Shown: positions 1 to 57,875 of the stretch, piece by piece | Numbering within the stretch: position 1 is the first letter of the stretch | Layout of the letters: the number at the start of each line of letters is the position of its first letter | Origin: Candidatus Uhrbacteria bacterium RIFOXYB12_FULL_58_10 | GTDB lineage: Bacteria > Patescibacteriota > Patescibacteriia > UBA9934 > GWF2-40-263 | Length of the DNA stretch: 57,875 nucleotides | Reading direction: 5' to 3' | NCBI GenBank assembly: GCA_001791645.1 | Contig: MGFA01000007.1 | Location: 1-57,875 of the forward strand | Program-made: the position numbers and the translations under genes | The notes under the pieces: model-generated | Seen by the model: only the letters and a program-made list of their open reading frames with translations | Databases searched by the model: none | Told to the model about the DNA's origin: nothing

Positions 1-272
1 GCGATCGTCGCATAACAGATCCCGCAATTGTATGACCCGCCGCTAATGGAGATTGGAAGTGCGAAACCGTGAGGTTCAGTCTTGAGCCTTTCATCCCAAT
101 GGCGGAGCCGGAGTGCGACACTGTACAAAGCCTCGCAAAGGTTCATTAATGCATTCGCGGATTCGAACGTTTCTTCGTCGGTAGCCTCACGTCCTAATCG
201 CTTGCTCAGCATCGCCCTAAAAGACGCGAGTTGTTCCTCTGAAAACCTTCCAATTTGTTGATGATTTTTCAT
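1..272 (-). CDS. Partial small protein of unknown function (runs off left edge)
   Basis: An open frame begins at an ATG at 272 and continues leftwards past the window edge, so only about 90 N-terminal residues are visible. The start reads MKNHQQIGRFSEEQLASF, followed by a charged helical stretch with LGREATDEET and an ALMNLCEALY segment. This resembles short helical proteins often seen in Patescibacteria genomes, but I cannot name the family. There is no signal peptide or membrane segment in the visible part. It is transcribed away from the nitrilase-type gene to the right. No function is proposed. Confidence 0.55.
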   Translation of the reverse strand, partial: MKNHQQIGRFSEEQLASFRAMLSKRLGREATDEETFESANALMNLCEALYSVALRLRHWDERLKTEPHGFALPISISGGSYNCGICYATI

Positions 273-417
273 ATTAATAGAGCTAAGTGCCTCATGAGAC
301 ACAGCCCCTCTGCCGTGTCTCATTTGTCTCATTTTTGATGAGACCCGGGTGCCATCCTGACCCTCTGAAATACCCCTTGAATCATTGCTCAAAAGTGAGT
401 TCGAGACCCGTACGCCG

Positions 418-463
418 AACCATCACGACCTGTTCCTACAGACCGGGACAGGGGGTGACCAAG
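418..463 (+). repeat. 46-bp hairpin repeat, copy 1
   Basis: This segment is identical to 1559-1604 at 45 of 46 positions. It folds as TCAC, then CCTGTTCC, loop, GGGACAGG, then GTGA, that is a two-part stem with a small internal loop. A strong intrinsic terminator follows directly. The two copies lie in direct orientation on either side of the nitrilase-type gene. Confidence 0.8.
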
Positions 464-495
464 AAAACCCGTACTCTTCATTGAGTGCGGGTTTT
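464..495 (+). terminator. Intrinsic terminator after repeat copy 1
   Basis: A 13-bp stem (AAAACCCG plus TACTC pairing with GAGTG plus CGGGTTTT) closes a six-base loop and ends in a T run. It would work in both directions, so it could also end a leftward transcript. Confidence 0.75.
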
Positions 496-671
496 CGATT
501 TGTAGGTCAGTGACTTATGGTGTCATGTTGTGATAACCTTTTTCTATGATTACGCTTTCGATTTTCAATCCGCCGAAACAAGCATCATAACGGGGTTGAT
601 TTTATTTATCATCGATCCTGTTTAGCCGTTCTGCCTTGTTGCGAACGGCTTTCTGTTACTAAAACTATCTT

Positions 672-1472
672 ATGAATAATGTTCGCATTGCCGTCGTACA
701 GTTCCACATTACCCACCTTGATTCTCAAATCAACTTTCAACGCATTGAGGCGTTCATTCGGAAGGCAAAAGAGGAGCAGGCCGCCGTCATTGTGTTTCCG
801 GAAGATTGCATCACCGGATCCATCTTCGGCGACCTGACTCGACTCGATACTACGCATGCAGTCAGGAATGCGTTTCAAACTTTGGCTATCAAATACGCCA
901 TTGATATCGTCACAGGTTCCTGCATGGAAGGAACGCCGGAAGGAAATTTTAACACAAGCTACTATATCGATGCTAAAGGAATCGTCCTCAGTACCTATCG
1001 GAAAAATCATCTCTATCCTTCCGAACACAGATTCCTTCAACCCGGAACGGAAGTTCCAGTATTTGAAACCGCCTACGGGCGCGCGGGCATCGTGATCTGC
1101 TGGGACATGCTCTTTCCGGAAATATTTCAAAGAATGAAGCACCAGGGCGTTCAAATTATTTATTGCCCAAGCTATTGGTATAAGGAAATTGCCGAATCAA
1201 TGGCGGAACACAATCTGTGTTCGGAAGAGCAACAAGTCGATGCACTTTGCATCGTCCGAGCTCTTGAAACGAATGCAATCTTGGTTTATTGCAATGCAGC
1301 TGGAACCGCCCTGTTTCCGAACGGGACCAAAGATACGCTTATCGGTCATTCGCAGATTATCATGCCAGTCCTAGACATCGTGAATAAACTTTCCTATAAC
1401 CAAGAAGGTATGTTCGTACAAGACATTGATCTTCAGTTACTTGAAGAATCGGCAAAAATTTATCATCAATGA
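672..1472 (+). CDS. Carbon-nitrogen hydrolase (nitrilase superfamily)
   Basis: A 266-residue cytosolic protein of the nitrilase/amidase superfamily, which hydrolyses non-peptide C-N bonds. The complete Glu-Lys-Cys triad is visible: E44 in VFPEDC, K111 in TYRKNHLYPSEH, and C143 in VICWDMLFPE. The length fits a single-domain amidase of the omega-amidase or carbamoylputrescine-hydrolase type, but the substrate cannot be read from sequence. The start is the ATG at 672; no strong Shine-Dalgarno site is seen. The gene stands alone between two direct copies of a 46-bp hairpin, each followed by a terminator, as if carried as a discrete cassette. Its neighbours on both sides point the other way. Family assignment is firm; role is open. 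Confidence 0.9.
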   Translation: MNNVRIAVVQFHITHLDSQINFQRIEAFIRKAKEEQAAVIVFPEDCITGSIFGDLTRLDTTHAVRNAFQTLAIKYAIDIVTGSCMEGTPEGNFNTSYYIDAKGIVLSTYRKNHLYPSEHRFLQPGTEVPVFETAYGRAGIVICWDMLFPEIFQRMKHQGVQIIYCPSYWYKEIAESMAEHNLCSEEQQVDALCIVRALETNAILVYCNAAGTALFPNGTKDTLIGHSQIIMPVLDIVNKLSYNQEGMFVQDIDLQLLEESAKIYHQ

Positions 1473-1558
1473 GTTCAATGCGACCGGAACAGGGCCGAAC
1501 TTTTTTATAAAGTCACTCCGAACCGCCCTCAAAAACTTCAAGTGAGACCGGAGCGCAG

Positions 1559-1604
1559 AACCATCACGACCTGTTCCTACAGACCGGGACAGGGTGTGAC
1601 CAAG
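1559..1604 (+). repeat. 46-bp hairpin repeat, copy 2
   Basis: Second direct copy of the 418-463 element, with one mismatch, located just after the nitrilase-type gene. The same stem is kept, and it is again followed at once by a terminator of different sequence. Sequence conservation upstream fades after about 15 bases. Confidence 0.8.
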
Positions 1605-1605
1605 T

Positions 1606-1637
1606 AAAAGCCCGAAACCTTAAGGTTCCAGGCTTTT
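1606..1637 (+). terminator. Intrinsic terminator after repeat copy 2
   Basis: AAAAGCC pairs with GGCTTTT around an inner palindrome AACCTTAAGGTT. The T run lies on the plus strand and an A run on the other side, so it may serve both the nitrilase-type gene and the convergent gene at 1662. Confidence 0.7.
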
Positions 1638-1661
1638 ATGTTACTTTGAAGACCCCGACCA

Positions 1662-2366
1662 TTATTCGAATTCAGGTATTGATTCTTGAATATCTAATAA
1701 TGATTTTGTAACGGTACCGATATCTGTACCATCTGCTGTCTTACCACTTCTAATCTCTTCTTCTGTAACAAACCTAATTACAGCATCAGAATTCTTTGAT
1801 AGTTGGAGTAACTTTTCTAGCGTCTCCGGTTTTAATTCTGCATCAAACACTTCTAATAAACGAAGGGTTATTTGTCCTTCTTGTCCGGTTCTGTTAGTTT
1901 CTGCCAATTCAGTTGCATAACCTGCTCTAGCGCACTGAAGTCCTTCTAATTCTTCTCTGGTTAAAAGTTCTGCTTCATCAATTAATTCTTCGAAAACTTC
2001 ACGACTAGGATCTGATTCTCTTTGCTCACCACTAAGAAACCATTCTCTATATTCATTAGCCCTAGAACCGCTCATCACGAATCTTAGATCATGGCCTTGT
2101 TCAAACGCACTGTCATCAATATCAAGTAAGTTTTTAAGTTTCTCCTTACCAGCAGGTGTTGCTTCAATCGCACCGCCAATCGGAGTTAACACAATTATGC
2201 CTTTTTTTGCCCTATTTTTGTTTACTAACAGTGCGTGCCTTCCTTCTAGATCTTTAATTCTAGTAAAGGAAGCAGAACTCACTCTCACTTCAGGAAGACT
2301 AAGGACTTCAAGTGATCTTCGTTTTTCTTGTCTAGGGACAAATGACCCTTGGTTTTTTTCGCTCAT
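1662..2366 (-). CDS. NUDIX-like domain protein, possible SMODS-associated NUDIX type
   Basis: A 234-residue protein without signal peptide or membrane segment. The central part reads PIGGAIEATPAG, then DLRFVMSG, then EWFLSGEQRESDPSREVFEE. The SREVFEEL stretch resembles the RE..EE core of a Nudix box, and the order GGA, DLRF, WF..G..RE, REV.EEL recalls SMODS-associated NUDIX domains that accompany nucleotide-signalling defence genes. That match is from memory and is the main uncertainty. Codon use is clearly more AT-rich than the division genes further right, which suggests transfer. The start is the ATG at 2366. No cyclase is adjacent; the small nucleotidyltransferase at 3662 is too short to be one. 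Confidence 0.5.
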   Translation of the reverse strand: MSEKNQGSFVPRQEKRRSLEVLSLPEVRVSSASFTRIKDLEGRHALLVNKNRAKKGIIVLTPIGGAIEATPAGKEKLKNLLDIDDSAFEQGHDLRFVMSGSRANEYREWFLSGEQRESDPSREVFEELIDEAELLTREELEGLQCARAGYATELAETNRTGQEGQITLRLLEVFDAELKPETLEKLLQLSKNSDAVIRFVTEEEIRSGKTADGTDIGTVTKSLLDIQESIPEFE

Positions 2367-2411
2367 AAGGATTACTGATTATTTGAATAAAATTTGATTT
2401 ATCCACGTTGG

Positions 2412-2458
2412 CGGGACGCAAGAGGTGAATTAAAGGGGTGAATTTTGCGAGCCAAAAC
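2412..2458. repeat. Two-part hairpin between accessory genes
   Basis: TTGGC pairs with GCCAA and, after a short spacer, CGCAA pairs with TTGCG around a loop rich in GGTGAATT. The outer and inner stems are separated by unequal spacers. It lies in the short gap between the genes at 1662 and 2462. Confidence 0.5.
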
Positions 2459-2461
2459 TCC

Positions 2462-2767
2462 TTAGAAAAAAATATAACCGATAGCTGCCGTAACGATGTT
2501 TACAGAAATACCAGTAAAAATAGCGAGGTTTCGTCTACCTTTAAAAATCAGACCATAAACAAGGCTCTCGAAGGCGATGACACCTGTTTCAGCTAAAAAC
2601 CAGTTTATGTGCTGGAAAAAAATCATCTGCCAAACGATCGGATGCGAAACCATGTTTGACCCAAAAACAACTAAAGCTACTCGTCGCCAGTCATCTTTCC
2701 TTAAGAGAATGAGAGCGATGGGCAGTTCAATAGCAATCGTTAAAATGAGGAACCTTACTTCTTCCAT
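2462..2767 (-). CDS. Small polytopic membrane protein
   Basis: A 101-residue hydrophobic protein with about three predicted membrane segments (FLILTIAIELPIALILL near the N terminus, a middle helix around MVSHPIVWQMIFF, and a C-terminal AIFTGISVNIVTAAIGYIFF). Its start overlaps the end of the surface-protein gene at 2755 by 13 bases, so the two are probably co-translated. Gene pairs of an exported protein starting ADIAPDPG-like and a small membrane protein starting with a hydrophobic LxIxxELP helix recur in diverse bacteria; this statement is from memory. Function unknown. Confidence 0.65.
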   Translation of the reverse strand: MEEVRFLILTIAIELPIALILLRKDDWRRVALVVFGSNMVSHPIVWQMIFFQHINWFLAETGVIAFESLVYGLIFKGRRNLAIFTGISVNIVTAAIGYIFF

Positions 2768-3489
2768 GCCTTATATGCCAGTAAGATAATTATAAGCCCT
2801 AAACCGGATATAACTATCCAAATGGTAGTCCATGGTGTGTTGGAAGTTTCGGAAGGAACTACTGTCGTGCTTGATTCAGTGGCGGATGTGGGGGTGCTTG
2901 CGCTTGCAAGGGTTTTTGGAAGTGCGGAACCATAAACTAAGTTCACATCTGCGTCGTAACGAGATTCACTGACGAAATGCGCTGTAAATGATGTGTCCGT
3001 CAAATTGTCAATGTGATAAACCCAAACAATGTATACAGCAGGATTTGAATCTGGAAGATTACCACTGACCAGCTCATTTTTGAGAGATTCTCCTTCACCA
3101 GTAACGGTCGCGTTAACCATGTACTGCTTGTTTTCTGGCAAAGTTCCCCAAATGTCCCCTTGTTCTCCATATGGATCGTCTTTATGCACAATTAAAGACT
3201 GATTACTTTTTCTTACAGCAAAAAAGGGAGCTAATGTAGAAGCAGGGTGTCCATTGGATTGGATTTGTTCTGCTCGTGGCTCTATCGCGTCGTTGGCGAT
3301 TATCGGAGTCGGGCCAAATCGCCGATAATTACTTGCGTAAACATCGAAAGACGGATAATCAGCAATATTATCAAAAACGGCATGGGTCGAATATTCATGT
3401 GTTCCAGGATCCGGCGCGATGTCTGCGTTTGCTATCAGTGGAAGAAATAATGTTGAACTAATGAGCAACATTGAAAAAAGATATTTCAT
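2755..3489 (-). CDS. Exported surface protein with C-terminal membrane anchor
   Basis: A 244-residue protein with a clear signal peptide (MKYLFSMLLISSTLFLPLIANA, cleavage expected before DIAPDPG), an extracellular domain of about 170 residues, a Ser/Thr-rich stalk (TPTSATESSTTVVPSETS) and one C-terminal membrane helix followed by AWKK. The topology is that of an anchored surface protein facing outward. The gene overlaps the small membrane protein downstream and has the same AT-rich composition. No enzymatic motif is recognised. The start is the ATG at 3489. Confidence 0.75.
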   Translation of the reverse strand: MKYLFSMLLISSTLFLPLIANADIAPDPGTHEYSTHAVFDNIADYPSFDVYASNYRRFGPTPIIANDAIEPRAEQIQSNGHPASTLAPFFAVRKSNQSLIVHKDDPYGEQGDIWGTLPENKQYMVNATVTGEGESLKNELVSGNLPDSNPAVYIVWVYHIDNLTDTSFTAHFVSESRYDADVNLVYGSALPKTLASASTPTSATESSTTVVPSETSNTPWTTIWIVISGLGLIIILLAYKAWKK

Positions 3490-3661
3490 ATGGTTTAAGA
3501 TTAAAGTCTTAACTGGATTATTTTAAATGCACTAATCTTGTAAATGGCATGGATTAAGGAAAACGAATTTGGGTGAGGAAATTTTGCACTCCTTGAAATA
3601 TAATTGCGAAAAATTTCTGAACCGTTTACTCCGTGTTGTGCGATGTTCGGCTCGGAGGCTC

Positions 3662-3991
3662 CTACTTCAATTTAATTACTGCCGATTTCTTCGTTCCATA
3701 TTTTTGCTTCATCCACTTTTTAGCATCCTCCAATATAAATTCTCCATGTTCTCCGGATGGCGCAACCACAAAATCAACTGACCAATTAGATTTGGAATTA
3801 TCTTTCGTCTGAAGCAAAATTATAAAATCAACATCGGCTGGCCTTTTCTTTTTAGTGGTGAAGCTACCTAATAAATAAGCAGAAGAAATCGGCAAAACTT
3901 TTTCCAACTTTTTAATAATCTTCTGAGAATTTTTCCACATCTCCATTCTATATTCAGAACTCAACAATTCTTTTGGAATTTTTTGTGTCAT
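3662..3991 (-). CDS. Minimal nucleotidyltransferase-fold protein
   Basis: A 109-residue protein with the signature of the polymerase-beta-like nucleotidyltransferase fold: LLGSFTTKKKRPADVDFIILL, where GSF is the helix-turn and DVD supplies the two metal-binding aspartates; a third acidic site may be the D of WSVDFVVAP. Similar short proteins often act in toxin-antitoxin or nucleotidyl-transfer systems, but no HEPN partner is adjacent here. It stands alone in the AT-rich block with a hairpin-rich gap on each side. Confidence 0.7.
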   Translation of the reverse strand: MTQKIPKELLSSEYRMEMWKNSQKIIKKLEKVLPISSAYLLGSFTTKKKRPADVDFIILLQTKDNSKSNWSVDFVVAPSGEHGEFILEDAKKWMKQKYGTKKSAVIKLK

Positions 3992-4055
3992 AGCAATTAA
4001 ATTAAATAACTAAGAGCCGAGCCGAATTTCGTACAACGTCCCGCAATATGCGATG

Positions 4056-4101
4056 TTCACTGGCTGTATAATATCGCACGAAGTGCGGTACAGCTAGTGA
4101 A
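4056..4101. repeat. Large nested hairpin
   Basis: TTCACTGGCTGTA pairs with TACAGCTAGTGAA at 12 of 13 positions, and an inner CGCAC-GAA-GTGCG stem sits inside a bulge. No gene covers it. It lies at the right edge of the accessory block. Confidence 0.75.
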
Positions 4102-4131
4102 TATGGGCGTAAGTTTGCGAGGTGAAACGGA

Positions 4132-4190
4132 ACAAACCGTAGTCGCATACTGCGTGTGGCCGTAACGAACAAGGGACAGACCTACGGTTG
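4132..4190. repeat. Second long inverted repeat near the block boundary
   Basis: AACCGTAG pairs with CTACGGTT across about 39 bases that contain a smaller CGCA-TAC-TGCG hairpin. It directly precedes the end of the DoxX-like gene and thus marks the change from AT-rich accessory genes to the core division cluster. Confidence 0.6.
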
Positions 4191-4202
4191 TCAGCGGTCG
4201 TT

Positions 4203-4688
4203 TTATCTCAAAATTGGATGCCGCTTCACGAACCGGCATGATGCCCACCGTTTGGCGAGCGGGTCGAAGGCTCCTGGGCCGGAGACGGTGAGCCAGAGAA
4301 ACAGGCCGGCGTACACGATATGTTCGTCGATAAGCGGGTTGTTGTCCGGAGGCAAGGAAGCCGCAAGAAACATAAGGGCCATCATGGTCGCACCTGCGTA
4401 TCCCGCAATCCGTAATCCGATGCCAAGCAGCAGCGCGAGACCGATGCATGCAAGGCCCGTCATGAACAGCACGTCGATTGCCATCACGCCTGCCATTGCC
4501 TGAAAAAGACTGGCGAACGGACCGTCAGCGTGGCTCAAAAATCCCATGGTTGGCGATCCGCCGGTGATCCATGCCCGTTCAGGGGCCGTCGCGAATCCAA
4601 GCCCGAACAACTTGTCGAAAAATGCCCAGAGAAGCATCCACCCGAGCGTGATACGAACGAAGGCAGCCGCATAGTCGAGCGACTTCAT
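4203..4688 (-). CDS. DoxX/DoxD-like integral membrane protein
   Basis: A 161-residue protein with four predicted membrane helices (ALFVRITLGWMLLWAFFDKLFG-type N terminus, two central helices rich in Ala/Gly/Leu, and a last one ending TVSGPGAFD). Helix spacing and the R-x-TLGW...FFDKL start match the DoxX/DoxD family of small membrane proteins, some of which interact with quinones. Substrate unknown. It follows ftsX by five bases and is probably the last gene of that operon. Confidence 0.7.
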   Translation of the reverse strand: MKSLDYAAAFVRITLGWMLLWAFFDKLFGLGFATAPERAWITGGSPTMGFLSHADGPFASLFQAMAGVMAIDVLFMTGLACIGLALLLGIGLRIAGYAGATMMALMFLAASLPPDNNPLIDEHIVYAGLFLWLTVSGPGAFDPLAKRWASCRFVKRHPILR

Positions 4689-4693
4689 ATGCT

Positions 4694-5605
4694 CTAGACC
4701 CGTAGGTATTTACGCATTGCGACCATGGTCGCGAGCATGTTGATGATGGTAAGAATCACAAATTGCATTCCGAAAATCCAGTACCAGTTTCGAATGAAAT
4801 ACTCCAGCAAACCGACGGATTCGCCGCCGAAAAACGCGCTGAACTTGGGATCCATCACCGCCACGGACGAATACACGATCACAGCCGTGAACGCAACCGA
4901 GAACAATGAGTAAATGAGACACTCGATCAAAAACGGAGCGCGCACGAACGCATTGGTCGCACCCACGAGCTTCATGATGCCAATCTCCTCGCGATGAATG
5001 AAAATTGCAATGCGCACGGTGTTAAACACAATGAGCGTGGCAATAAGCAGGAAGATGGCCGAAAGCACCATGCCGAACAACTGGATGCGGTCGGTGGTCG
5101 AACGGATACGGTCGATGATGTCCTCGAACGAGGAAAAGTCCTTTTCACGGATGTCATTGCGGAACTGGGGGTTGTCGAGCGCGTCGAGGATAAACGGAAA
5201 GTCGTCCGCGCCATACGCCTTCACGACCAGGGTCGGGCCGAACGGATTTCCACCGACCTCGTCGAGCGACTGTAAGATCGCCTCGTCAGCCGCATGCCGA
5301 TCGCTGAAACGCCGCAATGCCTCATCGGAGGTAATGACCTCGACGTCACGAACCTGCGGCAAACCGCGCAAATATCCAGCCGCGCCCGTGATGCGTTCCT
5401 CGGCCGTGGCCGGATAAAAATACACCGACACCTCGATGCGCTCCTCGGCGAACGCGATGGCCTTTGACGCGACCTGCTGGAGTACCATGAGAACGTTGAC
5501 CGTCAACAAGGTGAGCACAAGCATGCTGACGGTAATGAGCGACAACCAAAAATTCCTCCCGAAATTTTGAAACGCGAATTTGACGGCGCGCAAGGCAGTA
5601 ATCAT
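4694..5605 (-). CDS. ftsX: Cell division protein FtsX
   Basis: A 303-residue protein with the FtsX layout: a cytosolic N terminus, membrane helix 1 (about residues 20-42), a large extracellular domain with VEVSVYFYPATAEERI, and three C-terminal helices including the region IFIHREEIGIMKLVGATNAFVRAPFLIE that is typical for FtsX permeases. FtsX with FtsE forms an ABC-type complex at the septum that controls peptidoglycan hydrolases. It overlaps ftsE by four bases (ATGA), indicating translational coupling. Confidence 0.95.
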   Translation of the reverse strand: MITALRAVKFAFQNFGRNFWLSLITVSMLVLTLLTVNVLMVLQQVASKAIAFAEERIEVSVYFYPATAEERITGAAGYLRGLPQVRDVEVITSDEALRRFSDRHAADEAILQSLDEVGGNPFGPTLVVKAYGADDFPFILDALDNPQFRNDIREKDFSSFEDIIDRIRSTTDRIQLFGMVLSAIFLLIATLIVFNTVRIAIFIHREEIGIMKLVGATNAFVRAPFLIECLIYSLFSVAFTAVIVYSSVAVMDPKFSAFFGGESVGLLEYFIRNWYWIFGMQFVILTIINMLATMVAMRKYLRV

Positions 5606-6282
5606 AGCTTGTATCTTCCCTCTTCGACGTCCGAAGTAATCTCGCCACCCTCGAGCGTGATTACGCGCTTCTTGAGCGCGTTCACCACCTCGCGATTATG
5701 CGTGACAAGCACCACCGTGGTGCCGAACTCGTTGATTTTTCTCAGCAGGTCGATAATTTCCCGGGTGTGGATGGTGTCCAGGTTGCCAGTCGGCTCATCG
5801 GCGACCAAAATCTTTGGACGATGCACGAGCGAACGGGCGACAACCACGCGCTGCTGTTCCCCGCCGGAAAGTTGCTTCGGATACCGGTCGCCTTTCTCCT
5901 GCAGATTCACGATTTTCAGGACCTGCGGAACGACCTCGCGGATGCGGCGCGCCGGCGTTCCAGCCACTTCGAGCGCGAACGCGACGTTCTCGTACACGGT
6001 CCGCCGCACAAGCAGCTTGAAATCCTGAAAGACGACGCCGATTTGTCGGCGCAAAAGAGGAACGTCATGCTCACGAATGCGCGTAATGTCCCATCCGCCC
6101 ACGGCGATCTGCCCGGAGGTCGGTCTTTCCTCCGCAAACATGAGCTTCGCAAGCGTGCTTTTGCCCGTGCCGCTCTGTCCGACAATCGAAACGAACTCCC
6201 CCGGACGGATATGAAGGTTTACGTTACGCACGCCAACGATGTTCGGCGAATACGTCTTGTTGATGTTTTTGAAATGGATCAC
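5602..6282 (-). CDS. ftsE: Cell division ATP-binding protein FtsE
   Basis: A 226-residue ABC ATPase. Walker A is GQSGTGKSTL near residue 37, the signature is LSGGEQQRVVVARSLV, Walker B is ILVADEPTGNLD, and the switch His is in LVTHNREVV. The segment FQDFKLL and short length are typical of FtsE. It powers FtsX. Its start overlaps the end of the upstream RlpA-like gene by four bases, so RlpA-like protein, FtsE, FtsX and DoxX-like protein form one operon. Confidence 0.95.
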   Translation of the reverse strand: MIHFKNINKTYSPNIVGVRNVNLHIRPGEFVSIVGQSGTGKSTLAKLMFAEERPTSGQIAVGGWDITRIREHDVPLLRRQIGVVFQDFKLLVRRTVYENVAFALEVAGTPARRIREVVPQVLKIVNLQEKGDRYPKQLSGGEQQRVVVARSLVHRPKILVADEPTGNLDTIHTREIIDLLRKINEFGTTVVLVTHNREVVNALKKRVITLEGGEITSDVEEGRYKL

Positions 6283-7055
6283 AAGGATTGAAGCAATTTC
6301 ACGCTAACGTCGATGACCCCGGCGCCAAGCGACGCGAGCTTCTTGAACGCGACGGAATCAAGGTCGATCACGCGATCGGGAAACACCGAGCGGTCCGGAC
6401 CGTAATCATTCACGGTCACGGTCACGCTGCGCGTCGGATCGTCCGCACGCGTGACCACCAGATACGTCCCCTTAGGATAGTCGGGTGACGCGGCGCAGTC
6501 GCACCCCTTGTATGCGTACCAGCTTGCCGTGCCGGTCTCTGGGATCGTTTCCTCGAAAATTGCGAGGCGCGCGTACGGAAGATGGATGAGCGCGCGAACC
6601 GAACCGACCTCCGGGCTGTCCTCGCTCGGAAGTTCCTCCCATGCGCCGCGCACGCCGTTCCAGAAATAAATGCGGCGGCGGCCGTGCAGCTGCGCGGTCA
6701 CGTCGCTTTCCTCCGCCGGATATCGGATCTCAAGGAAAAAAAAGTCGGATCCGTCGTAACTCGACTTGTTCAGAATGTCGAACAAGTAGATTTCGCCGAC
6801 CAAGTCCCTGTTCGTTGGCAATGTTTCCTCCATGAGCGAACGATCGAGCGTCTTCACGTCCACGCGCGTCGAGACATTCAGCGTATTCGGGCGAATCCCA
6901 AGCCTGAATAGCCCGTCGTCAGACTCGAGCGTGTATCCTTTCACGATCGTCGCCGCGTCAAATTCCGCCGCGACGATTCGTTCGAGCTCCGAAGCATGAA
7001 CGGGCGTCGCGAACAAAATGATGAGGATCAATGAGGCAAAGAAGGGTCTTGTCAT
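6279..7055 (-). CDS. Secreted RlpA-like double-psi beta-barrel protein
   Basis: A 258-residue exported protein starting MTRPFFASLILIILFATPVHA, a standard signal peptide. The C-terminal third carries the RlpA-type barrel: TASWYAYKG, a long insert, VTVNDYGPDR and VIDLDSVAFKKL. In other bacteria RlpA binds or cleaves naked glycan strands at the septum. The N-terminal 150 residues are a separate beta-rich domain. I start it at the ATG at 7055 because the longer frame would overlap the tRNA-Gly gene. The join to ftsE supports a role in cell-wall remodelling during division. An Asp (VNDYGPDR) matches the family's usual catalytic acid position. Confidence 0.8.
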   Translation of the reverse strand: MTRPFFASLILIILFATPVHASELERIVAAEFDAATIVKGYTLESDDGLFRLGIRPNTLNVSTRVDVKTLDRSLMEETLPTNRDLVGEIYLFDILNKSSYDGSDFFFLEIRYPAEESDVTAQLHGRRRIYFWNGVRGAWEELPSEDSPEVGSVRALIHLPYARLAIFEETIPETGTASWYAYKGCDCAASPDYPKGTYLVVTRADDPTRSVTVTVNDYGPDRSVFPDRVIDLDSVAFKKLASLGAGVIDVSVKLLQSL

Positions 7056-7105
7056 ATCATGTTGACGTGGTATATGATACCGCGCACACGGGGACATCAC
7101 AAGTT

Positions 7106-7179
7106 GCGGGTATAGTTTAGTGGTAAAACGCGTGCTTCCCAAGCATGAGTCGCGGGTCCGATTCCCGCTACCCGCTCCA
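7106..7179 (+). tRNA. tRNA-Gly (CCC)
   Basis: A full cloverleaf: acceptor GCGGGTA/TACCCGC, D-arm GTTT/AAAC, anticodon stem CGTGC/GCATG with loop TTCCCAA, and T-arm GCGGG/CCCGC. CCA is encoded. A terminator follows at once. The last bases of this gene are duplicated at 7690-7710. Confidence 0.93.
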
Positions 7180-7207
7180 AAAGACCACCTTAAAAAGGCG
7201 GTCTTTT
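7179..7207 (+). terminator. Terminator of tRNA-Gly
   Basis: AAAGACC pairs with GGTCTTT around CCTT/AAGG, ending in TTTTG. Confidence 0.75.
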
Positions 7208-7292
7208 GTTTTTGGAAAACAGCTCCCAAATAAAAAATCGTTCATCGAGCAAACACCTTATGGAGTTCAATCTCAGTGAACGGAGGAGAACC

Positions 7293-7562
7293 TCAGTGTC
7301 GGATCGTACACCCCTTGAGGACGGCGCCGCAGCAAACCGTGGCCGTCCCTTCATTGCCGGCGGGGTTTTTGCCGGCCACTTCGAAGGCCGCGTCATCCTC
7401 CTTGCTACACCCGCCCATCCATCGCGGGGAAAGACGATGTTCAGCGGTGACGGTGACGTTGGTCCACCCCTCCGCCTCCATCGTGCTGACAGCACGATCG
7501 CTGCCCACCGTGAAACCACAGCCGACAGCAAGGAGGAGAGGGAGGATGATCAGATATCGCAT
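7293..7562 (-). CDS. Small putative lipoprotein
   Basis: An 89-residue protein starting MRYLIILPLLLAVGCGFT, a lipoprotein signal peptide with lipobox LAVGC. The mature part holds six further Cys, suggesting disulfides, with no recognised domain. It is the only gene in the roughly 0.5-kb segment bounded by the tRNA-Gly gene and a copy of that tRNA's 3' end, so it may be cargo of a small integrated element. Function unknown. Confidence 0.65.
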   Translation of the reverse strand: MRYLIILPLLLAVGCGFTVGSDRAVSTMEAEGWTNVTVTAEHRLSPRWMGGCSKEDDAAFEVAGKNPAGNEGTATVCCGAVLKGCTIRH

Positions 7563-7689
7563 TCGTACTCCTGGGCTGCGGATGATGAGGCAGCCATGAA
7601 ATGCTTACATTTAAATTGATGATCTGTCAAGAACGGAACGGCATGCGCGCTCTACTTAAAGATTGATAACGTATTAGAAATCATTGTGG

Positions 7690-7710
7690 TTCCCGCTACC
7701 CGCTCCAAAA
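7690..7710 (+). repeat. Duplicate of the tRNA-Gly 3' end (attachment-site-like)
   Basis: These 21 bases are identical to 7162-7182, which cover the T-arm 3' half, acceptor 3' strand, CCA and the following AAAA of tRNA-Gly(CCC). The rest of the tRNA is absent here. Such duplications are the footprint of site-specific integration into a tRNA gene. The intervening 507 bases hold one lipoprotein gene and no recombinase. Confidence 0.75.
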
Positions 7711-7722
7711 AAATGAAACGAA

Positions 7723-7750
7723 AAAACGATCCCGTTGGGGATCGTCTTTT
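7723..7750 (-). terminator. Terminator of tRNA-Thr (CGT)
   Basis: ACGATCCC pairs with GGGGATCGT; on the minus strand it ends in a run of six T, directly after the tRNA. Confidence 0.75.
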
Positions 7751-7752
7751 CA

Positions 7753-7827
7753 TGGAGCCGATGGTCGGGATTGAACCGACGACCTCTGCTTTACGAAAGC
7801 ATTGCTCTACCACTGAGCTACATCGGC
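7753..7827 (-). tRNA. tRNA-Thr (CGT)
   Basis: Acceptor GCCGATG/CATCGGC, D-arm GCTC/GAGC, anticodon loop TTCGTAA, T-arm GTCGG/CCGAC, encoded CCA. The top pair of the anticodon stem is an A-G mismatch. Confidence 0.93.
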
Positions 7828-7906
7828 CGAACTCGAACCTTTAAAATCGATGATGTTAAAGATCCTCGTGTAACCGCCGAGATGATATCAGACACTCCAA
7901 AAACGA

Positions 7907-8917
7907 TCAAGTTCTGCCAATGAGCTTCCAGACCCTCGTGGAATCGAGGTATTCTTGCACGGCTTCCTCGAGCGTGACCTTCTGGACCGAAATAATGGAC
8001 AACTTGACCTCCGTGTCCTCTCCGGCCTCGACGCGGTCCGTCACCCGAAAGATGAGAAACGACTCAATCCCTTCGACGACCTCGGAATAAGAACCCGTCT
8101 CAAGTTGGCTGATGGTCCCGGTCCACTCCTGAGGGATCTCGGACATTTTTACGTACCCGACGTCCCCGCCGCCCGCCGCAGAAAAATCCGCGCTCGCGTC
8201 GCCCGCGACAACCGCGAAATCATCCCCGGCCACCAGGCGGTCGTAAGCGGCCTGAGCCTTTTGGCGGCGCGCGTCCTGGAGCGACGCATCCCCTTCGATT
8301 TGCTCGCCGAGCTGCATGGCGAGCACCACTGGCCGCACCACGCGATCGCGAAACTCGTCGACCGTCCACCCAAACATGCTGTCGAGCTGTGCCGCAAACT
8401 GCTCCTGGTCCGCGCCACCGACCGCCTGCTCGTAAAACGCGTCCACGCGGGACTCGTCCAGGGTCATCCCGGATGCTTCTGCCAAATGGTTGACCGCCGA
8501 CTTATGCACGAGCGTTTCCATGATATTCTGCGTGATTTCTTCCTCGCTCGGCACCGTCCCCGTCTCTCCGGCGGACGTTTGGAAATAGGCGTCAAGCGCG
8601 TCACGTTCCTCAAGGTATTCATTGATGGTAATGACATCCGTACCGATCACGGCGGCAGGATACGGCAAAACGCCGACGATGGCGCGTACTGTCCCATTCG
8701 TCGGGGGACGCAAATACACGATCGATGACAGGACAACGATCGCCGAGAGCACGCCGGCCGCCAAGGCAAGCACGCGCAACCTGCGACGCGAAATCGGCAA
8801 GGTTACGTTTGTTTCCGGCGCGGAAGTCGGCGTGGGAGTCGATGATGGAATTTGTTCGGATTCAAGATCGGTCACATCGGTATGTTCATGTATTAACGGA
8901 AGAAATAATGCCACCAC
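7907..8917 (-). CDS. Membrane-anchored PpiC-type peptidyl-prolyl isomerase (SurA-like foldase)
   Basis: A protein of up to 336 residues with a short cytosolic N terminus, one membrane helix (VLALAAGVLSAIVVLSSIVYL, about residues 49-69), a SurA-like helical region (ITINEYLEERDALDAYF), and a parvulin domain (RLVAGDDFAVVAGDASAD...GGGDVGYVKMSEIP). It would assist folding of exported proteins outside the membrane. The ATG at 8917 overlaps ftsB by 25 bases; a GTG some 40 bases further in, at VTDLESEQ, is an alternative start. It ends the MurE-PH-FtsB operon. Confidence 0.8.
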   Translation of the reverse strand: MVALFLPLIHEHTDVTDLESEQIPSSTPTPTSAPETNVTLPISRRRLRVLALAAGVLSAIVVLSSIVYLRPPTNGTVRAIVGVLPYPAAVIGTDVITINEYLEERDALDAYFQTSAGETGTVPSEEEITQNIMETLVHKSAVNHLAEASGMTLDESRVDAFYEQAVGGADQEQFAAQLDSMFGWTVDEFRDRVVRPVVLAMQLGEQIEGDASLQDARRQKAQAAYDRLVAGDDFAVVAGDASADFSAAGGGDVGYVKMSEIPQEWTGTISQLETGSYSEVVEGIESFLIFRVTDRVEAGEDTEVKLSIISVQKVTLEEAVQEYLDSTRVWKLIGRT

Positions 8918-9333
8918 TTTGACGGATTCGCAAGTTCCCCGTCGCGCTCATCGCGAACGAGCAGCACGCGTGGATCCGCGGGTTCGGACGAAAGCCCTTC
9001 CGCCGCGTCCGTGGCCGTCACGCTCGTGGCGCCGTCTTCCTTTATAACTACTACGGTTTCTCCGGGCTTCTTCATCCCAAGTTTCAGTCGGGCCTCTCGC
9101 TCAATGAATGACTCGGTACGAAAGGCCGTGTTCAGATCCGCGATTTGCAAGTTGCGCGTCTGCAGCGCCTGTGCCTCGCCTTGCAACCGCGCGATCTCCT
9201 GTTGAATTTCATGGTTTCGGATCCATTCGCGACCAAACGAAAATCCAAGCGCCACAAGGACGACCGCATTGATGACAAACAGAAAGCGGAACTCGACGAG
9301 GCGTCTCCAAAATGGTTTTCGTTGTTCAGGCAT
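8893..9333 (-). CDS. FtsB/DivIC-like septum formation initiator
   Basis: A 146-residue bitopic protein: short basic N terminus, one membrane helix (FLFVINAVVLVALGFSFG), then a coiled coil (HEIQQEIARLQGEAQALQTRN) and the family's hallmark FIEREARLKLGMKKPGE, where the enzyme-complex partner binds. This is the layout of FtsB/DivIC, a divisome scaffold that links FtsQ and FtsL. The C-terminal 40 residues are low-complexity and acidic. The stop overlaps the foldase gene. Confidence 0.88.
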   Translation of the reverse strand: MPEQRKPFWRRLVEFRFLFVINAVVLVALGFSFGREWIRNHEIQQEIARLQGEAQALQTRNLQIADLNTAFRTESFIEREARLKLGMKKPGETVVVIKEDGATSVTATDAAEGLSSEPADPRVLLVRDERDGELANPSKWWHYFFR

Positions 9334-9970
9334 GGGGTTCGTCGCTCATAAATTCTTCGATGGCCTCCTCGCGCTCGCGCGTCCGCATTTCCGTTGCCAT
9401 GCGCTCGATTTGCTCCATGGTCATCCCCTTGGCGAGCGCCTTGAGCGTATGCTCACGGCGGTCCGGCGATTGGGTGGGAGAAGTTTCGCGCAGGTCGTTT
9501 AACAGGTCGTGCACGCGGCTTGGACGGGCCACGCGCCGAAACTCGATGTCCGCCGCGGAACCCGCGACATGCACGCGCAGATCGCCATAACGGAACAGCG
9601 TCGGAATGATCCCCTTCACGCGATACGTGACGTCATCAACGTGCGCGTAGGAAGTTTCAGAAATAACACGGTCGAAAAACGCGCGGCGCTCCACGTCGAT
9701 CACGCGACGATCCGTGAGAATCAGCATGGTATTTGACCACCTCAGGTAAGACCTGAACGCCATGGTGGCCGCGGATCCGACCAGCGCGAAAAAAATGACC
9801 ACCCCGATCCATCCTTGACGAAACAAGGGAAAAAGGAAGAAAAACGGAGCAACGAACCAAAAAAACAACAATGCGAACCTTGGAAGATGCGGGACGATGT
9901 CCTCGCGCACCACTTCAAGCACTTCCTCTTCGGGCTTCAATTGGACCGTTTTATCAATGTGAAATGCCAT
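9326..9970 (-). CDS. Membrane protein with bacterial PH domain
   Basis: A 214-residue protein with two membrane helices near the N terminus (FALLFFWFVAPFFFLFPLF and GVVIFFALVGSAATMAF), followed by a bacterial PH-like domain: NTMLILTDRRVIDVERRAFFDRVISETSYAHVDDVTYRVKG. The C-terminal 60 residues are charged and probably helical. I chose the ATG at 9970 (MAFHIDKTVQL) because the longer frame runs deep into murE. It overlaps murE by 17 bases and ftsB by 8. Role unknown; its position suggests envelope biogenesis. Confidence 0.75.
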   Translation of the reverse strand: MAFHIDKTVQLKPEEEVLEVVREDIVPHLPRFALLFFWFVAPFFFLFPLFRQGWIGVVIFFALVGSAATMAFRSYLRWSNTMLILTDRRVIDVERRAFFDRVISETSYAHVDDVTYRVKGIIPTLFRYGDLRVHVAGSAADIEFRRVARPSRVHDLLNDLRETSPTQSPDRREHTLKALAKGMTMEQIERMATEMRTREREEAIEEFMSDEPHA

Positions 9971-11297
9971 AGGCCAGCGCATGAAGTGCCTTTCGTGCCG
10001 CGATGCGATCATCCCACGGAACTTTTTTCCCCCCTGCCACGGCCATAACCGGCTCGCTTCCCTTGCCCGTGATGAGCACGATGTCCCCGGGTTGTGCGAG
10101 CGACACGGCTTTGTCGATGGCCTGCTGGCGATCGAGAACAAGAAAAAGATTTTCGTTTTCGCTCTTCGTCGGCCTTGCTCCTTCCGCCACCTGCGCGATG
10201 ATTTCCATAGGCTCGTCGTCGTATGGATCCTCATTGGTGACGATCACGACGTCATCGTGCTCCGCGGCCATGCGCCCGAGCGTCTCACGTCGCGCCACGT
10301 CGCGTCCGCCGCCCGCGGAACCGAGCACATGGATGACACGCCCGTGCGGCACGAGCGAGATCGCGTCGTAAAGCGCGGCGAGCGCCGCGGGCTCATACGC
10401 ATAATCAACGATCACCGAAAACGGCTGGCCCTCACGGATCGCCTCCAACCGACCTGGAACCGAACCCAAATGCACGGCAGCGTCACGAATGTGATCCCAT
10501 GAAAGGCCGAGCGCGCGACAAACCGTGACCGCGGCCAAAACATTATACACGTTAAAGCGACCAAGAGGGGAAAATTCGATCCGATGCCCCGCGATATCGA
10601 ACGACGATCCGGTCGCGGTCATCTCCACCTGTTCCGCGTTCATCGGAACCACGCCTGCGATTTCTTTTCCGAACGACGACGTCCCGATGCCGAAACCGTA
10701 TTTTTTGTCCGCCGAAAACGACAGGAAATATTCCGTGTGACGATCGTCAAGATTTACGACGAAAGCCTTTTCGACGCGTTCGCCATTTTTGTCCTGCTTT
10801 CGCCTTCCTTTGGTCAGTGCCTCGAACAGCCTTCCTTTTGCCCGCTTGTAATTCTCAAACCCGCCGTGTGCCTCGATGTGCTCGGGCGTGAGGTTTGTGA
10901 GCACGGCCACGTCGTAGTTGATGCCGATGTGCCGGGACTGCGCGATGCCCTGCGACGAAGTTTCAACGATCGCATGCGTGCATCCGGCGCGCACCATGTC
11001 ACGGAGCAGCTTCTGCGTTTGGAACCGGCCGAGCATGGTCATTTTCTGATCGTTGGCCCATTCCCTGCCCGCGACCTTGAACGAAGCCGTCCCGGTCCAT
11101 CCCACGCGGTATCCCGCGTGCTCGAGCATCCGCCCGATGAACTGTACGGTAGACGACTTGCCGTTGGTCCCGGTCACGCCAACCACCACAAGCCTCTCCG
11201 ACGGATGCCCGTACCAAAAGGCGGCCAGCTCGGCGAGTGCCAAGTGGTACAGTCCAATGATCGGTTCCGGCACCAGCCGGCGGATGAGCTTTTTCAT
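9954..11297 (-). CDS. murE: MurE-type Mur ligase lacking the N-terminal domain
   Basis: A 447-residue Mur ligase. The ATP loop GTNGKSS is at residues 43-48, and the central and C-terminal ligase domains follow (NLTPEHIEAHGGFENY, IVDYAYEPAALAALYDA, LGSAGGGRD, VIVTNEDPYDDEP). Classical MurE proteins have the loop near residue 110, so the usual UDP-MurNAc-binding N-terminal domain is missing or reduced to a 40-residue stub. The amino-acid-selecting motif, DNPR in diaminopimelate-type enzymes, reads EDPY here, so the residue added at position three cannot be predicted. The ATG at 11297 is preferred over a TTG eight codons upstream. It should act in cytosolic peptidoglycan precursor synthesis. Confidence 0.82.
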   Translation of the reverse strand: MKKLIRRLVPEPIIGLYHLALAELAAFWYGHPSERLVVVGVTGTNGKSSTVQFIGRMLEHAGYRVGWTGTASFKVAGREWANDQKMTMLGRFQTQKLLRDMVRAGCTHAIVETSSQGIAQSRHIGINYDVAVLTNLTPEHIEAHGGFENYKRAKGRLFEALTKGRRKQDKNGERVEKAFVVNLDDRHTEYFLSFSADKKYGFGIGTSSFGKEIAGVVPMNAEQVEMTATGSSFDIAGHRIEFSPLGRFNVYNVLAAVTVCRALGLSWDHIRDAAVHLGSVPGRLEAIREGQPFSVIVDYAYEPAALAALYDAISLVPHGRVIHVLGSAGGGRDVARRETLGRMAAEHDDVVIVTNEDPYDDEPMEIIAQVAEGARPTKSENENLFLVLDRQQAIDKAVSLAQPGDIVLITGKGSEPVMAVAGGKKVPWDDRIAARKALHALAYGISH

Positions 11298-11330
11298 TTT
11301 TTGTACTATTACCAGAAACAAAACACCTCT

Positions 11331-12227
11331 CTAATTTCTTCGCTGCTCTATGGCACGCGCAACCAAACGTTCAAGATGCGAAACGAAGTCTTGAACTGGA
11401 GGCACATCTTCTGCAGTGAGCATGAAGGCCTTAAGAACCAGATCAAACCTTGATGGAATAACCCGTTGAACCACGAGGTGGCGGGATTTATTTTTCAATG
11501 TCGGATCATAATCAACTGCAATCCATGCAAAATCAGCATCCTTTTTTGACGCCTCCACTAAGTGGACGTTGCTAGCTAGGTGTTCGTAAAACTCAGTGTG
11601 AATAGCTACTACGAATTTTTTATTCCAAGCACCAAAAATTGGGCCCTTCTCGATCAACTGAGGCAAAAGCCGTTTCTTTGACGAAGAACGGTAGTCAGGA
11701 TGTTGTCGACCAGTCTGTTTTGGAGAAAAATCAACACCTCGTTTCTGATGCTCAAGATAACGGATAAACATATCTCGCATTCCGTCTCCTGAAAAATATA
11801 CAGTCTGAAGTTCCATTCCAGCAAAATCAAGCACTCTGCCGTCTTTATGTCGAACAATTGTGTAATCAAGATTCCCAGCGCGTCCACGGTTTGTGGGCAA
11901 TCTGACTTCCGGCAGCGCAACCATTTCATCCGCAGGAACACCTGGAAAACAGAAATCCATCGCCGCGTCAAAGATTAGCCCTTCCGACTTCAGACGATGT
12001 GGGCATGTAATCGCAATTTTTTTACCATGATGGAACATTGAACAAATCCCCATTGGACGACGAATACCTTGTCCGTCAACATATGTACTTTTTTGACAAG
12101 GACCGTCCAGAAACGGACAGATTCCAACCGACCTGCTCTGAACTGCCTCATCACATATATTTTCTACTGGGTAGCCGAAAACTTCGGCAAACAACTCTGG
12201 CTTTTCAACATTTTTCATACGAAGCAA
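11331..12227 (-). CDS. NotI-family type II restriction endonuclease
   Basis: A 298-residue protein that matches the NotI family: an N-terminal cysteine cluster (CPFLDGPC, ICS, TCPHR) like the metal-binding Cys4 site of NotI, and a nuclease core LDFAGMELQ that gives the E-x-Q variant of PD-(D/E)xK seen in NotI. It overlaps the methyltransferase gene upstream by 23 bases; an ATG three codons in (MKNVEKPEL) is an alternative start. Lower GC than the flanking mur genes marks it as imported. The exact recognition site is unknown, and GCGGCCGC occurs in this window at least four times (22390, 28529, 44415, 46759). Confidence 0.8.
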   Translation of the reverse strand: MLRMKNVEKPELFAEVFGYPVENICDEAVQSRSVGICPFLDGPCQKSTYVDGQGIRRPMGICSMFHHGKKIAITCPHRLKSEGLIFDAAMDFCFPGVPADEMVALPEVRLPTNRGRAGNLDYTIVRHKDGRVLDFAGMELQTVYFSGDGMRDMFIRYLEHQKRGVDFSPKQTGRQHPDYRSSSKKRLLPQLIEKGPIFGAWNKKFVVAIHTEFYEHLASNVHLVEASKKDADFAWIAVDYDPTLKNKSRHLVVQRVIPSRFDLVLKAFMLTAEDVPPVQDFVSHLERLVARAIEQRRN

Positions 12228-13332
12228 CTATTGTTTTTGCAATTGCACGTGCAAGTTGGATTGGCACAGCATTTCCAACCTGAGCATATTGCGAAGATTT
12301 GGAACCAGAAAAACGATATCGGTCCGGGAATCCCTGAAAACGGGCAGCCTCTCTGACCGAAAGGGTGCGATCTTGGTCAGGATGAATATACGCTCCCCAA
12401 TGCGGATCACATTTTGTAAGTATCGTCGACGCTAGGCCTTTCGGATGCAGACGCCCATAGCGTTTTGTGTGGTCCGATCGCTTTGCTTTCAACATGCCAG
12501 GAGGCAATAGACCCAAAGGAATGTCCCTCCAGCTACCTCCAGGCGGGATATGTTTTATTCTCTCAAGATTCTTTTTTCCGAGAATTCCAAAACCATGATT
12601 GAAAACACCTTCTGACTGATTGCGAAGTTCGAGTGCGTAAACTGAAGGCTTTTTTCTTGAATACGGAAGAAATTCGACGGAATCCGTAGGGGATGGCAGA
12701 TCACCTATGGCCTCATAAACTGTCACGTAATTAGGTTTCAAGAGAGAATTTGCAGGGAAATGACTCGCTTTTGGAAACATGACTTTGACCCCAAGACGGT
12801 TGCCAAAAAAAATGACGCGCCGCCGTTCTTGCGGAACGCCAAAGTCCGGTGCAAACAAAACCCTAAATTCCATCAAATATCCAATCCTTTTGAAGGCATT
12901 AACAATCTGTAGTGCCACCTTGCCACCCTCAAGTGACAACATTCCCGGAACGTTCTCAAGTACAACGAAATTCGGCTTGAGCATCGAAACAATACGAACG
13001 TAGTGTTTGAACAATTCATTGCGTGGATCACCGATATTTCTTTTCGGTGCATTGATTGAAAAACCTTGGCACGGAGGACCGCCGGCCATGACATCGATTT
13101 CCCCAATTTTTAGATTTCCTGAATCAAGAAAGTTTTTATATGTCAATTTTTGTATAGGCGCATGCAAGAACGAGGCCGACGAGTGGTTGATTTGATGAGT
13201 AACAGCACAATCTGCGTCAAAATCTGTTGCCACACGAATATCAAATCCTGCCTGCTCAAATCCCTCCGACATGCCGCCAGCACCGGCGAACAATTCAATC
13301 GATTTCAACTTTTTTAACTTGTTTCTCCTCAT
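12205..13332 (-). CDS. DNA (cytosine-5) methyltransferase of a type II R-M system
   Basis: A 375-residue enzyme with the ordered motifs of C5-cytosine methyltransferases: motif I ELFAGAGGMSEGF (residues 13-25), motif IV GGPPCQGFS with catalytic C88, motif VI LENVPGM near residue 124, motif VIII QERRRVIFFG, and motifs IX/X near the C terminus (RLHPKGLASTI, YAQVGNAVP). It would protect the site cut by the adjacent NotI-like endonuclease. Methyltransferase first, nuclease second, overlapping by 23 bases, lets protection precede cutting. The pair splits murE from murD. Confidence 0.92.
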   Translation of the reverse strand: MRRNKLKKLKSIELFAGAGGMSEGFEQAGFDIRVATDFDADCAVTHQINHSSASFLHAPIQKLTYKNFLDSGNLKIGEIDVMAGGPPCQGFSINAPKRNIGDPRNELFKHYVRIVSMLKPNFVVLENVPGMLSLEGGKVALQIVNAFKRIGYLMEFRVLFAPDFGVPQERRRVIFFGNRLGVKVMFPKASHFPANSLLKPNYVTVYEAIGDLPSPTDSVEFLPYSRKKPSVYALELRNQSEGVFNHGFGILGKKNLERIKHIPPGGSWRDIPLGLLPPGMLKAKRSDHTKRYGRLHPKGLASTILTKCDPHWGAYIHPDQDRTLSVREAARFQGFPDRYRFSGSKSSQYAQVGNAVPIQLARAIAKTIVASYEKC

Positions 13333-13392
13333 AATTTCAAACCATTCCGCAACACTTTTTCTTGTATCGACATCCTGATGCCTGGGGTATTT

Positions 13393-14856
13393 TTATTCCT
13401 TCACCCTCTTCACGGCCTCGACGAACTGTTCACCGCGGTCAAATTCATTTTGAAACGCGCCGAAGCTCGCCGCACCGGGCGACAGGAGCACCGTGTCGCC
13501 TTCGGTGGCAGCCTTCGCGGCACCCCTTACCGCCTCGTCCATGGTCTTTACGAGCATCCAGGGCACGCTTTCGTCGATGGATTTCTGAATGTCCGGCGTG
13601 GCGGACCCGTCAAGATACACCACCAGTTTGCACGTCTTGGCAACCTTCTTTCCGAACTCCGCGTAGGGCAATCCCTTCGACGCGCCGCCGCAAATGAGCA
13701 CAACGTTCTTCTCCTTCTTTCCGGCGAACCGGTCGAGCGCGGCAATGGTGCCGTCGGGCGACGTGGCCGTGGTGTCGTTCACGTACGCGACCCCGCGCAC
13801 TTCCTTTACGATTTCCTGCCGGCCCGGCAGACCCCTGAACGTTTGGAGCGCCCTGGAAATCGCCTCGGCCGGCACGCCGGCCAGGTGCGCCGCCAAGGAC
13901 GCCGCAAGCGCATTCAAAAGGTTATGCGCCCCTTTGAGCGCCATGCTCTCGGTATCGCCGAGCACGTGTTCCTTTCCTTCCACGGCACAAATAATCTTCC
14001 CTTCGCGCAAGAACACGCCTTCCGTTCCGGCATTTTCCTTTTCTGAAAACCAATACTTCTTGCAGTTGATCCCATCCGAAAGCGCACGCACCATCTCATG
14101 ATCGGCATTCAGCACGGCCTTTTGCCCGCCCTTGCAATGACGGAACAGCTGCAGCTTCGACTGCGCATACGCCTCGAGCGATGGATAGCGGTTCAAGTGG
14201 TCAGCAAAAATGTTGGTCAGAATGCCAATGTCCGGACCCCGATCAACGTTCTCAAGGCTTTCGATGAGCCACGAAGACATCTCAAGCACCACTGGGATGG
14301 GTTCCTTTTCTTCGAGCAGCCAGTCGAGATCCTCGAGCGGCGAGCGCGTGATGTTTCCCGCGACGACGGTTTTCGCATGCACGAACTTAAACATCTCGCC
14401 GAGCAACGCGGTGGTGGTGGACTTGCCGCGCGTACCGGTTACCGCGTAAATCGGAAATGGACAGTAGCGGAAGAATAGCGACATATCGCTCTCGACCCGT
14501 ATGCCCTTCTCACGCGCGAGCAACACGAATTCCGACTCCCGCGGGACGCCCGGGTTCTGTACGACCAAATCCGCATCGGTAAAGTCCTGCGCGCGATGCT
14601 CAGACAGAACGAACACGGGCTGATAAATGGTCCGGTCCGGGAACTGCGCGCGGTATTGCCCGTACCATTGCGAGATCTCCTCGATGGACTCGCGCATTTC
14701 CTCTTCGGTCTTCAGGTCCGTGATTACAAGCTGGGCGCCGTGGCGCATCAGCCACTTGGCCGCGCCGATGCCGCTTCCCTGTTTGTATCGGCCAAGCCCC
14801 ATGACCGTGACCACGGCGTCCTGAAAAGTTGAGATGTCCGAAAAGTCAATGGCCAT
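13393..14856 (-). CDS. murD: UDP-N-acetylmuramoyl-L-alanine--D-glutamate ligase MurD
   Basis: A 487-residue Mur ligase. The N-terminal Rossmann-like part (VTVMGLGRYKQGSGIGAAKWL) that binds the UDP-sugar is present; the ATP loop is TGTRGKSTTTAL; further motifs are NIFADHLNRYPSLEAYA, LKGAHNLLNALAA, YVNDTTATSPDGTIAAL and ICGGASKGLPY, all typical for MurD. The loop has Arg where most have Asn (GTNGK). It adds D-glutamate to UDP-MurNAc-alanine in the cytosol. Seven bases separate its start from the end of the membrane-protein gene. Confidence 0.9.
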   Translation of the reverse strand: MAIDFSDISTFQDAVVTVMGLGRYKQGSGIGAAKWLMRHGAQLVITDLKTEEEMRESIEEISQWYGQYRAQFPDRTIYQPVFVLSEHRAQDFTDADLVVQNPGVPRESEFVLLAREKGIRVESDMSLFFRYCPFPIYAVTGTRGKSTTTALLGEMFKFVHAKTVVAGNITRSPLEDLDWLLEEKEPIPVVLEMSSWLIESLENVDRGPDIGILTNIFADHLNRYPSLEAYAQSKLQLFRHCKGGQKAVLNADHEMVRALSDGINCKKYWFSEKENAGTEGVFLREGKIICAVEGKEHVLGDTESMALKGAHNLLNALAASLAAHLAGVPAEAISRALQTFRGLPGRQEIVKEVRGVAYVNDTTATSPDGTIAALDRFAGKKEKNVVLICGGASKGLPYAEFGKKVAKTCKLVVYLDGSATPDIQKSIDESVPWMLVKTMDEAVRGAAKAATEGDTVLLSPGAASFGAFQNEFDRGEQFVEAVKRVKE

Positions 14857-14862
14857 ACGCGA

Positions 14863-15777
14863 TTATCGTTCGAATCCTTGAAGAAATTCCTGGAACACCT
14901 CGCCATCCGCCTGCGAACGCTTCGGCGCGAACGCGGACTGGACGGACGTAAGCACGAGGAACAGGACGATTATGGCGGCGAACTGTCCCTTTTCGGCGCT
15001 TGTCAGCGCGTGGAACGCCTCCGGATCCTGGCCCTTGCCGGCGCGTACCGAATCATACATATGGCGCGCGAACACCATGGCAAACGGGCCGACCACGAAC
15101 ATCTGCCACGCAAAGTCGAGCAAGCTGCCCACGCCGCGCGCCGCCGGACTGGAAAACACGATCGCAAACGCAGCGGATCCGGCCACCGATGCGAGCGCGA
15201 GCCAGCCATAACGCAGCGCCGTGACCCACCAATAACCGCGCGTCAATGCCCACGATTGCTTGATGGAATCGACCACGCCGAGCTTGTCGCGCACAAGCAC
15301 GTATGGCAGATAGGATCCGCGCACGGCAAGATAGATGCCAGGGACTATGAACAGCACCAGCCCCACCATCACCATCACTGCATACAGAAACAATCCGCCG
15401 AGCACGCGCGCGATGAGATGCGCGTCAAACGATCCGCGAATCAGCGTCCCAAGCGGCACCGCGTTGCCGTCATACGAGGCGCGAACCGTAGCAATTTGAA
15501 GCGCACCACTCACAAACAGCATCCAAACCAGAGACGCAACGCCAAGAAGGGCGAGAAACACGTTTAAAAGCGTCCCAGGAGCCTGCAATCCGGCTCCGGC
15601 AATCGCGAGCGCCGTCATCGCGTAAAAGGAAAGGACGGCGACGAGGGGAAGAATGGCGATCGCCCCCATGAGAAGAGGAATCGCGACAAGATACCAAACG
15701 TTTTTCTGATAAAACGGAACGATGCTCTGAATGATTGTGCGCCACCCTGGAATGCGGAACTCATGCATATGGGTCAT
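14863..15777 (-). CDS. Polytopic membrane protein, YciC / GDPD-membrane-domain-like
   Basis: A 304-residue protein with about six membrane segments and the motif VRGSYLPYVLVRDKLGVVDSIKQSWALTRGYWW, which resembles the GDPD membrane domain and YciC-like families (split in the text: key part SIKQSWALTRGYWW). No catalytic domain is attached. The start MTHMHEF at 15777 overlaps the stop of the GT2 gene as TAATG, so the two are coupled. Function unknown. Confidence 0.65.
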   Translation of the reverse strand: MTHMHEFRIPGWRTIIQSIVPFYQKNVWYLVAIPLLMGAIAILPLVAVLSFYAMTALAIAGAGLQAPGTLLNVFLALLGVASLVWMLFVSGALQIATVRASYDGNAVPLGTLIRGSFDAHLIARVLGGLFLYAVMVMVGLVLFIVPGIYLAVRGSYLPYVLVRDKLGVVDSIKQSWALTRGYWWVTALRYGWLALASVAGSAAFAIVFSSPAARGVGSLLDFAWQMFVVGPFAMVFARHMYDSVRAGKGQDPEAFHALTSAEKGQFAAIIVLFLVLTSVQSAFAPKRSQADGEVFQEFLQGFER

Positions 15778-16436
15778 TAAAATCGTTTTAAGAATCGTCC
15801 GACACGGACGGATGCCATGGCCACGACGATTTGCCAGGTCATTTTTGCATATTCTACCACACCGCGCCGCCAACCGACCTTCTCATACTTACGGCGGATC
15901 CCAAGTCCGGGGAGAAATACCCCACCATACGGAAGCGCGCGGGACCGACAATAGTAGTTCAGGGCGGATTCGATCATGTACCCCTGCAGGTACTCAGTCG
16001 GCACGCGTTCGATCACTTGGCGGAGCATGACGCGCTCGCCGCCGATGAGCGGGAGACGCGAGGCAAGGCGTGAGATGATCGGGCCGCGGTCGCGGATCCC
16101 GACGTTCATGACGCGCGACCCGGAAAGCACCGGGAACACGAGTCGTTCCACGTGGTCGGGGGTAAGCCCGATCAGATCCGCGTCAAAGAACGCGACCACG
16201 GACGCATCCGTGTGCGTGAGGCCGTGGAGCATGGCCGCGCCCTTTCCGGCGTTATGCGGAAGGTCAAATACGGTCGCGCCGGCCATCCGCGCGCGCTCGG
16301 CCGTGCGATCCGTGGACCCGTCGCACACGACGATGACCTCGCGCACGTGCGGCGACGCGCGCAACGCCTCAACCACGCCCGTGATCGTGGGCTCCTCGTT
16401 GTAGGCCGGAATGATGGCAGAAATACGCACGCTCAT
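15777..16436 (-). CDS. Family 2 glycosyltransferase
   Basis: A 219-residue GT-A fold enzyme: SAIIPAYNEEPTITGVVEAL at the N terminus, VVCDGSTDRTAE, HNAGKGAAML and the metal-binding DAD of VAFFDADLIG. It resembles polyprenyl-phosphate sugar transferases of the dolichol-phosphate-mannose synthase type, but has no membrane helices. Donor and acceptor are unknown. It overlaps the following gene (TAATG) and the preceding one (ATGA), forming an operon with the translin-like gene. Confidence 0.85.
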   Translation of the reverse strand: MSVRISAIIPAYNEEPTITGVVEALRASPHVREVIVVCDGSTDRTAERARMAGATVFDLPHNAGKGAAMLHGLTHTDASVVAFFDADLIGLTPDHVERLVFPVLSGSRVMNVGIRDRGPIISRLASRLPLIGGERVMLRQVIERVPTEYLQGYMIESALNYYCRSRALPYGGVFLPGLGIRRKYEKVGWRRGVVEYAKMTWQIVVAMASVRVGRFLKRF

Positions 16437-17086
16437 AACGAGGGGAATCGGCTCCGGCGATCTTTAATTTCTGCGGCGAGCGCGTCGGCCTCCTCGATCA
16501 TCCAAACCAAATCCGCGTACGCAAGCCCCATGGTTCGCAATGCCCCGAGCGACTCGCGCGTTCGAGCCAGGTACACGAGGGCGAGATCGTACTCAAGTCC
16601 GGCGATGCTCGGCGCGTGCGCGTCACCATGTCCCTCTTCCGCGAGCGCAAACGCAATTTTCACCGGAACGAGACACGCATTCACGTTTACCCGAAACATG
16701 TCGCGGTTGCGCATCCCCTGCTTCCAATAACTTTCGCGCGCCCACACGAACACTTTGGTCGCCCAAAGGTATGACCGAACGTACAATGGGTCGCGTTTCT
16801 TCGAGAGCAAATCCTTAAGCGCAACGCCCTCGGGAAAACCGTCCTTGCAGTGCTCGCACACGTGCGGTTCATCTTCTAGGAGCGCGTCCGGGCCAAGCAC
16901 GTCGGACAGCCGGCGCTCGTACGAATCTTCCGTTTTTGTCTGTTCCCCGATGACGGTCTCCTCCATGGTTCGATTCACCGGATCGCGCGATTGCTCGTGC
17001 AAATCAAACACGCCGTCGATCTCATCCTCGAGCATGTCGAGTTCATCGCGCCGAAACAGCCATGGGTTGGCGGGGTCGTGTGGCAT
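16433..17086 (-). CDS. Unknown protein co-transcribed with translin-like gene
   Basis: A 217-residue mostly helical cytosolic protein. The N-terminal half is acidic with a CEHC pair; the C-terminal half (YVRSYLWATKVFVWARE...GLAYADLVWMIEEADALAAE) is a helical bundle with several long amphipathic helices. It is placed 13 bases after the translin-like gene and overlaps the GT2 gene by four bases. Translin proteins in eukaryotes act with a helical paralogue (TRAX), so a partner role is possible, but I see no sequence evidence that this is one. Function unknown. Confidence 0.6.
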   Translation of the reverse strand: MPHDPANPWLFRRDELDMLEDEIDGVFDLHEQSRDPVNRTMEETVIGEQTKTEDSYERRLSDVLGPDALLEDEPHVCEHCKDGFPEGVALKDLLSKKRDPLYVRSYLWATKVFVWARESYWKQGMRNRDMFRVNVNACLVPVKIAFALAEEGHGDAHAPSIAGLEYDLALVYLARTRESLGALRTMGLAYADLVWMIEEADALAAEIKDRRSRFPSL

Positions 17087-17099
17087 AAGGATTACGCCG

Positions 17100-17675
17100 T
17101 TACTTTCTCACGGACAATTCGTAGCTCATCTGCTCGAGGCTCCGCAGATTTCGCTTTGCCTGGTCGAACTTGGTGCGCAAATAGCCGGTGAGGTCCATGT
17201 TAAGGAGATACTCGATCACCATGTCCACCGTCTCGAACGCCGCTCGCACGGCCTCGGGCCGTCCGGCAATGACCTCGCGCGTGGCGAATCGGACAACCTC
17301 GCCCGTGGCGTCGCACAATCCGGCCAGATAGACATCCGAACGCATCGTGCGTTCTGCCATGGAACCGAACGTCCCATGCTCGAGATACGATGCGAACAAC
17401 TGCGCCTCGGCAAATTCCTCAAGCGCCGCCTGGTACGACCCCTCCGTCAAAAGCGTGGGAAATTTTCGAAAATGCCTATCGAGTTCCGCAAGCTCCGTTT
17501 TGATCTCGCGCAAGCTCGTGACCGCGCCGCTGACGTCACCTCGGTGAAGCGCGAAAATCGCGCGCTTTGAGCGTGACAATGCGTCGTTTGACCGTCCCAT
17601 GACGACCTTGCGCGCCGATGCTTCCTGGGCATAGGCCTTGGCAACGGAAATAAACGAGGCGGGACATTTTGTCAT
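17100..17675 (-). CDS. Translin-family protein
   Basis: A 191-residue all-helical protein. The C-terminal half carries the translin/TRAX pattern: YLAGLCDATGEVVRFATREVI-type helix (D and E around residues 122-126), then DMVIEYLLNMDLTGYLRTKFD, then NLRSLEQMSYELSVR as the final helix. Eukaryotic translin binds RNA and TRAX cleaves it through acidic residues in the GE..R helix; that Glu is kept here. Start is the ATG at 17675; a TTG 15 bases upstream is unlikely. Translin is mainly eukaryotic and archaeal, so a bacterial copy in an operon with an unknown helical protein and a glycosyltransferase is unusual. Confidence 0.75.
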   Translation of the reverse strand: MTKCPASFISVAKAYAQEASARKVVMGRSNDALSRSKRAIFALHRGDVSGAVTSLREIKTELAELDRHFRKFPTLLTEGSYQAALEEFAEAQLFASYLEHGTFGSMAERTMRSDVYLAGLCDATGEVVRFATREVIAGRPEAVRAAFETVDMVIEYLLNMDLTGYLRTKFDQAKRNLRSLEQMSYELSVRK

Positions 17676-17676
17676 A

Positions 17677-20250
17677 TTATGTCGATACAATCCGTTTTTG
17701 ATAAAAAAGGTACGCTTCCTTGCCCATTTCGATCATGCCAAGCTTCACGAGACCCATCATAAGCAATAGGCCCCACTGCGGCAAGGAAAGAGGGACGACG
17801 TCAAACGCGCGCTGCAAAAACGGATGGAGCATGGCAAGGCCCATCAAAAGGAAGCCCGCGACCACACCGACGTTCAAATACCGGTTCGAAAACGGGTTCG
17901 ACCGGAATATTGACCGCCGCAGGCTCTTTACGGCAAAGACATAGAACAATGAATCAACGCCAACGGCCGCAAACATGATGGATTGAATTTGAGGCAACGG
18001 GGTTCCGGAAGAAATGAACCAAAGATAGATGCCGAACAACAGCAAGTCCGTCACGATACCGATGAGGAAGATCAGAATGAACATTTCCCGGTTCAGCACG
18101 GGCTCGTTTTTTTTGCGCGGTGGAATGTTCATCACGTCGCGCTCACCTGGCTCGAACGCGAGCCCGATGTTTGGCAGGCTGTCCGCGATCAGGTTGATCC
18201 AAAGAATCTGAACCGGAAGCAAAGGCAGGGGAAGTCCCATCAGGATGGCTCCGCCGATCAGGACGATTTCCGTGAAGCTGTCCGCGAGCAGATACACCAC
18301 GCAGCGGCGCACGTTGTCAAAAACGACCCTTCCCTGCTCGATGGCAGCCGTGATGGAACCGAGGTCGTCATCGAGCAGCACCATGTCGGACGCCTGCTTG
18401 GCAACCTCCGTGCCGGAGCCAAGAGCCACGCCGACCTCCGCGGCCTTGAGCGCGGGCGCGTCGTTTACCCCGTCGCCAGTCACCGCGACCACGTCGCCTC
18501 GGCGCTGCCATGCGTTTACCACGCGAATCTTGTGTCGCGGCTCGACGCGCGCGAACACCTGAACGCCCACGAGCATACGGTCGAGCGCGGCATCGTCAAG
18601 CGCGTCGAGCTCTTCGCCGGTGAGGAGGCCGTGGTGATCGCGCAAAAGAAACCCTGCTTCCTTCGCGATGGCGCGCGCCGTGCTCGGATGGTCGCCCGTC
18701 ACGATAACCGTTCGCACGCCCGCCGCGCGCGCGGCACGAATTTGCTCGGCCGCCTCCGCGCGCAACGGGTCCCGCAACCCAACGAACCCAAGGAACGTCA
18801 TTCCGTGAAGTTCGCCGTTGATTTCGACGGACTCCCCAACCGACTTATGCGCGACCGCGATAAGCCGCAACCCCTTCGCGGCAAGCTTCGTCGCCTCGGC
18901 AAGACGCATCTCCCCATCGCGGCACATGGGAAGGATCTTTTCCGGCGCTCCCTTTACGATCAATGTATGCCGATCGGCCTTGTGATGGAGCGTGGCCATG
19001 TATTTGCGCGCGGAATCGAACGGAAGTTCTCCGACGCGCGGACGCGCCTTTTTCAACGCGGACAGATTCAGCTCCGCGGCAAGACCCGCTTCCATCAATG
19101 CGCGCTCGGTCGGCGTCCCGATGATCTTCTCACCGTCCACAATCGCGTCGTTGCAGAGCATCACCGCCTCAAGAACCTTTTCGCGATTTCCAACGATATG
19201 ATCCACGCGCATCCGGCCCTCGGTGATGGTCCCGGTCTTATCCGTACAAATGACCGACACGGAACCAAGGGTCTCGGCCGCGACGAGTCTGCGCACGAGC
19301 GCGCGGCGCTTTACCATGCGCTGCATGCCGATCGCGAGCACAATCGTCACGGAAATGCCGAGCCCTTCCGGAATGGCAGCCACCGCGAGCGCAACTGAGG
19401 TCTCGAACATCCCGAGCGGATCGCGCCCGGCCAAAACGCCGGCGCCAAACATAACCGCAACGATTGCGACGACCCCGTAGGACAGCCATTTCGCCAATCG
19501 CGAAAGCTCCATTTGGAGCGGCGTGTCGCGATCCTCCGTTTCTCGCACGAGCGCCGCGACCTTCCCGAGCTCAGTTTCGGATCCGGTTGCCACAACCACG
19601 GCCACGCCGCGCCCGGCCACGAACGACGTTCCGGCGAATGCCATGTTCGACCGTTCCGCCATGGCCACGCCCGGCGGCAGCTTCTCCTCCCGTTTGACGA
19701 CCAGCGCGGACTCGCCCGTAAGCAACGCCTCGTTCGTTTCGCATGCGGAACACCCAAGGAATCGCACGTCCGCGACAAGGCGGTCGCCGGCAGAAAGAAT
19801 CAGGATGTCACCTGGCACCACCTCGCGCGCGTCCAACGCGCGATCATGCCCGTCATCCTGCCCGTCCGCAGACAGGCGCCGCACCATGGCCGTCGGATGC
19901 ACGAGCAAACGCAATTGTTCCATCGCCTGGTTCGCCTTGTACTCCTGAACGAATCCAAGCATGGCATTTACCGCGACCGCGGCCGCAATCACGCCGGAAT
20001 CCAACCGGTCGCCAAGCGCAAAGCTCACGACTGCCGCGGCAAGCAAAACCAACATGAGCGGGCTGGCAAACTGATCGAAGGCCACGCTCCACCAACGCTT
20101 TGGCACCTCGCGCGGAAACTCGTTCGGGCCGCGCGATTGCAAACGCTTCGCGGCCTCCGCCGACGTCAATCCGTTCGTTCGCGTTTCAAGCTTAGCGATG
20201 ACCTCCTTTCCGGACATCGCATGCCAGTCGTGAGTTGCGGGCATATTCAA
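17677..20250 (-). CDS. P-type cation-transporting ATPase (P2/Ca2+-like)
   Basis: An 857-residue membrane pump. N-terminal cation-ATPase domain (LTSAEAAKRLQSRGPNEFP), actuator loop LLTGES, phosphorylation site ICTDKTGTITEG, the P-domain motifs VIVTGDHPST and VTGDGVNDAPALK, and the helix-4 motif IPEGL are all intact. The M5-M6 segment WINLIADSLPNIGLAFEPGE and a C-terminal domain of four helices place it in the P2 group with SERCA-like calcium pumps; the ion is inferred. It starts MNMPATHD; the second Met is an alternative. It is followed after one base by the translin-like gene. Confidence 0.9.
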   Translation of the reverse strand: MNMPATHDWHAMSGKEVIAKLETRTNGLTSAEAAKRLQSRGPNEFPREVPKRWWSVAFDQFASPLMLVLLAAAVVSFALGDRLDSGVIAAAVAVNAMLGFVQEYKANQAMEQLRLLVHPTAMVRRLSADGQDDGHDRALDAREVVPGDILILSAGDRLVADVRFLGCSACETNEALLTGESALVVKREEKLPPGVAMAERSNMAFAGTSFVAGRGVAVVVATGSETELGKVAALVRETEDRDTPLQMELSRLAKWLSYGVVAIVAVMFGAGVLAGRDPLGMFETSVALAVAAIPEGLGISVTIVLAIGMQRMVKRRALVRRLVAAETLGSVSVICTDKTGTITEGRMRVDHIVGNREKVLEAVMLCNDAIVDGEKIIGTPTERALMEAGLAAELNLSALKKARPRVGELPFDSARKYMATLHHKADRHTLIVKGAPEKILPMCRDGEMRLAEATKLAAKGLRLIAVAHKSVGESVEINGELHGMTFLGFVGLRDPLRAEAAEQIRAARAAGVRTVIVTGDHPSTARAIAKEAGFLLRDHHGLLTGEELDALDDAALDRMLVGVQVFARVEPRHKIRVVNAWQRRGDVVAVTGDGVNDAPALKAAEVGVALGSGTEVAKQASDMVLLDDDLGSITAAIEQGRVVFDNVRRCVVYLLADSFTEIVLIGGAILMGLPLPLLPVQILWINLIADSLPNIGLAFEPGERDVMNIPPRKKNEPVLNREMFILIFLIGIVTDLLLFGIYLWFISSGTPLPQIQSIMFAAVGVDSLFYVFAVKSLRRSIFRSNPFSNRYLNVGVVAGFLLMGLAMLHPFLQRAFDVVPLSLPQWGLLLMMGLVKLGMIEMGKEAYLFYQKRIVST

Positions 20251-20286
20251 AATCCTTTGTCCCCTTTGTTACATGTGTCCCCCGTG

Positions 20287-21450
20287 CTAATGCCTGATAC
20301 TCAAATAAACCGCCTCCGTGTGCACGGCGATCATTTCCCAATTGAAATGGCGGCGCACTGTTTCCTGCGTGTCCTTCGCCGCGTCCTCCACGATCTCCGG
20401 ATGGTTCACGAGTTCCATAAGCTTTTCCGTCAAATCCTCAACGCTCTTGTTCGCGAAGGAAAATCCGGCGCGTCGCATGGCCTCCAGATTCTCCGGAATA
20501 TCCGACACGAGCACCGGCCTTCCGAAACTCATTGCCTCGAGCACAACGACGGGCAGTCCTTCTGATTCCGACGGTTGCACGTACAGATAGGCGTGCGCGT
20601 AGAGCTGCCGGAGCGCTTCGCCCGACTGATACCCGAGGAACAATATGTCATTCCGTCCGATCGCCATGCCCCTCAGCTGTTTCTCATACGCCGACGTATA
20701 CGTTGCAGCGCCGACAATCACGAGGCCCATGCGATTGTTTCCACTCTGTTCTTTCATTTTCTGAAACGCCTCAATCAGATACTGAATCCCCTTATGCGGA
20801 ACCAATCGCCCCACGTTCAAGACGTACTGCCTCGGTTCCAAGCCAAAAGCCAGAACCGCGTCCGTCGCTTCCACGACCTGCACTTCGGCCCCGTTGGGGA
20901 TATAAATGATTTGTCTGCCGTACCGTTTGCGCGCGTATACCTGAATCACGTGGCTCACGGCAATGGTCGCGTGCGGAAACTGACAGGCGGCCCACTCTCC
21001 GAACCACAAGTACAGCCGGCCGAACCGCCCCCATTTTTTATGAAAACGATCCTGCGAGTGAAACGTGCAAACCACCCGTGCCTTCGGCTTCAAAAGGCGT
21101 GGAATCCACGCGAGCGTTGACGGGCCAACGCCGTGATAATGGATGATGTCGTACGGACGCAAGAGCGCATCGAGCGTGCACAAAAACGTATGAACGATCG
21201 CCTCCAAATTTTTGCGATAGACCGTCGGCATGTACCGGACGGTCACGCCCGGAAAAAATCCATTGCGCCGGGAACGCGAGGTGGACACGCTTGCGACTGG
21301 CACGTAGCGCCGCCGCGCGTACACGGTCACCTCATGCCCGCGCTTTCCCAAATGCAAGGAAAGCGCGCGCACGTGCTGCTCAATCCCTCCGCCACGCTCG
21401 CCGATTTCTATCCCTTTTTGTCCGATCATCGCAATGCGCATAGATGACAT
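20287..21450 (-). CDS. Family 4 glycosyltransferase
   Basis: A 387-residue GT-B enzyme: N-terminal IGQKGIEIGERGGGIEQHV (acceptor side), a middle hinge NVGRLVPHKGIQYLIEAFQKM, and the donor site PSESEGLPVVVLEAMSFGRPVL with the conserved E-x7-E. It probably adds a sugar to a cell-surface glycan or lipid. A TATAAT lies seven bases upstream of the first ATG, so translation may start at the fourth residue (MRIAMIG, 21441) on a nearly leaderless message. It stands alone, upstream of the ATPase. Confidence 0.88.
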   Translation of the reverse strand: MSSMRIAMIGQKGIEIGERGGGIEQHVRALSLHLGKRGHEVTVYARRRYVPVASVSTSRSRRNGFFPGVTVRYMPTVYRKNLEAIVHTFLCTLDALLRPYDIIHYHGVGPSTLAWIPRLLKPKARVVCTFHSQDRFHKKWGRFGRLYLWFGEWAACQFPHATIAVSHVIQVYARKRYGRQIIYIPNGAEVQVVEATDAVLAFGLEPRQYVLNVGRLVPHKGIQYLIEAFQKMKEQSGNNRMGLVIVGAATYTSAYEKQLRGMAIGRNDILFLGYQSGEALRQLYAHAYLYVQPSESEGLPVVVLEAMSFGRPVLVSDIPENLEAMRRAGFSFANKSVEDLTEKLMELVNHPEIVEDAAKDTQETVRRHFNWEMIAVHTEAVYLSIRH

Positions 21451-21530
21451 GATTATAGCATAATGGACCGCGGATCATTGACGCCGTAAAAAAGACCTGG
21501 TATCAATGCGCAACCAGAAGGAGGCTACCC

Positions 21531-21626
21531 ATGGAACGGTATTGGACGAGGTTGTTCAAGCGCGCGGGCGCGGCCGTGGCCGGTGCCTGGCTCGAGGGAA
21601 ACTTCGGCAAGAAGCGCGGCCAATGA
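21531..21626 (+). CDS. 31-residue mini-protein coupled to the next gene
   Basis: A strong AGGAGG sits six bases before the ATG. The product is 31 residues, starts MERYWTRLFKRAGAAVAG and ends GKKRGQ: an amphipathic basic helix. Its TGA overlaps the next ATG as ATGA, so it is either a coupled small protein or a leader peptide that sets translation of the following gene. The arrangement is not explained by any known family. Confidence 0.5.
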   Translation: MERYWTRLFKRAGAAVAGAWLEGNFGKKRGQ

Positions 21627-22045
21627 CCGCGTCGAGAGAAAGCGAGTCCATGCACCGCATCCGATGCTGGACCCCGCATTGGCAGCGGTTCGACGGCTGG
21701 AGTTACCAGACCGGAAAGCCGGAAGACACGCTGCTCGCCGCCGTGTCCCGCTCGCTTCCCGAAGCGCACAGCCATCTGTTCCATTGGCCGCACGAGACCA
21801 TCTGGGAAATCCAGCGGCAGGTTCACGGGTCGGAACACTGCTCGTACCGCCCGCTGCTCGCCGTGACGCTCACGGTCTCCCCGCTCGCCGTCCGCATCGC
21901 CCGCTACGATCGCCAGACATCCGAGGCCGATGCGATCCTGGCCGCGAAGATCCGCGAATGGATCGCGCACCACGACGAGATGCTCGCGGACGGTTGGACC
22001 CACTTCGGCGACGGCTGCTACATCGCCCCAGTCCTTCTCCGCTGA
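21623..22045 (+). CDS. Unknown small soluble protein
   Basis: A 140-residue protein starting MTASRESESMHRIRCWTPHW, with many Trp and His residues, IWEIQRQVHG, and a DAILAAKIREWIAHHDEML helix. No domain is recognised, and there is no signal peptide. Its start overlaps the 31-residue gene (ATGA), which provides the ribosome site. A terminator of the form GCGCCT-GATCT-AGGCGC-T6 follows at once; a near twin of that terminator ends the gene at 24022. Function unknown. Confidence 0.55.
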   Translation: MTASRESESMHRIRCWTPHWQRFDGWSYQTGKPEDTLLAAVSRSLPEAHSHLFHWPHETIWEIQRQVHGSEHCSYRPLLAVTLTVSPLAVRIARYDRQTSEADAILAAKIREWIAHHDEMLADGWTHFGDGCYIAPVLLR

Positions 22046-22047
22046 CT

Positions 22048-22070
22048 GCGCCTGATCTAGGCGCTTTTTT
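22048..22070 (+). terminator. Terminator, type shared with 24563
   Basis: GCGCCT pairs with AGGCGC around GATCT, followed by six T. Confidence 0.85.
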
Positions 22071-22110
22071 AGTTGATCCAATGAGCATTTTGGTATATGA
22101 ATAGACGACT

Positions 22111-23085
22111 ATGATCCTCACACAACCCGAACAACTTCTCCTCGACCTGCTCGCCATCCCGTCCGTATCCGGAACGGAGCAAGCGATCATTGATCGCGTC
22201 GCGGAAACGCTTGGCGGGACGTTTCGTGTCGAGCGCATCCCGGTCGACGAGACGCGCTCGAACCTGCTGTGCACCGTCGGGTCGCCGCGCGTTTTGCTCG
22301 CCGCGCACCTGGACACGGTGCCTGGCACCGTTGAGATCCGCGTCGACGACGAGAACATACATGGGCGCGGCGCGTGCGACAACAAGGGCGCGGCCGCGGC
22401 GATGATCACGGCCGCGCTCCAGGCAGTCTCGGAGGACGCGACGGATTTCGGCCTCCTGTTCACGGTCGGCGAGGAGACGAATTTCGATGGCGCCATTGCC
22501 GTGCAGAAGTTTTTCGCCGATAACGACATCGTCCCAGAGCGCATCGTCATAGGCGAACCGACCGGCCTCCAGATCGTCACGGCGCAGCGTGGAATCACCT
22601 CCGTTGAGATCCTCTGCGATGGCACGGCGGAACACTCGTCCACCGATCACCCCGATTCCGCGATCCACAAGCTCGCGGCGCTCCTTGCTGCTTTTTTGAA
22701 AAACACTTTCCCAGAAACCACCTACCACGTCGGGCTTATCCAGGGAGGGACCGCGGACAACGTCGTCGCCGCGCACGCGACCGCGACCCTGCTGTTCCGT
22801 TCGATGAACCCAGAACTCGAGACGTTGATACATCGCGCGCTCGCGGACACGAACGTTCCGCACACGATCAAGACCCTTCAAACCGTCCCTCCCGTCGACC
22901 ACACCGCGCCGTCGTTCGCGCGCAACGCCGTCGCCTATTTCACGGAAATGGCCTTCCTCAAAAACAGCTTCGTCCTCGGCCCTGGCAGCATCACGGACGC
23001 GCACACCGCCTCGGAACGCGTTTCCCGCCGCGAGCTGAACGAGGCCGTCGCGCAATACCGCGCGTTTCTCCCAAAGAGGGACTGA
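22111..23085 (+). CDS. M20-family metallopeptidase (DapE/ArgE-like)
   Basis: A 324-residue hydrolase of the M20 zinc peptidase family: AAHLDTVPG (first metal His and Asp), GRGACDNKGAAAAMI (bridging Asp), FTVGEETNFDGA with the Glu-Glu catalytic pair, and a final LGPGSITDAHTASERV with the last metal His. The lid domain between about residues 165 and 260 is short. Relatives deacylate diaminopimelate intermediates or act on dipeptides; the substrate is uncertain. No strong Shine-Dalgarno is present. It stands alone with terminators on both sides. Confidence 0.85.
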   Translation: MILTQPEQLLLDLLAIPSVSGTEQAIIDRVAETLGGTFRVERIPVDETRSNLLCTVGSPRVLLAAHLDTVPGTVEIRVDDENIHGRGACDNKGAAAAMITAALQAVSEDATDFGLLFTVGEETNFDGAIAVQKFFADNDIVPERIVIGEPTGLQIVTAQRGITSVEILCDGTAEHSSTDHPDSAIHKLAALLAAFLKNTFPETTYHVGLIQGGTADNVVAAHATATLLFRSMNPELETLIHRALADTNVPHTIKTLQTVPPVDHTAPSFARNAVAYFTEMAFLKNSFVLGPGSITDAHTASERVSRRELNEAVAQYRAFLPKRD

Positions 23086-23100
23086 CGCCGAATGCCAAAG

Positions 23101-23134
23101 AAAAAATCCGGACAAGAACGAAGTTCTTGTCCGG
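23101..23134 (-). terminator. Terminator of the acetyltransferase-like gene
   Basis: A perfect 12-bp stem (CCGGACAAGAAC with a GAA loop), followed on the minus strand by six T. It begins one base beyond the gene's stop. Confidence 0.9.
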
Positions 23135-23634
23135 TCAGAGCAGGAGCCGGCAGGACGCGTTGCGCTTCGGACAGCCGGGCTTGTCCGATTCCGCAAAGAA
23201 GTCGCACTTGCCGCAGGTCACGGCCCACGGGATCGGGCCGTGCCAATCGGGATGGAGCCGCATCCCGGCGTGGAGAGCCGCGGCAACGAACCGCGGATTC
23301 GTCGTGACGGCAAACGCGCGGTCGCCGACCAGCGCGCGAACGAGCCCGACGATCTCGACGACGAGGCGGTTGCCGTGTCCGATCCCGCGATGGCGCGCGT
23401 CGACCCAGGCCGAACCGATCTCCAGGTAGCCTTCGGGCCAGTCCCAGGCGGCAATGAACCCGACGGCCCGGCCGTTCTCCCGCATCAGCACCGCGCGCCC
23501 CTCTCGATACACGCGCTCAAGGTTCGCGGCGGTCGCACGCGCGACCCCATGATGCTCGGCTCCACCGCCATCGCGCGCTCAAGCGCGTCCCAGGCGGAAC
23601 CGTCGACGAAATCCGGCATCCGAAGCAATTCCAT
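23135..23634 (-). pseudogene. GNAT-type acetyltransferase, split by a frameshift
   Basis: An ATG at 23634 preceded by GGAGG starts MELLRMPDFVDGSAWDALER. In that frame the protein stops after 49 residues, but from the GGGG tract at 23545-23548 (CCCC on the plus strand) a second frame continues VARATAANLERVYREGRAVLM, then a GNAT core (GSAWVDARHRGIGHGNRLVVE). One extra G would join them into about 166 residues. The C terminus has a CGKCDFFAESDKPGC cysteine group. The gene is a pseudogene, a sequencing indel, or slippage-regulated. Acetyl acceptor unknown. Confidence 0.65.
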
Positions 23635-23649
23635 GCGTCCTCCAAGAAC

Positions 23650-23678
23650 AAAACCCCCGGAACCATTCCGGGGGTTTT
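23650..23678. terminator. Bidirectional terminator
   Basis: AAAACCCCCGGAA pairs with TTCCGGGGGTTTT, a 13-bp perfect stem with a three-base loop, upstream of the acetyltransferase-like gene. Confidence 0.85.
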
Positions 23679-24021
23679 GCGTCCACGAGGCGGACGTCAC
23701 GTCATGCGCGCGAAAACTCCGGAATCCTTCCAGGGATTCCGCGACGACGCAGCGAGATGTTCGTCCGTGAGTTCCGCATATTGATACGTCCACCGTACAC
23801 GTCCGCCGACGAACCGTCAAACGAACCGCCACAAACCAATACTCCAGCTGTTCCAAGCCCGTTTTGTCCGATCGTCGCGATGCACGGAGACAACCGCCAG
23901 GCGGAACGGTTGACAGTGGAATCAACGTGCGGTAGCATCCTCCCACGGCGCGGATTCCCCCGCGTCGTTCCCCGTGCCGGCCCGGGCTTCCCGGAACGCG
24001 CCGCACGGATACGGAGTAAAG
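23679..24021. other. Intergenic region without a supported gene
   Basis: About 340 bases between a terminator and the gene at 24022. A minus-strand frame of 78 codons (23702-23938) has a GGGAGG right against its ATG, too close for good initiation, and no recognisable domain. A small hairpin (GGAATCC/GGATTCC near 23717) is present. I see nothing else. Confidence 0.4.
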
Positions 24022-24570
24022 ATGCACGGAACCACCGAACTGATCTTCGACCGCAAGAAGATCAGGTACCCGAGGATCGGAACCCCGCCGGAGGACAGTC
24101 GGGCCTTCGATGACTGGGTCGAAAAAGCAATGGCTCGCCTCAACAAGTCTCGCCACCCGCTGGCGGGGATTCGCATTTCCTTGCGCAACGGCACCAGGAA
24201 CAGCCTGGTGGTCGGGCGACACAAGGTCGTCTACACCTGCGGTCTCACCTCCTTTGACGAAAGGGGGAATCTGAGGCCCCAGAAGATGTTCTCGCCCGAA
24301 TTCGCCGCCCTCGCCGACGAGGCGCGCCTCGCGATGTTCGTCGCGGTCCCTCCAGGGGAAGGATACGAACGCGGGATCCATGTGTTCGACGCGGAAGGCG
24401 CATCAGCCCGGGCGTTGGTTGTCTTCGACCCGTGCGAGAAGACGGGAATCGCCCGCTACCGCATCGACGCGTGGGGGAAGACCTTCGAGTCGCTCTCGAG
24501 CCTCGTCAACGGAATCCTCACGGGCCGTGTCCCGGAAGTCAAGCACTCCCACCGGCTCCCCTGCGCCTGA
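24022..24570 (+). CDS. Unknown soluble protein
   Basis: A 182-residue protein. The ATG at 24022 follows GGAG at a normal distance, so I prefer it over a longer frame starting 48 bases upstream. Text: MHGTTELIFDRKKIRYPRIG, a helical WVEKAMARLNKSRH, then a beta-rich part (VVYTCGLTSFDERGNL, VAVPPGEGYERGIHVFDAEG). No family is recognised and there is no membrane or export signal. The stop codon lies inside its terminator hairpin. Function unknown. Confidence 0.55.
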   Translation: MHGTTELIFDRKKIRYPRIGTPPEDSRAFDDWVEKAMARLNKSRHPLAGIRISLRNGTRNSLVVGRHKVVYTCGLTSFDERGNLRPQKMFSPEFAALADEARLAMFVAVPPGEGYERGIHVFDAEGASARALVVFDPCEKTGIARYRIDAWGKTFESLSSLVNGILTGRVPEVKHSHRLPCA

Positions 24571-24585
24571 CCTAGGCGCTTTTTT
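24563..24585 (+). terminator. Terminator, twin of that at 22048
   Basis: GCGCCT, loop GACCT, AGGCGC, then T6. It differs from the 22048 terminator by one base in the loop and contains the stop codon of the gene it ends. Confidence 0.85.
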
Positions 24586-24588
24586 AAT

Positions 24589-25503
24589 GGGTAAGTACTA
24601 ATCGTTGTCACCAAGTTTCCTGGTAAGGGAGACGAGACGGTCGGCCTTCTCGCCGTCCGAAAGCATCCGGACGTTGTACCGCCACGCGAGCTCCGTGGCG
24701 AACAGGCCGAGCCGGTCACGCCGCATCCCGCCGATGTTCCCCATGCGCCGCTTCATGAATCCCCAGAACCCCTCGATGCCGTTCGTGTGTACGTCGCCGC
24801 GGACGTACTCGCGGGCGTTGTGGTCGACCCACTCGTGCGCGTAGCCGAGCCTCGCCAGGTCCCTGTAGTACGGGAAGCCGTCGGTGAACACCCTCGCGCC
24901 CGGGACGACCGACTTTGCCACGAACGCGAGGACGATCCCCTTGTCGAGCTTTCGCGCCATCACCTCGACCCTCACCGTCCCGGTGGCGCGGTCGTGGACG
25001 CCGATTATCGGCAGCTTGTTGGTCCCGTGGCCGCGCTTGGGCGGGTACAATTTCCGGATGTGCAGACGCTGGTTCTTCCGCTGCGCCCCGATGTACGTCT
25101 CGTCGACCTCGGCGGGGCCCTCGAACGGTTCCCGTTCCTCGGCGGCGATCGCCAGCCGGAACCGGTGGCAGTGCTTCTGCGCCGTCGCGGCCGACAGGCC
25201 CGCCGACGACGCGACCCGCCTCACCGTCCGGTGCACGACGAACGCCAGCGCGATCCCGAGGAGCGCCGGCGCGTCCGCCGCGAGGCCCGGAACGGACGCC
25301 CCGCGTGGCGAGAATTCCTTCCGGCACCGCTTGCACCTGCGCTTGTCCCTGCGCAGCTTCCACAGGCGGGAATACCCGCATCCCGGACAGGTTTGGACGG
25401 CCATATTGGTGGCAAAGTTAGTACACCGGCACTTCACCACGATTTCTCCGCTTGGTTGAAAACAAAAGTGCCACCGGGCTGGTGGCAAACTTAGTACTTA
25501 CCC
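24589..25503 (-). mobile_element. IS1595-type insertion sequence (ISXO2-like)
   Basis: A 915-bp element with terminal inverted repeats: the left end starts GGGTAAGTACTAA and the right end is its complement, with similarity continuing for about ten more bases (GTTGTCACCA against GTTTGCCACCA). It holds one transposase. The flanking 8 bases (TTTTTAAT and TACAAAAA) do not match, so no target duplication is visible; the copy may be old or flanked by a later change. It inserted right after the terminator of the gene at 24022. Confidence 0.85.
24598..25404 (-). CDS. IS1595-family (ISXO2-like) transposase
   Basis: A 268-residue DDE-type transposase. An N-terminal zinc ribbon (CPGCGYSRLWKLRRDKRRCKRC, split here as CPGC and CKRC) is followed by the catalytic domain with VDETYIGAQRKNQ, VFTDGFPYY and HTNGIEGFWGFMKRRMG, the ISXO2 pattern of two Asp and a His/Asn-Glu site. 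The frame is intact. The start at 25404 (MAVQTCPGCGYS) is taken because the longer frame enters the terminal repeat. It would catalyse cut-and-paste movement of the element. Confidence 0.92.
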   Translation of the reverse strand: MAVQTCPGCGYSRLWKLRRDKRRCKRCRKEFSPRGASVPGLAADAPALLGIALAFVVHRTVRRVASSAGLSAATAQKHCHRFRLAIAAEEREPFEGPAEVDETYIGAQRKNQRLHIRKLYPPKRGHGTNKLPIIGVHDRATGTVRVEVMARKLDKGIVLAFVAKSVVPGARVFTDGFPYYRDLARLGYAHEWVDHNAREYVRGDVHTNGIEGFWGFMKRRMGNIGGMRRDRLGLFATELAWRYNVRMLSDGEKADRLVSLTRKLGDND

Positions 25504-25506
25504 TAC

Positions 25507-25526
25507 AAAAAACCCCGGATAGGGGT
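25507..25526 (-). terminator. Terminator of the frameshifted membrane gene
   Basis: On the minus strand ACCCC, loop TATCC, GGGGT, then a T run. Confidence 0.65.
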
Positions 25527-25547
25527 CAGACGCGGCAGGGACCGCGG

Positions 25548-25854
25548 TCAAACGTCGTCTTTGTCTTCCCAGTCGTCGGAGTTGCTACTCCGATTTCTTC
25601 TTTGTGTACGATGAATATCGTCCTCGGTACTGGCCCACGTGTACCCCAGGAACACGAGCCAGACAATGAACAGCACGAACTGGATCGCCCCCAGCAACAT
25701 ATACGCCTGCCACGCCAAGCGCAAGCTCCTGCCAGAACCCGTCCGGACTCGCGAACGATCGCACCCAGACGAACATCCACGTCGGGATGAGGGCGAGGAC
25801 GAGCGCCACCAGCGAAAGCACGGCCCATCGGAGCCGCTGGAACAGAGCCTTCAT
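25548..25854 (-). pseudogene. Small two-helix membrane protein with a frameshift
   Basis: A strong AGGAGG precedes the ATG at 25854. The first frame gives MKALFQRLRWAVLSLVALVLALIPTW and an FWQELAL segment, then turns non-natural. In the next frame the text resumes as AWQAYMLLGAIQFVLFIVWLVFLGYTWAS with a second helix and an acidic tail SNSDDWEDKDDV before TGA. Removing one G near 25729-25733 restores a protein of about 101 residues. The gene abuts the IS element. Function unknown. Confidence 0.55.
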
Positions 25855-25961
25855 GACCGATCCTCCTTGGTCCAGACGACGCTACCAAAAATCCACGCTC
25901 CTGTCAACCGTACTCCATCCCACTGTCACGAAAATTGAAAACATTGTTATAATGGCCGTCT

Positions 25962-28355
25962 ATGGGAGAAGCATACAGGCCGCAACCGCATGAGCTTTGG
26001 AAAAAACCGAAGGATCTTGATGCCCGGCGGGAAGTCATGCCGGATTCGCTTCGGGACTCGATCGACGATGCGAAGAAAAGCGTCGAGCTCGCGCTTCTCG
26101 AACAATTCGGCATATCCGAAATTCCGCCGCAGCTGAACGCGGAAATGGCCCACGTGATCCGCGCCATCGAGATGCGTGTGCGCGAACAGCATTTTTGTCC
26201 CGAACCTGATGCGGCGGTCTTCGAACAGCTCGAGCGGATCGCGGCAAAGATTCTCACGTTCAAGGAAGGGGCGACGCGCGCGGAAATCGTCTCACGGCCG
26301 GAAGTCGGCCAACGTCTGGTTTTTGAGACCAAGGATGGAAACAAGCATGAGCGCGGGCTTACCGTCGACGAACAGGACATGCTGTTCAACATGGAGATGT
26401 GGGCGGACCATCTTGTCTCGTTCCAAAACGCGGAGGAATTCAAGGCGGCCTGCCAGAAACTTCGAAAGCGCGCGAGCACCAAGCCGACGGCCGAGGGGGC
26501 CGCCTACGTCGAGCGCGAGATGACGAGGACGTATTCGAGATTCGGATTCACGACCGAGCAAATCAAAAATCTTCTTGCGCTCGCCGAAGGCAACGACGTA
26601 CCGGCGCTGACGCCCGATGGAAAGGCCGGGGCAACCCAGCGGCTACGCGTAATGAGGGAGGTTTGGAACGAATATCTCAACGAGGGGGAAAAGAGCTCCT
26701 ACGTGAAGTTCGCGGTTGCCATGACCGTCTTGGGAGCCGTGGAAGGTCTTGCCCCGGCCATGCTCGGAAAGGCGATGGACAGCTCCCAAAACGCGGAAGC
26801 CGTCGCGTTCTCCATCGGATATCTTGGCCTGTCCGTTTCCACGGGTTGGGTTCGGAGACTCCTGGACGTGAACTTTGACTCGTTCCTGAACGGCGTCATG
26901 GATCGAACGGGCGGGCTGAACGAGCGTCTTTCGAGAGAACTCGCGTTCCAACCGGGAGAACGCATGTCCATGCGTGAAAATCGAGGCCGGATTCTTTCGG
27001 CTATGACGCGGTCGCAAGCCGCGTTCCAGGATGTGCTGAGTTCGACGGCACGCATCCAACTGCCTGCGGCGACCACGGCCCTCGTCGGGTTCGGAGTCAT
27101 GACGGCCATGGATTGGAGGCTTGGGCTCCTGTCGCTCGCGACCGCCCCGATCGCCATCGCGATCGCGCGCAAGGCCGACCAGCGTACCGGTCCGTTGGTC
27201 GCGGCGTCGTATCAAAATGAGGGCGAGGTCGCGCAGGAGATCGAAGAGCAGATCCAGGCCCATCAGGACGTTGTCCTGAGCGGCATGAAGGAACCGATGG
27301 CACGGCGCATCGGGGATCTCGGCAAGAAAAAGAATCAGATCGGCCACGAGCGCTTCGTCGCAAGGTCGGACATGGAATTTCAAACCGAATCCGCGCTGAG
27401 CGGGACCGTCGTCGCGGCCCTGACCATGGCCGGCATGCTGATGCGCAACCTGGGAGTCGAAAACGGAGGAAACATCGTCGCGGCCCTCATGTACTCTGGA
27501 CAATTCCGCCGCGGCTTCGACGGCATCCTGCGGACCAACAACGACCTGGTCAAAAGCGTGGGGGCGATCATTGAAATGGAGGAAATCTTCAACGGATACG
27601 CGCGCGAGGAGGAGGCGCTCGACAAAAGACGCGTGGGAGCGTCGGAATTAACGGACTTCTCCATTGAGCTTTCTGGAGTCTCGCTTGAAATCGACGGAGA
27701 CAGCCTCATCAGGGATATTTCGTTCCGCGTTCCTCCGGGAGGAGTCGTCCGGCTTGAGGGCCGCAGCGGCCAAGGCAAGACGACCCTTTCCCGCCTGATG
27801 TCCGGATATTACGGACCGACGCGTGGAACGGTAAAAATCGGCGGGGAGGACGTTCGAAACGTCAAACGGACCGGTCCGGACTCGCTGTACGGCCACATCG
27901 CGTACCTTTCCCAGCATCCGTACGTGTTCGACAACGGGAATCTTCGGGACAATCTTGTTTTTGGAAATCCCAATGCCACGGACGCGGACATGTCGCGCGT
28001 CCTCAACGAACTCGGACTTTCAAGACGATTCACAAAGGACGGCGCCATGGATCTTTCAAGTTCCATCCGCGGCCTGTCCGGCGGTGAAAAGGCCAGGCTC
28101 GGGCTCGCGCGGGTTCTCCTAAAAATCCGATCGCAAAAAGATGGAAGCATCGTCTTTCTCGACCAGGCGACCGAGGAACTCGACGAGGAAACCGAGAAGG
28201 AGGTCGCGCAAATTCTCTTGGATGAAAAGCGTCAACGGCCAAACACTACGTTCGTGATAATATCCCACCGCTCGGACTTCATCCGCGCGCTCGAGACGCC
28301 GTCGGATGGAAAGGAAGGATTCGTGATCCAACGAATCAAACCTAACGAGGAGTAG
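25962..28355 (+). CDS. ABC half-transporter-like protein with degenerate Walker B
   Basis: A 797-residue protein. The first 240 residues are a soluble helical extension of unknown fold, followed by a membrane domain of ABC exporter type (about 250-540), then a nucleotide-binding domain. Walker A GRSGQGKTT begins at residue 600, Q-loop YLSQHPYVF, signature LSGGEKARLGLARVL at 705, switch His 769 in IISHRSDF. Walker B reads IVFLDQATEELD: the catalytic Glu is Gln 735, a change that in laboratory mutants blocks hydrolysis and locks the dimer. It is encoded alone and so would be a homodimer. Substrate unknown; the E-to-Q change argues for a regulatory or slow-cycling role. Confidence 0.8.
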   Translation: MGEAYRPQPHELWKKPKDLDARREVMPDSLRDSIDDAKKSVELALLEQFGISEIPPQLNAEMAHVIRAIEMRVREQHFCPEPDAAVFEQLERIAAKILTFKEGATRAEIVSRPEVGQRLVFETKDGNKHERGLTVDEQDMLFNMEMWADHLVSFQNAEEFKAACQKLRKRASTKPTAEGAAYVEREMTRTYSRFGFTTEQIKNLLALAEGNDVPALTPDGKAGATQRLRVMREVWNEYLNEGEKSSYVKFAVAMTVLGAVEGLAPAMLGKAMDSSQNAEAVAFSIGYLGLSVSTGWVRRLLDVNFDSFLNGVMDRTGGLNERLSRELAFQPGERMSMRENRGRILSAMTRSQAAFQDVLSSTARIQLPAATTALVGFGVMTAMDWRLGLLSLATAPIAIAIARKADQRTGPLVAASYQNEGEVAQEIEEQIQAHQDVVLSGMKEPMARRIGDLGKKKNQIGHERFVARSDMEFQTESALSGTVVAALTMAGMLMRNLGVENGGNIVAALMYSGQFRRGFDGILRTNNDLVKSVGAIIEMEEIFNGYAREEEALDKRRVGASELTDFSIELSGVSLEIDGDSLIRDISFRVPPGGVVRLEGRSGQGKTTLSRLMSGYYGPTRGTVKIGGEDVRNVKRTGPDSLYGHIAYLSQHPYVFDNGNLRDNLVFGNPNATDADMSRVLNELGLSRRFTKDGAMDLSSSIRGLSGGEKARLGLARVLLKIRSQKDGSIVFLDQATEELDEETEKEVAQILLDEKRQRPNTTFVIISHRSDFIRALETPSDGKEGFVIQRIKPNEE

Positions 28356-28371
28356 AAAAACGAAAGGGTGG

Positions 28372-30195
28372 TTACAATCCGAGCTTCTTCGCGCTTTCGC
28401 GCTTGCGCGTGGTGGAGTCGAGCTGGGCCTTGCGGATGCGCAGCGACTTCGGGGTGACTTCCAGGAGCTCGTCGTCGCCGATGAACTCAAGGGCCATTTC
28501 CAGCGTCATGTCGCGCGGCGTGTCGAGCGCGGCCGCGGCTCCGTCGCCCTTCGAGCGCATGTTCGACAGCTTCTTTTCCTTGCACGGGTTGACCTCGATG
28601 TCCTCCACGCGGGAATACTGCCCGATCACCATGCCCACGTACACCTGCACGGCCGGGCCGATAAACAGCGCGCCGCGCTCCTGGAGGTTGGCGAGGGCAA
28701 AGTGCATGGTCACGCCGTTTTCCATCGAAATCATGGAACCGTGCTCGTTGGCAGTGATATCGCCAACCGTCGGCCGGTAGCCGAGGAATAGCGAGTTGAT
28801 GATTCCCTGGCCCTTGGTGTCGGCCATAAAGTCGGTGCGATAGCCGATAAGACCGCGCGTCGGGATTTCGAACTCAAGAAATCCAACTCCGTTTTCCACG
28901 CGCATATCCTTCATTTCGCCGCGGCGGCGACCCATCTTTTCGATGACCGCGCCGGTGTTGGCCTCAGGACATTCAATGGACACGGCCTCAAACGGTTCTT
29001 CCATCTTTCCGTCCACCTCCTTGAAAATCACCTGTGGACGCGAAACTTCCAGCTCAAACCCTTCTCGACGCATCTTCTCGATGAGGATGGCCAGGTGAAG
29101 TTCCCCGCGTCCGGACACCACGAAGCGCGAGTCGGAATCGGACTTCTCTACGCGCAGCGCAACGTCGTTCAAAAGTTCTTTTTCCAGGCGCTCCTTCACG
29201 TGACGGGCCGTGGAAAAGGTTCCTTCGCTTCCGGCAAACGGCGAGGTGTTGGTTCCAAAGGTCATCTTCACGGTCGGCTGTTCAATCTCCATCACCGGGA
29301 GAGCGACACCGCCCACCGGATCCACGAGCGACTCGCCGATCTGCACGCCCTCGATTCCCGCGATGGCCACGACCTCCCCGGCCTCGGCCTCTGAAACATC
29401 CACGCGGCCAAGCGCGTCAAAGATCTGAACCGCGATCACCTTCGACGTCTTTTCCTTGCCGTCGCGATCAATGTGCTTCACGGTCTGTCCCTGCTTCACC
29501 ACGCCGTTGTTCACGCGGCCGATGGCAATGCGTCCCTTGTAGTTGTCATAGAAAATATTAACCACGGCCATTTGGAACGGAAGCGACGGGTCCGCGACCG
29601 GGCCGGTGAGATGGGTGACCACGGCGTTCAGAATCGGCGTGATGTCCTTCATCTTCGCCATGTCGGGCTCAAGGCCTGCCAGACCGTTCACGGCCGAGGC
29701 GTACACCACCTGGAAGTTGCTCTGTTCCTCCGTGGCGCCCATGTCGATGAACAGGTCGAACGTTCGGTTCAGCACCCACTCCGGGCGCGCGTCCTTCTTG
29801 TCCACCTTGTTGATGACCACGATAATCTTGTGCCCGGCCTGGATGGCCTTCTTCAGCACGAACTTGGTCTGCGGCATCGGGCCCTCCTTGGCATCGACGA
29901 GCAAGAGGCATCCGTCCACGAGCGACATGATGCGCTCCACCTCCCCGCCGAAGTCGGCGTGTCCCGGGGTGTCCACGATGTTGATCTTCTTCCCCGCCCA
30001 CTTGATCGCGGCGTTCTTCGCGAAGATCGTAATCCCGCGCTCGCGCTCGAGCTCGTTTGAGTCCATGATCGTCGTCCCCTGCGCGTCCGCGTCGCGGAAC
30101 GTGTTGGACTGCTTCAAAAGCGCATCGACGAGGGTGGTTTTCCCGTGGTCGACGTGGGCGATAATGGCAATGTTGCGCAGGTCGTCTCGAATCAT
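28372..30195 (-). CDS. typA: GTP-binding protein TypA/BipA
   Basis: A 607-residue translational GTPase: P-loop AHVDHGKTTLVDALL, switch I RERGITI, DTPGHADFGG, NKVDKKDARP, and the TypA-type C-terminal domain with YDNYKGRIAIGRVNNG and TRGLIGYRTDFM. It binds the ribosome and aids assembly or translation under stress. Length and order match the family. Convergent with the ABC gene, separated by 16 bases. Confidence 0.95.
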   Translation of the reverse strand: MIRDDLRNIAIIAHVDHGKTTLVDALLKQSNTFRDADAQGTTIMDSNELERERGITIFAKNAAIKWAGKKINIVDTPGHADFGGEVERIMSLVDGCLLLVDAKEGPMPQTKFVLKKAIQAGHKIIVVINKVDKKDARPEWVLNRTFDLFIDMGATEEQSNFQVVYASAVNGLAGLEPDMAKMKDITPILNAVVTHLTGPVADPSLPFQMAVVNIFYDNYKGRIAIGRVNNGVVKQGQTVKHIDRDGKEKTSKVIAVQIFDALGRVDVSEAEAGEVVAIAGIEGVQIGESLVDPVGGVALPVMEIEQPTVKMTFGTNTSPFAGSEGTFSTARHVKERLEKELLNDVALRVEKSDSDSRFVVSGRGELHLAILIEKMRREGFELEVSRPQVIFKEVDGKMEEPFEAVSIECPEANTGAVIEKMGRRRGEMKDMRVENGVGFLEFEIPTRGLIGYRTDFMADTKGQGIINSLFLGYRPTVGDITANEHGSMISMENGVTMHFALANLQERGALFIGPAVQVYVGMVIGQYSRVEDIEVNPCKEKKLSNMRSKGDGAAAALDTPRDMTLEMALEFIGDDELLEVTPKSLRIRKAQLDSTTRKRESAKKLGL

Positions 30196-30323
30196 AGGAC
30201 GGTAATCAGTCTGAATACCCGCGGATGATAACCGACAAACCCGCTTTCGTCAAGGACAGATGGTTGACATTTTGGCCTGTTTAATGCTATTTTCAAGCCG
30301 GAAACTCAACGAAGGAAGCCCAG

Positions 30324-30794
30324 ATGCTCTTTGGACTCATTCTTGCCCTCGGAACGGCCCATGCCGGACACGGCCATTGCCGGGAAATTCGGCTGGCGCA
30401 GGACGACATTTCCGTCGTGGGAACCGGAATTTCCGGTATCCCGGACGTCAGCGCGGTCGACCGCGCGACCACGATGCGGACCAGGGAGGCGTCCGAAATC
30501 GTCCTCAAGGCACGCAGGCGCGACCTTGGCTGCGTCGACTTCGGCGACGTGAGGGCGTTCAAGTACGCGTACCTGGAGGCCGGATACGCGGAGGTGCTAT
30601 TCCTGGTCACGGTGAACGACGAGACCGTAGGCGAGACGTTCACCCCGGACGTCACCAGTCTCGTTCTCACGGGCCTCAGACGCGGAGACTCGATCGAGAT
30701 CCACGTCTACGGGACGACCGAGCCCCCGCCGCTCATCGCGGACCTGTCGGGCCCGACCGTCATGGAAACGGAACTCCGATCGTACGTCTACTGA
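30324..30794 (+). CDS. Exported small protein of unknown function
   Basis: A 156-residue protein starting MLFGLILALGTAHAGHGHC, a signal peptide likely cleaved after AHA. The mature part is beta-rich with no recognised domain and few Cys. An AAGGAAG site precedes the ATG. The stop codon sits inside a terminator stem. It belongs to the same style of stand-alone genes as those at 21531, 24022 and 56358. Function unknown. Confidence 0.6.
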   Translation: MLFGLILALGTAHAGHGHCREIRLAQDDISVVGTGISGIPDVSAVDRATTMRTREASEIVLKARRRDLGCVDFGDVRAFKYAYLEAGYAEVLFLVTVNDETVGETFTPDVTSLVLTGLRRGDSIEIHVYGTTEPPPLIADLSGPTVMETELRSYVY

Positions 30795-30809
30795 CGTGCG
30801 TCTTTTTTT
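30781..30809 (+). terminator. Terminator containing the stop of the exported-protein gene
   Basis: CGTACGTC pairs with GACGTGCG (one G-T pair) around TACT; the TGA overlaps the stem; seven T follow. Confidence 0.8.
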
Positions 30810-30991
30810 GCCTGTACGCACCTCAGCACGGCCCACGAAGGGCGCTCTGGACCGCGGCTTACGCGTACCTCATCGTCGCGGTCTGGCTGCGCACCGACGA
30901 GCAACGGACGGACTACATCTACCCCGTGCAGGGTATCCTGATGCATGCCGCCGTGATCCCGATCGCTATCCTCGCGAAACGCCGCCGCTGA
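30809..30991 (+). pseudogene. 5'-truncated small membrane protein
   Basis: A frame reading RRALWTAAYAYLIVAVWL, then DEQRTDYIYPVQGILMHAAVI and ending ILAKRRR looks like a natural two-helix membrane protein and ends at a TGA followed at once by a strong terminator. No ATG, GTG or TTG lies upstream in frame before the previous gene's terminator, and the first Met is only 20 codons from the end. I read it as a truncated remnant abutting the terminator at 30781. The overlapping arginine-rich frame is a shadow. Confidence 0.4.
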
Positions 30992-30995
30992 CCTG

Positions 30996-31017
30996 TCGAG
31001 CCCCAGCTCGATTTTTT
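30996..31017 (+). terminator. Terminator after the truncated membrane gene
   Basis: TCGAGC, loop CCCA, GCTCGA, then six T. Confidence 0.85.
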
Positions 31018-31064
31018 CATCGCAGATCGAACCTGCCCCTGGGTTCGATGCCATCCTCGACAGA

Positions 31065-31104
31065 CCACAAAAACGGACTGGCTTTCGCCAATCCGTTTTT
31101 GTGG
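31065..31104 (-). terminator. Long terminator of tRNA-Lys
   Basis: CCACAAAAACGGA pairs with TCCGTTTTTGTGG, with a further inner stem CTGGC/GCCAA. It overlaps the tRNA's CCA. Confidence 0.8.
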
Positions 31105-31176
31105 TGCGCTGGGTGGGGATCGGACCCACGACCTCGGGCTTAAAAGGCCCTCGCTCTACCACTGAGCTACCAGCGC
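31102..31176 (-). tRNA. tRNA-Lys (TTT)
   Basis: Acceptor GCGCTGG/CCAGCGC, D-arm GCTC/GAGC, anticodon loop CTTTTAA, T-arm GTGGG/CCCAC, encoded CCA. Confidence 0.94.
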
Positions 31177-31233
31177 GTATCCATTTCCTTTGCGCCGAGA
31201 ATATACCAACTCAGCCCCCTCTTGACAAGACTA

Positions 31234-31261
31234 TTGCGATCTATCAAACGGTCGATATAAT
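31234..31261 (+). promoter_or_regulatory. Putative sigma70-type promoter of the zinc-ribbon gene
   Basis: TTGCGA, 16 bases, then TATAAT (31256-31261), 29 bases before the ATG at 31291. A second TATAAT lies at 31267. A perfect TTGACA at 31222 is too far from both to pair with them. Confidence 0.45.
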
Positions 31262-31290
31262 ACCGGTATAATTTTCTAACGGATGTACGT

Positions 31291-31443
31291 ATGTCAGACA
31301 CAGGTGTCTGCACCCGCTGCGGAGCAGGCGAGGACGGCGACGAAGTAGAGCTCAACGAAGCTGGTTTGTGCCCCGACTGCGAGGGGGAAGAAACCGATGA
31401 TGGCATGGGCAAGCTCGAAACAGGCGCCGACGACGACGAATAA
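31291..31443 (+). CDS. 50-residue acidic zinc-ribbon mini-protein
   Basis: Reads MSDTGVCTRCGAGEDGDEVE, then CPDCEGEE and an acidic tail GADDDE. Two CxxC pairs 17 residues apart make a small zinc ribbon; about a third of the residues are acidic. A promoter lies upstream and an intrinsic terminator follows, so the gene is monocistronic. It faces the MurG gene. Function unknown; perhaps a zinc-binding adaptor or metal store. Confidence 0.65.
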   Translation: MSDTGVCTRCGAGEDGDEVELNEAGLCPDCEGEETDDGMGKLETGADDDE

Positions 31444-31446
31444 ACG

Positions 31447-31477
31447 AAATCCTCGGTCAAATGAGACCGGGGATTTT
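31447..31477 (+). terminator. Terminator of the zinc-ribbon gene
   Basis: AAATCC and CGGTC pair with GACCG and GGATTT, ending TTTT; shared with the convergent murG end. Confidence 0.75.
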
Positions 31478-32544
31478 CATTTTGCGAGCGCTTGAAGACG
31501 CGTCACGATGATGTCCGCGACGTCCGTCGGAAGGACAGACGCGATGGCGGACGACAACGCATGGCGGCGGACACCATCATGGAGCAACCCGCGAATCGCC
31601 TCCAAAAATTCCTGAGGCGTGGTCGCGTCCTGGCGCAACACCATCGCCGCGTCCGCATCGATGAGCGCTCGTGCGTTGTCCTCCTGCGGGGAATTCGGCA
31701 ATGGAACGACGATCGCGGGCTTGCGGCACGCCGCGAGCTCGGTAATGGTCCCCATCCCGGCCCGGCACACCACCACGTCGGAGGCCGCAAGCGCCTCGGC
31801 CATGCCGCCAGTCAGCAACTCTTCGACGACGTAATTCGACCCGAATCCCTCAAGCGCCTCGGTAACCTTTCCAATGCCGGTGAGATGAATCACGTTTGCC
31901 TCGCGCACCAGGTCTCCTCCGACGGTTTCCATCATGCGATTGAGCCAGAACGATCCTCCTCCGCCCCCGAATACCAGGACGGTGGGACGCGAGGAATCAA
32001 TCTCGAACGTGGCAAGCGCCGCGCCACGATCCGCCGCGAGCATGGAATGACGCGCCGGATTACCGACCACGCGCGTCTTTTCCCGCGGAAAGGCCTTGGC
32101 CGTCGCCTCCCACGCGACCGTAATCCACGACGCGAATGGCGAAGACAATACGCTCGAAAGAATCGGACGGACGTCAGATTGGTGCAACCATGACGGAATG
32201 CCTTGCGCGCACGCCGCGACAATGATCGGCACGCCCGTGAACCCGCCCGCGGACGCGATCAAATTGGGACGCTCACGCCTCAGCAAAGTCCAGGCGCCAC
32301 GCGACGCGCGAAACAAATTCACGGGCAGCGTCAGCCATTCGACCGACGGATACCGCGTGAGCCGCGCAACCGGCAGCGACAAAAATCGAATCCCCGCGGC
32401 CTCCACCGACGCGCGCTCGGGCCCGTTCGGCGTCCCGACCCAAATGAACTCAACTGACGGGTCAAGCCGCTTCCATGCCTCAACGACCGCCAACAATGGC
32501 GTCACGGGACCAAGGGTTCCACCGCCAGCGAAGAGGATTTTCAT
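31477..32544 (-). CDS. murG: MurG, lipid I N-acetylglucosaminyltransferase
   Basis: A 355-residue GT-B enzyme. The first glycine loop reads FAGGGTLGPVTPLLAV rather than the usual GGTGGH, a divergent form; the C-terminal domain has VFGGGGGSFWLNR, VVCRAGMGTITELAACRKPAIVVPLP and EDNARALIDADAA, the MurG donor site. It converts lipid I to lipid II at the inner face of the membrane. It follows ftsW by 18 bases in the MraY-FtsW-MurG operon. Confidence 0.88.
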   Translation of the reverse strand: MKILFAGGGTLGPVTPLLAVVEAWKRLDPSVEFIWVGTPNGPERASVEAAGIRFLSLPVARLTRYPSVEWLTLPVNLFRASRGAWTLLRRERPNLIASAGGFTGVPIIVAACAQGIPSWLHQSDVRPILSSVLSSPFASWITVAWEATAKAFPREKTRVVGNPARHSMLAADRGAALATFEIDSSRPTVLVFGGGGGSFWLNRMMETVGGDLVREANVIHLTGIGKVTEALEGFGSNYVVEELLTGGMAEALAASDVVVCRAGMGTITELAACRKPAIVVPLPNSPQEDNARALIDADAAMVLRQDATTPQEFLEAIRGLLHDGVRRHALSSAIASVLPTDVADIIVTRLQALAK

Positions 32545-32562
32545 ACGGCTTTACGTACGGGG

Positions 32563-33681
32563 TTATTCTTTGTTCCCTTTTCCGTACCGCGAGATATTCA
32601 AGACGATTCCAACCGCGCACAGGCTCACCGCGAGCGAGGTGCCGCCGTAGGAGACGAACGGAAGAGTGATGCCGGTCATGGGCATAAGCGCGACCATGGA
32701 GCCAATGTTCACGAACGCCTGGATCGTGACCCAAGCCGCGATGCCGACGCATACGTACTTGCCGAACTTATCCGGCGCCTCGTTGGCGATTTTAAGCGTG
32801 CGCCACAAAAAGGCAAGAAACACGATCAGCACGAGCACAGCCACAAGCATTCCCATTTCCTCGCCAATGACCGCGTAAATGGAATCGCCGGATACCTCGG
32901 GAAGATACTGAAATTTCTGACGGCTGTGCCCGTATCCAACTCCAAGGATGCCGCCGGAACCAATGGCAAGCAATGCCTGGTTAATGTGATAACCGATTCC
33001 CTGCGGATCGAGCTCCGGATTCAGAAACGTGGTGAACCGGGCCGCGCGGTACGGCTCCAGGCCGATCAGAAGCGCGAGCCCCGTTACGCCGGCCGCGATA
33101 AGCCCGCCGACGTACACGAGCGGGGCTCCGGCGACGAAATACACCACAAGCGACATGGCCGCGATAATCGACATGGTCCCGACGTCCGGCTGGAGAAGCA
33201 GGAGAAACAAAATGGCGCCGAGCGTTCCGGCGAACGGAAGGAACCCCCCGTGCACGTCGCGCACGCCCGAATCGCCGCGGCGTTCCAACCAGGCCGCGAG
33301 ATAAAACAAGAACGTAATCTTTACGATTTCCGAGGGCTGCAACGAAAACAGACCGCCGATCGAAATCCAGCTGTGCGCGGTCCCGATGCCCGCGGACAGC
33401 CCCGGGATAAACACGATCACGAGAAGCACGATCGATACGAGAAGCAAATTCCATGCGTTGCGCTTCCAAAACGTATACGGAATGCGACTGAATACCACGA
33501 GACCGGCGATTCCAGGGATCAGACCGAATACCACCTGGTGCGTGACGAAGTAATAGCTGTCCCCAAACCGGTCGTATCCCACGGGCGCGGAAGCCGAGGC
33601 GAGCATCATCAGGCCGAAAAGCACGATCGCGCCGACGATCGCCAGATAAGTGTAATCGAATGAGCGAATTTCGTTCTTCAT
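32563..33681 (-). CDS. ftsW: FtsW-type lipid II glycosyltransferase (SEDS)
   Basis: A 372-residue polytopic protein with about ten helices and SEDS motifs: SASAPVGYDRFGDSYYFVTHQ, SIGGLFSLQPSEIVKITFLFYLAAWL (Gln-Pro-Ser-Glu), LLLQPDVGTMSI with the catalytic Asp, and GVGYGHSRQKFQYLPEVSGDSIYAVIGEEMG. It polymerises septal glycan. I start at 33681 (MKNEIRSFDYT), where ATGA joins it to mraY; the longer frame would run into mraY. Confidence 0.92.
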   Translation of the reverse strand: MKNEIRSFDYTYLAIVGAIVLFGLMMLASASAPVGYDRFGDSYYFVTHQVVFGLIPGIAGLVVFSRIPYTFWKRNAWNLLLVSIVLLVIVFIPGLSAGIGTAHSWISIGGLFSLQPSEIVKITFLFYLAAWLERRGDSGVRDVHGGFLPFAGTLGAILFLLLLQPDVGTMSIIAAMSLVVYFVAGAPLVYVGGLIAAGVTGLALLIGLEPYRAARFTTFLNPELDPQGIGYHINQALLAIGSGGILGVGYGHSRQKFQYLPEVSGDSIYAVIGEEMGMLVAVLVLIVFLAFLWRTLKIANEAPDKFGKYVCVGIAAWVTIQAFVNIGSMVALMPMTGITLPFVSYGGTSLAVSLCAVGIVLNISRYGKGNKE

Positions 33682-34694
33682 GCGACCAATACGTCGAGAA
33701 GCGCAAGCGCGATGCCAATCGCCCCGGCAACCATGGAAATCACCCACAGGCGCATGACAATCTGCGGCTCCGGCCATCCGGATGCCTCAAGGTGATGATG
33801 AAACGGAGCGGACAAAAAAAGTTTCTTCTTGAACGCCTTGCGCCAAAATAGCTGGAGCAACACGGAAGCGGACTCCAAGACGAAGACCAGCCCGATGACC
33901 GGAAGGAATAAGGCCGAGTTGGTGAGCATCGCCACGATGCCGAGCGTTACCCCGAGCGACATCGCGCCCGTGTCACCCATAAAAAACTTGGCCGGACAGA
34001 TGTTATACCAAAGAAAGGCGAGCAACGACCCGATGATCACCCCGCAAAACGCAGCCAGGTCATAATGGCCTTGCGCGAAGGAGATGATAGCGTAAGCGCC
34101 AAACGAGGTGAGAAGCGTCCCGCCCGCGAGTCCATCGAGGCCGTCGGTCTCATTGACCGAGAACGCGGTCGCGACAATCACGAGGATAAAAAACGGAACG
34201 TACCAGAGACCGACGTTAAAATCACCGACGAACGGAACGTGCAACAGGTCCCAGTCGAGTTTTGTCCGGAACCACCAAGCGCCAACGATCGCAATAAACG
34301 TGTATACCATCAATCGATGTCGCGCGCGCAACCCGCCGCCATGCGCGCCGATCCCGCGAATATTGAAATAATCATCCACGAACCCCACGATCGCGGATGC
34401 GACCAGGGCACCAAGCGGCAGGAGCGTTTCCGAACGTGAGAGAAAGTTCAAGTGCCCAAGGAACGTTCCGGGCGCGGCCCGCGACAACGCAGAAAGTCCC
34501 ACCGCGAGCACGAGTACGGTTCCCCACACGAGAATACCACCCATGGTCGGCGTCCCGGATTTACTTGCGTGCAATTTCGAAAAGACCGGCGTCTCCGCGT
34601 CCGGACGAATCGCCTTCCCGGCCCGCCAGCGCAACAAGGCCATTAAAAGCAACGGCATCCACGCAAACGCCGCCCCGAACGAGAGGGCGGTCAA
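33678..34694 (-). CDS. mraY: MraY, phospho-MurNAc-pentapeptide transferase
   Basis: A protein of about 338 residues with ten helices and the family signatures SKSGTPTMGGILVWG, NETDGLDGLAGGT and FMGDTGAMSLGV. It makes lipid I from UDP-MurNAc-pentapeptide and undecaprenyl phosphate. The start is unclear: the frame begins at a TTG (34694), and natural-looking residues (ETIEIIRILLL) extend upstream to a stop without an ATG, so a CTG or a non-standard start is possible. Overlaps ftsW (ATGA). Confidence 0.92.
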   Translation of the reverse strand: MTALSFGAAFAWMPLLLMALLRWRAGKAIRPDAETPVFSKLHASKSGTPTMGGILVWGTVLVLAVGLSALSRAAPGTFLGHLNFLSRSETLLPLGALVASAIVGFVDDYFNIRGIGAHGGGLRARHRLMVYTFIAIVGAWWFRTKLDWDLLHVPFVGDFNVGLWYVPFFILVIVATAFSVNETDGLDGLAGGTLLTSFGAYAIISFAQGHYDLAAFCGVIIGSLLAFLWYNICPAKFFMGDTGAMSLGVTLGIVAMLTNSALFLPVIGLVFVLESASVLLQLFWRKAFKKKLFLSAPFHHHLEASGWPEPQIVMRLWVISMVAGAIGIALALLDVLVA

Positions 34695-34754
34695 CAGGAG
34701 GATGCGAATAATTTCGATGGTTTCAAGCGTCAGATGAAAACGTGAGAGGAACCG

Positions 34755-35162
34755 TTAGAGATTCAGCAATACGATGAGTACCATCGCGACGAACAGGATG
34801 AGTTCCGTCACGAGCGTCGCGACCGCGAAAAACACCGACAGGACGCGCTCACGCTCGAAAAACGCCGCCTGAAACGCCAGATTCACAAAAAACAACGCGG
34901 TTCCCAATGCGGGTAGGATGAAGATGTCATACCAGGGACCGAAGGCATCCACGCCCATGTACACGTTGTAATGCAACGGAATGAACGGCTTTTCCCCGGC
35001 CAACGGCAGGATACGCCACACCGGCAAAGCAATGGTGAGCAATAACAGAATACCGGAGGCAAGGGCCGTCCGGCGACACAACGCGGATGTCCGCAGGAGC
35101 TCAACGAGCGCGTCGCGAAACAACCGCATGGCCTTGGTCAATTTCTGCATGACCTTCCCCAT
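34755..35162 (-). CDS. Small membrane protein of unknown function
   Basis: A 135-residue protein starting MGKVMQKLTKAMRLFRDA, with three membrane helices (ASGILLLLTIALPVWRIL, an FILPALGTALFFVNLAFQAAF helix and a C-terminal VTELILFVAMVLIVLLNL). The segment IPLHYNVYMGVDAFGPWYDIF resembles a conserved loop found in unnamed Patescibacteria membrane proteins. It lies eight bases after the NifU-domain gene. Confidence 0.65.
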   Translation of the reverse strand: MGKVMQKLTKAMRLFRDALVELLRTSALCRRTALASGILLLLTIALPVWRILPLAGEKPFIPLHYNVYMGVDAFGPWYDIFILPALGTALFFVNLAFQAAFFERERVLSVFFAVATLVTELILFVAMVLIVLLNL

Positions 35163-35169
35163 GCTGACA

Positions 35170-35415
35170 TTATACCGCATTCAGGTCGTCCACGGACACT
35201 ACCTCCCTCACCTTGTCTGGAAACGCGTCCATGAGCGCCATTTCCACGCCCATCTTCAGCGTGATCTTTGACATCGGACATCCGCGACACGCGCCCTCGA
35301 GCCGTACCGTAACCACGCCGGTCGCCTCGTCAAAACGCACCAACTGAATATCCCCGCCATCCATGCGGAGTGCGGGGCGTACTTGATTCAGGACCTGTTC
35401 GATCTGGTCTTGCAC
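35170..35415 (-). CDS. NifU C-terminal domain protein (Fe-S scaffold type)
   Basis: An 81-residue stand-alone NifU-type domain: VRPALRMDGGDIQLVRFD at the start and GACRGCPMSKITLKMGVE with the CxxC that binds a transient Fe-S cluster. Such proteins deliver clusters to apo-proteins. It is three bases from rpmA. No NifS or SUF gene is visible in this window. Confidence 0.9.
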   Translation of the reverse strand: MQDQIEQVLNQVRPALRMDGGDIQLVRFDEATGVVTVRLEGACRGCPMSKITLKMGVEMALMDAFPDKVREVVSVDDLNAV

Positions 35416-35418
35416 AAT

Positions 35419-35700
35419 TTACTTTTCGACGACCACGTTGGCGTATGTCGCGCGCTTCAGGACGCCGGTAAAGTTTTCGCGCATCTTCTTCGAAAACTTT
35501 ACGATGCCGTCGATGCCGGCATAAATGGTGTCATCCTTGCCTTTCTTCACGCCGGCTCCCGGGTGAATCTTGGTGCCGCGCTGACGAACGATAATCTGGC
35601 CGGCGAGCACGCGGTCTCCGTCGCCGATTTTTACGCCAAGACGTTGACCGTGTGAATCGCGGCCAAGTTGTGTAGAACCTCCAGCTTTCTTATGTGCCAT
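35419..35700 (-). CDS. rpmA: Ribosomal protein L27
   Basis: A 93-residue protein starting [20 protein letters not shown], then [30 protein letters not shown] (split in the record). This is bL27, which sits near the peptidyl-transferase centre. No N-terminal cleavage extension is present. Confidence 0.97.
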
Positions 35701-35783
35701 AAAGTTTAGGCCCGCGGACCACGCGGCGAAATGCCAGTGGCCCGGGAATTACGGGAGAAATGTACCGGAATACCGGAAACGTG

Positions 35784-36962
35784 TCAAGAAACGCGGCAGA
35801 CGAAGGTCTTCAGATACGCCGACTCCGGGAAATACACGCTCTGCGGGTGGTCGGCGGCCTGGCGGATGACCGCGAGAACGTCGAGGCGTACGCCGGCCTG
35901 GACCGACGCGCGACGCAAAATGAACGCGAGGTCTTCCTCCGGCAGAAAATGCGAGCAGCTGGAAGTGATGAACAGCCCGCCGTCGTTCACGAGACGCAGG
36001 GCCGCGCGATTCAAGAAATGATAGGCCTTCTTCCCTTCCTCGGCGTCACGTCCGGCCTTGATGAGCGCGGGCGGGTCCATGATCACGGTGTCGTAACGCG
36101 ATTCCTTGTTCAGGTTCAGCCAGTCAAACACGTCGGAAATTTCCGTAGTGAACATTTCCGCCGGAATGCCATTGATCTCACCGTGGCGCGCACAAAGTTC
36201 CAATGCCTCCTTGGATCCGTCCACGTTATGCACGTGATTGGCACCTGCCTTGATAGCAGCGATGCCGGCCGAGCCGGAATACGAAAACAAGTTGAGCACG
36301 TTTCCTTTCGTTCCATGGTCAAGCACCCACTTGCGCAAATCCTTTTGGTCGAGAAAAAATCCCGTCTTCTGTCCGGCCTGGACGTCCGCCATGAGGGAGA
36401 GTCCGTTTTCCATAAATGCGACGGGTTCGTTCACGTCGCCCTTGTGAATCGCCACGAAATCGTTGAGTCCTTCCTCGCGGCGCACCGCGATGTCCGAACG
36501 CTCGACGATGGCCGATGGCGCGAACGCCTCGTCAAGTGCCGCGACGACGTCCTCGCGCATTCGATCAAGGCCCTTGGTGGAAATCTGAAACACGATCACG
36601 TCGCCATAACGATCGACGACAAGCCCCGGAATGCCATCTGCCTCGCCGAACACGACGCGAAATGCGGTCGTATCCTTTGATACCGTGACAACTCGGCGTT
36701 CCGCGGACGCCTTCAGCTTCGCAACCAGCCATGCGCGATCGATGACCGCCTCGCCGAACGCAAACACGCGCACCGCGATCGAACTCTTGTTCGAAAACGT
36801 GCCGGTACCGATAATTTCTCCCTGACGGTCTGAAATGCAAACGAGCTCACCATGCTCGATTCCTTCGGGAACCTTTGAGAGCGCCCCTGAAAAAATCCAC
36901 GGGTGCCAAAAGCCAATGGCGGCCTCCTTGCCAGGAATAAGCGGAATCACGGGATAGGACAT
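35784..36962 (-). CDS. RlmI-type 23S rRNA (cytosine-5) methyltransferase
   Basis: A 392-residue SAM-dependent enzyme: an N-terminal PUA domain (HPWIFSGALSKVPEG, VCISDRQGEIIGTGTF), a middle domain (KTGFFLDQKDLRKWV), and a Rossmann core NLFSYSGSAGIAAIKAGA, VDGSKEALELC, MDPPALIKAGRDAEEGKK and ITSSCSHFLP. The PUA plus methyltransferase order and the final Cys match RlmI. Its start is close to pyrG's end but separate. Confidence 0.87.
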   Translation of the reverse strand: MSYPVIPLIPGKEAAIGFWHPWIFSGALSKVPEGIEHGELVCISDRQGEIIGTGTFSNKSSIAVRVFAFGEAVIDRAWLVAKLKASAERRVVTVSKDTTAFRVVFGEADGIPGLVVDRYGDVIVFQISTKGLDRMREDVVAALDEAFAPSAIVERSDIAVRREEGLNDFVAIHKGDVNEPVAFMENGLSLMADVQAGQKTGFFLDQKDLRKWVLDHGTKGNVLNLFSYSGSAGIAAIKAGANHVHNVDGSKEALELCARHGEINGIPAEMFTTEISDVFDWLNLNKESRYDTVIMDPPALIKAGRDAEEGKKAYHFLNRAALRLVNDGGLFITSSCSHFLPEEDLAFILRRASVQAGVRLDVLAVIRQAADHPQSVYFPESAYLKTFVCRVS

Positions 36963-37026
36963 ATGCGTGCGAAGACAAATGCGTTAGGGGGTAAGGACCG
37001 CAGGATCGCAGGTCCGAAGACTTTTG

Positions 37027-38631
37027 TCAACGCGCCGCGGCCTTCGCAAACGCGAGAAACAACGGGTGCGGCTTCAGGGGCGACGACTGGAACTCCGGAT
37101 GGAACTGCACGCCCACGAAGAACGGATGGTTCTTCAGCTCCACGATCTCGACGAGCTGGCCGTCCGGCGTGGTTCCGGCAACCTGCAGTCCGGCCGCGAC
37201 GAGCTGCTCGCGGTACGCGTTGTTGTACTCGTAGCGATGACGGTGGCGCTCGGAAATCAGCTCCTTTCCGTACGCCTTGCGGCTGATCGTTCCAGGCAAA
37301 AGTTTGCAATCCCAGGCACCCAATCGACCCGTGCCTCCGTAATTGCGCTCAAGCACGTTCTTTTCCTGATCCGGCATGATGTGGATAACAGGGTGTTTCG
37401 TCTTTGGGTTAGCCTCGACGCTGTTCGCGCCAGTAAGCCCGACGACGTTACGCGCAAACTCTACTGTGGCTAACTGCATTCCATAACAAAGCCCGAAGTA
37501 GGGCACCTTATTTTCCCGCGCGAATCCTATGGCAGAAATGATCCCTTCCGTTCCGCGGCTTCCCCATCCGCCCGGCGCCACGATACCGTCGAACCCCTTC
37601 AAGCAGTCGGTACCATTCTTCTCGATGTCAATGGAATCAATCCAGGTCAGCGAAGACTTGCGACCAACGGCCCAGCTCGCGTGTTTGATGGACTCAATGA
37701 CGGAAATGTACGCGTCGGACAGCACGAAATTTCCGGTCGAAAAATATTTTCCAACGACCGCAACCTTGAGTTCCCTGTCGAGTCGGTGAATCTTCGCGAC
37801 CAAATCTTTCCACGGTTTCAACTTTGACGGCCGGTTCTTCAGGCCTAACTTCTTCAGCACCATGTCGCCAAATTTCTGATCCTCAAGGATCAACGGAATC
37901 TCATAGATGGAGCTGACGTTCGGGTTCGAGATCACTTCCTTTTTGGCGATGTTGCAAAACAGCGCGATGCGTTCCTTGCGCTTTTCGTCCATGGGCTGCT
38001 CGCTGCGTCCCACCACGAAATCAGCCTGGATCCCCATGGAGTTCAGCATGCGCACGCTCTGCTGCACCGGCTTGGTTTTCATCTCTCCCAAGTTTCCAGG
38101 AACCGGAAGATATGCCACGTGAATCTGCACCACGTCCTTTGGCTTGCGCATCTTCATGATGCGGGTCGCTTCGAAAAAAATGCCGTTCTGATATTCGCCC
38201 ACGGTTCCGCCAAGTTCCACGATCACGATGTCCGCCCCCTTCCCGGCCTTCTCGAACCGACGGATGATTTCATCCGTCACGTGTGGGATGGCTTCTACGT
38301 CCTCGCCCTCATACTCGAATGCGCGCTCCTTGCGCAATACCTCGGCATAGACCTGGCCGGTGGTAAGATAATTCACCCGGTACAACTCGCGTCCAATGAA
38401 TCGTTCGTAATTTCCAAGGTCCTGGTCGGTTTCAAGCCCGTCCATGGTCACGAACACCTCTCCGTGCTCGGCCGGACGAATGGTTCCCGCGTCCTGGTTG
38501 AGATACATGTCCACCTTCATCGGCGACACGCGATACCCCTTCGATTGCAAAATGGCGGAAAGCGACGCGGACGTAATCCCCTTTCCAAGGCCGGAAATGA
38601 CGCCGCCGGAGATAAATACGAATTTGGGCAT
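37027..38631 (-). CDS. pyrG: CTP synthase
   Basis: A 534-residue glutamine-dependent enzyme. N-terminal synthetase: MPKFVFISGGVISGLGKGIT, GTIRPAEHGEVFVTMDG, and C-terminal glutaminase with VAPGGWGSRGTEG, YFGLCYGMQLA (catalytic Cys) and the His-Glu pair in VGVQFHPEFQSSPLKP. It aminates UTP to CTP. Length is normal. Confidence 0.97.
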   Translation of the reverse strand: MPKFVFISGGVISGLGKGITSASLSAILQSKGYRVSPMKVDMYLNQDAGTIRPAEHGEVFVTMDGLETDQDLGNYERFIGRELYRVNYLTTGQVYAEVLRKERAFEYEGEDVEAIPHVTDEIIRRFEKAGKGADIVIVELGGTVGEYQNGIFFEATRIMKMRKPKDVVQIHVAYLPVPGNLGEMKTKPVQQSVRMLNSMGIQADFVVGRSEQPMDEKRKERIALFCNIAKKEVISNPNVSSIYEIPLILEDQKFGDMVLKKLGLKNRPSKLKPWKDLVAKIHRLDRELKVAVVGKYFSTGNFVLSDAYISVIESIKHASWAVGRKSSLTWIDSIDIEKNGTDCLKGFDGIVAPGGWGSRGTEGIISAIGFARENKVPYFGLCYGMQLATVEFARNVVGLTGANSVEANPKTKHPVIHIMPDQEKNVLERNYGGTGRLGAWDCKLLPGTISRKAYGKELISERHRHRYEYNNAYREQLVAAGLQVAGTTPDGQLVEIVELKNHPFFVGVQFHPEFQSSPLKPHPLFLAFAKAAAR

Positions 38632-38655
38632 AATAAAAAATGGGGACGTGGGTCC

Positions 38656-39096
38656 CTATTTGGATTCAACGATGATTTTGACGGTGGCTTCGAAGCCGTT
38701 TGGAAAGTTGACGGTCACCTCACGTTCGCCGGGTTCTTTCATCGGCCGCATATCAATTTGGTCCGCGGTAATGCCAAATCCAGCCTTCTTGAGCGCGGAC
38801 GCGACTGACTTTGCGTTCACGGAAGCGAAGAATATTCCCCCATCGCTTGCTTTTTCCTGAAGCATGAGCTCAAACCCATCAAGCCTGGCCGCGAGCTTGC
38901 GCGCTTCGGTTTCGTCCTTTTTCGACATCCGCACGACCTTTGCGTCCTGATCGCGCATGCGTTGGATCGCCTGCGCCGTCGCCTGGACCGCGAGGTTCTG
39001 TGGAAACAAAAAGTTGAGCGCATAGCCGTCGGAAACGTTGACGACTTCCCCGCGCCGGCCCAGTGCCTTCACGTCGGTCATGAGAATGACTTTCAT
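38656..39096 (-). CDS. rplI: Ribosomal protein L9
   Basis: A 146-residue protein starting [21 protein letters not shown] and [13 protein letters not shown], the conserved N-terminal domain, followed by a connecting helix and C-terminal domain. Its presence argues against Microgenomates, which as a rule lack L9 (family knowledge), and fits a Parcubacteria-type genome. Confidence 0.97.
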
Positions 39097-39121
39097 ATTC
39101 CTGACCGATTATAGCACGCCG

Positions 39122-39295
39122 CTACATCTCGACCAACACCACGGTCGAAACCACCAAAACGAGCGTTAACGAGGCGACCGTGAACACGATGCGCCAGAAG
39201 CGTTTTTCCGGCATTCCGTAGCAGTTTCCTGGACCGTTTCGCATTTTGCGCGGCGGCGGCTCCGGATGAGCGTCCTTGTGGGCATCATGCGACAT
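39122..39295 (-). CDS. Single-helix membrane micro-protein
   Basis: A 57-residue protein starting MSHDAHKDAHPEPPPRKM with one C-terminal membrane helix (IVFTVASLTLVLVVSTVVLVEM). The His- and Pro-rich N terminus should be cytosolic. I start at 39295, six codons inside the longer frame. Function unknown; it may be a real small gene because the helix is long and clean. Confidence 0.5.
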   Translation of the reverse strand: MSHDAHKDAHPEPPPRKMRNGPGNCYGMPEKRFWRIVFTVASLTLVLVVSTVVLVEM

Positions 39296-39379
39296 ACCCT
39301 TCCTCTCTACCATGCCTGGAGCAGAAAATCAAAAACCAAGCCCAGGCGCTTGCCCGATGCTTGGTCATTGCTCTTATTT

Positions 39380-39595
39380 CTACCGATTGCACGCCTTACA
39401 CGAGCGGCAGGCAAGCATGGCGAGCGCGGAAAGCCCGACCAGCACGTACACGATGCGTTCCACCGTTGGGACGCTTCCGAGGATAGCGTCGACCAGGTTG
39501 AAATTAAACGCGCCGACAAGCCCCCAATTAAACGCGCCGATCCACACGAGGATCATGCCCACCTTGTGGAGCCCGCACAAATTTTTCGTCATCAT
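39380..39595 (-). CDS. DUF378-family membrane protein
   Basis: A 71-residue protein with two helices: GMILVWIGAFNWGLVGAFNFNLVDAILG and IVYVLVGLSALAML, followed by ACRSCKACNR. The INWGL-like NWGLVGAF motif is the DUF378 hallmark. Function unknown. Confidence 0.85.
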   Translation of the reverse strand: MMTKNLCGLHKVGMILVWIGAFNWGLVGAFNFNLVDAILGSVPTVERIVYVLVGLSALAMLACRSCKACNR

Positions 39596-39640
39596 AGCGA
39601 TGCGAAGTTAAGAATGAACTGTGGATAACTTATATTAAGT

Positions 39641-40276
39641 TTAGCACGTTTTACGTCCATCCTCCCACTCGACGATCTCTCCTGCCCTTCGTTCCACCCA
39701 GTCTGCCGCGCGCAAGGACGCAATTTGGCCCCGCGTCAAAACGGGCTTGTGCGAAACCGCACAAAGATATTCGGGCACGTACCATACCTCTTCCTCGCTC
39801 GTCATCCAGTTGCGCCGGTCAAATCGCGTCAGGTCTACCGGCCCCGCATACGAGCGCAGGGTCTTCTTTCCGTTGGATTGCAAAAAATATTCGTGAAAAT
39901 AGGACATCGCAAGCTCACGGACCGTCCGATACACGGGTTCCCGATACCGTAAGACGGCATGATTCGTCTTCGAAATGGCTCCCCAGTGCGCGTTCCTACG
40001 AAATAGGGCGACCACGTGGTCCTGGTCGTCGTCAGACGTCGTAAGATCCAAAAGAAACGGGCGCTCGCCAACAAGACGAAGCGCGACAGCGGCAAGCATC
40101 GCGCCTTCCACGCAGTGCGCGCGACCATGACGCAAAACGAGCCTCGGCGAAAAACAGGTATCGCCGTCCGGCTCGTGATTTTGCGGCAGCTCGTTCAAAA
40201 AATCCTGGATCCGTCCGGGCGTGCGCAAACTCCGCAAGACGCGCCGTTCCTCCGCGGTCCACGCATGATCCGTCAT
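39641..40276 (-). CDS. Transglutaminase-like domain protein
   Basis: A 211-residue soluble protein. HGRAHCVEGAMLAAVALRL supplies the likely catalytic Cys, and TSDDDQDHVVALFRRNAHWGAISKTNH gives the His and following polar residue of a transglutaminase-type cysteine protease triad. Whether it cross-links, cleaves or has another role is unknown. It lies three bases from the VKOR gene and may be part of that operon. Confidence 0.75.
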   Translation of the reverse strand: MTDHAWTAEERRVLRSLRTPGRIQDFLNELPQNHEPDGDTCFSPRLVLRHGRAHCVEGAMLAAVALRLVGERPFLLDLTTSDDDQDHVVALFRRNAHWGAISKTNHAVLRYREPVYRTVRELAMSYFHEYFLQSNGKKTLRSYAGPVDLTRFDRRNWMTSEEEVWYVPEYLCAVSHKPVLTRGQIASLRAADWVERRAGEIVEWEDGRKTC

Positions 40277-40279
40277 AGG

Positions 40280-40717
40280 TTATTTCCGTCGCCGCATTTT
40301 GATGCGAGCATGGGCGCTCATCGCGAATATCGCGGCAATGGAAAGTTGGGACATCAGGCACAAAAGGCACCACGTCTTCAAAACGAACGCCTCAATTCCC
40401 GTCAAATAAAAGCTGAATGCCAACCCGCCCGCGGCAGCCAACAAAAGAAATGTGCGTGCGGGAAGATCTTCCGGACGTTTGAGACACAGGACGGAACCGG
40501 CGAAGAGAAAGGTGTATCCGATCATCCCGATGAGTGCCACGGGAATGCCAAACAGATCGGAATACGGGCCGCGATTCACGATGTCACAGCTGAAGGAATC
40601 GTTGACATTGCAAAATGCCCCGGAAACGAACGACTCATGGTGCGCGAATGAATATCCCGAAATTCCAAATCCAATGACGGATAGTACGACGGAGAGCATC
40701 AGCAGGCGACGTTGCAT
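40280..40717 (-). CDS. Vitamin K epoxide reductase (VKOR) homologue
   Basis: A 145-residue protein with four to five helices. The conserved cysteines are C36 and C44 in FCNVNDSFSCD, and C117 and C120 in TWCLLC. Bacterial VKOR reoxidises periplasmic or surface DsbA-like thiol oxidases and passes electrons to quinone. The adjacent thioredoxin-fold gene is the expected partner. Length is at the small end, without a fused thioredoxin. Confidence 0.93.
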   Translation of the reverse strand: MQRRLLMLSVVLSVIGFGISGYSFAHHESFVSGAFCNVNDSFSCDIVNRGPYSDLFGIPVALIGMIGYTFLFAGSVLCLKRPEDLPARTFLLLAAAGGLAFSFYLTGIEAFVLKTWCLLCLMSQLSIAAIFAMSAHARIKMRRRK

Positions 40718-40723
40718 AAAATG

Positions 40724-41134
40724 TTATTCTGCCACCGCCTCCGTGTTCGGGAGGAGGCAGGAAGTTTTATCAGAAAGACTTTGGAGTGACTGTTCCCCGG
40801 ACGCCTTGCTTTCGTCGGCGAAAATCCAGGTCGGGTATCCTTCGACGCCCGCGTCCTTGCATTCCTTTGACATGGTCTTTGTCCCGCCGGGCGAACACTC
40901 GACGTAATCGACGTTCGAAAACGCGCTGCCGAACAAATCCTTTTGGTTCTGACAATGCGAGCACCACCATGTGCCGTACATCCTCGCGCCTTGGTCGGCA
41001 AGGCACTGGGCAAATTCGTTATACGCGCTTGGCACTCTCGATTTTATGCCGTTCACGACGATGACCGCGAACAAACCGATCACGACAATCACGGCCGCGC
41101 CGTACAGATAATAAGAGGATGGAATACTCTTCAT
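40724..41134 (-). CDS. Membrane-anchored thioredoxin-fold partner of VKOR
   Basis: A 136-residue protein starting MKSIPSSYYLYGAAVIVVIG, with one N-terminal anchor helix and a thioredoxin-like domain carrying WWCSHC (C58, C61) facing outward. C-terminal GVEGYPTWIFADES holds the cis-Pro loop. It should donate disulfides to exported proteins and be reoxidised by the VKOR. Seven bases separate the two genes. I chose the ATG at 41134. Confidence 0.87.
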   Translation of the reverse strand: MKSIPSSYYLYGAAVIVVIGLFAVIVVNGIKSRVPSAYNEFAQCLADQGARMYGTWWCSHCQNQKDLFGSAFSNVDYVECSPGGTKTMSKECKDAGVEGYPTWIFADESKASGEQSLQSLSDKTSCLLPNTEAVAE

Positions 41135-41187
41135 AATAGAAAGCAGGTTAGCAGATACGGATCGTGGAATCAAGACTCCCATCCCGT

Positions 41188-42228
41188 TTATTCCATACGT
41201 CCGCTCGCGCTAACCAAATCCCAGCGGTACCCCTGCTCGACCGTAGCGTCTTCAACCATCGCGGCAACATAAATCCGCAGCGTCCCATCTGGAAACTCTA
41301 CGATCTTCGGATCGTTGAGCGAGAGCACTTCCATCTCCTTGAAATCATCCCACCCGACGAGCCTCCCGTGAAGCTCAAACGTTTCTCCGTCGTCGCGGCT
41401 CACATATGCGTAAATGATTCCCTGACGCGACTTGGGCGGATGCTCCGTGCGCGACTGGTTCATGACCACGAGCCACACGTCGCCATTTTTTAAGACGATC
41501 GTGTGCGGATCGGCATACGTCGCGTCCGCAAGAGTCCCATCGAGGATCCCCGACGCGACGAATGCGAACGACATGCCGTTCGACTCGGGCGGCGCGTAGG
41601 CCCGATTGACCACGATCTCATCATTGATGGTCGAGTTATACAAAAGCACGACACCTCCTTTGGCATCAACGAAATACGTTGACACGCCAAACTGGTGCGG
41701 ATTCGTGCCGCCGTCCGTGTCAACCTCATACCGAATTCCATCGTCCATCGCAAATGCGACTCCGTCCGTCGAGCTCTCGCTGCGAAGGCCTCCCGCGTTC
41801 GGGTCAAAGAAATATCGGCGATACGTTCCGTCCCTCATCACGAGGGCCTCCGGAACGGCGCGCCACGCGTTTGAGCTCTCCTCTGAAAACGTGAGGCCAT
41901 CCTCGGTTCGCATGACTCGAACGCGGTCTTGCGGCTCATTCTTCAATTCGACCGATCGGAATTCGTACGCGAGCACGATCTCTCTTTCATTCGATTTCAG
42001 GACAAGGGGATTGGATGCATATGCGGCGCGTACCCCCGGATCCGGCTCAAATAATCTCGCCTCACTGCCAGACGTCACGGGAGCCTCGACGTCCACGGGA
42101 CCGACCACGCCCGTTAAATCGCCGGGAATGACGGTCACCGACCGCAAGCTCCACCACGCGACGGCACAGACCACTAACAGAAGTAACGCAACAAATGCCA
42201 GAAATAACTTATATTGAGCGCTCGACAT
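41188..42228 (-). CDS. Membrane-anchored beta-propeller-like protein
   Basis: A 346-residue protein starting MSSAQYKLFLAFVALLLLVV, with an N-terminal anchor helix and an extracellular part made of repeats such as VRVMRTEDGLTFSEES, LRSESSTDGVAFAMDDG and YAYVSRDDGETFELHGRL. The S-x-DGxxF Asp-box-like pattern occurs three times and indicates a sialidase/GH43-like propeller. The catalytic residues are not identified. Perhaps a surface glycan-binding or glycosidase protein. Confidence 0.7.
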   Translation of the reverse strand: MSSAQYKLFLAFVALLLLVVCAVAWWSLRSVTVIPGDLTGVVGPVDVEAPVTSGSEARLFEPDPGVRAAYASNPLVLKSNEREIVLAYEFRSVELKNEPQDRVRVMRTEDGLTFSEESSNAWRAVPEALVMRDGTYRRYFFDPNAGGLRSESSTDGVAFAMDDGIRYEVDTDGGTNPHQFGVSTYFVDAKGGVVLLYNSTINDEIVVNRAYAPPESNGMSFAFVASGILDGTLADATYADPHTIVLKNGDVWLVVMNQSRTEHPPKSRQGIIYAYVSRDDGETFELHGRLVGWDDFKEMEVLSLNDPKIVEFPDGTLRIYVAAMVEDATVEQGYRWDLVSASGRME

Positions 42229-42255
42229 AGGGATTTCGATCATCATGAACAGATC

Positions 42256-42651
42256 TTAGACAGCAGACTCGCCGAATGCTTCGTCCTCAACGTCCGAGAC
42301 CGCATCTTCCTTCGTCTTATGGATGCGCCCATCGATGTGATTTGGCGGGACGTACACAGTGGAAATGATGAGCGGCTCGGTTCCAAGGTTGATGAAATTA
42401 TGTCGCACTCCCGGCGAGACCATTACCACGTCGCCCGGACCGACGTTCGTCTCGACCCCGTCAAGAATCGCCATGCCGCTTCCCGACTGAAAATATAAGG
42501 TCTGCTCCACGTGCGCGTGCGTTTCCTCACCGACGTCTACCCCGACCGGGATATTCATGACCACGAGTTGGCTTTTTTCACCCGTGTGTAATACCCTCCG
42601 GAAATTCGTATTCTTCATCGAGACATCGAGGACATTCTCCTGGTAAGACAT
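42256..42651 (-). CDS. Cupin-domain protein
   Basis: A 131-residue single cupin: GEETHAHVEQTLYFQSGSGMAILDG (metal-binding His-His-Glu) and VSPGVRHNFINLGTEPL (last His), the two cupin motifs. An acidic tail EDAVSDVEDEAF follows. Likely a small-molecule isomerase or sensor; substrate unknown. Confidence 0.87.
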   Translation of the reverse strand: MSYQENVLDVSMKNTNFRRVLHTGEKSQLVVMNIPVGVDVGEETHAHVEQTLYFQSGSGMAILDGVETNVGPGDVVMVSPGVRHNFINLGTEPLIISTVYVPPNHIDGRIHKTKEDAVSDVEDEAFGESAV

Positions 42652-42717
42652 ACGCGTTGGTTCAATGGCTTAACTTCGTATAGAATATCACAAATCGCCA
42701 TGTTATAGTGTTCGCAT

Positions 42718-43389
42718 ATGACTATGAAGCCGAAAATCTTTGACTTGCCGGAACCCGAACGTCAAAAAGCAATCGGGGTTCTTTTGGAAGAAAGCGTGCC
42801 AGACGCGGACTTTTTCGTTCTCCTGGTCCTTTCCTCATTTATCGTGGTACCGGGCTTGCTCATCAACAACGCGGCCATCATCATCGGAGGCATGGTCGTT
42901 GCCCCGCTGCTCTTTCCAATTCTCGGCATTTCCATGGGTATTTCCCAGGCAAACTTTCACCTGATCTTTCGCTGCCTGCGTACCATGCTTCTCGCGGTCG
43001 GGCTGGTTTTCCTTGGCGCGCTCCTCATGGCGCTCTTTTCGCCGGATCGCATCGTAAACGCGGAAATCGAGGCGCGCGCGACCGTATCGTTCGCCCATTC
43101 CGTCGTGGCGATCGCCTCTGGCGTTGCCGCGGCATTTGCCCTGGTCAAACCAAAAATTTCCGCGACGGTCACCGGCATCGCGGTTTCCGTATCGCTCCTG
43201 CCCCCGCTCGCCACTGCCGGCATTGGCGCAAGCATGCTTGATTGGCGCCTTGTCAGCGGCTCAATTGGGCTGTTCCTCGTCAATTGTCTCGGTATCATTC
43301 TGGCCGCGACCGTCATCTTCTCCCTGCTTGGATTTTACCCGGAACGAAAGCAAACGGAACGAAAACTAAAAACTGAGGAGCAGGCCTAA
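42718..43389 (+). CDS. DUF389-family membrane protein
   Basis: A 223-residue protein with about five helices and the family pattern FFVLLVLSSFIVVPGLLINNAAIIIGGMVVAPLL, then SVSLLPPLATAGIGASM. Function unknown; some relatives are near stress genes. A terminator (TAGCG/CGCTA) follows the stop. Confidence 0.88.
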   Translation: MTMKPKIFDLPEPERQKAIGVLLEESVPDADFFVLLVLSSFIVVPGLLINNAAIIIGGMVVAPLLFPILGISMGISQANFHLIFRCLRTMLLAVGLVFLGALLMALFSPDRIVNAEIEARATVSFAHSVVAIASGVAAAFALVKPKISATVTGIAVSVSLLPPLATAGIGASMLDWRLVSGSIGLFLVNCLGIILAATVIFSLLGFYPERKQTERKLKTEEQA

Positions 43390-43422
43390 ACGCCAGTACT
43401 GAGCCTGCATTTTCAAGGGGTT

Positions 43423-43443
43423 TAGCGGAGCTTACGCTATTTT
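43423..43443 (+). terminator. Terminator of the DUF389 gene
   Basis: TAGCG, loop GAGCTTA, CGCTA, then TTTT. Confidence 0.6.
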
Positions 43444-43479
43444 AGCACAGGGACTACGGTCATGCGAATTTATAAAAAA

Positions 43480-43902
43480 TTAATCATCGTATTCAGCAAA
43501 CATACGACTTGATGGCGGGGGTCGATTTGGTTGCTTATACAAACCTGTTGCTAGAAGTCTTTCGTATTCTCGAGTTGCTTCTTGTCGACCGCCTTCCTCC
43601 CAAGTTATTTCCCTAATAACAGTAGCCCCAGACTCATCATTTATAAAAATTTCGATTCCGAGTTTTCTTCCACGCATTTCTATCACTTTCTTACGTGCTT
43701 CTTTATCCTTCTCTTCTTTTTGTTCTTTAGCTAATTTTTCTTTATCAACCCAAATTAGTCTTTCAATATCTTGCCAAGAGTTATTTTTTAAGGCACGTAA
43801 TTGTGCCCTGGCTCCGCATGCACAGAAACCAAACTCTCCCCCATCTTCTTCAATCAAGTGAATATGTTCTATATCTACGTTGAATTTTTTGATTTCTGAC
43901 AT
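43480..43902 (-). CDS. Unknown AT-rich accessory protein
   Basis: A 140-residue soluble protein with FGFCACGARAQLRALK near the N terminus (a CxC), a coiled-coil-like lysine/glutamate stretch (DKEKLAKEQKEEKDKEARKK) and a C-terminal REITWEEGGRQEATREYERLL. Composition is much more AT-rich than neighbours. No family recognised; probably horizontally acquired. Function unknown. Confidence 0.6.
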   Translation of the reverse strand: MSEIKKFNVDIEHIHLIEEDGGEFGFCACGARAQLRALKNNSWQDIERLIWVDKEKLAKEQKEEKDKEARKKVIEMRGRKLGIEIFINDESGATVIREITWEEGGRQEATREYERLLATGLYKQPNRPPPSSRMFAEYDD

Positions 43903-44279
43903 ATATTTCTAGTATTTTTTTGATCCTGAATTATTCTTCGCATCTCCTGAAGAGGGACCGATTTAATCCCATCGGTGGGCTCGGCATCGATATCTCGCCG
44001 ATTGGGTCACGTTTGATTCCTGGCGTGAACTCGTTGATCATACTCTTCCAAGCCCATGCAAAGCATCCGCTGAGAATTCGCCATACATGACTGCATCATT
44101 CTCACGTTCGAGCTGCAGGGCATACGCGTCTTTTGGTCAAGACATGACCTCCGTCTTTCGTTCAACCATAGAAATACAGTTACGTATTATGAGTTGATTA
44201 ATGGTATCACTTTGACAATTGGAGTTCTATTCCCTTATGGCCCAACAAAAAATCCCGCTATTACTAGCAGAATCTCTCG
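43903..44279. other. Gene-free stretch with possible degenerate coding remnant
   Basis: About 380 bases upstream of tRNA-Trp. On the minus strand two neighbouring frames read KDAYALQLERENDAVMYGEF and MINEFTPGIKRDPIGEISMP, separated by a frameshift around 44038-44045, which suggests a decayed gene. There is no full open frame or start. The evidence is only the natural look of these pieces. Confidence 0.3.
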
Positions 44280-44353
44280 TGGCAGGGGCGGAGGGAATCG
44301 AACCCGCGTTACCGGTTTTGGAGACCGGTGTCCTACCATTGAACGACGCCCCT
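44280..44353 (-). tRNA. tRNA-Trp (CCA)
   Basis: Acceptor AGGGGCG/CGCCCCT, anticodon loop CTCCAAA, T-arm GCGGG/CCCTC with a mismatch pair, encoded CCA. Confidence 0.93.
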
Positions 44354-44453
44354 CTGTGCTTGTTTGTGCGAAAATCTTACATGGTCCGACGCTAGGCGTC
44401 AATCGACGTATCATGCGGCCGCGTTCGGAATCGTCCGTTCCGAGCCAAAAGCG

Positions 44454-44471
44454 AAAACCGCCTCGCGGCGG
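44454..44471 (-). terminator. Terminator of rpmG
   Basis: CCGCC, loop GCGA, GGCGG, then TTTT on the minus strand. Confidence 0.75.
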
Positions 44472-44476
44472 CCTTC

Positions 44477-44632
44477 TTACTTGGTCTCCTTGTGTGCGAT
44501 ATGCGATCGGCACCACTTGCAGAACTTTTTGAGTTCCAGGCGATCCTTGAGCGTCTTTTTGTTCTTATGGCTCATGTACCCCAAGTTCTTACACTGGGAG
44601 CACTCGAGTTTGATGATATTGTCCTGCGACAT
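44477..44632 (-). CDS. rpmG: Ribosomal protein L33
   Basis: A 51-residue protein starting [20 protein letters not shown], then [21 protein letters not shown] and HIAHKETK. The two CxxC pairs are the zinc-binding version of bL33 with the usual HKETK end. Too short for a 60-codon cut-off but certain by sequence. It sits between tRNA-Trp and tRNA-Thr, as often seen. Confidence 0.96.
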
Positions 44633-44699
44633 ATGGTCGATTATTCAACGCGGGAATGCTACCAAACGACCGGATTTCCGTCAAGTTAAAGCCGCATGA

Positions 44700-44718
44700 T
44701 GGAGCCGGCGGCCGGGAT
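44700..44718 (-). repeat. Duplicate of the tRNA-Thr (TGT) 3' end
   Basis: These 19 bases are identical to 44822-44840, the 3' end of tRNA-Thr(TGT) including CCA. A further 16-base piece of the same tRNA (44837-44852) is repeated at 44792-44807. Together they make the 3' 31 bases of the tRNA, interrupted by about 73 bases. Confidence 0.75.
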
Positions 44719-44776
44719 ATGGCTTCGCCATATCCATTCCTTCCGTTCGGGACGTCCAAATGCGATTTGGCCGTCC
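44715..44776. repeat. Two palindromes inserted into the tRNA-Thr duplicate
   Basis: A perfect 9-bp palindromic hairpin (GGATATGGC, loop TTC) at 44715-44735, and a second hairpin (GGACG..CCAAAT / ATTTGG..CGTCC) at 44750-44776. They fill the gap between the two parts of the duplicated tRNA 3' end, and the GGAT at the join occurs on both sides. Confidence 0.6.
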
Positions 44777-44821
44777 GCTCACTCCAGTCGTGGATCGAAC
44801 CGGCGACGCGTCGCCGATTCG

Positions 44822-44896
44822 TGGAGCCGGCGGCCGGGATCGAACCGGCGACCTACTGTTTACAAAACAGTTGCTCTGCCGCTGAGCTACGCCGGC
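44822..44896 (-). tRNA. tRNA-Thr (TGT)
   Basis: Acceptor GCCGGCG/CGCCGGC, D-arm GCTC/GAGC, anticodon stem ACTGT/ACAGT with loop TTTGTAA, T-arm GCCGG/CCGGC, encoded CCA. Confidence 0.94.
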
Positions 44897-44949
44897 AAAT
44901 GTAGCAGAATCGTACCCGCATCCGTCCCGCGTGTCAACCGACACGCTCC

Positions 44950-46341
44950 CTATGACAATGCTTTTGTTCCCTCGTGTCGCTTCATGCCGGCACGTGGAAC
45001 GGTAGCGTAAAAAACCGTGCCTTCGCCTTCTTTTGACGTGAACCAAGCCTTTCCGCCCGCTTCCTGAAGAATCTTTTTTACAAGATAGAGTCCGAGTCCG
45101 TTTCCATGGGGATCTTGCGCCCGCGCATTTGTGGTACGGTACATTTTTTCAAAAATATGCGACTGCTCGGCGACGGGAATCGGCTCACCATTGTTCGCGA
45201 CACCAAAGGTCAAGCGAGTGTCATCCGCGAACAATGAAACCGTGATCTTTCCCTTCTTTTGCGTGTACTTAATGGCATTCGATATATAATTCTGAAAAAC
45301 AATGCGCATCAGCTTTGGATCGACGGAAATCATCGGAAGCTTTTTCGGCAATTTTTTGATCAACGAATGTTCCTTGTCAACGATCATCGGATGCATTTCC
45401 GTTAAGACCTCCTCGCACAAGGCAACGACGTCCGTAGGCACGGGCTCGACAATAAACATGCCCATTTCAAGACGAGAAACATTCAAAAGGCCATTTATGA
45501 GATCGTTGATACGCCGGCTCATTATGTACATTTCTTCCATGATGGCCTTCTGCTTCAGGCTCACTTTGCCGTAATCCCCCGCAAGCAGCATTTCCAAGTT
45601 CCAACTGATCGCACCGACCGGCGTTTTAAGCTGATGGGATGCAAGCGAAACGAACTCCGTTTTTTGTTGATCGATAATCGTTTCCTTCGTGATGTCCAAG
45701 CACACTCCGACATACCGGTTCACGGAACCGTCTGAAAGCACAATGGGACGACCGAATGAACGGATGGTCCGAATCACATGATCTTGAAGCATCACGCGAT
45801 ACCGGATGTCCATCTCTTGCTTTTTCCTGGTAATATTTCGGATTTGCTCCATGGTCCGCTTTCGATCATCCGCGTACAAACGCTTTTCCCATATTGAAAG
45901 GTTGACGTCCTCATCGGTTTCACTGACCCCAAACATCGAGCGCATGATTTTATCAAGCATCAGGTGCCCGGATGCCAATTCCAATTCCCAAACACCAATT
46001 TGTGCGGCGGAAGTCGCAAGCGAGAAGCGCATTGTCAATTCCGCGACTTTCTTGCGTTGCTCGTCGACATCTTCCAAAACGTTCAAGATGGCAATCTGGC
46101 TGTCCTCCTGATGGAGAAGGCGTTTTTCCAGGGACTTATTCCTATTTTTCAGGCTCCGTGAAACAATTTTCAATTCTCTGATTTCTTCGAGTAAGGCGTG
46201 CTCGTTGGCATCATTGATCGTTCGACGCATGGAAATGACTTCCGCTTTTTTTCTTCGCAGGCTTCCATTCATGATCAAAATGGTAACGAAACAAATCCCA
46301 AGAATACTGACGAAAGCCGAATCAAAAATATCCATACTCAC
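44950..46341 (-). CDS. PAS-domain sensor histidine kinase
   Basis: A 463-residue kinase. One N-terminal membrane helix (ILGICFVTILIMNG), a coiled coil (residues 45-100), a PAS/PAC domain (about 105-225, ending YVGVCLDITKET), then HisKA with the phospho-acceptor H236 in SLASHQLKTPVGAI, and an HATPase_c domain (FQNYISNAIKYTQKKG, DPHGNGLGLYLVKKI). No extracellular sensor domain is present, so it senses from inside or through its partner. It overlaps the upstream reductase-PAS gene by four bases (ATGA). No response regulator is in this window. Confidence 0.93.
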   Translation of the reverse strand: MSMDIFDSAFVSILGICFVTILIMNGSLRRKKAEVISMRRTINDANEHALLEEIRELKIVSRSLKNRNKSLEKRLLHQEDSQIAILNVLEDVDEQRKKVAELTMRFSLATSAAQIGVWELELASGHLMLDKIMRSMFGVSETDEDVNLSIWEKRLYADDRKRTMEQIRNITRKKQEMDIRYRVMLQDHVIRTIRSFGRPIVLSDGSVNRYVGVCLDITKETIIDQQKTEFVSLASHQLKTPVGAISWNLEMLLAGDYGKVSLKQKAIMEEMYIMSRRINDLINGLLNVSRLEMGMFIVEPVPTDVVALCEEVLTEMHPMIVDKEHSLIKKLPKKLPMISVDPKLMRIVFQNYISNAIKYTQKKGKITVSLFADDTRLTFGVANNGEPIPVAEQSHIFEKMYRTTNARAQDPHGNGLGLYLVKKILQEAGGKAWFTSKEGEGTVFYATVPRAGMKRHEGTKALS

Positions 46342-47633
46342 ACGCCGTCATGATGCGAAGACCCTTCCTTCAATTTCTTGATGGTTTGCTTCATCTCCCT
46401 CATCCTTAATTCCCGACCGACCATCAAACGGTTCATTCTTTCTAGAACGACATATTGTCGCTCCGCCTCCATTCTCGCCTCTTTCTCCTCACGTTCGGCA
46501 GAACGAATATACGACACGTCTTCTTCGGTTCCGATGTAGGCGACCACTTCGCCATTCAGATCCTTGATCGGTGAAATATGCGCGAGGACCGAATACAAGG
46601 TGCCGTCCTTTCGTCGATTTATGAGTTCCGTGTCAACCCTATTTCCGCTGCCGATTGTTTTCCAAAAATCTCGATAAAACGACCTGGGCATCAGGCCACC
46701 CCACAGACGGGGCGTATTTCCAAGCATCTCATCAAATGTGAATCCAGTCATTCTCTGCGCGGCCGCGTTCGCATATATGACGTTCCCCTGCACGTCTGTA
46801 ATCACAATGTGATGGGAGGTACTTTCGATGGCCGAAAACAAAATGTTTAATCTTGATTCTGTGTCGTGATTGACATCCACCGGAGAAATCTTAGATGAAT
46901 TCCCGAGAAAGGCCTCATGAATAAACTTCGTGAATGACATCGTCGGATGAAAATTTTCAAACCGCATCTGATTATCCGCGATTCCATGTTCCAAAAGGGA
47001 TGCATGGGCAACATCCACGAAATTCTGTGAACCAGAGACAAAATAGAGGGCAGCCTTGTCTTTCAAAAACGGCTTGAAATCGTTCGGAGAAATCTCTCCC
47101 GAAATAAAAGAATATTCCAAGCGCTTATCTCCCTTCGCCCATGCCCGCAGATCTTCCAGATACGGGGCGCGTGCCTCGGAACGATCAGCATACAGAAGCC
47201 TGATGGGTACTTTTCGCTCGATATTTTCCTTCATGCTCTGGATCAAACTACAAAATGGCGCGATCCCCACACCTCCCGCAATCAGAACGACCGGAATGTT
47301 CGGATCCTCCGGAAAACAAAAAGAAAAACCGAATGGGCCAATCACGGTTAGCTTAGCGCCAACGCGCATTTCCATGAGCGTCTTCTTGAATCCGCTTTCT
47401 CCGCGGCGCATGAAGATCCGAATGTCGCCATTGGCATTCGGAGCGCTTGCAATGGACATGGGACGACGCTCACCGCGTGTATCCGAATGGATGAGATTCG
47501 GAACGACGACCCAAACGTACTGACCGGCCTCAAATGAAAACGGCTGTTCGACGTGAAACTGAAATTCGTAGGTATTCTCCGAAATTTTTTTTCGGCGCCT
47601 CAGCGTCGCAACGCGATGACGATTATCCGTCAT
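46338..47633 (-). CDS. Ferredoxin-reductase-like FAD/NAD protein fused to a PAS domain
   Basis: A 431-residue protein. Residues about 1-95 are an FAD-binding barrel (SFEAGQYVWVVVPN, RRPMSIASAPN), about 100-220 an NAD(P)-binding domain (VVLIAGGVGIAPFCSLIQSM, LYADRSEARAPY), about 265-380 a PAS/PAC domain (HHIVITDVQGNVIYANAAAQRMTG, GTEEDVSYIRS), and the end a coiled coil. A C-terminal reductase Cys is replaced (YFVSGSQNF). A reductase module joined to PAS and cotranscribed with a PAS kinase suggests sensing of NAD(P)H/redox state. I start at 47633, where a GAGGAGG-rich stretch lies upstream and a TATGAT -10 box is near; the longer frame starts at 47669. Confidence 0.85.
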   Translation of the reverse strand: MTDNRHRVATLRRRKKISENTYEFQFHVEQPFSFEAGQYVWVVVPNLIHSDTRGERRPMSIASAPNANGDIRIFMRRGESGFKKTLMEMRVGAKLTVIGPFGFSFCFPEDPNIPVVLIAGGVGIAPFCSLIQSMKENIERKVPIRLLYADRSEARAPYLEDLRAWAKGDKRLEYSFISGEISPNDFKPFLKDKAALYFVSGSQNFVDVAHASLLEHGIADNQMRFENFHPTMSFTKFIHEAFLGNSSKISPVDVNHDTESRLNILFSAIESTSHHIVITDVQGNVIYANAAAQRMTGFTFDEMLGNTPRLWGGLMPRSFYRDFWKTIGSGNRVDTELINRRKDGTLYSVLAHISPIKDLNGEVVAYIGTEEDVSYIRSAEREEKEARMEAERQYVVLERMNRLMVGRELRMREMKQTIKKLKEGSSHHDGV

Positions 47634-47725
47634 TGTCGCTTCGGCCCTCTTTTCCTCCTCCATACGCACAAATCATAGCATGTCTTCGACAAAATAAAAA
47701 TCTTAATTTTTTCTTTTTGAAAAAA

Positions 47726-48391
47726 TTATTTCTCAAAATATGCGTATACTTGTGTCGTATTACCAAGTCCACCATTATTATTTTCGTCGTCTGAAATATC
47801 GATTACCCCTTTCTTACCTAATCTGAGTTTCACAGATGCCGCTAAAAGTGGGCCACTTCCTTTTTCCGTTCGATGTAGTTCTTCTGGTTTGTCTTGACCA
47901 GCAAAAAATTCTTGACTCGAATCTAATACCATATCTGGTGAATATCGTTTAGCGGCTTCAATTATGCTGGCAACATCATCTTGTGAATTACCAACCATCA
48001 TGACCCTAATCCATTCTGCAAAATGCTGTGCTTGTTCTTCAGTAAGAGATTCGCCAATCTTTTTGATGAGAACCAACGGTGTCACGATTTTATCCACGTA
48101 TCGCTTTAGTTCACCGGCAATTCTCGATCTTTCTAAATCTTCTGATCTTTGTCTTTCCCAATCTTCTGCTCTTGACATCTCTTCAATCTGCTCATAGGTG
48201 AGTTGCCTTAATTGTCCTTTAAGCCATTCAGACGCAGGTCCATGATATTTCAAAAGACTGTCAACAGCAATAATAGGTTTTGTGTCGCTAGCCCACTCTT
48301 GCAGAGCAAGCAGAGCTTCGGCTTTTGCGACACGAACCTTCTCGTTTTTTTCTTGTTCAAACGATTGTCTTGATCCTTCGTGTTGATTCAT
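47726..48391 (-). CDS. Unknown AT-rich accessory protein
   Basis: A 221-residue soluble, mostly helical protein starting MNQHEGSRQSFEQEKNEKVR, with QLTYEQIEEMSRAEDWERQRSED and a C-terminal beta segment GPLLAASVKLRLGKKGVIDI. No domain recognised. Composition is AT-rich like the genes at 1662 and 43480, so it is probably acquired. Located next to tRNA-Tyr. Function unknown. Confidence 0.65.
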   Translation of the reverse strand: MNQHEGSRQSFEQEKNEKVRVAKAEALLALQEWASDTKPIIAVDSLLKYHGPASEWLKGQLRQLTYEQIEEMSRAEDWERQRSEDLERSRIAGELKRYVDKIVTPLVLIKKIGESLTEEQAQHFAEWIRVMMVGNSQDDVASIIEAAKRYSPDMVLDSSQEFFAGQDKPEELHRTEKGSGPLLAASVKLRLGKKGVIDISDDENNNGGLGNTTQVYAYFEK

Positions 48392-48442
48392 ATTTTCAGT
48401 TTTATATTGATCTTAATATTAACGAGCCGTTGAGTTCTGTAT

Positions 48443-48528
48443 TGGTGGGCAGGGAAGGATTCGAACCTTCGAAGGCGTGAGCCAACAGATTTACAGTCTG
48501 TCCCGTTTGACCGCTTCGGTACCTGCCC
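48443..48528 (-). tRNA. tRNA-Tyr (GTA)
   Basis: Class II tRNA with a long variable arm. Acceptor GGGCAGG/CCTGCCC, anticodon loop CTGTAAA, T-arm GAAGG/CCTTC, encoded CCA. Confidence 0.94.
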
Positions 48529-48598
48529 GCAAGCCGCAAATTTCTGAGCGACATGAGTATACCAAACCAGAGAAAACCGATCAAGAGTGCGCGTGTTT

Positions 48599-48757
48599 TC
48601 ATAATTTTTGACGCAATTGGGTCGCCATCCGACAAATCAGACCCTGATCCGAAATGGGAAAAACGGTCGAATCGATGTCAATCAGACCGACCGCGTACAC
48701 CTTCGGGTCGCCATGAATCTTCACAAGTGCCACGCCCGGCTTCGTGAGTATCTTCAT
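48599..48757 (-). CDS. 52-residue fragment of a Patescibacteria surface module
   Basis: Reads MKILTKPGVALVKIHGDPKVYAVG and ends RMATQLRQKL. The G.ALVK..GDPKVYAV part resembles a short repeat common on CPR surface proteins. There is no signal peptide, so it is probably a remnant of a larger gene. No clear Shine-Dalgarno. Confidence 0.4.
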   Translation of the reverse strand: MKILTKPGVALVKIHGDPKVYAVGLIDIDSTVFPISDQGLICRMATQLRQKL

Positions 48758-48796
48758 AAACAAAAAGCTCTGACGTTTATGAACATCAGAACCTTT

Positions 48797-48832
48797 TGGA
48801 GCCACGGTCGGGGGTCGAACCCGAGACCTCAT
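48797..48832 (-). pseudogene. Truncated tRNA 3' end (attachment-site-like)
   Basis: The 3' part of a tRNA: variable region, T-arm TCGGG/CCCGA with a TTCGACC loop, acceptor 3' strand for GCCACGG, and CCA. The 5' acceptor strand and the anticodon arm are absent. An unrelated hairpin (TTACCATGA/TCATGGTAA, 48835-48866) replaces them. No complete tRNA with acceptor GCCACGG exists in this window. Confidence 0.7.
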
Positions 48833-49057
48833 CCTTACCATGAAGTGCCCCTCGGTGTCATGGTAATAAAGTGTCTTAGGTTGGCATAGAAACTTCATTT
48901 ACTGGAGTTTCCAGGTACCTTTTAGATAGACCACTTTACTGCCGTGTAGTTCAATCTCCAATTGTCGGCTTTGATGTTCGGAATATTAGGCCATCTTTGG
49001 TAAGATGACGGTGATTATTATATAGGAAGCCTCTTTTTAGATCAACTCCCCGACAAT

Positions 49058-50869
49058 ATGCCAATAGAATCACTGCGTGACCTCTTTGACCGAATCGAGG
49101 CCGAAATCAAGCCGATCGATGAGCAGACCATCGGAGCCGAGATCAAAAAGGAGTTTGAGATCAAAGCGGTGACGCCAACAGGCGATGCGGAGGTCGCGGA
49201 ACTCTTCGCGTTCGCATTTCATGCAGATTATCGGGACGCCGGTACCGGTTGGGGATCGTACTACGGGCCAAAATTCGTCCTTCCGGGCGGTGATGGGCAG
49301 ATGATCGAATTCCCGACTCGTGAGCGCATCAATGACGGGATTTTGAACTGCTGGAAGTCTCGTGCGCTGGAGACCAAGCACCCATCTCTATCTCTTCGCT
49401 ACGCAGACCTATTCGTTGACTTTTACAAAAACGGGGCTGGAGGTGACGGCTTCATCGACATGGCCAGGCGCGTGATCGACATGACCATCGAGGTGTGCGA
49501 GCGCTCGTTGGATGACGACTTCGGTTACATCACGAAACTTGGTCGCGCGTTCGAGGTCGAAAGATTGATCGGCTGTAACCATCGGTTCGAAGATCTGAAA
49601 AAAGTAGCCATCGAGACCGAGGAACGAATGGCTCAGGACGACAAGCCCGGCTTGTGGGGACGGGTCTTCACATGGCTTCTGTTAGACGGCAAAGGAAAAT
49701 TTGCGCTGACGGATCAGGAAAAGAATAATTTGGTGGCGGACATCGAGGCACGGCTACAGCGCCTGTCACAGGTCGAGGAGCCGAATGCATGGGCATTCGA
49801 GTGCGGAGCGAACTTGCTTTCACAACACTACGGCGCGTCTGGTGACGCCACCGCGCTTCAGGGCGTCCTCGAACGCCTGGAGGACGTGCTACGAAAGGAC
49901 AAGCATTCAAACTCGAACGGAATCCTCGTCACGAACTATCTTCAGAAGCTGATCGACGTGTACTCGCGGTTCCAACAGCAATACGGCTTCGCAAAACAGG
50001 CCGTCGGGCGTATCACTGCGGAAATGGGGAACCTCGGGGAGCGCGGAAAGTCTGACATGCATACGGTATCCGCGGAGGTACAGATTACGGACGAGCAAAA
50101 AAACGAATTCATAAACGCCATCTTTAAGCCCGAGCTCCAAACGATCGTCGAAAGAATGGCCGTACATTTTGTACCGAGAAAGGACAAGGCCAAAGCCCAG
50201 CTGGACGATCTGTCAAAAAAATACGTCTTCCAGTATCTCGTTTCGAGCAAAATCGTTTCCGAGGATGGCTACGCACTGGCGGAATTCGGGTCGATTCAAG
50301 ATGATCCCGATCAACATCTCGTGCATCACCTGTCGAAGGTCATACACTTCGAGACTCCATTTTTGTTCTGGAGCTTCGAGGAGCTCAAGAAACGCTACGC
50401 GCCGGAAGACCTCTACCGAGTCCTGGCCAAATGTCCCCTGTTTAAAAGTGAAGACAGACCCTATCTCGAAAAAATACTCTCCGCTTTTTGGCAGGGCGAT
50501 TTCCTCGTTGCGAGCGCCTTGATGATTCCGTTTGTAGAAGATGCCATCAGAAACTTGTTTAAGCTGAACAAACAGCAGTACATCGTACCGAACAAGGAAC
50601 ACGGAGGATACAAGCTCATTGGCCTTCATGGGCTGATCAAGGCCGGTCTGATCAAAGCGGTTTACCGAGACCTCGGCGAGAGCGTCGAGCTCTACCTCGA
50701 CACACTTCTGTGTACACCTGTTGGGTGGAACCTGCGAAATAACTTCGCCCACGGGGTAAATAAAATGTCGTTGACGGGCGAGGAAGTCGCAAACCGACTG
50801 ATGCATGTGCTGTTTTGCCTTTCCTTGATCGCGAATAAAAAGGAGGAAGCGGACGGAGAACCGGAGTAA
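49058..50869 (+). CDS. DUF4209-like protein with C-terminal HEPN motif
   Basis: A 603-residue protein. The N-terminal two thirds is helical and unrecognised. The C-terminal part resembles DUF4209 and has the HEPN-type RX4H motif in WNLRNNFAHGVN (R560, H565), a fold used by many RNA-cutting toxins. No membrane segment. It is followed after 11 bases by a second HEPN-motif gene, in the same orientation, and both lie beside an integrase. This suggests a two-part defence or toxin module. Family match is moderate; activity is inferred. Confidence 0.7.
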   Translation: MPIESLRDLFDRIEAEIKPIDEQTIGAEIKKEFEIKAVTPTGDAEVAELFAFAFHADYRDAGTGWGSYYGPKFVLPGGDGQMIEFPTRERINDGILNCWKSRALETKHPSLSLRYADLFVDFYKNGAGGDGFIDMARRVIDMTIEVCERSLDDDFGYITKLGRAFEVERLIGCNHRFEDLKKVAIETEERMAQDDKPGLWGRVFTWLLLDGKGKFALTDQEKNNLVADIEARLQRLSQVEEPNAWAFECGANLLSQHYGASGDATALQGVLERLEDVLRKDKHSNSNGILVTNYLQKLIDVYSRFQQQYGFAKQAVGRITAEMGNLGERGKSDMHTVSAEVQITDEQKNEFINAIFKPELQTIVERMAVHFVPRKDKAKAQLDDLSKKYVFQYLVSSKIVSEDGYALAEFGSIQDDPDQHLVHHLSKVIHFETPFLFWSFEELKKRYAPEDLYRVLAKCPLFKSEDRPYLEKILSAFWQGDFLVASALMIPFVEDAIRNLFKLNKQQYIVPNKEHGGYKLIGLHGLIKAGLIKAVYRDLGESVELYLDTLLCTPVGWNLRNNFAHGVNKMSLTGEEVANRLMHVLFCLSLIANKKEEADGEPE

Positions 50870-50880
50870 TATACGCATCT

Positions 50881-52026
50881 ATGACGAACAAGGGCGAGCT
50901 GGCACGACAGCCGAACGACAACCGCATGGCGTGGATTCGAAACATCGAATCCCTGACAAGCGACAAGAAAGGGTCGTACGTGGTCGAATGCGAATTTTTA
51001 AGCGAGGCTCGTATCTCGTCGGTGCTTTCATATGCGGACGGCATGATCCAATGCGGGGGTCTTGAATTTGAAAAGGACGAGAATGGGTTGTATCGCTACC
51101 TTCTTCGGCTTGAACACGCCGGAATTAAAGATCCGTCCTACAATAAGTTTGCTGACAAGGACGGGTACTACTTCAAGGACGGCATCCTCGGCGAGCTACT
51201 GGCGATATTTTCCTTATTTTTTCAGGCGAGATTTTACCCAATCGCCACCTACATGGGTGAACTCACGCCAACTAGTTTACCAAGCAGACACGGCGTCCAC
51301 CTTCGTTATCAGAAACCCATACTTGGAAACTACCCTGAAATATTCGACAAGAATAAGACCAGACGATTCTCGGAACTCCAAGGCTTCCTCGATATGATCC
51401 GAGGGATTCCACCGCAGAGCCATCATGTCGTCATTCGCGCCATCGACCACTACGCGCGTGCATTGCGTGAAATTGGCGTCGATACCGAGATGGTGTTCAT
51501 CCGCTTAGTGTCGTCGATCGAAGCCCTGTCTGGAGACTTTGCCATTCCCACAGAGCAAAATCCTCTTCATGGTGCGAACTATGCAATTTTTGACGACGTG
51601 GAACTCTCGGACAGACAACGGAAACAGTTACGGGAGATGCTCAAGGTGGACAAAACAGGCTCCATCACCGTCGACAAGTCGAAGAAAAAATTCCTAGGCT
51701 TCCTCGACACCTACTCCGTGGGCTGTCTGCGAGGGGGAAACCGCAAGGCGAAACATTGTAAAATTTACCGCAAGGACGTTCCGAAATACCTGCGAAGCAT
51801 CTACGACGCACGATCCTGCTACCTGCATGACGGACTTTCCATGTACATCAGCGAACAATACGCCGCGGCATACAATTGGGACGTTGACCCGGGTCTCGGC
51901 ATGACCATCGACAACCACCAGTTTTCCGGATCTTCAAAACTTCCGCATCCGTCTTGGTTTGAAAATATGGTACGACATGCGTTGATGAAATACATGAACG
52001 CATTGGCTTCAGGGACTGGGTTATAA
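50881..52026 (+). CDS. ApeA-like HEPN-domain protein
   Basis: A 381-residue soluble protein. The C-terminal half ends with IYDARSCYLHDG, an RX4H motif (R311, H316) in the context (Y.aRS..lHdG) typical of ApeA-type HEPN proteins, which are linked to anti-phage defence. The N-terminal half includes a beta-rich part (GLYRYLLRLEHAGIKDPS). It is encoded 11 bases after the DUF4209-like gene and ends in a strong bidirectional terminator. Both HEPN proteins may form a heteromer; this is inferred. Confidence 0.7.
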   Translation: MTNKGELARQPNDNRMAWIRNIESLTSDKKGSYVVECEFLSEARISSVLSYADGMIQCGGLEFEKDENGLYRYLLRLEHAGIKDPSYNKFADKDGYYFKDGILGELLAIFSLFFQARFYPIATYMGELTPTSLPSRHGVHLRYQKPILGNYPEIFDKNKTRRFSELQGFLDMIRGIPPQSHHVVIRAIDHYARALREIGVDTEMVFIRLVSSIEALSGDFAIPTEQNPLHGANYAIFDDVELSDRQRKQLREMLKVDKTGSITVDKSKKKFLGFLDTYSVGCLRGGNRKAKHCKIYRKDVPKYLRSIYDARSCYLHDGLSMYISEQYAAAYNWDVDPGLGMTIDNHQFSGSSKLPHPSWFENMVRHALMKYMNALASGTGL

Positions 52027-52043
52027 TGCGTTATAACCCACAA

Positions 52044-52073
52044 CAAAACCGCCGGTCTTACCCAGCGGTTTTG
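52044..52073. terminator. Bidirectional terminator between HEPN pair and integrase side
   Basis: CAAAACCGC pairs with GCGGTTTTG around twelve bases, ending in T on one side and A on the other. Confidence 0.75.
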
Positions 52074-52077
52074 GATA

Positions 52078-52335
52078 CTACTTGTAGCTCCACCGTTCTC
52101 TCCAATAGTCGAATGCGAATATCAATGTGCGATAATCATTTATTGTGAAACGTCCAGGAATATCAAAGGCGTTTACGAAGATGCGGACGCCTGAGCGATG
52201 GCCATGGGGACATTTTTTAGTGCCGTTCACGACATCGCCGTGTGCAACTTCCGGCGCCCAAATGTGGCGACATTTAGAGCAGACTAAAATGATACTCCCG
52301 CCCGTGGTAAGGTTCCAATCTTGTTCCTTTTTCAT
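52078..52335 (-). CDS. Small zinc-ribbon-like protein
   Basis: An 85-residue protein with LVCSKCRHIW and KKCPHGHRSG, that is four Cys/His ligands for one zinc, then a C-terminal helix RTLIFAFDYWRERWSYK. It lies 11 bases after the integrase gene, on the same strand, and may be co-transcribed with it. Function unknown; perhaps a DNA-binding helper. Confidence 0.65.
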   Translation of the reverse strand: MKKEQDWNLTTGGSIILVCSKCRHIWAPEVAHGDVVNGTKKCPHGHRSGVRIFVNAFDIPGRFTINDYRTLIFAFDYWRERWSYK

Positions 52336-52346
52336 AATGAATTAAG

Positions 52347-53339
52347 TTACCGTGAATACCCATCGCTCCCGATCTTCTCCACGGCAGGTCGCAAAGTATC
52401 AACACTGACGTTTCGACCGTAGGCCATGGTCATGCGCGGGTCGTGGTGGCCCATGAGCTGCTGCAGGTGCTGAAGGGGCGTACCGTGGCGATTCAACTCG
52501 GATGCGAACGTGTGCCGGGCGCGGTGAACGTGAAAGTGGACGCCGCTTTCCTTTGCGAGCAGGTCAACAAGATGCTTGAGGCCATGTTGACCAAACGCGC
52601 GATCCTTCGTTCCTGACACGAACAGCGCGGGGCTAAGATAGGCGATGGCGTGGTTTTTCCGTGCCTGCAGGTAGTCGCTCAACTCGATCATCAACGGGCG
52701 CGGTAACGGGATCGGCCGTGGCATTTTTGACTTTGATGTTTCAGCCCTCACTGTGAGCGTTCCCTTATCCAAATCAACATCCTGCAAATGAAGACCGAGC
52801 AACTCGCCACGGCGGACTCCAGTAAGTATGAGCACGCGCAAGATGGTGTAATTGCGAATGCGGATAAAATCGCTCGCCCACTTGTGATCGTATTGACACG
52901 TCTGGAATAAACGGCGGATCTCCGATTCGGTAAGGAACCGCCTATCAACGTATTGAACGTTTGGCCGTTCGATGGACGTGAGCGGATTTGTTTTGATCTG
53001 GTTCGTTGCCACGAGCCAACGCATGAACACGTCCAGTTTGCTACGGTAGGTCAGCAACGTGGATGCCTTCACGCCGGTTTGTTTCATTTGTTTGCCCACG
53101 AGCCGTTCACGTTCGTTGAGTGCGCTAAAAAATCCAATCCACGTTGGGCGGTCTTGGATATTGCGGAGGTCGGCCTCCTTCACGATACGGAGGAACAGTT
53201 GCATGGCGGCAACATAGCCCTGAAGGGTGGCGTGGCGGGCACAGCGGGTGAATTTCTGCTCGTTCAAGAAGTCTTTAAATAAGATCTCCAGCTCGTTTGG
53301 CGTACGGCCATCAACGGGCTTCAACAGTACCATCGTCAT
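52347..53339 (-). CDS. Tyrosine recombinase (phage/island-type integrase)
   Basis: A 330-residue recombinase. The N-terminal SAM-like domain (residues 15-110) precedes the catalytic domain with R176 (TGVRRGELLGL), H272 and R275 (HVHRARHTFASEL), H298/299 and the nucleophile Y307 (MGHHDPRMTMAYGR). All active-site residues are present, so the enzyme is probably active. It belongs to the XerD-like group used by integrative elements. Its location beside the HEPN pair and the truncated tRNA end at 48797 marks the region as an integrated island. Confidence 0.93.
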   Translation of the reverse strand: MTMVLLKPVDGRTPNELEILFKDFLNEQKFTRCARHATLQGYVAAMQLFLRIVKEADLRNIQDRPTWIGFFSALNERERLVGKQMKQTGVKASTLLTYRSKLDVFMRWLVATNQIKTNPLTSIERPNVQYVDRRFLTESEIRRLFQTCQYDHKWASDFIRIRNYTILRVLILTGVRRGELLGLHLQDVDLDKGTLTVRAETSKSKMPRPIPLPRPLMIELSDYLQARKNHAIAYLSPALFVSGTKDRAFGQHGLKHLVDLLAKESGVHFHVHRARHTFASELNRHGTPLQHLQQLMGHHDPRMTMAYGRNVSVDTLRPAVEKIGSDGYSR

Positions 53340-53726
53340 ATACCTTTGTTACGCGGGGTACTCGCGCCCTGGCGTTTAGAAATAATGGGCGGGAGGTGAT
53401 AGGTAATGATGTTGATGATAGGTTGATGATCTTCACGCGTATACTGGCGCGGACAGTGTAGTGAACGGCGGTCGGTGTGAACCGAAAAAGTGGTCATGGT
53501 TTTTCCATGGTATTGGTCGTAATATTCATTTGTGAAGGTACGCCGATTGCTCGGTCACCTCATTGTAAAGACGTGTCCGATAACGCGCAATTCGCGTTAT
53601 CCACCAAACTTTTTACACTTTTTATACTCTTGAAACTTTAATAGCTTAACTTAGACCCAATTTTCGCCGAGAATATTTTTCGTACCTGTGGATAACAAAG
53701 TTAGCGGTGATGCCGCCAGCTTTGAT
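53340..53726. other. Gene-free stretch upstream of the integrase
   Basis: About 390 bases with no convincing gene. It holds a perfect 9-bp hairpin (GATAACGCG/CGCGTTATC, 53579-53601), tandem GTTGATGAT-like repeats near 53413-53430, and an ACACTTTTTATACT motif (53615-53628) that recurs at 57102-57115. It probably holds the integrase promoter and possibly an attachment site. Confidence 0.5.
53579..53601. repeat. Perfect hairpin upstream of the integrase
   Basis: GATAACGCG, loop CAATT, CGCGTTATC. It could be an operator, or the arm of an attachment or origin site. Confidence 0.6.
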
Positions 53727-54656
53727 TTACAGGTTAAATGCTTCGATGCGGATGCGGACGGTGAGATACGGTGATTGGAAGGTTTGCTCACGCATTTTTT
53801 GGTCGTAGATTTCTACTCCATTCTGTTTTGTCCATTCGTTTTCCACCAACTTTTTCTTCGGCTCCCCGCCGCAGCCATAATCTTCAAAGTTCCACGGGTC
53901 ATATTTTATTTCATGCTTCTCGAACAGGTCAGACAGTTCCTTGGGGAAAGTTTTTATCATGTACATGGATCCCCAAATCCCAACGTACTTGTCGAGGTTG
54001 GTAAGGAATTGAATGATCGTCCAAAATGGAACCTCGCCCAGCTTCTCCTCGTCGAGAAAATCGCCATCCGGAAGCACCTCGGGGAATCCGATGACGTGAG
54101 GGGCGATGACGATGCTCGTCCCTACGCGATTTTCTCCGTACTTATCGTGACCAATCCACGCGAAGTTCATACCCTCCTCGGAACTGAATAACCGCTCTCT
54201 AATTTCCATTTTGTCGACGAACGTCTTGTGTCGATCCGACCATATCTGGGTCATCCCCGAGATTCCGTCGGAGAAATACACGAATCTGAAGAGTTTCCCA
54301 AATACCCCTTCGCCTTCCTTTACGTTTAGTTTTTTGTCCGCGTATATTTCTTTCACGAACCTCTCTGGTTCCACGCCCCCGTCCTTGGCGAGATCATTGA
54401 TAATCTTTTGCCAGTTCGGCTCCAAAATTATGTCCGCTCGGTACGATATGGACTTGTTGGCTGCCTCTTTGTTGGTGGCGTCATCAAGAATACCGACGGC
54501 GTTTTCAACCCTTCGGAATCTTTTATCCTGCTGCGAGATGAGGTGGAGGAGGAATGCTCCGATCACCACCGCGGCCTTTGTTCCAGTCGTGAAGTCCCCA
54601 AGAAGGACTACGGCTAAAACGACGATGGCGATTCCCCAAGATATTTTTCCTTGCAT
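53727..54656 (-). CDS. Membrane-anchored protein of unknown function
   Basis: A 309-residue protein starting MQGKISWGIAIVVLAVVLLGD, with two close N-terminal helices and a large soluble domain (residues 55-309) with an acidic/aromatic character, such as FGKLFRFVYFSDGISGMTQIW and WNFEDYGCGGEPKKKLVENEW. No motif recognised. I start at 54656 rather than nine bases upstream. It is 33 bases from the surface-protein gene and may be co-transcribed. Function unknown. Confidence 0.6.
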   Translation of the reverse strand: MQGKISWGIAIVVLAVVLLGDFTTGTKAAVVIGAFLLHLISQQDKRFRRVENAVGILDDATNKEAANKSISYRADIILEPNWQKIINDLAKDGGVEPERFVKEIYADKKLNVKEGEGVFGKLFRFVYFSDGISGMTQIWSDRHKTFVDKMEIRERLFSSEEGMNFAWIGHDKYGENRVGTSIVIAPHVIGFPEVLPDGDFLDEEKLGEVPFWTIIQFLTNLDKYVGIWGSMYMIKTFPKELSDLFEKHEIKYDPWNFEDYGCGGEPKKKLVENEWTKQNGVEIYDQKMREQTFQSPYLTVRIRIEAFNL

Positions 54657-54688
54657 AGTCAACAATGCTATTTACATTCAGTAAATCC

Positions 54689-56038
54689 CTAATTGTAGCT
54701 GTCGACGATGCCATCATCGTTGTCGTCGTAGACGCACATCGGGGACTCGTCGAACCAGCACCATTGCCATTGGTCGCCATCGCCGTAATTTGAGAGGTTT
54801 TCTGAGTCTGCGAACCCACGCTCTACAAGAATCATCTCATAGGTCATGCCGATCCAAACGTCACCACGAGCCACCTTGTCGCACTGATCCTCCGTCCACG
54901 TCGGGTGTTCTCCGCAAATGACCCCGCTATTGTTGATTACGAAATCATAGGTTTCGTTTGTTCCCAATTTGTCCATCGGTAGGATGTATCCCGCAACGAC
55001 ATCGAGAGACGGTGCCTGGAAGACTAAAACACCGCTTTCTTTTTCACCGGGAGCAATAGGCTTGCCGGTTATATCGTCTTCGCCGTAACCATCGACTTCA
55101 TCGAAAACGGTATATGCCTTGTAGTCGCCGCCGGCTTCAATAAGCACGAACGAATCCGCGTTCAACGTCACGTCGTTATCGCTGATGTTCGTGACGTCAA
55201 CGTTCAAAATAATGAACCGTCCGTCTTCGTCGTAATTTCCGTTGGCGTCCACTGGATACGCAAATCCTGCTGATCCGCTAAGAAAAAGTTCCTGCGAAAT
55301 CGTGTTGATCACGAATTTGATGGTAGTAAACACAACCTCTTCACCCACGACCTTGAGAAAATACTCCTGGTCGGGATCGGTTACTGTCGAGTTGCCATCT
55401 TCGCCGACTTCCGGGATGAGGGAAAGGTCGGCATTCGTAATGCCGAGGCTCAGGAACCGCATGATTTGATATGCGGCATCACCATTTTTCATGTAGTACC
55501 TTTTGCCATCGGCGGGGTTCAGATACCACGCCTCGCCACGTGACTCCACCTGAAGCAGTATCCTGCCTCTGAGTGTGCTATTGAGCGACGCGTCATATTT
55601 TATGGAACCAGTCCCCAGCGGGTTGGTGTTCGTCTCCAGTACCTCCGACCCGTCGGAATAACCGTCGCCGTCAGTATCGGCCACGTTCGGATCCGTCCCA
55701 AGCCCTTCCTCAAGCGTGTCCGCGAGACTATCACCGTCCGTGTCCGTGTCTGCAAACCGCTCCTCTACGCCGACGGGCAATTTATTCAAGTCGTCGGTCG
55801 ATATGCCGAGACCGAAATCCCGCAACGCTTGGTAGGCTGCATCTCCGTCTTCGAGATAGGTGCGCTCTAACGTCACGGGGTCAACGTACCAGGATTCCCC
55901 GTGGCTTTCGACCTGTAAGAGTATCTGGCCAGACAGGCGTTGAGCGAGGTCGTCGCCAGCCATCGCTTGTTGGTTCGGGAAACCTACGGAGGATAGTAAC
56001 GTACCGACTAAAACAATCACGCTTAAAATCTTTTTCAT
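54689..56038 (-). CDS. Secreted surface protein with calcium repeats and Patescibacteria modules
   Basis: A 449-residue protein starting MKKILSVIVLVGTLLSSVGF (signal peptide, cleavage after AMA). Two copies of a module (GQILLQVESHGESWYVDP and GRILLQVESRGEAWYLNP, each followed by GDAAYQ..R..GLGI) are typical for Patescibacteria. Between them are calcium-binding repeats (DTDTDGDSLADTLEEGLGTD, DTDGDGYSDGSE). A DUF4352-like Ig domain (INDNDV-type NISDNDVTLNADSFVL) follows, and the end has DDNDDGIVDS. An extracellular adhesin or S-layer-like protein is likely. Its leader can fold in two ways. Confidence 0.82.
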   Translation of the reverse strand: MKKILSVIVLVGTLLSSVGFPNQQAMAGDDLAQRLSGQILLQVESHGESWYVDPVTLERTYLEDGDAAYQALRDFGLGISTDDLNKLPVGVEERFADTDTDGDSLADTLEEGLGTDPNVADTDGDGYSDGSEVLETNTNPLGTGSIKYDASLNSTLRGRILLQVESRGEAWYLNPADGKRYYMKNGDAAYQIMRFLSLGITNADLSLIPEVGEDGNSTVTDPDQEYFLKVVGEEVVFTTIKFVINTISQELFLSGSAGFAYPVDANGNYDEDGRFIILNVDVTNISDNDVTLNADSFVLIEAGGDYKAYTVFDEVDGYGEDDITGKPIAPGEKESGVLVFQAPSLDVVAGYILPMDKLGTNETYDFVINNSGVICGEHPTWTEDQCDKVARGDVWIGMTYEMILVERGFADSENLSNYGDGDQWQWCWFDESPMCVYDDNDDGIVDSYN

Positions 56039-56220
56039 ATGACCCTGCTTGGTGGGTTTTATCCGGCATTGGGCAAACACAAAGCCCGCCGCCAGCTCTT
56101 CCCCTTGCGGGGAACGTAACCCTTTCGGGATACGACCAAGCAGGATTGCTGAACGACGGGTTCAGTATCCTGCTTGGCTTTATTGCCATGCCGCGCTCAC
56201 GCACGGTTTAGGCTAAATTG
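56039..56220 (-). promoter_or_regulatory. Structured leader with mutually exclusive hairpins (riboswitch-like)
   Basis: In the message the leader holds CCAAGCAGGAT (from 56177), ATCCTGCTTGG (from 56146) and, beside the start codon, CCAAGCAGGGTC (from 56052). The middle segment can pair with either neighbour. The last one includes the AGGG ribosome site four bases before ATG, so pairing it would block translation. Between them are two hairpins with GNRA loops (CCCGAAAGGG, CCCCGCAAGGGG) and a GGCGGCGGGC/GCCCAATGCC stem. No known riboswitch class matches. Confidence 0.6.
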
Positions 56221-56264
56221 TAAGAAAAGTGTAATGGTTTCTAACTAAAAGAACAAGTACAATG

Positions 56265-56293
56265 TTGACAAAAAGGCCTATTAAGAACATTAT
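56265..56293 (+). promoter_or_regulatory. Sigma70-type promoter of the gene at 56358
   Basis: TTGACA, 17 bases, CATTAT, about 65 bases before the ATG. Consensus -35 box and ideal spacing. Confidence 0.6.
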
Positions 56294-56357
56294 TCACTGT
56301 CGTTCCATACGACAAGAGGGCAGCCCTCCGCTACCCTCTCCACCCCAGGAGATCTCC

Positions 56358-56882
56358 ATGCCCACGTTTTCTGGCAAGCGTCCTTCAGCCATCGCCTACC
56401 GGCTCGCCCACCCCAGATGCATCGACAGCCTGGTCAGGAACATCATGTCGCTCGCACAGATGTTTGATCCCACCGACACCGGCTGCTACGTCGTGGTCTG
56501 GCGTGGCATCGAGGAAGACGACAGTATCATGTGGTCCCCAGCTGTCGGGGTCGCCGTCGGCAAGGTTGCTCCTGAAAAGATGGCGAAGTACGCCCGTCTC
56601 GCCCAGGAGAAGGCCGAGCGTCTCGCGGCCAATCCGGAACACATCGCCAGCTTCCAGACACGAGACGAAACCGACCCCGCGAACCCCAAGTACCCCGGGG
56701 CCGTGCGGATGGACCTCGACCACATCATCATCTCCTGCTCCGGCTTCGACTGGAAGTTCGACGAAATGGTCGGGATCGAGATCGGCCTCTTCCTCCGCCT
56801 CATCAGCGTGGAACGCGTGAGGGATCTCATGGCGCTGAGTTCCAACGAGCACGCCGAACGACGCTACGCCAAGCACAACTGA
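56358..56882 (+). CDS. Unknown soluble protein
   Basis: A 174-residue protein. The ATG at 56358 has AGGAG nine bases upstream, so it is preferred over a frame starting 96 bases earlier. Text: MPTFSGKRPSAIAYRLAHPR, a helical DSLVRNIMSLAQMFDPTDT, a beta-rich core VVVWRGIEEDDSIMWSP, and a C-terminal VGIEIGLFLRLISVERVRDL. No domain recognised. It has its own promoter and a very strong terminator, like the stand-alone genes at 21531 and 24022. Function unknown. Confidence 0.6.
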   Translation: MPTFSGKRPSAIAYRLAHPRCIDSLVRNIMSLAQMFDPTDTGCYVVVWRGIEEDDSIMWSPAVGVAVGKVAPEKMAKYARLAQEKAERLAANPEHIASFQTRDETDPANPKYPGAVRMDLDHIIISCSGFDWKFDEMVGIEIGLFLRLISVERVRDLMALSSNEHAERRYAKHN

Positions 56883-57163
56883 AGTGCTCTCTCGCCCCGC
56901 GCGAGACGACAAGCCCCAACTCGGGGACGCTGTCGTTCTCGACGCGGGGTTTGTCTTTTGTCAGAGTTATAACGCATTCACAGTCAGAATCCACGACCGC
57001 ATCTTAGACCCCCCACCCCCAGGGCAAAATGCGCAATCTTCCGGCAAGCCAAGGGTAAGGATTTCTCTTACCTTCGCGAAGAAAAGTTTTATGAACTTTC
57101 GACACTTTTTATACTTTTGCATCCTCGAAAACGCCAAACAACGACCGCATCTTTTTTTCGTTT
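56883..57163. other. Intergenic region with long terminator and shared motif
   Basis: About 280 bases: the terminator (56895-56958), then an AT-rich part that includes ACACTTTTTATACT (57102-57115), also found upstream of the integrase. No gene. Confidence 0.5.
56895..56958 (+). terminator. Long nested terminator
   Basis: CCCCGCG and CGACA pair with TGTCG and CGCGGGG around an inner CCCCAACTCGGGG hairpin, ending TTTGTCTTTT. Confidence 0.8.
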
Positions 57164-57875
57164 TTACGACAATACCCGCTCTAGCCACTCGGTATTGAAG
57201 TACGTCTCCACCTTTTCATTGAACTTGTAGAACGCGCCATCACGCATGGCAGTGACGATCGTTTCGGTTAGATAAAGCTTTTGGCGAGTAACCATGTCGG
57301 GGCTATCAAACAGCTCGGGATAATACTTTCGTAATAGACGAAGCTCATCGGTGGCTTCGAAGCCATCCCAAACGGGTTCGTCGCGCTCTGAAACAAGATA
57401 TTTTGGTGATTGAAAAAAGTCTATGATCTGGCGTAGCTCGTAGTCTCTTGGTGCTTGTCGAGCAAAATCAAAGTCGAGAATACCAGTTAACATTCCGTTC
57501 TGATGAAGCACGTTATCAAAATGGATATCGTTGTGGACGAGGACAGGTGCGGTTGCGACCGATAGCACCGATTCGTGCTCAAGATAGAAATTTCTGAGCG
57601 TGGCAAAATTCGCTCGCGTCCGTTCGTCTGCTTGCTCTGGCGCTTGTTCGGGTAAGTCAGTATAGGCGCGCAAGGCATCTTTCCACGAACTATTTTGAAG
57701 TGGGCGAGGAATGGCGTAGGTATCGAAAGAAATACTATGGAAGAGTCGGAGCTGATCCGAGATTTGGGACAACATCGCCTCCTGTTGGCTTTTACTGAGA
57801 TCGAACCAACCAGATGACAGGCGTTGCCCCGGCATCTTTGTCATCAGCAAATATGAGACACCTTCGCACGTGCCA
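57164..57875 (-). CDS. Aminoglycoside/choline kinase-like phosphotransferase (partial)
   Basis: The gene continues past the right edge, so the N terminus is missing. The visible part reads EGVSYLLMTKMPGQRLSSGW, then the catalytic loop VLVHNDIHFDNVL with the Brenner-type HNDxxxxN and the metal Asp in GILDFDFARQ. It is an APH-fold kinase of small molecules such as aminoglycosides, choline or sugars; substrate unknown. A TTG start inside the window is unlikely because the frame continues naturally upstream. It lies in the island. Confidence 0.8.
   Translation of the reverse strand, partial: GTCEGVSYLLMTKMPGQRLSSGWFDLSKSQQEAMLSQISDQLRLFHSISFDTYAIPRPLQNSSWKDALRAYTDLPEQAPEQADERTRANFATLRNFYLEHESVLSVATAPVLVHNDIHFDNVLHQNGMLTGILDFDFARQAPRDYELRQIIDFFQSPKYLVSERDEPVWDGFEATDELRLLRKYYPELFDSPDMVTRQKLYLTETIVTAMRDGAFYKFNEKVETYFNTEWLERVLS

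Follow-up and report, generated by a model that had tools for sequence, protein, structure and literature searches.

A LOOT RNA preceding a secreted- or surface-protein gene in an Uhrbacteria genome: a probable cis-acting leader with candidate strand exchange at the start codon

Patescibacteria have tiny genomes, and little is known about their regulation. The window analyzed here is a stretch of 57,875 nucleotides from Candidatus Uhrbacteria bacterium RIFOXYB12_FULL_58_10 (contig MGFA01000007.1), in which a gene for a secreted or surface protein is preceded by a leader with an apparent choice of base-pairing partners. This arrangement raises the question of what kind of RNA the leader is, and whether it could control the gene that follows it. 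The initial annotation placed the leader at 56039-56220; all of its elements were present there on the minus strand, with the start codon falling just beyond the 56039 boundary.

The window leader is a LOOT RNA. The minus strand at 56214-56099 scored 86.1 bits with the Rfam covariance model RF03000, for which the cut-off is 46.4, and the match spans the full model (positions 1-121), including P1, P2, P3, and P4 as in the family itself. The initial annotation had stated that no known class matches, which was incorrect. A CRISPR-repeat identity considered for 56100-56114 was rejected, as the match was sub-threshold and corresponded simply to hairpin P4. LOOT was reportedly described in a 2017 paper; it is an orphan family listed in Rfam under the type "sRNA". 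In the literature found, the family receives passing mention only: it serves to illustrate families built from metagenomes (PMC7779021), is noted for its many cross-covariations (PMC7657543), and is listed with those given a better structure in Rfam 15 (PMC11701678). No mechanism is given for it there.

The Rfam model ends at P4, and four elements of the window leader fall outside it: the second pseudoknot strand, the U-rich element, the H5 hairpin, and the start-site copy of the P2 5' arm (Table 1). The two GNRA-loop hairpins recognized earlier are P3 and P4, and the GC-rich stem is H5. The P2 3' arm has two possible partners, as had been claimed, namely the P2 5' arm and its start-site copy, which ends 3 nt upstream of the ATG at 56038. 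The second pairing had been put at nine bases; the pairing itself held, but it is longer, with 11 consecutive pairs, one of them G-U, and 12 when the flanking A-U is included. Compared with dinucleotide shuffles, the leader fold had a z of -5.5, and none of 200 shuffles was as good. The pattern MCCAAGCAGGR occurs in the 1.12 Mb genome only at the P2 5' arm and the start-site copy; because of this uniqueness, and because other genomes show the same arrangement with sequences of their own, the window copy is not a product of chance.

Table 1. Elements of the LOOT leader and its gene in the window
Feature	Position	Strand	Basis
Probable promoter end: -10-like TACACT and start-proximal ACAAT	56219..56233 (TACACT 56233-56228; ACAAT 56222-56218 region)	-	inferred
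LOOT RNA core (P1, P2, P3, P4)	56099..56214	-	Rfam RF03000
P2 5' arm CCAAGCAGGAT	56167..56177	-	sequence; P2 of LOOT model
P2 apical loop segment CCCGTCGTT, one pseudoknot strand	56152..56160	-	9 pairs with 56093-56085
P2 3' arm ATCCTGCTTGG	56136..56146	-	can pair with 56177-56167 or 56052-56042
P3 hairpin, GAAA tetraloop	56115..56134	-	LOOT alignment
P4 hairpin, GCAA tetraloop	56099..56114	-	LOOT alignment
Second pseudoknot strand GGCGGCGGG, outside Rfam model	56085..56093	-	loop pairing across loci
Conserved U-rich element CUUUGUGUUU	56075..56084	-	column frequencies, 196 loci
H5 hairpin (GC-rich stem), competitor of the pseudoknot for 56093-56085	56063..56095	-	
Start-site copy of P2 5' arm CCAAGCAGGGT, SD-like AGGG inside	56042..56052	-	
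Downstream gene, 449 aa secreted/surface protein	54689..56038	-	start codon 56038-56036

Searches for LOOT were positive in 31 of 145 relatives, in 85 of 381 genomes from the class, and in 83 of 380 genomes across the phylum Patescibacteria (~22%, roughly a fifth). All 14 control genomes were negative, so that the family was present in Patescibacteria and absent from the controls. No LOOT was detected in the four other genomes of the window's genus (G001-G004), although they do have related surface-repeat proteins. Two separate sets of loci were analyzed: the DNA around 126 LOOT loci, 120 of which were scored for an arm copy, and at least 94 further loci obtained by a pattern scan of named genomes, including Levybacteria, Saccharibacteria, Lloydbacteria, Sungbacteria, and others. 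LOOT loci with common arms are not independent of one another.

A same-strand open reading frame of at least 80 aa begins within 150 nt after LOOT in 101 of the 120 loci, compared with 42 on the divergent side; by position, LOOT would thus sit in the 5' leader of the adjacent gene. Across 124 loci, an ACAAT motif peaks 9-11 nt upstream of LOOT, and -10-like TANNNT boxes lie 19-29 nt upstream. Since both signals precede LOOT, transcription probably starts a short distance upstream of it. Such a leader might also act by leader-peptide attenuation, in which a ribosome starting from an AUG in P1 would open P2 and free its 3' arm, and in the window the frame is indeed open through LOOT. Across loci, however, the P1-AUG frame runs for a median of 18 codons to a stop, compared with 8 and 12 for the other frames, and a stop occurs before 15 codons in 45%. 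Because this frame is not conserved, leader-peptide attenuation is disfavored, and we consider it highly improbable.

To assess how often the start-site copy recurs, the opening 11 bases of each P2 5' arm were sought within 130 nt downstream of LOOT, with a threshold of at least 9 of 11 matches; as a null, each arm was tested on the downstream DNA of other loci. A copy was present in 33 of 120 loci of the first set, compared with 1.7% of swapped pairs, and in 18 of 91 loci among the matches listed for the second set, compared with 1.9%. These two recurrence counts are the unbiased tests of the copy. The copies nearly always adjoin the start codon: where an ATG follows the copy (27 cases), 89% of the copies end at most 8 nt from it, at a median distance of 3, compared with 25% of background positions. 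In three loci (L117, L038, and L143) the copy is located just within the reading frame. At the level of sequence, therefore, the agreement between the copy and its own LOOT is far above chance, and the position of the copy is linked to the start codon. By eye, one match in each set (L098 in the first, L229 in the second) looks like a chance match.

Pairing was then counted by script over 30 distinct arms, one representative per arm, a set selected for having a copy. The predicted alternative helix between the P2 3' arm and the copy was 94.5% paired over these arms, P2 itself 94.2%, and copies shuffled among loci 44.5%, with a maximum of 55% in 2000 shuffles. Most positions of the alternative helix show three or four pair types. 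Wobble conservation was considered as proof of pairing beyond copying and set aside as weak, with 9 of 26 mismatches keeping the pairing against 5.7 expected. The expectation that the alternative pairing is kept in homologous leaders was borne out in part: it is retained with covarying sequence in ~20-28% and is absent from most others.

Several observations concern the spread of these elements. Genome G744 has seven LOOTs (L272-L278), each before a different gene; five have their own start-site copy, and the arms differ. At L268 (G523:C3 17612 and 17988), tandem LOOTs stand one before each of two similar short genes, which suggests that LOOT and gene were duplicated together. A near-identical P2 arm and copy (CCCAACCAC) precede different genes in different genomes at L015, L021, L033, and L046, perhaps through horizontal spread. 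The reading that start-site copies reflect chance or shared ancestry and have no regulatory role draws on the shortness of the copies (9-15 nt), on the many leaders that have none, and on the arms common to some loci. It is nevertheless very hard to reconcile with copy rates that exceed the swapped-pair null more than tenfold in each of two separate sets, with a position tied to the ATG, with the co-occurrence of H5 described below, and with 30 distinct arms.

The Rfam type raises another reading, in which LOOT is a trans-acting small RNA and the downstream gene is incidental or one of several targets. The sporadic distribution of LOOT and the lack of a local copy at most loci are consistent with it; the same-strand reading frame close behind LOOT and the location of the copies at the start of the adjacent gene argue against it. 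In eight genomes, a search for exact P2 arms yielded essentially the LOOT loci alone, plus a single additional match in G291. This near-absence of other exact sites in the eight genomes disfavors a trans-acting role through P2, and we regard this reading as improbable. LOOT is probably a gene switch and not a free-standing small RNA.

The leader also contains a predicted pseudoknot. Nine or more pairs can form between the P2 apical loop and a GC-rich strand just after P4 in 77% of loci, compared with 10% of swapped pairs, and a conserved U-rich element (CUUUGUGUUU, CUUUUUUGUUU) follows immediately after the pseudoknot strand. This strand can instead form the downstream hairpin H5. Taken alone, H5 showed only a moderate excess: at the score applied, 57% of loci had it, compared with 27% for swapped pairs. 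Among the 32 copy-bearing loci scored, 31 had H5, compared with 34 of 82 others (Fisher p = 1e-8), an association for which the score threshold and the list of copy-bearing loci were fixed after the data were seen.

These elements could also be taken to mean that LOOT is mainly a transcription attenuator, with the pseudoknot helix and U-rich run forming a terminator and the start-site copy adding a second layer in a subclass. The U-rich run lies directly after the GC-rich pseudoknot strand in nearly all loci, with or without a copy, and H5 competes with that strand, both of which fit this reading; a conserved G, however, interrupts the U-rich run (CUUUGUGUUU) in many loci. As an account of LOOT in general we consider attenuation unlikely. 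Copy-based exchange cannot be the sole mode of LOOT, since a copy is missing from about three quarters of its leaders; this copy-less majority could work by transcription attenuation through the pseudoknot and U-rich run.

Taken together, the evidence favors LOOT as a cis-acting 5' leader whose copy-bearing subclass, the window included, would control translation initiation by strand exchange; we assign this reading a probability of roughly 0.7. The window would then carry LOOT at the 5' end of the mRNA for the secreted or surface protein, acting in cis. In the first state, P2 would be closed, its loop could form the pseudoknot with the element after P4, and the start region would be left free, presumably giving the ON state. 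In the second state, the P2 3' arm would leave the 5' arm and pair with the arm copy at the start codon, the pseudoknot strand would fold into H5, and the ribosome would be blocked, presumably giving the OFF state. Sequence comparison shows the family membership, the alternative helix, the pseudoknot pairing, the link between H5 and the copies, and the arrangement in cis. On this model both states would occur in cells, and the balance between them would be set by a signal, whether a ligand, a protein, or an RNA. The initial annotation's switch-like logic is supported as a prediction: in the copy-bearing subclass, mutually exclusive helices, one of them over the ribosome site, would be tied to expression signals.

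Folding energies bear on this exchange. In nested folds, which exclude pseudoknot and ligand, the two states differed by a median of 3.3 kcal/mol over 34 copy-bearing leaders, and removal of the 5' arm in silico led 31 of the 34 to adopt the alternative form. In the window leader the P2 form was ahead by 8-10 kcal/mol, again by nested folding with pseudoknot and ligand excluded, and a stronger trigger would therefore be needed. This preference, together with the formation of P2 first during transcription, is a counterpoint to the proposed switch.

The genes behind LOOT indicate what might be regulated. The 449-aa window protein has a signal-like N-terminus, ILLQVES-GE-WY repeats, TSP3, and DUF4352. 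Similar repeats also follow LOOT at L019, L056, L098, and L123, and a C-terminal stretch with a WIGMT motif is common to the window protein (382-420) and the LOOT-led protein of L085. The 115 downstream proteins include zinc-ribbon proteins, staphylococcal-nuclease domains, and trypsin-like peptidases, as well as DNA methyltransferases, HsdR domains, and a GmrSD endonuclease. In one DNA methyltransferase cluster, all four members (L013, L015, L033, and L084) have a copy. Copy-bearing LOOT leaders precede DNA methyltransferase or restriction genes at these four loci and at L002, L021, L106, and L119. The evidence points to surface proteins and restriction-modification as candidates for regulated genes. 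More broadly, and more tentatively, since we hold this at slightly less than even odds, LOOT may constitute a large unrecognized riboswitch-like class in Patescibacteria, in which a pseudoknotted core senses a signal and a subclass exchanges a strand with a start-codon copy at envelope and restriction-modification genes. Independently of this broader reading, the evidence for a cis-acting leader with strand exchange at the start codon makes an unexplained "sRNA" a candidate switch that can be tested.

Among known systems, RNA thermometers share with LOOT the potential to cover the ribosome site by base pairing. Thermometers consist of one melting hairpin, whereas LOOT has two competing folds and a conserved core adjoining the site of strand exchange; the earlier suggestion of a thermosensor is accordingly unsupported. 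Translational riboswitches with pseudoknotted aptamers combine a structured 5'-leader core with mutually exclusive helices, one of which lies over the ribosome site. LOOT appears alike in both its 5'-leader core and its exclusive helices; it differs in having no known ligand, and in that its switching strand has an exact, locus-specific copy in place of a common anti-SD.
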